This document shows positions 1-22,126 of a DNA stretch of 22,126 nt, piece by piece. The notes under the pieces are model-generated. The model worked only from the letters and a program-made list of their open reading frames with translations, was not told the origin of the DNA and did not search any database. This DNA is from a virus. The translations under genes and the position numbers were made by a program. Where the stretch lies: IMG/VR virus record IMGVR_UViG_3300046371_000199, positions 1 to 22,126 of that record; one strand, 5' to 3'. Every line of letters starts with the position of its first letter. The first letter of the stretch is position 1.

Positions 1-40
1 TGTCGGAGCTGGAGTTAGATCCCACTTCATTAGATTGTCT

Positions 41-59
41 TTGTTACCGCAAGGAACAA
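41..59 (+). other. Small hairpin with GCAA tetraloop near the left edge
   Basis: The arms TTGTT-CC and GG-AACAA pair over 7 bp with one bulged A (position 46) and close on GCAA, a GNRA-type loop. No T tract follows, so it is not a normal intrinsic terminator. It lies upstream of the first promoter and could belong to a terminal repeat or an upstream leader; the window does not show which. Confidence 0.3.
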
Positions 60-106
60 CAATATGAACTTATATTACAATTCTAATCAAAAACTATTAA
101 TGTCTA

Positions 107-135
107 TTGACTCTCTAATTACTTACTATTATATT
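107..135 (+). promoter_or_regulatory. Host sigma70-type early promoter
   Basis: A -35 box TTGACT (107-112) is followed after exactly 17 bases by a -10 box TATATT (130-135). This fits the bacterial consensus well and sits directly before the first gene. Transcription would start near 142, leaving a leader of only about 12-15 bases before the ATG at 156. Role inferred: entry point for host RNA polymerase into the early genes, before the phage polymerase is made. Confidence 0.65.
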
Positions 136-155
136 TCTAATAGTTATCCACTCTT

Positions 156-347
156 ATGGAACTCACAAAGAAATCCCAGGAATTCATCAGTAATCACTTT
201 GGCTTCACACCTGAGAAGATGACCATGAATAATCCAGACGGCACTAAATCCATTGCTTATCTCATGCCATCCAGAAATGGAATGGAACCATGGGGAATCC
301 AACAGATAGAAGAATACGTTTCTTTTATGACTGGAGGTGCTAAGTAA
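156..347 (+). CDS. Small early protein, unknown
   Basis: This 63-residue protein is the first gene after the host-type promoter. I do not recognise a family. It is predicted soluble, with no signal peptide or membrane segment, and has a polar N-terminus followed by a segment around residues 30-45 rich in Met, Pro and Gly. No Shine-Dalgarno sequence is visible before the ATG, consistent with a very short leader. Its stop codon overlaps the next start (TAATG), so the two are probably translationally coupled. By position it may be a host-takeover protein, as in the T7 early region; that is inference only. Confidence 0.7.
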   Translation: MELTKKSQEFISNHFGFTPEKMTMNNPDGTKSIAYLMPSRNGMEPWGIQQIEEYVSFMTGGAK

Positions 348-616
348 TGAAAGACACTACTTACAACGGATGGAGCAACTACGAGACTTGGAACGTAGCT
401 CTTTGGATTGATAACGAGTATTACAACTACTCGTTAGCAATGCTCCCATCAGTCAAGACTTACAAAGATTTTGTAGGTGTAATGAAAGATTCTTATTACA
501 ACAATAAGAACGCTGACTACAACTACAGGAACGGAACAGGCGATGGCATCAGTTGGACTGATCCTAAGCTGAACATCCAAGAACTTGATGACAAGATCAA
601 GGAGCTTAAGTCATGA
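347..616 (+). CDS. Small phage protein with NGWSNYETWN motif
   Basis: This 89-residue protein begins with a Trp- and Tyr-rich stretch, NGWSNYETWNVALWIDNE (residues 7-24). I recognise this opening from short uncharacterised proteins found in many phages and some plasmids; I recall a Pfam DUF for it but did not check the name. The middle is rich in Tyr and Asn (residues 46-64), and the C-terminus is a short charged helix. It starts inside the TAA of the preceding gene and its own stop overlaps the next start (ATGA), placing it in the early operon. Biochemical function is unknown. Confidence 0.75.
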   Translation: MKDTTYNGWSNYETWNVALWIDNEYYNYSLAMLPSVKTYKDFVGVMKDSYYNNKNADYNYRNGTGDGISWTDPKLNIQELDDKIKELKS

Positions 617-858
617 GAATATTCTTCGACATCAAACTTCAGGGGGGCACTGCTGCCCCTGAAGATCTCATTAAGTTGCTTGATAAGATCGATGACTTAA
701 TGACCGGTGAATACAACTGGATAGTTGATGGTGTCTACGATCACGGCATCACCGACACACCAACACTAGAAGACTTGGAGTTGAGAAGAGAGGAAGCACC
801 AGATACCGCACCTCTTTACTTGCTTCAAGACTTCACTACTACATGTGAGCCTGACTAA
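613..858 (+). CDS. Very acidic small early protein, unknown
   Basis: This 81-residue protein has about 19 Asp/Glu and only 6 Lys/Arg, a net charge near -13, spread over its length. No family is recognised. Small acidic early proteins in T7-like phages sometimes mimic DNA or bind host enzymes (T7 Ocr is the known case), but there is no sequence resemblance that I can see, so this is only a possibility. The start overlaps the preceding stop (ATGA) and the stop overlaps the next start (TAATG). A strong hairpin lies in codons 9-18 of this gene and could slow translation or be an RNA processing site. Confidence 0.7.
   Translation: MRIFFDIKLQGGTAAPEDLIKLLDKIDDLMTGEYNWIVDGVYDHGITDTPTLEDLELRREEAPDTAPLYLLQDFTTTCEPD
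637..664 (+). other. Strong intragenic hairpin near a start codon
   Basis: CTTCAGGGG (637-645) is perfectly complementary to CCCCTGAAG (656-664), with a 10-base loop; an alternative register pairs GGGGC with GCCCC using a 2-base bulge. It begins 24 bases after the ATG at 613. No T tract follows. It could act as an mRNA stability or processing element. Confidence 0.45.
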
Positions 859-1052
859 TGAAGCCAACTAAAAAAGAAATTAAATTTATGGAAGCTTTAT
901 TACTTGCCATCACCGCACCTAGTGAAGAATACAAAGAAGAATGTATTCAAATGGCATCATCTATTGGCTCATCTCTTACTGAAAAGCAACGAGATTTAGC
1001 CATGAAAGGTGTTGAATGTCGCATTGAATATGCTCGGAGGTATGGCAAATGA
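858..1052 (+). CDS. Small early protein, unknown
   Basis: This 64-residue, Lys- and Glu-rich protein is probably mostly helical. I recognise no family and see no signal peptide or membrane segment. It starts within the stop of the acidic gene upstream (TAATG), and its own end overlaps the next gene by 4 bases, so it is an integral part of the early operon. The tight overlaps are the main support that it is a real gene. Confidence 0.65.
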   Translation: MKPTKKEIKFMEALLLAITAPSEEYKEECIQMASSIGSSLTEKQRDLAMKGVECRIEYARRYGK

Positions 1053-1900
1053 TTGAATCATTTGAAGTGATGCAAGTTACACCTGAGATAGCGTTATCTA
1101 TTCTTACAAATAAGAACTGTAAGAATAGGAATATATCTAAGGCTAATCTCCGCAACCTCACCAATGCAATGCTTAATGGTGAGTGGAAACTAACTAATCA
1201 AGGGATTAGTTTTGATAGGGAAGGCAACCTATTAGATGGGCAGCACCGGCTACAGGCAATCATTGAGTCTGAAGTCACGTGCACCATGCTTGTCGGTAAA
1301 AACATGGATCCTGCTATTTTTAACTGTATTGATACAGGTAAAGCAAGAACAGCAGGTGACACGTTAGATATTGCAGGCAGTACCAACGGCAAGACCATTG
1401 CTGCTGCTGTTAAGTTGGTTGGTTTCTATCAGGAGCTTGCACCTGATAACGCATGGTCTAGCTTTAACAAGCCGAGCCATGAAAAGATCAGGAAGAATTA
1501 TCTTAAAGAGAAAGACCTCTACGAAGAGGCAGCTATCACAGTAAGAGATAAGGCAAGACAAGGAAGACACTTACTACCTGCAAGTATTGTTGTTGCTTTC
1601 TATGTGCTTGCATCTAAACGTGGCTGGCCTGCTAGGAAGATTGATTTCTTTTTAGACAAGGTATATATAGGTGCAAGCCTGCAACCTGACGATGTATGCC
1701 TGTCATTTAGAAACCAGCTATCAGCTAGGGAGTACAAACGCAGGGGTGCTAACAGTCAAAGGTATTTGTTGAACGCTTTTATTAAATGCTTCAACACTAA
1801 TGCTAGTCACACTCCGACTAAGAAATTCTGGGCACCGCAAGACGGTTCAAATATGTACCAGATTAAGAAGTTCTCTCCAATACTAGAACTACCTAGTTAA
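1049..1900 (+). CDS. DGQHR-motif / ParB-fold-like protein
   Basis: This 283-residue protein has the motif LLDGQHRLQAIIES at residues 61-74, followed by a FNCIDTGKARTAGDTL segment around residues 91-106. This pairing is characteristic of phage proteins commonly annotated as ParB-like or DGQHR-domain proteins; the Gly-Gln-His-Arg block resembles the GEHRxxA nucleotide-binding motif of ParB. Residues about 110-230 look helical, and the C-terminus is basic (KEYKRRG-like). Family members have been proposed to be nucleases or nucleotide-binding proteins, but I know of no demonstrated role in this phage type. It overlaps the preceding gene by 4 bases and is the largest gene of the early block, ahead of the RNA polymerase. 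Confidence 0.75.
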   Translation: MIESFEVMQVTPEIALSILTNKNCKNRNISKANLRNLTNAMLNGEWKLTNQGISFDREGNLLDGQHRLQAIIESEVTCTMLVGKNMDPAIFNCIDTGKARTAGDTLDIAGSTNGKTIAAAVKLVGFYQELAPDNAWSSFNKPSHEKIRKNYLKEKDLYEEAAITVRDKARQGRHLLPASIVVAFYVLASKRGWPARKIDFFLDKVYIGASLQPDDVCLSFRNQLSAREYKRRGANSQRYLLNAFIKCFNTNASHTPTKKFWAPQDGSNMYQIKKFSPILELPS

Positions 1901-1906
1901 TTAGGT
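1891..1906. other. Near-perfect palindrome at the end of the DGQHR gene
   Basis: ACCTAG-TTAA-TTAGGT forms a 6-bp stem (one G-U pair) around a TTAA loop and spans the stop codon. In DNA it is an inverted repeat of ACCTA/TAGGT. It opens an 83-base gap before the first ribbon-helix-helix gene, so it could be an operator for such a protein, or a weak terminator (the following bases are only moderately T-rich). Confidence 0.3.
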
Positions 1907-1983
1907 GTGGCATCTTTCGTTTAACAAGTACGACAGTGTAAGTCCACATCCAATAGTTCACTTATGCTTTCACCTGCATACCC
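1901..1983 (+). other. Intergenic region in the early block
   Basis: These 83 bases separate otherwise overlapping early genes. Besides the palindrome at its left edge I see no convincing -35/-10 pair and no ribosome binding site before the ATG at 1984. A short inverted repeat TAAGT...ACTTA lies around 1940-1965. Such a gap in a compact genome usually holds regulatory sequence, but I cannot name it. Confidence 0.3.
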
Positions 1984-2346
1984 ATGCACCAAATAACAAT
2001 TCCAGTAACAGACAAGCAGTACAGTTTCTTGTCACGTGTAGCCAAAGAGAATAGGAGAACCCTATCTCAGGTTATTTATCTAATGATTGAGACAGGCCAT
2101 TGCCTCGGCTATGAGTGCATGTCTATGAATGTCGATAAGACAGACGATGAGATCTCCCAAGAGGATAAAGATCAGATCGCTATCAACGACAAGATAAAGA
2201 AAGAACACCCTAATCATTCTTATACAAAGTGGGAAGAACTAGGGTATAAGCACGTGTGCACCCACTACTCACAAGACATGGCTGAAGCTGTGTTTAGAAG
2301 TATCGGTGATCTTGTTACAGATACATCACCACTTAACGAGGGTTAG
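1984..2346 (+). CDS. Ribbon-helix-helix-like DNA-binding protein
   Basis: This 120-residue protein begins HQITIPVTDKQYSFLSRVA and continues ENRRTLSQVIYLMIETG (to about residue 38). That is a short beta strand followed by two helices with a polar turn, the pattern of CopG/Arc-type ribbon-helix-helix domains that dimerise and bind operator DNA. The remaining 80 residues are acidic and of unknown fold, perhaps an effector or partner-binding part. It is the first of three candidate RHH proteins in the 1.2 kb before the RNA polymerase. A role as repressor or modulator of host or phage transcription is inference. Confidence 0.6.
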   Translation: MHQITIPVTDKQYSFLSRVAKENRRTLSQVIYLMIETGHCLGYECMSMNVDKTDDEISQEDKDQIAINDKIKKEHPNHSYTKWEELGYKHVCTHYSQDMAEAVFRSIGDLVTDTSPLNEG

Positions 2347-2349
2347 CTT

Positions 2350-2601
2350 ATGGTTCCTACTGAATCAACTAAGAAAATCACCTGCAAAGATGGTGAGTGC
2401 ACAGTGACAGAGTGCTACGAGCCAATGAGAAAGTACTCACGTACTGGCTTTGATGGTAAGTACATCAAGTGCTCTCATTGCGAGGCAACTCACAAGGTGT
2501 ACCACCTAAGAGACAAGGTGATTACTTGCCCAACATGCAAGACATCCAGTGATAAGTATCAGTGGATGATTGAGCGTGAGGCTATTTACAGCAGCTATTA
2601 A
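2350..2601 (+). CDS. Zinc-ribbon protein
   Basis: This 83-residue protein has two CxxC pairs, IKCSHC (about residues 38-43) and ITCPTC (about residues 57-62), separated by a beta-rich spacer, as in a zinc ribbon. An N-terminal CKDGEC and a further Cys at 22 are extra Cys residues that could form another site. Zinc ribbons in small phage proteins usually bind nucleic acid or protein partners such as RNA polymerase; nothing more specific is supported. It starts 3 bases after the previous stop. Confidence 0.65.
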   Translation: MVPTESTKKITCKDGECTVTECYEPMRKYSRTGFDGKYIKCSHCEATHKVYHLRDKVITCPTCKTSSDKYQWMIEREAIYSSY

Positions 2602-2605
2602 TCAA

Positions 2606-2655
2606 TGGGGGATAACAGTTGCGGAGTCTCAGTTGAGCAGGCGTGTCAACCCCCA
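2606..2655 (+). other. Long-range hairpin in an intergenic region
   Basis: TGGGGG (2606-2611) pairs perfectly with CCCCCA (2650-2655), and an inner ACA/TGT extends the helix after two mismatches, enclosing about 32 bases. No T tract follows the C-run, so it is unlikely to be a simple terminator. It lies in the 84-base gap (2602-2685) between the zinc-ribbon and second RHH genes. The G-run is preceded by TAATCAAT, similar to the bases before the G-run at 13348, so this may be a phage-polymerase start site with a structured 5' end. Confidence 0.35.
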
Positions 2656-2685
2656 ACCAATCCAATTGTTTCCTAATGAATTCTC

Positions 2686-2958
2686 ATGTCTAAATCTTCT
2701 GACTCCAACCAGCTAAACATCAGGCTTGACCCTGAAATCAACGACCTACTTGAAGCAGAGATGCAGCAAGTACTAGCAAGAAAGGAAAAGATAAGGCAAT
2801 CTGTTGGCCCTGAAGAGTATGACCTACTACATGGCAAACCAACAGCACCTACCAGAGTGGAGACTGCCAAACGAATACTCAGTCATGCTCTTATTAAACT
2901 AAATCCACCACTACCAGAAACTATCGATGTCACTGCCAATGACAACTCCAACCAATGA
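2686..2958 (+). CDS. Second candidate ribbon-helix-helix protein
   Basis: This 90-residue protein carries QLNIRLDPEINDLLEAEM near residues 9-26, a typical RHH strand plus first helix (compare the xLNIRLxPELxxLL openings of CopG/ParD types). After an insertion of about 25 residues, TRVETAKRILSHALIKL (57-73) fits the second helix. The insertion makes it atypical, so the assignment is moderate. It overlaps the following RHH gene by 20-32 bases, suggesting coupled expression and perhaps a heteromeric pair. Confidence 0.55.
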   Translation: MSKSSDSNQLNIRLDPEINDLLEAEMQQVLARKEKIRQSVGPEEYDLLHGKPTAPTRVETAKRILSHALIKLNPPLPETIDVTANDNSNQ

Positions 2959-3163
2959 GCTAGTGCCACTGCAAACAAGAACATCACGTGACTATGCCGC
3001 AATGCTTAGTCACGTTGGTGATTTAAAAGGCATGAGCACCAGTGCTACTTGCCGCATGGCATTAGAAGATTGGTGTCGAACTAACTATCAAGAAGTTATT
3101 GACAAGCTGCTAGAAGAGCAGGCAGCACAACAAAAACTATTGAAGAAGTTAAGTGCAAGATGA
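2927..3163 (+). CDS. Third candidate ribbon-helix-helix protein
   Basis: This 78-residue protein has LVPLQTRTSRDYAAML (residues 12-27) followed by MSTSATCRMALEDWCR (35-50), consistent with an RHH strand and two helices, and then a Glu/Gln/Leu-rich segment (56-76) that looks like a coiled coil. The start is uncertain: ATG at 2927 gives a 32-base overlap with the gene upstream, while the in-frame ATG at 2939 gives 20 bases and removes only MSLP. Its 3' end overlaps the RNA polymerase start by 11 bases, so it may be coupled to polymerase translation. Confidence 0.55.
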   Translation: MSLPMTTPTNELVPLQTRTSRDYAAMLSHVGDLKGMSTSATCRMALEDWCRTNYQEVIDKLLEEQAAQQKLLKKLSAR

Positions 3164-5519
3164 AGTATTAGCTTACGAAAGCAGGATGATCTCTAATAGC
3201 GTGGACAACTCACGCTATGTAGAGAACCAGCTACAAACTAAGAAGATTCAGTCTCGCTCCAGATGGGGTGAGACTTTGTCAGTTGAAGGGTACTTAGGTA
3301 TCAAAGAACCCATTGATTACATAAAGAAAAGGGCTGAGTCTGGACATGCTGGTGTTGGATGGGCAAGACTCAAGCCACTGAACAATCTTCCCACTGAAAC
3401 CATAGCAGCTACAGTAATAAGGACAATCATTGACACTCTTACCCTTAACCCTAGCTTCTATACTGTCGCTAAAGAAATCAGTGACAGGCTATGGATTGAG
3501 TCAATGCTTACGGTAATAACTAAGGAAGATCTAGCTAGATATAACAGGAGCAGGCAGCGTAAGTCTCACAAACTCAAGGGCTTGCAGCACATGACTGGCA
3601 CTGTGCAATGGACAGCCAAGCAACAGATGTCAATAGGTGGGATGATGATCTATATAACAGAGAAACATACAGGTTTTATTGAGGTAGTAAGAGAAGATCT
3701 ACCACATAAAAAGCGTAGGATTATCAAGCCAACTGCTGCATGTATGGAGTGGATAGATAAATTCAAGGACAAGCAGGGTATATTAATCCCTCACTATCTA
3801 CCAACCATTGCACCTGGGCTACCATTTAATGAGCATGGATATGGTGGATACCATGACCCACGCTTGCAGATACCGTTACTGAAAACTAATAACGATGAGA
3901 TAGTCAAGCACCTGAAGGGTGACGAGCCATGCAAGAAAGCACCAGAGATACTTAGTGATGTTCCCTTCACTGTGAACACTTGGATATATAACGTAGCAGT
4001 TGAGGTAGTAAGAAAAGATTTAAAGGTAGGTGTGATCCAACCTAAACCAGAGATTGATCCTTACCCTAAAGGTAAAGATGATGACAGCCCTGAAGTATTA
4101 GCGTGGAGAAAGAAAGCTAAGAAGCAACACATACTAGAAGAGAAGACAAGGAACTCTAGGATTGCAGTCACTTGGCTACTGCACATAGCCGGTGAACTAA
4201 AGGAACAAGACGAGTTGTTCTTTTGCTGTCAGTTGGACAGCCGTGGAAGAATTTATTATCGGCCACCATATCTAAACCCACAAGGTAATGATCTAAGCAG
4301 GGCACTCTTGCAGTTCTCTTACTACAACTACATGCAGACAGATGAGCACGTGAACTGGTTGCGTGTGCATGGTGCAAATGTATATGGGTTAGGCAAGTCG
4401 GACTGGCAGACAAGAATTGATTGGGTGCTAGAGCACGAGCAATTAATATTGACTTGTGGAAATGACCCTTGGCTTGCCTTTAGTTTCTGGACTAGAGCAG
4501 AGAAACCATTTAGTTTCCTAGCTTTCTGTCGTACCTATTACGAGTGGAAACAAGAGGGGCCAACCTATAAATGCAGGCATCCAATAATTTTAGATGCCAC
4601 CTGTTCAGGTGTTCAGAATTTCGCTGGCTTACTCAGATCGCAAGAGATGGCAGAGCAGGTGAACCTCACGCAATCCGACAAGCCACAAGATATATATGCA
4701 GCAGTCGTTAACAAAATAAATGAAAGACTAAGACTAGATGGATGTGACGACAGCAAGAAATGGTTGATGCTACAACCTGATCGCAGTCTCACCAAACCCG
4801 CAGTGATGACAATACCCTACGCAGCTACGTACACTGCGTTCTATAAGTACGCCTATAACTGGGGTATTAAGAGAGCTAAAGATTTATACGGCAATACCTG
4901 TTGGCTTAACAAGACTGGATCAATGGGTACTGTTCACTTCATGGCTCGCATACTGCATGAAGAATCATCACGCATGATACAACCAGCAGTGCAAGCAATG
5001 AAATGGTTCAAGGCTATTGGTGTTAAAGCTGGTAAGAATAATATCCCTTTAAGGTGGACATCACCATCAGGATTATTAGTACATCAACAATACAATAGTA
5101 CAAAAGATAGTAGAGTTAGACTTAAGTATTTGTCAGACATTTACTTAGACATTAGGGTACAAGAAGACTGTCCTACACTGAACACTAACAAGATGGGCAA
5201 TGCTATCACTGCCAACCTATTGCATAGTTTCGACTCATCAATTATGGCCTTAACAATATTGAAATGTCGTAAGAAAAATGTTATAAATATAGGTGGAATC
5301 CATGATGCTTTTGTCACTGATCCCACCTCAATGAGTGTTGTTAGAGATGCAGCTAAAGAATCTTTTGTTGAGATATACAAGGATGATTGGCTGACTAAGA
5401 TCAAAGACACACTCAAAGCACAGATACCTGTGCACCTACAACTGGATCTACCAGCCGAGCCACAGCTAGGCGACTTCGATCCAAGCACTACCTTGTCCTC
5501 AAACTATTTCATTACTTAA
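3153..5519 (+). CDS. T7-type single-subunit DNA-directed RNA polymerase
   Basis: This 788-residue enzyme transcribes the phage middle and late genes from phage promoters. Catalytic landmarks of the family are all present: SRGRIYY (363-369), the metal-binding Asp in LDATCSGVQNF (D481; T7 D537), the O-helix RSLTKPAVMTIPY (544-556, with K548 and Y556 matching T7 K631 and Y639), and GIHDAF (H717, D718; T7 H811, D812). The specificity loop should be near residues 655-685. It is about 95 residues shorter than T7 RNAP, mainly at the N-terminus. The start is a GTG at 3153 overlapping the upstream gene by 11 bases; an in-frame ATG at 3186 is an alternative. Confidence 0.97.
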   Translation: MQDEVLAYESRMISNSVDNSRYVENQLQTKKIQSRSRWGETLSVEGYLGIKEPIDYIKKRAESGHAGVGWARLKPLNNLPTETIAATVIRTIIDTLTLNPSFYTVAKEISDRLWIESMLTVITKEDLARYNRSRQRKSHKLKGLQHMTGTVQWTAKQQMSIGGMMIYITEKHTGFIEVVREDLPHKKRRIIKPTAACMEWIDKFKDKQGILIPHYLPTIAPGLPFNEHGYGGYHDPRLQIPLLKTNNDEIVKHLKGDEPCKKAPEILSDVPFTVNTWIYNVAVEVVRKDLKVGVIQPKPEIDPYPKGKDDDSPEVLAWRKKAKKQHILEEKTRNSRIAVTWLLHIAGELKEQDELFFCCQLDSRGRIYYRPPYLNPQGNDLSRALLQFSYYNYMQTDEHVNWLRVHGANVYGLGKSDWQTRIDWVLEHEQLILTCGNDPWLAFSFWTRAEKPFSFLAFCRTYYEWKQEGPTYKCRHPIILDATCSGVQNFAGLLRSQEMAEQVNLTQSDKPQDIYAAVVNKINERLRLDGCDDSKKWLMLQPDRSLTKPAVMTIPYAATYTAFYKYAYNWGIKRAKDLYGNTCWLNKTGSMGTVHFMARILHEESSRMIQPAVQAMKWFKAIGVKAGKNNIPLRWTSPSGLLVHQQYNSTKDSRVRLKYLSDIYLDIRVQEDCPTLNTNKMGNAITANLLHSFDSSIMALTILKCRKKNVINIGGIHDAFVTDPTSMSVVRDAAKESFVEIYKDDWLTKIKDTLKAQIPVHLQLDLPAEPQLGDFDPSTTLSSNYFIT

Positions 5520-5523
5520 TCAA

Positions 5524-6153
5524 ATGGACTTCGTTGATTTAAAACCAATCCAACTGACAACACCTGACGACACATGCCTTACCTATTCATGGCTTGTTAA
5601 CGCAGACAGCAAGTATCCTCCTGCTAGATGGCAGACAACACTTGTTATTCCTAATAGCCCAAGGGCTGTTGAGATAGGAGAACAGTTAGATACTTTCTTT
5701 CTGAACTTTAAGAAAGCATTGAAGGCTGCCTACCCTGACAAGAAGAAGGAAGACTACAAGTGGAATGAACTCCCTTGGAAATGGGAAGACCACGAAGAAT
5801 TAAAACTTAAGAACGCTTTGATCCTCAAGTGCAACAAGAAGACGCACTCACCAGAGGGCACACCTAAAGCACCTCCAATAATTTTTGATAGCAGCCAGAA
5901 GGAACCACTAAACGATGAGCAGAAAGCAAAGTATGACAAGATTGGCCCTGGTACTACAGCACAAGTAGCCCTGTATGTCAGTCAATACAATCTGAGTGTC
6001 GGTACTGGATGCAGACTTACACCTGCTGCTGTCAACATCAAGAACTTTATACCTTTTGGAAGTCAGGCTAATACAGCAGAGGACTGGGGATTCACAGTTG
6101 ATGCACCACAACAGGGAACAGGAACCCCATCAACAAATGACTTCGACTTCTAA
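5524..6153 (+). CDS. Single-stranded DNA-binding protein (gp2.5-like)
   Basis: This 209-residue protein lies immediately after the RNA polymerase and before the junction endonuclease, the place of T7 gene 2.5. Its length is close to T7 gp2.5 (232) and it ends in an acidic Phe-terminated tail, TNDFDF, the feature that in gp2.5 contacts the replisome and regulates DNA binding. The body is beta-rich with many aromatic residues, consistent with an OB fold. The acidic tail is short and weakly charged compared with T7. The coding sequence overlaps the endonuclease start by 17 bases. Role: coating ssDNA and promoting annealing and replication. Confidence 0.85.
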   Translation: MDFVDLKPIQLTTPDDTCLTYSWLVNADSKYPPARWQTTLVIPNSPRAVEIGEQLDTFFLNFKKALKAAYPDKKKEDYKWNELPWKWEDHEELKLKNALILKCNKKTHSPEGTPKAPPIIFDSSQKEPLNDEQKAKYDKIGPGTTAQVALYVSQYNLSVGTGCRLTPAAVNIKNFIPFGSQANTAEDWGFTVDAPQQGTGTPSTNDFDF

Positions 6154-6505
6154 TAAATACAGAAGCAAGTTTGAAGCTTCAATCGCTGCTAACTTACATG
6201 CAAAAAATGTTGCGTTCACCTACGAATCCATACGACTGGAGTACACCCTCGAAGGGACGTATGTACCCGATTTCATACTACCTTCGGGCGTACTGGTCGA
6301 AGCGAAAGGCCACCTCCGTACGGAAGATAGACGCAAACTACGTGCAGTTAAGACGCAACATCCCCATTTAGATATACGCCTCTGCTTTCAGAACGCTAAC
6401 GAAAAGATTAGCAAGAAGAAAAATAGTATGCGGTACTACGAATGGTGTGACCGCAATGGTTTCAAGTGGTGTCACAAAGTAATACCTGCTGATTGGTATG
6501 GATAA
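6137..6505 (+). CDS. Holliday-junction endonuclease I (gp3-like)
   Basis: I place the start at ATG 6137, giving 122 residues; the open frame reaches upstream to 5996, but those 47 codons lie inside the SSB gene and look unlike protein. The T7 gp3 active-site pattern is clear: FEASIAANL (E13), PDFILPSGVLVEAKG (D45, E55, K57), matching T7 E20, D55, E65 and K67. The enzyme resolves branched DNA during replication and packaging and degrades host DNA in T7. It is shorter than T7 gp3 (149). Its codon use differs from its neighbours: Arg is mostly CGN rather than AGA/AGG, and CG dinucleotides are dense around 6225-6360. Confidence 0.93.
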   Translation: MTSTSNKYRSKFEASIAANLHAKNVAFTYESIRLEYTLEGTYVPDFILPSGVLVEAKGHLRTEDRRKLRAVKTQHPHLDIRLCFQNANEKISKKKNSMRYYEWCDRNGFKWCHKVIPADWYG

Positions 6506-6692
6506 AGAAATCAGATGGATAAAGGGCAGACTCTACCGAGAGGAATGTCCTGGCAACTGGGAGCCGTATGATCCTGACGCACCTCCTGATACAGAGAGAG
6601 TGCAGAACATTAAGAAACGCAGGGCTGAACTTCAGACCATGCTTGACCACATAAGAAAAGCTACTAATGAATTACAGAACAACAGGGAGTGA
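6498..6692 (+). CDS. Small protein between gp3 and gp4, unknown
   Basis: This 64-residue charged protein has an N-terminal segment with several Trp and Pro residues (WIKGRLYREECPGNWEPYDP) and a helical, basic C-terminal half rich in Arg, Glu and Leu. No family is recognised. It overlaps the endonuclease end by 8 bases. In T7 the corresponding interval encodes lysozyme gp3.5, which this is not: it is far too short and lacks the zinc-amidase motifs. Confidence 0.6.
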   Translation: MDKEIRWIKGRLYREECPGNWEPYDPDAPPDTERVQNIKKRRAELQTMLDHIRKATNELQNNRE

Positions 6693-6861
6693 CCTTACTT
6701 ATAAATATAGGGTTCGTGTCCTCACTCCTAGAAACGAGAAGTTCGATGAGTACATCATCGCAGCTAATAAAGAGAGAGCCAAGCGAGCACTGCTTGATAA
6801 GTATGGCAAGGATCATAAGGCTCTTGTCCTAGACCAGGAGCCAGGCAGTGTCTTCAAGTAA
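6667..6861 (+). CDS. Small basic protein upstream of primase, unknown
   Basis: This 64-residue protein is rich in Lys and Arg, with alternating hydrophobic and charged residues at the start (YKYRVRVLTP) and an AANKERAKRALLDKYG helix, suggesting a small alpha/beta fold. No family is recognised. It overlaps the preceding gene by 26 bases and the primase start by 14, so it is locked into the operon. The long overlap leaves the ATG at 6667 somewhat uncertain. Confidence 0.55.
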   Translation: MNYRTTGSDLTYKYRVRVLTPRNEKFDEYIIAANKERAKRALLDKYGKDHKALVLDQEPGSVFK

Positions 6862-8470
6862 GGAAGTAAGCAGAGGGCCATGTCCACAGCCTGACTGCGA
6901 TACCGATCATGGCAACGTCACCTTCGATGACGGGCATACACATTGCTACGCCTGCGACACAACTGTTCAACCTGAAAGACTAAAGAAACCTGACCCACTA
7001 CCAACACCTGCTGCACAAAGGAGCAAGTTACTTAAAAACCTGCAACCTTTTAAGAAAGAGTGGTGTGGTATCACTGTCGAAACTCTTAACTTCTTTAGTT
7101 ATTGCCAAGCTTTCTATCGTGAGCAGCAGGTACACGTTGCTACTTATAACGATCAGCAAGGACTGCCATGTGCACAGCACCTACGATTTAGAGACAAGAG
7201 ATTTATCTGGATCTCTAATGATGGCATAAGTAACCTGCAATTCTGGGCACAAAGCAAGTGGCGGCAGAACCACGGCAGAGAATCCAATGTGTTCTGTGTA
7301 ATTACAGAAGGCGAGAAGGATTGTATGTCAGTGAGTCAGGTACAAGGCAACAAGTTTCCTGTCGTATCACTGCCTTCAGGTACACAGTCAGTTAAGAAAG
7401 CAATAGGTGCAAACCTTAAGTGGCTGAGTCAATTCGCATGGGTGGTCATCTGCTTTGACAATGACACACCAGGAATCCAGGCCAGTCAAACTGCCTTGGA
7501 ACTATTACCAGCAGGCAAGGCGGCTATCTGTCGCATCCCTGATCCATACAAGGATGCCAACGACATGCTCGTTGATGGTAAAGGTGCAGAGTTAAAGGAT
7601 CTCTTATGGAAGGCAGTCCCAAGCAGGCCAGATTCTATAAAAGAGGCATCAACCTTATGGGATGTACTAATAGAACCTAATGCCAAGGCTATTGTTCACT
7701 TGCCTTGGACTGAACTCAATGAGAAATGCAGAGGCTTTCGTTCTAATGAGATGTGGTGTATAGCAGCAGGTTCAGGTACTGGTAAGAGTACGGTATGTAG
7801 AGAATTAGCGTATCACTTCCTATCTCAGAACTTAAAGGTAGGGTATATAGCTTTGGAAGAAAGTCTCAAGCGTAGCTTGCAAGGAATTGTAGGGGTTGCA
7901 CTTAACAAGCCTTTGCATTTAGATGAGAGTGTCGAGATCCCCATCATCAAGTCGGCTTTTGATTCCCTCTTAGGATCAGGCCGACTTTTTTTATACGATC
8001 ATTTCGGATCTTGTAATCCCGACACCCTCATTGAAAAGATTACATACCTCGCAACCGTTGAAGAAGTTGATGTTGTAATACTTGACCATCTAACCATCGT
8101 TGTCTCAGGGATCGCAGACCTAGATGAGAGAAGGGCTTTGGATGTTACGTGTACCAAGCTGAGACAGTGCGTTGAATCTACTGGTATAGGTTTAATAATT
8201 GTGTCGCACCTCCGTAGACCTGAAGGTAAGGGACATGAAGAGGGAGTGAAGGTATCACTTAATCATTTAAGAGGTAGCCACAGCATTGCCCAACTAAGTG
8301 ACATGGTAATTAGCTGCTCCAGAAACCAGTCGGGTGACGCTGGTGAGCGTAGCCAGTTGCAGTTAGGTGTACTCAAGAATAGATTTAGTGGCTCAACAGG
8401 GGATGCCGACACCCTGCTCTATGACGAGAAGACTGGTCGCCTAGTACAACAAACAACTTTCTTCCAATGA
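6848..8470 (+). CDS. DNA primase/helicase (gp4-like)
   Basis: This 540-residue enzyme makes RNA primers and unwinds the fork. A zinc-binding domain (C12, C17, C33, C36) is followed by a TOPRIM primase (TEGEKD, E154; CFDNDTPG, D204 and D206; KDANDML) and a RecA-like hexameric helicase: Walker A GSGTGKST (308-315), ALEES (335-339), Walker B VVILDH (409-414), SHLRRPEGKGH (453-463) and arginine finger KNRFSG (R512). The C-terminus stops at GRLVQQTTFFQ, right after the helicase core, so the acidic Phe-ended tail of T7 gp4 (566 aa) that binds DNA polymerase is missing. The start is GTG; no in-frame ATG occurs before residue 160. The stop overlaps the exonuclease start (ATGA). Confidence 0.96.
   Translation: MSSSKEVSRGPCPQPDCDTDHGNVTFDDGHTHCYACDTTVQPERLKKPDPLPTPAAQRSKLLKNLQPFKKEWCGITVETLNFFSYCQAFYREQQVHVATYNDQQGLPCAQHLRFRDKRFIWISNDGISNLQFWAQSKWRQNHGRESNVFCVITEGEKDCMSVSQVQGNKFPVVSLPSGTQSVKKAIGANLKWLSQFAWVVICFDNDTPGIQASQTALELLPAGKAAICRIPDPYKDANDMLVDGKGAELKDLLWKAVPSRPDSIKEASTLWDVLIEPNAKAIVHLPWTELNEKCRGFRSNEMWCIAAGSGTGKSTVCRELAYHFLSQNLKVGYIALEESLKRSLQGIVGVALNKPLHLDESVEIPIIKSAFDSLLGSGRLFLYDHFGSCNPDTLIEKITYLATVEEVDVVILDHLTIVVSGIADLDERRALDVTCTKLRQCVESTGIGLIIVSHLRRPEGKGHEEGVKVSLNHLRGSHSIAQLSDMVISCSRNQSGDAGERSQLQLGVLKNRFSGSTGDADTLLYDEKTGRLVQQTTFFQ
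7949..7992 (+). terminator. Terminator-like hairpin inside the primase/helicase gene
   Basis: AAGTCGGC (7949-7956) pairs perfectly with GCCGACTT (7980-7987), and the bases run straight into seven T residues (7986-7992). Inside, TGAT-CC pairs with GGATCA with one bulged T. This has the shape of an intrinsic terminator but lies in frame within the helicase domain, between Walker A and Walker B. Only the + strand has the T tract. Whether it stops host-type or phage polymerase is unknown. Confidence 0.55.
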
Positions 8471-9207
8471 CTCTACTAATAGATGCTGACATGCTTGTTT
8501 ACTCTGCCTGCTGTGCAAGTGAGCAAGACTTCAAGTTCAACGACTATCAACACGTACTTGTATCAGATGAACGTGATGCGTTGGACTATGTAGCTATGAA
8601 GCTAGAAGAATATCAGTCCATCACTGGTGATAGAGGCAAGATCATCATGTGTTTCTCTGACTATCCCACCTTTAGACATGAAGTATATAGCGAGTACAAA
8701 GCTAATCGAATAGGCAAGCGTAAACCCTTGGCATTTAAAGATGTAGCTGAAGCAGTGAGAAGGTATCACGATGTCGCTGTCTATCCCAACCTTGAAGCGG
8801 ATGATGTGATGGGCATACTTGCAACTGAGGAGCAGCACCCTACTCGTGTCATAGTTTCAGGTGATAAAGATATGAAGACCATACCCTGTATTCTTCTGAG
8901 GAATGGAGAACTTGAAACCATTTCTGAAAAGAGGGCAGATAGAAACTGGATGTCGCAGGTATTGCAAGGGGATCGAACGGATAATATTCCTGGCCTTGTA
9001 GGTGTCGGGCCAAAAACTGCTGAAAAAATTTTGGGAGATTCCGAGACTCTTTCTGATATGTGGGACAAGGTGATAGGTGCATACGAGAAGAGGAAACTTA
9101 CATACAAATCAGCATTGCTTTCAGCACGACTCACTAGAATCTTGAGACATGGGGAGTACAATTTACATAAGCAAGAAGTATCCCTCTGGGAGCCGCCCAC
9201 CACATGA
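8467..9207 (+). CDS. 5'-3' exonuclease, FEN/T7 gp6 type
   Basis: This 246-residue nuclease has the metal-binding acids of the FEN superfamily in order: LLIDADML (D6, D8), MCFSDYPTFRHEVYSEYKANR (D65 and the basic arch), NLEADDVMG (E110, D112, D113), VSGDKDMK (D133, D135) and LQGDRTDNIPG (D169, D172), then a helix-hairpin-helix GVGPKTAEKIL (179-189). T7 gp6 (about 300 aa) removes RNA primers and degrades host DNA to feed phage synthesis; the same roles are inferred. Its ATG overlaps the primase stop. In T7 the DNA polymerase gene lies between these two; here there is no space for one. Confidence 0.93.
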   Translation: MTLLIDADMLVYSACCASEQDFKFNDYQHVLVSDERDALDYVAMKLEEYQSITGDRGKIIMCFSDYPTFRHEVYSEYKANRIGKRKPLAFKDVAEAVRRYHDVAVYPNLEADDVMGILATEEQHPTRVIVSGDKDMKTIPCILLRNGELETISEKRADRNWMSQVLQGDRTDNIPGLVGVGPKTAEKILGDSETLSDMWDKVIGAYEKRKLTYKSALLSARLTRILRHGEYNLHKQEVSLWEPPTT

Positions 9208-9386
9208 TCGACGAAGAACTCTGGCCTCCAATAGATGAGGTACTCATTAGGAAACTAGAAGAGATCTACCCTGATAAATGTCCATCGATAGATGCACATG
9301 ACCGAGAGATATGGAGGTACGGTGGACAGGTAGAACTAGTAAGAATGTTGCGATCTGTATATAATGAGCAGAACAACATCGAATAG
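9204..9386 (+). CDS. Small conserved phage protein after the exonuclease
   Basis: This 60-residue protein resembles short conserved proteins I recall from many phages, with a core of the form LxxxYPDKCPxxxxxDREIWxxGGQxxLV (here residues 18-46). Its function is unknown. It is acidic and probably helical. It overlaps the exonuclease stop by 4 bases and ends the replication module 2 bases before the first presumed virion gene. Confidence 0.65.
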   Translation: MIDEELWPPIDEVLIRKLEEIYPDKCPSIDAHDREIWRYGGQVELVRMLRSVYNEQNNIE

Positions 9387-9388
9387 CG

Positions 9389-10300
9389 ATGGCAACTTAC
9401 AACGAACCACTAATACTAACTTCAGCACCTGGAGCACCTACTAGTTCTGTTAATAAAACTACTGTTGACAGACCTTTAACTATGGAGGAATGGAATACTC
9501 TTGCTATTGGTAAACCAAAAGGAAAGGCTACACCTTTACCTGTTTTACATAACAAAGAATTTAAAGCAGGTACTAGGCCAAAGTTAGAAAAAGGTAGTCC
9601 ATCACTTGTAAGTAAAGAAGATGTAGCAGCATGGGCACCTGAAGTTGATTCAGTGTTCCAAGCTGTACTAGGCAGAAATGCAGGAGCAGTTGGTCATCAA
9701 TATTTTACATACGATTTAATGGCTGATACTGGTGCATTAATGGAAGATTATGGGTATTCATTTCCAAAGTCAAAGGGAATGGCACTTGCAAATATGGCAG
9801 CAAATGCTGGATTCTCTACCGAAGGAATAAATTTTAGCAAATCAGGTGTTGCAAATGTTAGCCCTCTTGCTACTGGTGCTGGTACTTGGAACCCAAGTAA
9901 TAATCCTGAAGCATTTAACAGCCCTTTTAAACCAGGACAACAATTAGTTACAAAGCCAGATGGAACACGAACACTTGAACCTATCCCAACAACTGAAACT
10001 TCACCTGGAGGTCAACCACCAGCAGGTCAATCACCAACAGTTCCATATACTTCTGTTCCATTAAACCAACAGCCAATGCAACCTGTTGTTTATGGTGGCG
10101 GTGGTAGTAATACAACTGTCGTTACAGGACAAGGGCCACAAGCTAAGACTGCTGCTGATGCTTTAAAGATTATGCCTCAGAACCCAGTCGTATTAGCTGG
10201 TGGTAATCGACAAGATTACTCAAGACAAGAACGTAAAGGTGGCATGGGGCCAATACCAGGGGGAAGAGTAGGTGGTGGTGGTGTAAACATCTTTGGTTAA
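9389..10300 (+). CDS. Pro/Gly-rich protein at the head of the virion module, unknown
   Basis: This 303-residue protein is not recognised. Residues 1-75 are low-complexity and Pro/Lys-rich. Residues about 80-155 form the only segment that looks folded (AWAPEVDSVFQAVLGRN, then HQYFTYDLMADTGALMEDYG). The rest is Pro/Gly/Thr-rich and ends in a Gly-rich tail (GRVGGGGVNIFG). Codons are A/T-rich and its C-terminal GGGGVNIFG is reminiscent of the GGGINI end of T7 gp7.3, which may be chance. By position it is probably a minor virion or assembly protein. Confidence 0.7.
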   Translation: MATYNEPLILTSAPGAPTSSVNKTTVDRPLTMEEWNTLAIGKPKGKATPLPVLHNKEFKAGTRPKLEKGSPSLVSKEDVAAWAPEVDSVFQAVLGRNAGAVGHQYFTYDLMADTGALMEDYGYSFPKSKGMALANMAANAGFSTEGINFSKSGVANVSPLATGAGTWNPSNNPEAFNSPFKPGQQLVTKPDGTRTLEPIPTTETSPGGQPPAGQSPTVPYTSVPLNQQPMQPVVYGGGGSNTTVVTGQGPQAKTAADALKIMPQNPVVLAGGNRQDYSRQERKGGMGPIPGGRVGGGGVNIFG

Positions 10301-10335
10301 GGTTAGTATGGTAGGCATAACACGAACGATTCATC

Positions 10336-10665
10336 ATGTGTGGTGGCGGCGGCGGTTCTTCTAACGAGGAAGCAAGAGAAGAAGCTGATGAAAGACATCA
10401 AGAGAATCTTGCTTTACAGCGAGAACAGATGGCTGAACAAAAGCGTCAGTTCCAAGTAACTAGGGATGACAATCAGAAAAGATATAGAGAACAAAAACGT
10501 ATATCGGAAGCTGCTCCACCTCCACCACCGGCAGAAGATGCAGGCGTAGCAACACCAGCCATAGACGAACTAATGATTAGTGGTGCAAACAGAAAGAAAT
10601 ACAGATCAGCAGAATATAAGAAAGAGACAAGAGACAGAGCCACCTCTTCCCTTGGTATTAACTAA
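10336..10665 (+). CDS. gp7.3-like tail/virion assembly protein
   Basis: This 109-residue protein starts MCGGGGGSS, has a charged, Gln-rich helical middle (residues 10-58), a Pro/Ala linker, and ends GANRKKYRSAEYKKETRDRATSSLGIN. The Lys/Arg-rich C-terminus ending SSLGIN, together with the position directly before the portal and the length (T7 gp7.3 is 99 aa), supports a gp7.3-like protein, a minor virion component needed for adsorption or tail assembly. Similarity is weak outside the C-terminus. The stop overlaps the portal start (TAATG). Confidence 0.6.
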   Translation: MCGGGGGSSNEEAREEADERHQENLALQREQMAEQKRQFQVTRDDNQKRYREQKRISEAAPPPPPAEDAGVATPAIDELMISGANRKKYRSAEYKKETRDRATSSLGIN

Positions 10666-12416
10666 TGGATTTAAAAATCAACGACATTGATCTTGCACCT
10701 GGTAAAGGTAGAAAGAAAAAGAAAGGTACTACCCTTGCTGGTAGATACGACCAACTAAAAACTACAAGAGATCCTTTCCTTCAAAGGGGTAGAGACTGTA
10801 GCAAGGTAACGATTCCATCTATCTGTCCTGACTCTAACCAAGGAGATCATGGAAAACTTAAGACACCTTGGCAGTCAACTGGTGCACGTGGTATAGCGCA
10901 TTTGTCGCACAAACTTTTGATTACACTTCTACCTCCTAACACCCCATTTTTTAAGTTAGAGATAGATAGTCTTGCATTACAAATAGAAGAGCAAGGGCCA
11001 GAGATTAAAACAGAACTAGACACAGCATTAGTCAAGGTCGAACAAGCTTGCATGACATCGCTTGAGACAATGAGTGCAAGAGCTTCATTGAACCAAGCCT
11101 TTAGACAACTGTTGGTTACAGGTAATGTTCTTCTCTATGTACTACCAGATGGAATAAGAGTTATACATCTACAAGATTATTGTGTCGTTCGTGATCCAAT
11201 GGGTCATGTTACTGAGATCTTAATAGAAGAAGAAGTCTACCCTGAAGCATTGCCTGACGGATTCTTACCTGACCAGAAGGAAAAAGAAGAAAAGTTAGAG
11301 GCGACAAAGAAAAGTATTAAGGTACATACATGTGTAAAGTTTGAGAACGGAGTAGCCACCTGGTATCAGGAGGTACGAGGAAAGGAGGTACCTAACACTT
11401 ATGGTCGTTGCCCAGAGAACTGTAGCCCTTGGATTGTATTGAGATATGAGAAGCTTGACTCTGAAGACTATGGACGTTCACATACTGAGCAGTACTACGG
11501 TGATCTGACTGCACTTGAATCTTTGTATCAAGCAGTGATTGAAGCAGCAGCAGCAGCCAGTAAGATTTTATTTCTTTGTAATCCTAATGGTACGACCCGA
11601 CCCAAAACCCTGTCGTCAGCAGCGAATGGGGCTATCATTCAAGGAAATGCACAGGATGTTTCAGTTGTTCAAGCCAACAAGCAAGCCGATCTACAAATAG
11701 CTAACTCAACTATTGATCGTATCGAAGGTAGGTTGCAGTTTGCTTTCTTACTTAACTCAGCTATCCAACGACCTGGTGAAAGAGTTACAGCAGAAGAGAT
11801 TAGATACATGGCACAAGAACTTGAAGCAAGTATCGGTGGGTTCTACTCCATACTTACTCAAGAACTACAGCTACCACTTGTACGTAGGTTGATCTACATG
11901 TTACAGAAGAAAGGCAAGCTACCTGAGTTCCCTAATAGTCAAGAGACAGGTGAACCATTAGTGCTACCTAAAGCTGTAACAGGATTGGAAGGTATAGGTA
12001 GAGGTGATGATATGAATAAGTTAACTGAGTTCTTAACTCTTACTCAGCAAGTACTAGGGCCAGAGATAGCACAACAATATGTAAACTACGAAGAAGCACT
12101 GCGAAGATTGGCAGCTAGTGCTTCAATAGATACGACTAACTTAGTCAAGACCAGCGAGCAGCTACAACAAGAAGCTGCTGCTGCACAAGCTCAACAGCAA
12201 CAAGACCAGCAGCAACAACAGATGATGGAAATGATGAAGTCATCTGCTGCATCTAAAGTTGCTGATAACTTTACTCAACCAGGTTCACCTTATGGCCCCC
12301 AATTCTCAGGAAACTCCGACGACGGAGCAGCAGGAAGTATCCCTAACTCCCTCCCCGATCTCAGGGCAGCAGCTCAAGGACTCCCCAGTGGCCCAGTCCC
12401 AGGAGGAGAAGGTTAA
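10665..12416 (+). CDS. Portal (head-tail connector) protein, gp8-like
   Basis: This 583-residue protein forms the dodecameric ring through which DNA enters and leaves the head. It shows the expected opening (YDQLKTTRDPFLQRGRDCSKVTIPS), the RPGERVTAEEIRYMAQELEASIGG segment around residues 365-390 that is diagnostic of T7-like connectors, and a C-terminal Gln/Ala-rich stretch (about 498-525). It is about 47 residues longer than T7 gp8, owing to the Gln-rich and Gly/Pro-rich tail. The last 40 codons overlap another open frame (12292-12519). Confidence 0.95.
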   Translation: MDLKINDIDLAPGKGRKKKKGTTLAGRYDQLKTTRDPFLQRGRDCSKVTIPSICPDSNQGDHGKLKTPWQSTGARGIAHLSHKLLITLLPPNTPFFKLEIDSLALQIEEQGPEIKTELDTALVKVEQACMTSLETMSARASLNQAFRQLLVTGNVLLYVLPDGIRVIHLQDYCVVRDPMGHVTEILIEEEVYPEALPDGFLPDQKEKEEKLEATKKSIKVHTCVKFENGVATWYQEVRGKEVPNTYGRCPENCSPWIVLRYEKLDSEDYGRSHTEQYYGDLTALESLYQAVIEAAAAASKILFLCNPNGTTRPKTLSSAANGAIIQGNAQDVSVVQANKQADLQIANSTIDRIEGRLQFAFLLNSAIQRPGERVTAEEIRYMAQELEASIGGFYSILTQELQLPLVRRLIYMLQKKGKLPEFPNSQETGEPLVLPKAVTGLEGIGRGDDMNKLTEFLTLTQQVLGPEIAQQYVNYEEALRRLAASASIDTTNLVKTSEQLQQEAAAAQAQQQQDQQQQQMMEMMKSSAASKVADNFTQPGSPYGPQFSGNSDDGAAGSIPNSLPDLRAAAQGLPSGPVPGGEG

Positions 12417-12519
12417 GGAACTACCTCCAATAGTTGCAGATAAACCTGTCGCTAAGAAAAAGAAAGTGAAGGAATCACAGGTTATTAAAGATAGCCCAAA
12501 CCATATCACTATTAAATAA
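12292..12519 (+). CDS. Possible overlapping small gene or frameshift extension of the portal
   Basis: An open frame in the +1 frame of the portal runs from ATG 12292 (75 residues) across the portal stop to 12519, filling nearly all of the 121-base interval before the scaffold. Its product is Gln/Ser/Pro-rich, then Lys-rich (KPVAKKKKVKESQ). No ribosome binding site is evident. A run of five C (12296-12300) lies at the frame junction, where a portal ribosome reading CCC followed by C could slip +1, and a small hairpin CTCCG-ACGA-CGGAG follows at 12314-12327. It may equally be a separate coupled gene, or non-coding. Confidence 0.4.
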   Translation: MAPNSQETPTTEQQEVSLTPSPISGQQLKDSPVAQSQEEKVKELPPIVADKPVAKKKKVKESQVIKDSPNHITIK

Positions 12520-12537
12520 CTACTCTCACCCATCACC

Positions 12538-13347
12538 ATGCCTGATCCTATTACTATCTCAGAACCTGAGACTGGTGCTTTGTCTCCTGAACAGGAGGTT
12601 GACGCTAAAGACGAAGCACTAATAAATGAGTCGCAAGAAAATGGGCCAGTTAAATTTGCTGGCAAGTATGAGTCTGTCCAAGACTTAGAGAAAGGATACG
12701 AAGAACTTCAAAAGAAGTTAGGTAGTCCAGAAGAAGGCGACAAGCCAGAAGTATCTGAAACAAAAGAAGAATCAGAACCTAGTAATGCAACAGAAATCTA
12801 TGGTGAATACATAGGTAGTCGCCTTGATGAAGTTGGTGTTGACTACCAAGGTATGAATACTAGGTGGCAAGAGACAGGTAAGTTAACTGACGAAGACTAC
12901 ACATCCTTAGAAGGTGCTGGCTTTACCAAGGATATGGTCGAAGCATACCTAGATGGTGTGCAATACAGACAGGCACAAGACTCAGAGCTTGCAGCCAAAG
13001 AAGTAACTTCAATTAAACAAGAGTTTGGTGGAGAGAAAGTGTATGACGAGATGCTTACGTGGGCTGCTGGAAACTTAGAACAAGGTGAGATTGATGCGTT
13101 CAACGACATGCTTAAGACTAGTAACCCACATCAAATAAGGATTGCTGTCGCTGGTCTTCAAGCTGCATACATGAACAATGCACCAAGAGAACCTAAACTT
13201 GTAGGAGGTAGAACAGCTAGAGAAGATACAACTAAGTACGAGTCAGCAGCACAGGTAGTAGCAGCTATGAATGATGAACGATATGCAACTGACTCGGCAT
13301 ACAGAAAACAAGTACAAGAAAAACTTAGTCGCTCAAACGTAATGTAA
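12538..13347 (+). CDS. Capsid assembly scaffolding protein, gp9-like
   Basis: This 269-residue, strongly acidic protein lies between portal and capsid. It has FAGKYESVQDLEKGYEELQKKLG (about residues 40-62), a pattern common in phage scaffolds, a helical middle, and a C-terminal TTKYESAAQVVAAMNDERYATDSAYRKQVQEKLSRS-type capsid-binding region (in segments, residues 230-266). It guides procapsid assembly and is released before maturation. T7 gp9 is 307 aa. The stop is followed directly by the structured capsid leader. Confidence 0.93.
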   Translation: MPDPITISEPETGALSPEQEVDAKDEALINESQENGPVKFAGKYESVQDLEKGYEELQKKLGSPEEGDKPEVSETKEESEPSNATEIYGEYIGSRLDEVGVDYQGMNTRWQETGKLTDEDYTSLEGAGFTKDMVEAYLDGVQYRQAQDSELAAKEVTSIKQEFGGEKVYDEMLTWAAGNLEQGEIDAFNDMLKTSNPHQIRIAVAGLQAAYMNNAPREPKLVGGRTAREDTTKYESAAQVVAAMNDERYATDSAYRKQVQEKLSRSNVM

Positions 13348-13408
13348 GGGGTATTATAAAAGCACCTAACTTCTCATAGAAGCGGCGGCCCCTTGCGAGG
13401 GATACCCC
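13348..13408 (+). promoter_or_regulatory. Three-way-junction-like RNA leader before the capsid gene
   Basis: GGGGTAT (13348-13354) pairs perfectly with ATACCCC (13402-13408), enclosing two further hairpins: CTTCT-CAT-AGAAG (13370-13382) and CCCT-TGCG-AGGG (13390-13401). It begins on the first base after the scaffold stop. The nested design suggests selection, perhaps an mRNA processing site, a 5'-stabilising leader made by the phage polymerase, or a regulatory fold. Function is inferred from structure alone. Confidence 0.5.
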
Positions 13409-13417
13409 AAGTGGAAG

Positions 13418-13446
13418 AGATAGTTATGGGTAAACCCTTTCTATCT
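13418..13446 (+). promoter_or_regulatory. Second hairpin of the capsid leader
   Basis: AGATAG (13418-13423) pairs with CTATCT (13441-13446), and an inner GGG/CCC (13428-13430, 13435-13437) closes on TAAA, leaving an asymmetric internal loop. It ends 14 bases before the capsid ATG, and no Shine-Dalgarno is visible there. The segment TTATGGGTAAA slightly resembles the start region of T7-type promoters (GGG initiation), so it could be DNA promoter rather than RNA structure. Confidence 0.4.
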
Positions 13447-13460
13447 ACCGTACAAATTGT

Positions 13461-14426
13461 ATGGCTAACTTTACTAGCTCAAGGCTAGGTCTCGTAAATG
13501 CTACGGGTACTAGCTATGACGCTTTATTCCTTAAAACTTTTTCGGGAGAGGTTCTGTCTTCGTTCCGTAAAGCAACAGTGTTCGAGTCTCTACATAACGT
13601 ACGGACTATAGCATCAGGGAAGAGCAGTCAGTTTCCAATAATTGGAAATTCTTCAACTTCATATCATACACCTGGTACGCAGCTTACAGGTAATGCTATT
13701 AAGCACGCTGAAGTAACTATCAACATCGATGACAAGCTTGTATCACAAGTATTCATTGCTGACATTGATGAGGCTAAGAACCATTATGACGTGCGTAGCC
13801 AGTATTCTGTTGAGATGGGTAACGCATTAGCGTACACATTTGACAAGAACGTAGCAGCTACTATTGCTCAAGCAGCAAGAACCAGCACTAACGCTAACAC
13901 TGACTTACCTGGTGGTACTCGTATCAAGATTGTTGCTGCAAACAAAGCAGCCATCACAGGTGCAAACTTAGTTGCTGCAATGTGGTCAGCAGCCGAGCAG
14001 TTTGATATCAACAACGTCCCAGAGAATGATAGATACATCGTTCTTGGCCCAACTGAGTACTACAAGTTAGCTCAGACAACAGACGTACTCAACAGAGATT
14101 GGGGTGGTTCTGGAGCATACGCAGATGGAACAGTCTTGAAGGTAGCTGGTATCAGCATCGTTAAGTCTAACCACTTGCCAACTACAAACCGTTCTGCTGT
14201 AACTGGTGAGAACAACACATACCACGCTAACTACACAGACAGCGTTGGACTTGTCTTCAACAAGCAAGCTGTTGGTACAGTTAAGTTGATGGACTTGAAG
14301 ATGGAACAGACAGGATCAGATGTACATGCACTATGGCAGGGTACATTCATGGTCGGATCTATGGCTCATGGTACTGGAGTTCTACGTCCAGACTGTGCTA
14401 TCGAAATCTACTGGGCAACCAGCTAA
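13461..14426 (+). CDS. Major capsid protein, gp10-like
   Basis: This 321-residue protein has the HK97-fold capsid signature of T7 gp10: DALFLKTFSGEVLSSF (residues 20-35), ASGKSSQFPIIG (51-62), IKHAEVTINID, and AKNHYDVRSQYSVEMG (107-122). T7 gp10A is 344 aa. It forms the icosahedral shell. The gene is preceded by a structured leader and followed after 7 bases by an intrinsic terminator, an arrangement that boosts a single very abundant late product. The terminator leaves no room for a long gp10B-type frameshift extension. Confidence 0.97.
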   Translation: MANFTSSRLGLVNATGTSYDALFLKTFSGEVLSSFRKATVFESLHNVRTIASGKSSQFPIIGNSSTSYHTPGTQLTGNAIKHAEVTINIDDKLVSQVFIADIDEAKNHYDVRSQYSVEMGNALAYTFDKNVAATIAQAARTSTNANTDLPGGTRIKIVAANKAAITGANLVAAMWSAAEQFDINNVPENDRYIVLGPTEYYKLAQTTDVLNRDWGGSGAYADGTVLKVAGISIVKSNHLPTTNRSAVTGENNTYHANYTDSVGLVFNKQAVGTVKLMDLKMEQTGSDVHALWQGTFMVGSMAHGTGVLRPDCAIEIYWATS

Positions 14427-14433
14427 CTACCGT

Positions 14434-14458
14434 GGGGGCTATATGCCCCCTCTTTTCT
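14434..14458 (+). terminator. Intrinsic terminator after the capsid gene
   Basis: GGGGGC (14434-14439) and GCCCCC (14445-14450) form a perfect 6-bp GC stem around TATAT, followed directly by TCTTTTCT. It lies between the capsid stop and the tail tube start (ATG 14460), the place of the T7 late terminator T-phi after gene 10. As there, it is probably leaky, so that downstream structural genes are made at lower levels. Confidence 0.85.
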
Positions 14459-14459
14459 T

Positions 14460-15068
14460 ATGGGTCTTAACCTCACTTCAGAACTAGAAGCAGTCAACAA
14501 AGTATTAAGGATGATGGGTGAAGCACCTGTTAACTCCTTGGCTGGTCAGTTCGGTCTTGCAAAGCAAGCACACGATACTCTTAAAGAAACAAGCAGAACA
14601 ATCCAATCAGAGGGGTGGTCATTTAATACTGACTATGAGAGAACCCTTGCTCGTACTGCTGGTACTAATGAAATTGAATTGAGTTCAGATATAAGCAGAG
14701 TGAAGGTTGATCCTTATGAATACCCAGACAATGAGGTAGTGCAAAGAGGATTGAAGTTATACGACAGAAGAAAAAATACTTCTATCTTTACTGAAGATTT
14801 AAAAGCAGATGTTACTTACATTCTTAGTTGGACTGACCTACCTGAACATGCCCGTCAATTCATAATGACAAAGGCAGGTCGCACACTACAAGAACAGATA
14901 CTAGGTAGTGCAGATCTAAGTAAGATAAACATTACAGCAGAAGCAGAAGCTAAAGCTTTGTTCATGGAGGAGGAGAATAATGCAGGAGATCACAATATGA
15001 TCAGAGGTAATCCTAATCACACAGGAGTATTTCAAACTTATCAACCAAGTCGTACTGTTCTTAGGTAG
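14460..15068 (+). CDS. Tail tubular protein A, gp11-like
   Basis: This 202-residue protein (T7 gp11 is 196) begins LNLTSELEAVNKVLRMMGEAPVNSL, the standard opening of T7-like adaptor proteins, and has a conserved QSEGWSFNT segment near residues 53-61. It forms the ring joining portal and nozzle. It starts at the end of the terminator T tract with no visible ribosome binding site, and its stop abuts the next ATG. Confidence 0.93.
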   Translation: MGLNLTSELEAVNKVLRMMGEAPVNSLAGQFGLAKQAHDTLKETSRTIQSEGWSFNTDYERTLARTAGTNEIELSSDISRVKVDPYEYPDNEVVQRGLKLYDRRKNTSIFTEDLKADVTYILSWTDLPEHARQFIMTKAGRTLQEQILGSADLSKINITAEAEAKALFMEEENNAGDHNMIRGNPNHTGVFQTYQPSRTVLR

Positions 15069-17792
15069 ATGCCTTTAATTAGTTCTGCTATTCCCAACCT
15101 CATCAATGGGGTTAGCCAACAGCCGCCTGCATTAAGACTGGCATCACAGGCAGAAGCTGTAATTAATTGTTTGCCTAGTCCAGTTGAAGGATTAAAGAAA
15201 CGTCCATCAATGAAACATATTGCTCAGTTGTTTACTGGCACAGCATTGAACTCAGGTGGAACCAATCGACCTTTCATTCACATGGTCGATAGGGATGGAG
15301 CAGTTCAATATATGATTATTATTTACGAGACAAGTAGTGGGCCAGCCATCAAGGTATGTGATTTAGATGGAACAACATACACACCAAGCACACCAGATGG
15401 TGTTAGTACCCTTGATTACTTAGACAATACAAATTCTCCATCAGAGGGAATTAGAGTTGCAAGTATTGCTGACTTTACATTCATTGTTAATAGAGAAAAG
15501 AAAGTAATAATGGACACTGCTTTGTCTCCTGTATGGGGAACAAAGTCAATGGTATTTATAAAGGCAGCTAACTATGACACTGAGTACAGCGTCAACTTAA
15601 ACGGCACAACAAAAGTATTTAAGACAATGCCAGCAGGAGGTAGGGAAACACCTGCATCCTTTACCACTAGCAGCACAACTGTCACAGTCACAGCTAATGG
15701 TCATGGCTTATCAACAGGAGATGAAGTCAAGATGTCATTCCCTGCTGGTGTCGCAGGAGTAGCTGGTAAGTACACGATCACAGTACCAGGTGGTAGTGCC
15801 AATCAATTCCAATACACAGTTGCTTCAGCCAGCACTGCTTCTGGTAATTGCACTGTCGTTTATAACCCAACACTATCTAACGTCACGATTGCTAATGAGT
15901 TAGCCACCCTGCTTGATACAATCTCAGGGTTTACTGTTATAAACACCGACTACATCATTCGTATTACTAAAGATGATGGAGGTGCTTACACCTTAAGTAG
16001 TAAAGACAATAGAACTGGAGAAGATACCAAGGCTATTAAAGAAGTTGTTGATGATATGAGTGACCTGCCAACCATTGCAGAGCATGGCTTTATTGTCAGA
16101 GTGCAAGGAAGTAAAGCAACACAACTGGATGATTACTTCATCAAGTTCAACACAGTAGCAGGTACTGGATTCGGAGATGGAACATGGAAAGAAACTGTTG
16201 CACCTGGTATTGAATACAAGTTCAATGCAACAACAATGCCTCATGTCTTAGTTAGAAATGTGGCAGCCAATGGAACTGTATCGTTTGAATTTAAGAAACA
16301 TACATGGGGTGAACGATTAGCTGGTAATGAAACAACAGCACCTGAACCTTCCTTTGTCGATAGCTACATACAAAACATCAACCTCTTTAGAAACAGGCTG
16401 GTACTACTAGCAGATGAGAACGTCATCCTTAGCGCTGCTGCTGCCTTTGAAAGGTTCTGGCCTGAGACTGTGCAAACTGTTGTAGATAGTGACCCAGTAG
16501 ATCTAAGCACTGGTGGTACTTCTATTAACTTCCTTGTCTCAGCAGTCTCATTCGCTAACACTCTTCTCCTATTCAGTAGACATGGACAGTTCAGGCTAGA
16601 TGCAGGTATCAATGTCGGTTCTTCTTTAACACCAAAGACTGCATCAATCACAGCGATGACAACCTTTGACATGGCTGACACTGTTGACCCTGTTGCTGTT
16701 GGTCGTAACCTTTACTTCCCTATACCAAAGGGAGATAGCTTCTCAGGTGTAAGAGAGTTCTTCCTACCTGACTCCAGTGGTTCAGTTCCTTTATCAGAAG
16801 ATATAACTGCAAGTATTCCTCGTTACCTACCAAGTAATATCTGTAGCTTTATTGCCTCAGTATCAGAAGAGGCATTGATTCTAATTAGTAAGGATCAACC
16901 TGGAAGGATGTATATATATAAGTTCTTCTATGAAGACGACACTAAACTTCAATCAGCTTGGTCTTACTGGGAAGTAAACGCAGACGCTGGTGCTAAGAAA
17001 ATACTAGGAGCAGGTATTGTTGATAGTGATCTATATGCAGTTGTTGAATATAGCGATGGTGTTTACTTAGAACATCTAGTTATAAGACCTGAGAATGTAG
17101 ATGCAGGTACAGAGATAGAAATCCTGCTAGATAGAAAGACAACAGAATCAGTGTCAGGATTATCAACAGCACTTGTAAACCCTGGTGCATTAGGAGTTCA
17201 AACAACTATCACTCTTCCTTACCCAATAGCAGCAGGATCACAGATGGTGGTAGTAGGAAGATACGAGGCAGGCAATACTCTCCTTAGACATGGACAAGTT
17301 ATTGAGCCTATCGCTGATCTAACTACCTCTAACTCAATCACAGTCCTTGGAGATCTCAAGACAGTTCCAAGTTCAGGTGACAATGCAGGTAAAACACCAC
17401 GCTTCTTTATAGGTGAAAGGTATGAAATGACCTATGAGTTCAGCACTCCTTACATAAAAGAAGAACCCCCTGGTGGTGGTGTTGCAATAGCAGCAGGGCC
17501 GAAACTACAGATGAGGACATGGACTGTCTTGTTTGATGAGTCGTCAGCTTTTGAGTTGAAAGTTACCCCTGCTAGTAGAGACACAAACACTTATCCATAT
17601 AACGGAATTGTCGTTGGGCAATCACCTCCACTCATAGGAGATCCTTCAGTTCTTACAGGATCTTTCCGTGTTCCTGTGATGGCAAGCAATATAGATACTA
17701 AGATAGTAATAAGTTCTACGAGTCCACTACCTTGTCGATTCCAATCAGCCGAATGGGAAGGGTTCTATCATACGAGAGCGAAAAGGATGTAG
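15069..17792 (+). CDS. Tail tubular protein B (nozzle), gp12-like
   Basis: This 907-residue protein starts with the hallmark IPNLINGVSQQPPALRL (residues 8-24) and SPVEGLKKRP (37-46) of T7 gp12, the hexameric tail nozzle. It is about 113 residues longer than T7 gp12 (794). Much of the surplus is a beta-rich module at about residues 197-265, with VTVTANGHGLSTGDEV and QFQYTVASAS, typical of small domains inserted in phage tail proteins. The remainder matches a beta-propeller-rich protein (FANTLLLFSRHGQFRL, RYLPSNICSF). The 3' end overlaps the gp13-like gene. Confidence 0.94.
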   Translation: MPLISSAIPNLINGVSQQPPALRLASQAEAVINCLPSPVEGLKKRPSMKHIAQLFTGTALNSGGTNRPFIHMVDRDGAVQYMIIIYETSSGPAIKVCDLDGTTYTPSTPDGVSTLDYLDNTNSPSEGIRVASIADFTFIVNREKKVIMDTALSPVWGTKSMVFIKAANYDTEYSVNLNGTTKVFKTMPAGGRETPASFTTSSTTVTVTANGHGLSTGDEVKMSFPAGVAGVAGKYTITVPGGSANQFQYTVASASTASGNCTVVYNPTLSNVTIANELATLLDTISGFTVINTDYIIRITKDDGGAYTLSSKDNRTGEDTKAIKEVVDDMSDLPTIAEHGFIVRVQGSKATQLDDYFIKFNTVAGTGFGDGTWKETVAPGIEYKFNATTMPHVLVRNVAANGTVSFEFKKHTWGERLAGNETTAPEPSFVDSYIQNINLFRNRLVLLADENVILSAAAAFERFWPETVQTVVDSDPVDLSTGGTSINFLVSAVSFANTLLLFSRHGQFRLDAGINVGSSLTPKTASITAMTTFDMADTVDPVAVGRNLYFPIPKGDSFSGVREFFLPDSSGSVPLSEDITASIPRYLPSNICSFIASVSEEALILISKDQPGRMYIYKFFYEDDTKLQSAWSYWEVNADAGAKKILGAGIVDSDLYAVVEYSDGVYLEHLVIRPENVDAGTEIEILLDRKTTESVSGLSTALVNPGALGVQTTITLPYPIAAGSQMVVVGRYEAGNTLLRHGQVIEPIADLTTSNSITVLGDLKTVPSSGDNAGKTPRFFIGERYEMTYEFSTPYIKEEPPGGGVAIAAGPKLQMRTWTVLFDESSAFELKVTPASRDTNTYPYNGIVVGQSPPLIGDPSVLTGSFRVPVMASNIDTKIVISSTSPLPCRFQSAEWEGFYHTRAKRM

Positions 17793-18250
17793 CCTATCAA
17801 AGACGTACAGAATTAGAAGATATTAGAATTATTGGCGACAATATGAGAGATGAAGATATAGCTGAGATCAGAGCACAGTCAGGGTTAACACCTGTGGCTA
17901 GTTTGTTCTACTGTTTCTTTAAGAGTAACCCCTGCATGACTATGGTTAGCAGGCATGGACACCCAATGGGTATGTGGGGTGTTGTACCTGAATCAGAGAC
18001 ATCTGGTCGTATATGGATGTTGGGTTGTCAGTCAATGTTAGATGATGCACGTGACAAGCGTACGTTCTTAAGACGATCTAAGATAGAACTAGACAAGATT
18101 ATTCAGGAGTATCCTGTATTATTTAACGTAGTAGATGCTAGAAACAAAATCCATGTTAGATGGCTTCAGTGGATGGGATTTACATTCATCAAAAAGCACT
18201 CAGAATATGGGCCAGAAGGTCGTTTGTTCTATGAGTTCGTGAGGATTTAA
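17753..18250 (+). CDS. Internal virion protein A, gp13-like (GNAT-like fold)
   Basis: I choose ATG 17753 (165 residues, 40-base overlap with the nozzle gene); the frame is open to a TTG at 17732, which is a less likely start. The core GHPMGMWGVVPES...GRIWMLGC (about residues 75-98) and HVRWLQWMGFTFIKKHSEYGPEGRLFYEF at the end (in segments, 137-163) look like the GNAT-type fold of phage gp13-like proteins. T7 gp13 (138 aa) is needed for morphogenesis of the internal core and is not known to be an active acetyltransferase. Position between gp12 and gp14 supports the call. Confidence 0.82.
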   Translation: MGRVLSYESEKDVAYQRRTELEDIRIIGDNMRDEDIAEIRAQSGLTPVASLFYCFFKSNPCMTMVSRHGHPMGMWGVVPESETSGRIWMLGCQSMLDDARDKRTFLRRSKIELDKIIQEYPVLFNVVDARNKIHVRWLQWMGFTFIKKHSEYGPEGRLFYEFVRI

Positions 18251-18252
18251 TT

Positions 18253-18978
18253 ATGTGCGATCCCGTTATTGGTCTTGGTATTGCTACTGCTGCTCTGTCG
18301 ATCATGCAGCAAAGGGCTGCTGTCCAAGCACAAAATGCTCAGATAGATTTTGAGAACCAAGCAGCACAACAGCAATACGATCAACAAGTATTACAAACCA
18401 CAGCGAATAGGACAGCAGAACAACAACAGAAAGTTTTACAAGAAGATCTCATAGCACAAACTACATCTCTAGCTAATGAAGACTTTGAAAATAGAATTGC
18501 TCAGATAAATTTAGGAATGATGCAAGAGTCAGCAGCATCAGCACAACAAAAACAAGCAGCACAAAAAGAATTTCTGGAAGGTCGTGGAGAAGTACTGGCT
18601 TCTGGTCGTGTAGGTAATAGTGTAAGTAGTTTGCTGGCTGACTATCGAAGACAGAAAGCAGCATTTGATTGGGCAACAGATAGGAATTTAGCCTTCTCAG
18701 GAGCAGCAGCGACACAAGATAAGAGAGGTGCAGCGATAGAAAGAGCAGGACGAATTACTAGCCAACAGCCATACTTAGAACGAATGTACCTTGACCCGTT
18801 AAAACCAATGATGCGAGGGAAAGCTAGTGGTATTGGTTTAGTTGGGTATCTAAGTGCTGGCTTACAAGGTGCAAGTGCTGGCTTAAGTGCAGAAGCAAGC
18901 CTTGGTCAAGCTGGTTACACAAGAACAGATACTGGTGGTGCTAAAACCTGGTTCAATATGTATAGAAAACCCTCCTGA
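18253..18978 (+). CDS. Internal virion protein B, gp14-like
   Basis: This 241-residue protein (T7 gp14 is 196) begins MCDPVIGLGIATAALSIMQQ, a short hydrophobic N-terminal helix like that of gp14, followed by a long Gln/Ala-rich helical region (residues 20-115) and a Gly/Ala-rich C-terminus. GRVGNSVSSLLADYRRQKA (about 116-134) is a conserved family segment. T7 gp14 forms part of the ejected channel in the outer membrane. The stop overlaps the next start (TGATG). Confidence 0.88.
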   Translation: MCDPVIGLGIATAALSIMQQRAAVQAQNAQIDFENQAAQQQYDQQVLQTTANRTAEQQQKVLQEDLIAQTTSLANEDFENRIAQINLGMMQESAASAQQKQAAQKEFLEGRGEVLASGRVGNSVSSLLADYRRQKAAFDWATDRNLAFSGAAATQDKRGAAIERAGRITSQQPYLERMYLDPLKPMMRGKASGIGLVGYLSAGLQGASAGLSAEASLGQAGYTRTDTGGAKTWFNMYRKPS

Positions 18979-21900
18979 TGGCTACTAAAAAATTCTCTTT
19001 CGGTTCTCCTGACGTAACTACTTCTAAGAAAAGAGGTGGTGGCCCTTCGATGGGAGCTAGTTCCTTACCTATTGGACAAGGTTTAGATCTAAGGATTCCA
19101 AGCCTTCAACCTCAAGCTTCAGGTGCTAGTACTTTTGTCGCTCCTACTGCACCTAGAGCAGCAGGGCCAACAGCAGTTCCACAAGGATCTACTGTTGCCA
19201 AGCCAAGTCCTGACCTAGATAACCTTGCAACATCACTTAAAAGTTTAAATACTAATCTTCAAAATTTTACGACTTCTTATCTTTCTTATGAACAACAAGA
19301 AAATAAATTAGCAAAAGAAAGAGCAGAAGAAGTTGCTGTCAAGCTTTCTAAGACAAATGGAAACTTGATGGGTGATTACAATAAACTTCTTGAGAAAGCA
19401 GATAGAGATAGAAATAGCAAGGTATTATCAGCACAACAAATAACATTAGCCGAGGATAATTACAACTTACTTAAGTCATTAGACCCCAGAGCAGGAGATT
19501 ATTTAGCAAGATCTTTAGAATACCAAAAGGGATTACAGTTAATAGCTAATGCACCTGATTATATAAACAACTTAAGAGATGAAGATGACAAACCTATTAT
19601 ATTAAAACCATATACAGAAGATGGAACTCCAAGTCCATTAGATATTGCCTTAACTAAATACTATAGCGATGCAGGTGTTGGTACTCCAAGTGTTTTAATT
19701 GACTTAAGGCAATCGATGGTCAATCAAAATGCAAATATAAAAAGGACAGTAAGTAAACAATATGCTGATCAACAAGATGGATTTCATAAAGATGCTTTCA
19801 TTTATGATATTAACAATAAAATAAAAAGTAATTTTTTAACTGAAAGGAAAGACTATGTAAAAGGAACAGATCTTACTGAAGCTTTTGATACCTTATTTAT
19901 CTCAGGAATGAGCTTCAAAGGTCGTGAAGATATAGAGACTAATTTTAAGACGACATTAACTAATTTAGTTATAGCAAATTCAATAAATAAGGAAGGAAAT
20001 ATAGACCCTGCCTTATTTGATTCAGTTAAAGATTATATAATAGATGAATTAAAAGCAGCCGAAACAGGGCCACTTACTAATGAAAAGAGATCTTTATTAA
20101 TAAGTGACAAAGGTAAACTAGGCCCATTCTTTATAGCAGAATTAGAAACAGAACTTGGTAATAAATATTATCAGGCGAAAAACAGTCGTGATCTTACAAA
20201 TAAATTAGCAGCAGTTAACAGTGAACAAAATCTTTTCTACAGCAAATTAGAAAGTTTTAAAGATGCAGATGAGAAAACAGAAGGTATTCAACCGTGGGTC
20301 ATAAATGTTGGTGGTTTAAAAAATCCTAGAAATGTTAAGTTCTCCCTTAACCCTAAACGATTAACAGAATACGCAACTACCAGAAAACAAGAGATTCTTA
20401 ATGCACCTGGTGATTACAAAACTCGCAAAGATAAAATAGAAGTACTAGAAGATTTAGTATCCTTACATCTTAAAGGATTAGAAGGAGATCAATATACCGC
20501 AGGCCAAGAATTAGAGGATTATATTGGACTCTTTAATGTTTCACCTCAACTAAAACTTGCAAAGGTAAGACACGCTGAAAGATATAATCTTATTTCTAAA
20601 GATCAAGCTAATGACTTAACAAGTAGAGTAGATGGTTTAATTAGACTTCAGGAAGCTGAAGTGAAATATGTTATTGATACTGCCTACAATGATCTTGTAC
20701 AAAATGAATTAAATCAAGCTGCACTAAATGACCTGCTAGGTGTTGCAGGAATAGAAAGCAGGAATCAAGTAACTGGTGATGAGCAAGTCAGGATAGCAGC
20801 CCTACTAGATGAAACTGTTCTTGAATCTAGTCGTATATGGGCAGATAAAGAAGACAAACTTAATAAACGCCAGAAACTTGCTGAGATAAGAAAGTTATGG
20901 GGTGTTACTAAAGACAAATTTAATAAGATGAATGTAGAGGCTAAAGATAAACTAAATGCTAACAATCCATACATTAAAGAATATGAACGGATACTAGGTA
21001 AACAATCCGATGTTCAGAGAACTGAAGGTGGTAAACCAAATTTAAAAGATGGAGAAGTAGAACAAGTTACAATCACAAGATTAGACAACTCTGTATATAC
21101 AGTACCCGACACTTCTTATTCAGATAATGAAGAATATGAATTAGCTGTTAGTGATGTAGAAGAAGCTGTTTACAACTGGGAAACTCTAAGTGAGTACTAT
21201 AAAAAATTAGTTGGAGATGGAACAATTAAAGATGGAGATCAGATATTAATGCCCGACCTAGACCTCTTAAGAAAAGATCCTCAAGCTTGGCAACGTGTTA
21301 AACCATATACTGCAACCAGTTCTTTCTTAACAGCAGGATTAGAGAAGGCGATTAAAGATAATGCTGGCTATCTTTCACCAGAAATATTAGATCAAATGTA
21401 TAAAGATATTGACTTATTAATAGATAAATCTGAACAAGCTAATGATCCTGTTTTCCAATCTAATTTACATTGGAACGGATACAGTTCTAATCAACTATCA
21501 ACACGTGGAAAAGAATATAAATACATTCCTACTTTCTCTGCTGCATTTCAAGAAAATGTAAGTGCTCAAGCAGATGCAAGAGGACTAGCAAAGGAAAGAA
21601 CAAAGACAGAACTTAATCAGAAATTTAGAGGGATATATAAACCACTCATACATATAGGATGGTTAGACAATGAATTAGAGGCTTCAGAACTCCTTGGTTC
21701 TTCTATCTTAAAAAATTATAATAACAAAAGAAAAGAAGAATTATTTACATATTTCGGACAAGGTGTTGATCCAGCAGCACCAGAACCACATGAGATAACT
21801 TTAATGGAAATGAGAGGTACATTCTTTGCAGAGACACCTTTTCAGATTGTCGAAAAACTTGGAGAAGGGAGAGGAAAATTAAACGATAGAAATACATTAA

Positions 21901-22126
21901 GAATAGAGATGACAGAAAAAGCTTTATATGAAAAATATACTTTCTTAGAACAAATAAACGCATTAGATGCACAAGCACCGTGGATTCCTTATGCTCACGA
22001 TCTAAATATAATTCTTAAAAAAACAGGTACACAACCTATTGATTTCTTGGTTAAACAATATAAAGTTCATACAGGAGATGAGATGCCAGAAAAACTTAAA
22101 GAAAGAATTATCAAAAGATTATCTAC
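18978..22126 (+). CDS. Very large internal virion protein, gp15-like, truncated by window end
   Basis: An uninterrupted frame starts at ATG 18978, in the stop of the gp14-like gene, and reaches the window end: at least 1049 codons without a stop. The N-terminus (about 80 residues) is Pro/Ser/Gly-rich and disordered-looking; the rest is highly charged, mostly helical and rich in Lys, Glu, Leu and Asn. Position after gp14 fits internal virion protein C (gp15), part of the ejected DNA-translocation channel. It already exceeds T7 gp15 (747), and I see no lytic transglycosylase motif in the visible part. Its codons (TTA, AAA, ATA) are more AT-rich than those of the upstream genes. Confidence 0.8.
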   Translation, partial: MATKKFSFGSPDVTTSKKRGGGPSMGASSLPIGQGLDLRIPSLQPQASGASTFVAPTAPRAAGPTAVPQGSTVAKPSPDLDNLATSLKSLNTNLQNFTTSYLSYEQQENKLAKERAEEVAVKLSKTNGNLMGDYNKLLEKADRDRNSKVLSAQQITLAEDNYNLLKSLDPRAGDYLARSLEYQKGLQLIANAPDYINNLRDEDDKPIILKPYTEDGTPSPLDIALTKYYSDAGVGTPSVLIDLRQSMVNQNANIKRTVSKQYADQQDGFHKDAFIYDINNKIKSNFLTERKDYVKGTDLTEAFDTLFISGMSFKGREDIETNFKTTLTNLVIANSINKEGNIDPALFDSVKDYIIDELKAAETGPLTNEKRSLLISDKGKLGPFFIAELETELGNKYYQAKNSRDLTNKLAAVNSEQNLFYSKLESFKDADEKTEGIQPWVINVGGLKNPRNVKFSLNPKRLTEYATTRKQEILNAPGDYKTRKDKIEVLEDLVSLHLKGLEGDQYTAGQELEDYIGLFNVSPQLKLAKVRHAERYNLISKDQANDLTSRVDGLIRLQEAEVKYVIDTAYNDLVQNELNQAALNDLLGVAGIESRNQVTGDEQVRIAALLDETVLESSRIWADKEDKLNKRQKLAEIRKLWGVTKDKFNKMNVEAKDKLNANNPYIKEYERILGKQSDVQRTEGGKPNLKDGEVEQVTITRLDNSVYTVPDTSYSDNEEYELAVSDVEEAVYNWETLSEYYKKLVGDGTIKDGDQILMPDLDLLRKDPQAWQRVKPYTATSSFLTAGLEKAIKDNAGYLSPEILDQMYKDIDLLIDKSEQANDPVFQSNLHWNGYSSNQLSTRGKEYKYIPTFSAAFQENVSAQADARGLAKERTKTELNQKFRGIYKPLIHIGWLDNELEASELLGSSILKNYNNKRKEELFTYFGQGVDPAAPEPHEITLMEMRGTFFAETPFQIVEKLGEGRGKLNDRNTLRIEMTEKALYEKYTFLEQINALDAQAPWIPYAHDLNIILKKTGTQPIDFLVKQYKVHTGDEMPEKLKERIIKRLS

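What the first reader, a model, noticed from the sequence alone, without database searches (positions are those of the whole stretch)
8440..8500. No DNA polymerase gene in a T7-like replication module
Seen: the primase/helicase stop and exonuclease ATG overlap (ATGA at 8467-8470), and no other frame in the window has family A polymerase motifs. Known: in T7 and most cyanopodoviruses a polymerase of about 2 kb lies between them. Inferred: this phage borrows the host polymerase while supplying its own SSB, primase/helicase, primer-removing nuclease and resolvase. I recall a published report of a marine cyanopodovirus lineage lacking a DNA polymerase gene; this window may belong to it, and I have not checked.
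Basis: partly seen in the sequence, partly recalled or inferred. Interest (0 to 1): 0.8.

Follow-up and report, generated by a model that had tools for sequence, protein, structure and literature searches.

The report
T7-like phage without DNA polymerase
This marine virus fragment belongs with an already described group of cyanobacterial viruses that lack their own DNA-copying enzyme and presumably borrow the host's, and its helicase also lacks the tail that would normally hold that enzyme.

Summary
Primase/helicase gp4 (6848-8470) and 5' exonuclease (8467-9207) overlap by ATGA with no polymerase between. Three other IMG/VR contigs, 99.96-99.98% identical, share the overlap, so misassembly is unlikely. 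Family A polymerase is absent from 70 of 70 polymerase-less relatives' records searched and from isolates P-SCSP1u and P-SCSP2; 18 of 18 polymerase-bearing records rang. Three of four records checked have overlapping ends. The window groups with P-SCSP1u and P-SCSP2, the published MPP-C clade lacking DNA pol (PMC9860041), so the main finding is known.

Not found in print: T7 gp4's acidic tail docks the polymerase. Of distinct gp4s, 0 of 151 polymerase-less and 123 of 125 polymerase-bearing end in F, Y or W. SSB keeps its aromatic end in 108 of 108 polymerase-less cases, though less acidic on average. The gp4 and exonuclease trees support one loss, so this counts as one event; RNA polymerase and portal trees do not recover one clade but do not reject it. 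Use of a host polymerase is inferred; which one is unknown.

The parts
3153..5519 (+). T7-type single-subunit RNA polymerase (start codon uncertain)
   Evidence: phrog_414, E 1e-158
5524..6153 (+). gp2.5-type single-stranded DNA-binding protein
   Evidence: phrog_112, E 2.7e-8; at E 1e-3 it matches 135 of 201 polymerase-less loci, 3 of 53 undetermined and 0 of 160 polymerase-bearing
6133..6150 (+). acidic-aromatic C-terminal end of the SSB (TNDFDF), retained
   Evidence: Sequence; all 108 distinct SSBs of polymerase-less loci end in F, Y or W
6137..6505 (+). endonuclease I (Holliday-junction resolvase, T7 gp3 type); start inferred
   Evidence: phrog_945, E 2.1e-41, residues 47-168 of ORF 5996-6505
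6848..8470 (+). primase/helicase (T7 gp4 type)
   Evidence: phrog_239, E 4.8e-150; T7 gp4 6n7i_A, E 1.5e-81; 52.1% identical to P-SCSP1a
8444..8467 (+). last 8 codons of gp4 after TGRL (VQQTTFFQ): short non-acidic end where T7 gp4 has 24 more residues
   Evidence: Alignment to T7 gp4 ends at window residue 532 = T7 residue 542 of 566; T7 sequence end; model pLDDT under 50 at residues 537-540
8467..8470 (+). ATGA overlap of gp4 stop and exonuclease start, where polymerase-bearing relatives carry a family A polymerase
8467..9207 (+). 5'-3' exonuclease (T7 gp6 type)
   Evidence: phrog_107, E 3.4e-56

Best explanation
The window is part of a marine T7-like phage of the MPP-C group. An ancestor of its gp4-exonuclease module lost the gene 5 DNA polymerase, most likely once, and the polymerase-docking tail of gp4 was lost on the same branch. 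The rest of the T7 replication set stayed: RNA polymerase, SSB with its aromatic tail, primase/helicase core, 5' exonuclease and resolvase. DNA synthesis must then be done by a host polymerase. I think the phage helicase/primase opens the fork and primes, and host Pol III (or Pol I, started from phage RNA polymerase transcripts) extends without the T7-style helicase tail contact. Shown: no detectable polymerase, gp4 tail lost, SSB tail kept, one clade in the gp4 and exonuclease trees. Inferred: one genome-wide event, use of a host enzyme, which one, and how it is recruited.
For: PF00476: none in the window, in 47 of 47 IMG/VR records plus P-SCSP1u and P-SCSP2, or in 23 of 23 further polymerase-less records; all 18 polymerase-bearing records in those two calls ring. 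PF00136 and PF07733: none in 20 of 20 records, controls ring in 5 and 10 of 14 genomes. G021 has overlapping ends (394 of 410 bases identical) and no DNA polymerase among the Pfam and PHROG families shown for 34 of its 38 called ORFs. Polymerase-less rows are one clade in gp4 (100/100), exonuclease (99), capsid (92) and six-gene (100) trees. gp4 tail: 0 of 151 against 123 of 125 ending in F/Y/W; mean net acidic residues in the last 12: 0.08 against 3.47; residues after TGRL: median 10 (6-12, n 151) against 18 (11-26, n 121 with the anchor). Role of the T7 tail: PMC8472574 and PMC12593628 (passages).
Against: No host dependence was tested. RNA polymerase and portal trees do not put the polymerase-less rows in one clade; holding them together is not rejected (p-AU 0.080 and 0.058), so mosaic genomes, or more than one history, stay possible. 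The tail-polymerase correlation rests on about one event, and a single deletion running into the end of gene 4 explains it without any functional argument. The SSB tail control is imperfect: polymerase-less SSBs are less acidic (mean net 2.25 against 4.14 in the last 12) and 7 of 103 polymerase-bearing SSBs do not end in an aromatic. Profile searches cannot exclude an unknown type of polymerase; for G021 only the best 25 of 36 Pfam and 25 of 69 PHROG families were shown. PF03175 was uninformative, because its control rang nowhere.
Confidence: 0.84

Rival explanations
1. The phage encodes a DNA polymerase too divergent for profiles to see, in one of the large unannotated ORFs.
For: Cai et al. 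list this as their third possibility. Large ORFs without clear function exist: 757 and 2493 aa in G021, 1049 aa (cut by the end) in the window.
Against: These ORFs lie after the tail genes, where internal virion proteins sit in T7-like genomes (position argument, recalled and as). All three have no polymerase hit in Pfam at E up to 1. Loss of the polymerase-docking gp4 tail fits no T7-like polymerase partner, though an unrelated polymerase might not need it.
Confidence: 0.08
2. The gp4-exonuclease adjacency is an assembly artefact or a defective genome.
For: The window is a metagenomic fragment.
Against: Three other contigs are 99.96-99.98% identical through the junction. The cultured phage P-SCSP1u has the same 4-base overlap. 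132 of 156 distinct polymerase-less junctions are 30 bases or less.
Confidence: 0.01
3. The polymerase was lost more than once, or the polymerase-less gp4-exonuclease module spread by recombination between separate phage lineages.
For: RNA polymerase and portal trees split the polymerase-less rows into a P-SCSP2 side and a P-SCSP1u/window side that are not sisters in the best tree.
Against: gp4, exonuclease, capsid and six-gene trees hold them together, and one clade is not rejected for RNA polymerase or portal. Long branches are present. Two separate losses would have to give the same tail loss in gp4.
Confidence: 0.25
4. The phage uses the polymerase of a co-infecting phage rather than a host enzyme.
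For: None found; it would also explain the missing gene.
Against: Cai et al. isolated MPP-C phages on Prochlorococcus MED4 and report their latent periods there, so they grow without a known helper.
Confidence: 0.02

Closest known systems
MPP-C cyanopodoviruses (P-SCSP1a-u, P-SCSP2; Cai et al., PMC9860041)
   Same: No DNA polymerase; P-SCSP1u has the same 4-base gp4/exonuclease overlap and the order RNA polymerase - (SSB, annotated hypothetical) - endonuclease I - gp4 - exonuclease; one clade in the six-gene tree.
   Different: gp4 only 52.1% identical to P-SCSP1a and 49.8% to P-SCSP2; no nucleotide match by megablast in the phage collection. Two close relatives with overlapping ends are about 40 kb, above the published 37.3-37.9 kb.
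uncultured phage MedDCM-OCT-S08-C159 (genus Jalkavirus)
   Same: gp4 51.1% identical; same 4-base overlap and no polymerase between.
   Different: A 10.3-kb fragment, on the P-SCSP2 side of the clade.
Polymerase-bearing T7-like phages (T7, Syn5, S-TIP28, P-SSP7, P-RSP2, CRP-804, HTVC109P)
   Same: Homologous RNA polymerase, gp4 and exonuclease in similar order.
   Different: They carry a family A polymerase between gp4 and exonuclease, and their gp4 ends in an acidic tail with a terminal F or Y.

Membership tests
MPP-C cyanopodovirus clade | No identifiable DNA polymerase gene | tested here: met
   Window; relatives. The window itself is a fragment.
MPP-C cyanopodovirus clade | Falls within the clade spanned by P-SCSP1 and P-SCSP2 | tested here: met
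   Six-gene tree, 32 rows: polymerase-less clade SH-aLRT 100, window on the P-SCSP1u side, P-SCSP2 across the deepest fork (quick method, no bootstrap). Against: in the gp4 tree the window's cluster mate L085 is beside, not inside, a group (95/95) holding both P-SCSP1u and P-SCSP2. RNA polymerase, portal and capsid trees put the window with P-SCSP1u.
MPP-C cyanopodovirus clade | Genome 37.3-37.9 kb | tested here: inconclusive
   The window is incomplete; relatives with overlapping ends are about 40.0 (G021), 40.1 (G018) and 35.8 kb (G022).
MPP-C cyanopodovirus clade | No auxiliary metabolic genes | tested here: inconclusive
   None among the G021 families shown, but those lists were cut at 25.
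MPP-C cyanopodovirus clade | Infects Prochlorococcus | not testable with these tools
   The genome-contig scan gave two contigs of an unassigned MAG and one Rhizobium contig at 30% identity; no host link.
T7-type replisome | Phage-encoded family A polymerase | tested here: not met
T7-type replisome | gp4 with acidic, aromatic C-terminal tail | tested here: not met
T7-type replisome | gp2.5-type SSB with acidic, aromatic tail | tested here: met
   PHROG match E 2.7e-8; window ends TNDFDF; no solved structure at E below 0.7
T7-type replisome | Bifunctional primase/helicase with zinc, Toprim and helicase motifs | tested here: met
   C12, C17, C33, C36, EGE 154-156, DxD 204-206, GSGTGKST 308-315, LDH 412-414 in alignment A2; motif names recalled. 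T7 gp4 match E 1.5e-81.

The most novel reading that the evidence does not exclude
After losing its polymerase and the acidic docking tail, the helicase of this clade evolved a new short C-terminal peptide that grips the host replisome, possibly the sliding clamp or clamp loader. All 151 distinct polymerase-less gp4s keep a phenylalanine at the second to fifth residue from the end, never the last, and 86 of 151 have an F, Y or L directly before an F there, against 0 of 125 polymerase-bearing ones. Forms such as QTTFFQ, RLVLPLSNYFGD and RLKLPLFAL to my eye recall bacterial clamp-binding motifs (recalled, not tested). If so, a T7-type replisome was rewired from a dedicated polymerase to the host's.
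Probability: 0.12. Interest if true: 0.78.

Novelty: new member of a known kind. Interest (0 to 1): 0.38.

Why it matters
How MPP-C phages, reported as almost half of cyanopodovirus reads in the global surface ocean (PMC9860041, discussion), copy their DNA without a polymerase is open. The joint absence of the polymerase and of the helicase tail that holds it points to real replisome rewiring rather than a hidden T7-like polymerase, and names one short peptide to test. It also suggests a sequence signature (gp4 stopping within 12 residues of TGRL) for recognising such phages from a fragment, so far tested only on the loci used to find it.

Tried and rejected
Hidden polymerase of another family: PF00136 and PF07733 negative with working controls; PF03175 gave no information because its control rang nowhere. 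Repeated independent losses, which would have strengthened the tail correlation: not shown; gp4, exonuclease, capsid and six-gene trees give one clade, RNA polymerase and portal trees do not but do not reject it. A small protein replacing polymerase recruitment: the ORFs just before gp4 (window 6498-6692 and 6667-6861) match only 28 and 26 of 201 polymerase-less loci; a different ORF holds that place on the P-SCSP2 side (76 loci); not pursued. Host from genome contigs: no usable link. The SSB found no solved structure. The gp4 model (mean pLDDT 81.7, pTM 0.51) shows only that the last residues lie past the final strand with low confidence; no fold search was run.

Flaws of my own: the endonuclease query was read in a wrong frame and its counts are not used. 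In one search my ORF picker took a wrong frame at the endonuclease of G021, and 4 of 38 called ORFs (59-75 aa) were not scanned. In the gp4 tree the window's protein (listed as L094) was left out in favour of its cluster mate L085; the window appears under its own name.

Full report
Observation. The gp4 ORF (6848-8470) and the exonuclease ORF (8467-9207) overlap by four bases, ATGA at 8467-8470. The window is the whole record, 22,126 bases, and PF00476 (family A DNA polymerase) finds nothing in it while ringing in 10 of 14 control genomes. PHROGs names the neighbours: RNA polymerase, gp2.5-like SSB, endonuclease, primase/helicase, exonuclease, major head protein.

Not an artefact. L004, L005 and L006, from three other IMG/VR contigs, align through the junction at 99.96-99.98% identity with the same overlap. 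Cultured phage P-SCSP1u has gp4 at 4724-6343 and exonuclease at 6340-7083, the same 4-base overlap.

Not seen in the right arm of relatives. G002 is 99.9% identical to the window over 17.4 kb and adds 9.7 kb beyond its end. G021 (gp4 88% identical) has ends that overlap by 410 bases, 394 identical; G018 and G022 also have overlapping ends, G009 does not. I searched PF00476 in 47 IMG/VR records behind gp4 relatives plus P-SCSP1u, P-SCSP2 and CRP-804: only CRP-804, the positive control, rang. In a second set of 40 records, chosen by status at the locus, 23 polymerase-less ones had none anywhere and 17 of 17 polymerase-bearing ones rang. PF00136 and PF07733 found nothing in 20 of 20 records. PF03175 was uninformative. 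In G021, 34 of 38 called ORFs were scanned together with Pfam and PHROGs and no DNA polymerase was among the families shown, but only the best 25 of 36 and 25 of 69 families are printed; 14 of the 34 were then scanned individually at E up to 1 and no polymerase was shown.

Known lineage. Of 3292 phage records (of 50,697) matching gp4 by tblastn, the best are the 17 P-SCSP1 isolates (52.1%), MedDCM-OCT-S08-C159 (51.1%) and P-SCSP2 (49.8%); megablast of the window finds no match. P-SCSP1 and P-SCSP2 make up the MPP-C clade reported to lack DNA pol (PMC9860041; abstract, outline and sections 5, 6, 7 and 10 read). In a six-gene tree of 32 genomes or loci (RNA polymerase, gp4, exonuclease, portal, capsid, tail tube A, with gaps where a locus was too short) all 19 polymerase-less rows form one clade (SH-aLRT 100). 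P-SCSP1u and P-SCSP2 lie on opposite sides of its deepest fork and the window sits on the P-SCSP1u side next to G021.

Where the trees disagree. The gp4 tree of 69 representatives also gives one polymerase-less clade (15 rows, 100/100), but inside it P-SCSP1u lies with P-SCSP2 (group 95/95) and the window's cluster mate beside them. Single-gene trees of 17-20 rows keep the polymerase-less rows together for gp4 (100), exonuclease (99) and capsid (92); for RNA polymerase and portal the best tree splits a P-SCSP2 side from the P-SCSP1u/window side, and one clade is not rejected (p-AU 0.080 and 0.058). So one loss is best supported for the two genes that flank the missing polymerase, while the genomes may be mosaics.

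Beyond the finding: the helicase tail. [quoted passage not shown] gp4 lacking 17 C-terminal residues has processivity of about 5 instead of 17 kb (passages of PMC8472574 and PMC12593628). The window's gp4 aligns to T7 gp4 up to residue 532 (T7 542) and then has 8 residues where T7 has 24. I took gp4 from the 414 records then held (window and loci up to L413): 361 had a readable gp4 of 300 aa or more with its stop, giving 285 distinct proteins; loci without one were dropped. Of 151 from polymerase-less loci none ends in F, Y or W; of 125 from polymerase-bearing loci 123 do; 9 were undetermined (7 end in F, 2 in I). Mean net acidic residues in the last 12 are 0.08 and 3.47. The two exceptions, L240 and L242, end in MDFE. 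The SSB serves as an internal control: 108 of 108 distinct polymerase-less SSBs end in an aromatic, as do 96 of 103 polymerase-bearing and 12 of 14 undetermined ones; four short matches were dropped. It is not a clean control, because polymerase-less SSBs are less acidic (mean net 2.25 against 4.14). The helicase tail is thus lost far more completely than the SSB tail. It may be one event, and a single deletion reaching into the end of gene 4 is the simplest cause. PMC9860041 does not contain 'C-terminal' in its main text, and I saw no paper reporting this in the listings, of which searches showed 12 of 19 and 20 of 54 papers; the library lacks most subscription journals.

Mechanism. Shown: no detectable polymerase, helicase tail lost, SSB aromatic end kept, gp4 core motifs intact. 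Inferred: a host polymerase copies the genome. Cai et al. propose Pol I, Pol III or a divergent polymerase. The tail loss argues mildly against a hidden T7-like polymerase. I cannot choose between Pol I and Pol III.

The old polymerase slot. In 24 of 156 distinct polymerase-less junctions the space is 31-919 bases. I opened 19 loci, two of them with gaps under 30 bases, and scanned six ORFs from the gaps with Pfam: a Mom-family DNA modification protein (L031; a similar ORF in L102 not scanned), an N6/N4 DNA methylase (L079), an NrdR-like zinc ribbon (L142), a double-psi beta-barrel protein (L125), a weak helix-turn-helix hit (L125) and one without a hit (L013).

Verdict. The absence itself is already known; the window is a new member of that lineage. 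The helicase-tail loss is a modest, testable addition.

Noticed in passing
L031, L102, L079, L142, L125 between gp4 and exonuclease: The former polymerase slot carries cargo in some relatives: Mom-family DNA modification protein (L031; L102 by eye), N6/N4 methylase, NrdR-like zinc ribbon, double-psi beta-barrel protein.
   Followed up: partly
L122, L124, L128, L130, L134, L136, L151: Polymerase-less relatives with 60-62% GC, against 41% in the window and 39% in P-SCSP1u; L128, L130 and L134 lie inside the P-SCSP1u/P-SCSP2 span in the six-gene tree, L122 outside it in the gp4 tree. From GC alone I guess hosts other than MED4-like Prochlorococcus.
   Followed up: partly
RNA polymerase and portal against gp4, exonuclease and capsid trees: Conflicting branching suggests mosaic genomes among polymerase-less phages.
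   Followed up: partly
window 1049-1900: 283-aa early ORF of phrog_5931 (unknown function) with a DGQHRL motif that recalls ParB-like proteins (recalled); no Pfam hit at E up to 1.
   Followed up: no
L414, L415 (MAG bacterium TMED161): Two contigs of one marine MAG encode gp4 relatives at 51% and 48% identity; probably phage contigs binned with the MAG.
   Followed up: no
G026 (56,384 bases): Longest record with a gp4 relative; the other polymerase-less records of 34 kb or more are 34.4-41.2 kb. Possibly a chimera or concatemer.
   Followed up: no
window 9204-9386: 60-aa ORF after the exonuclease; it matches 177 of 201 polymerase-less loci but 12 of 160 polymerase-bearing ones; function unknown.
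   Followed up: no
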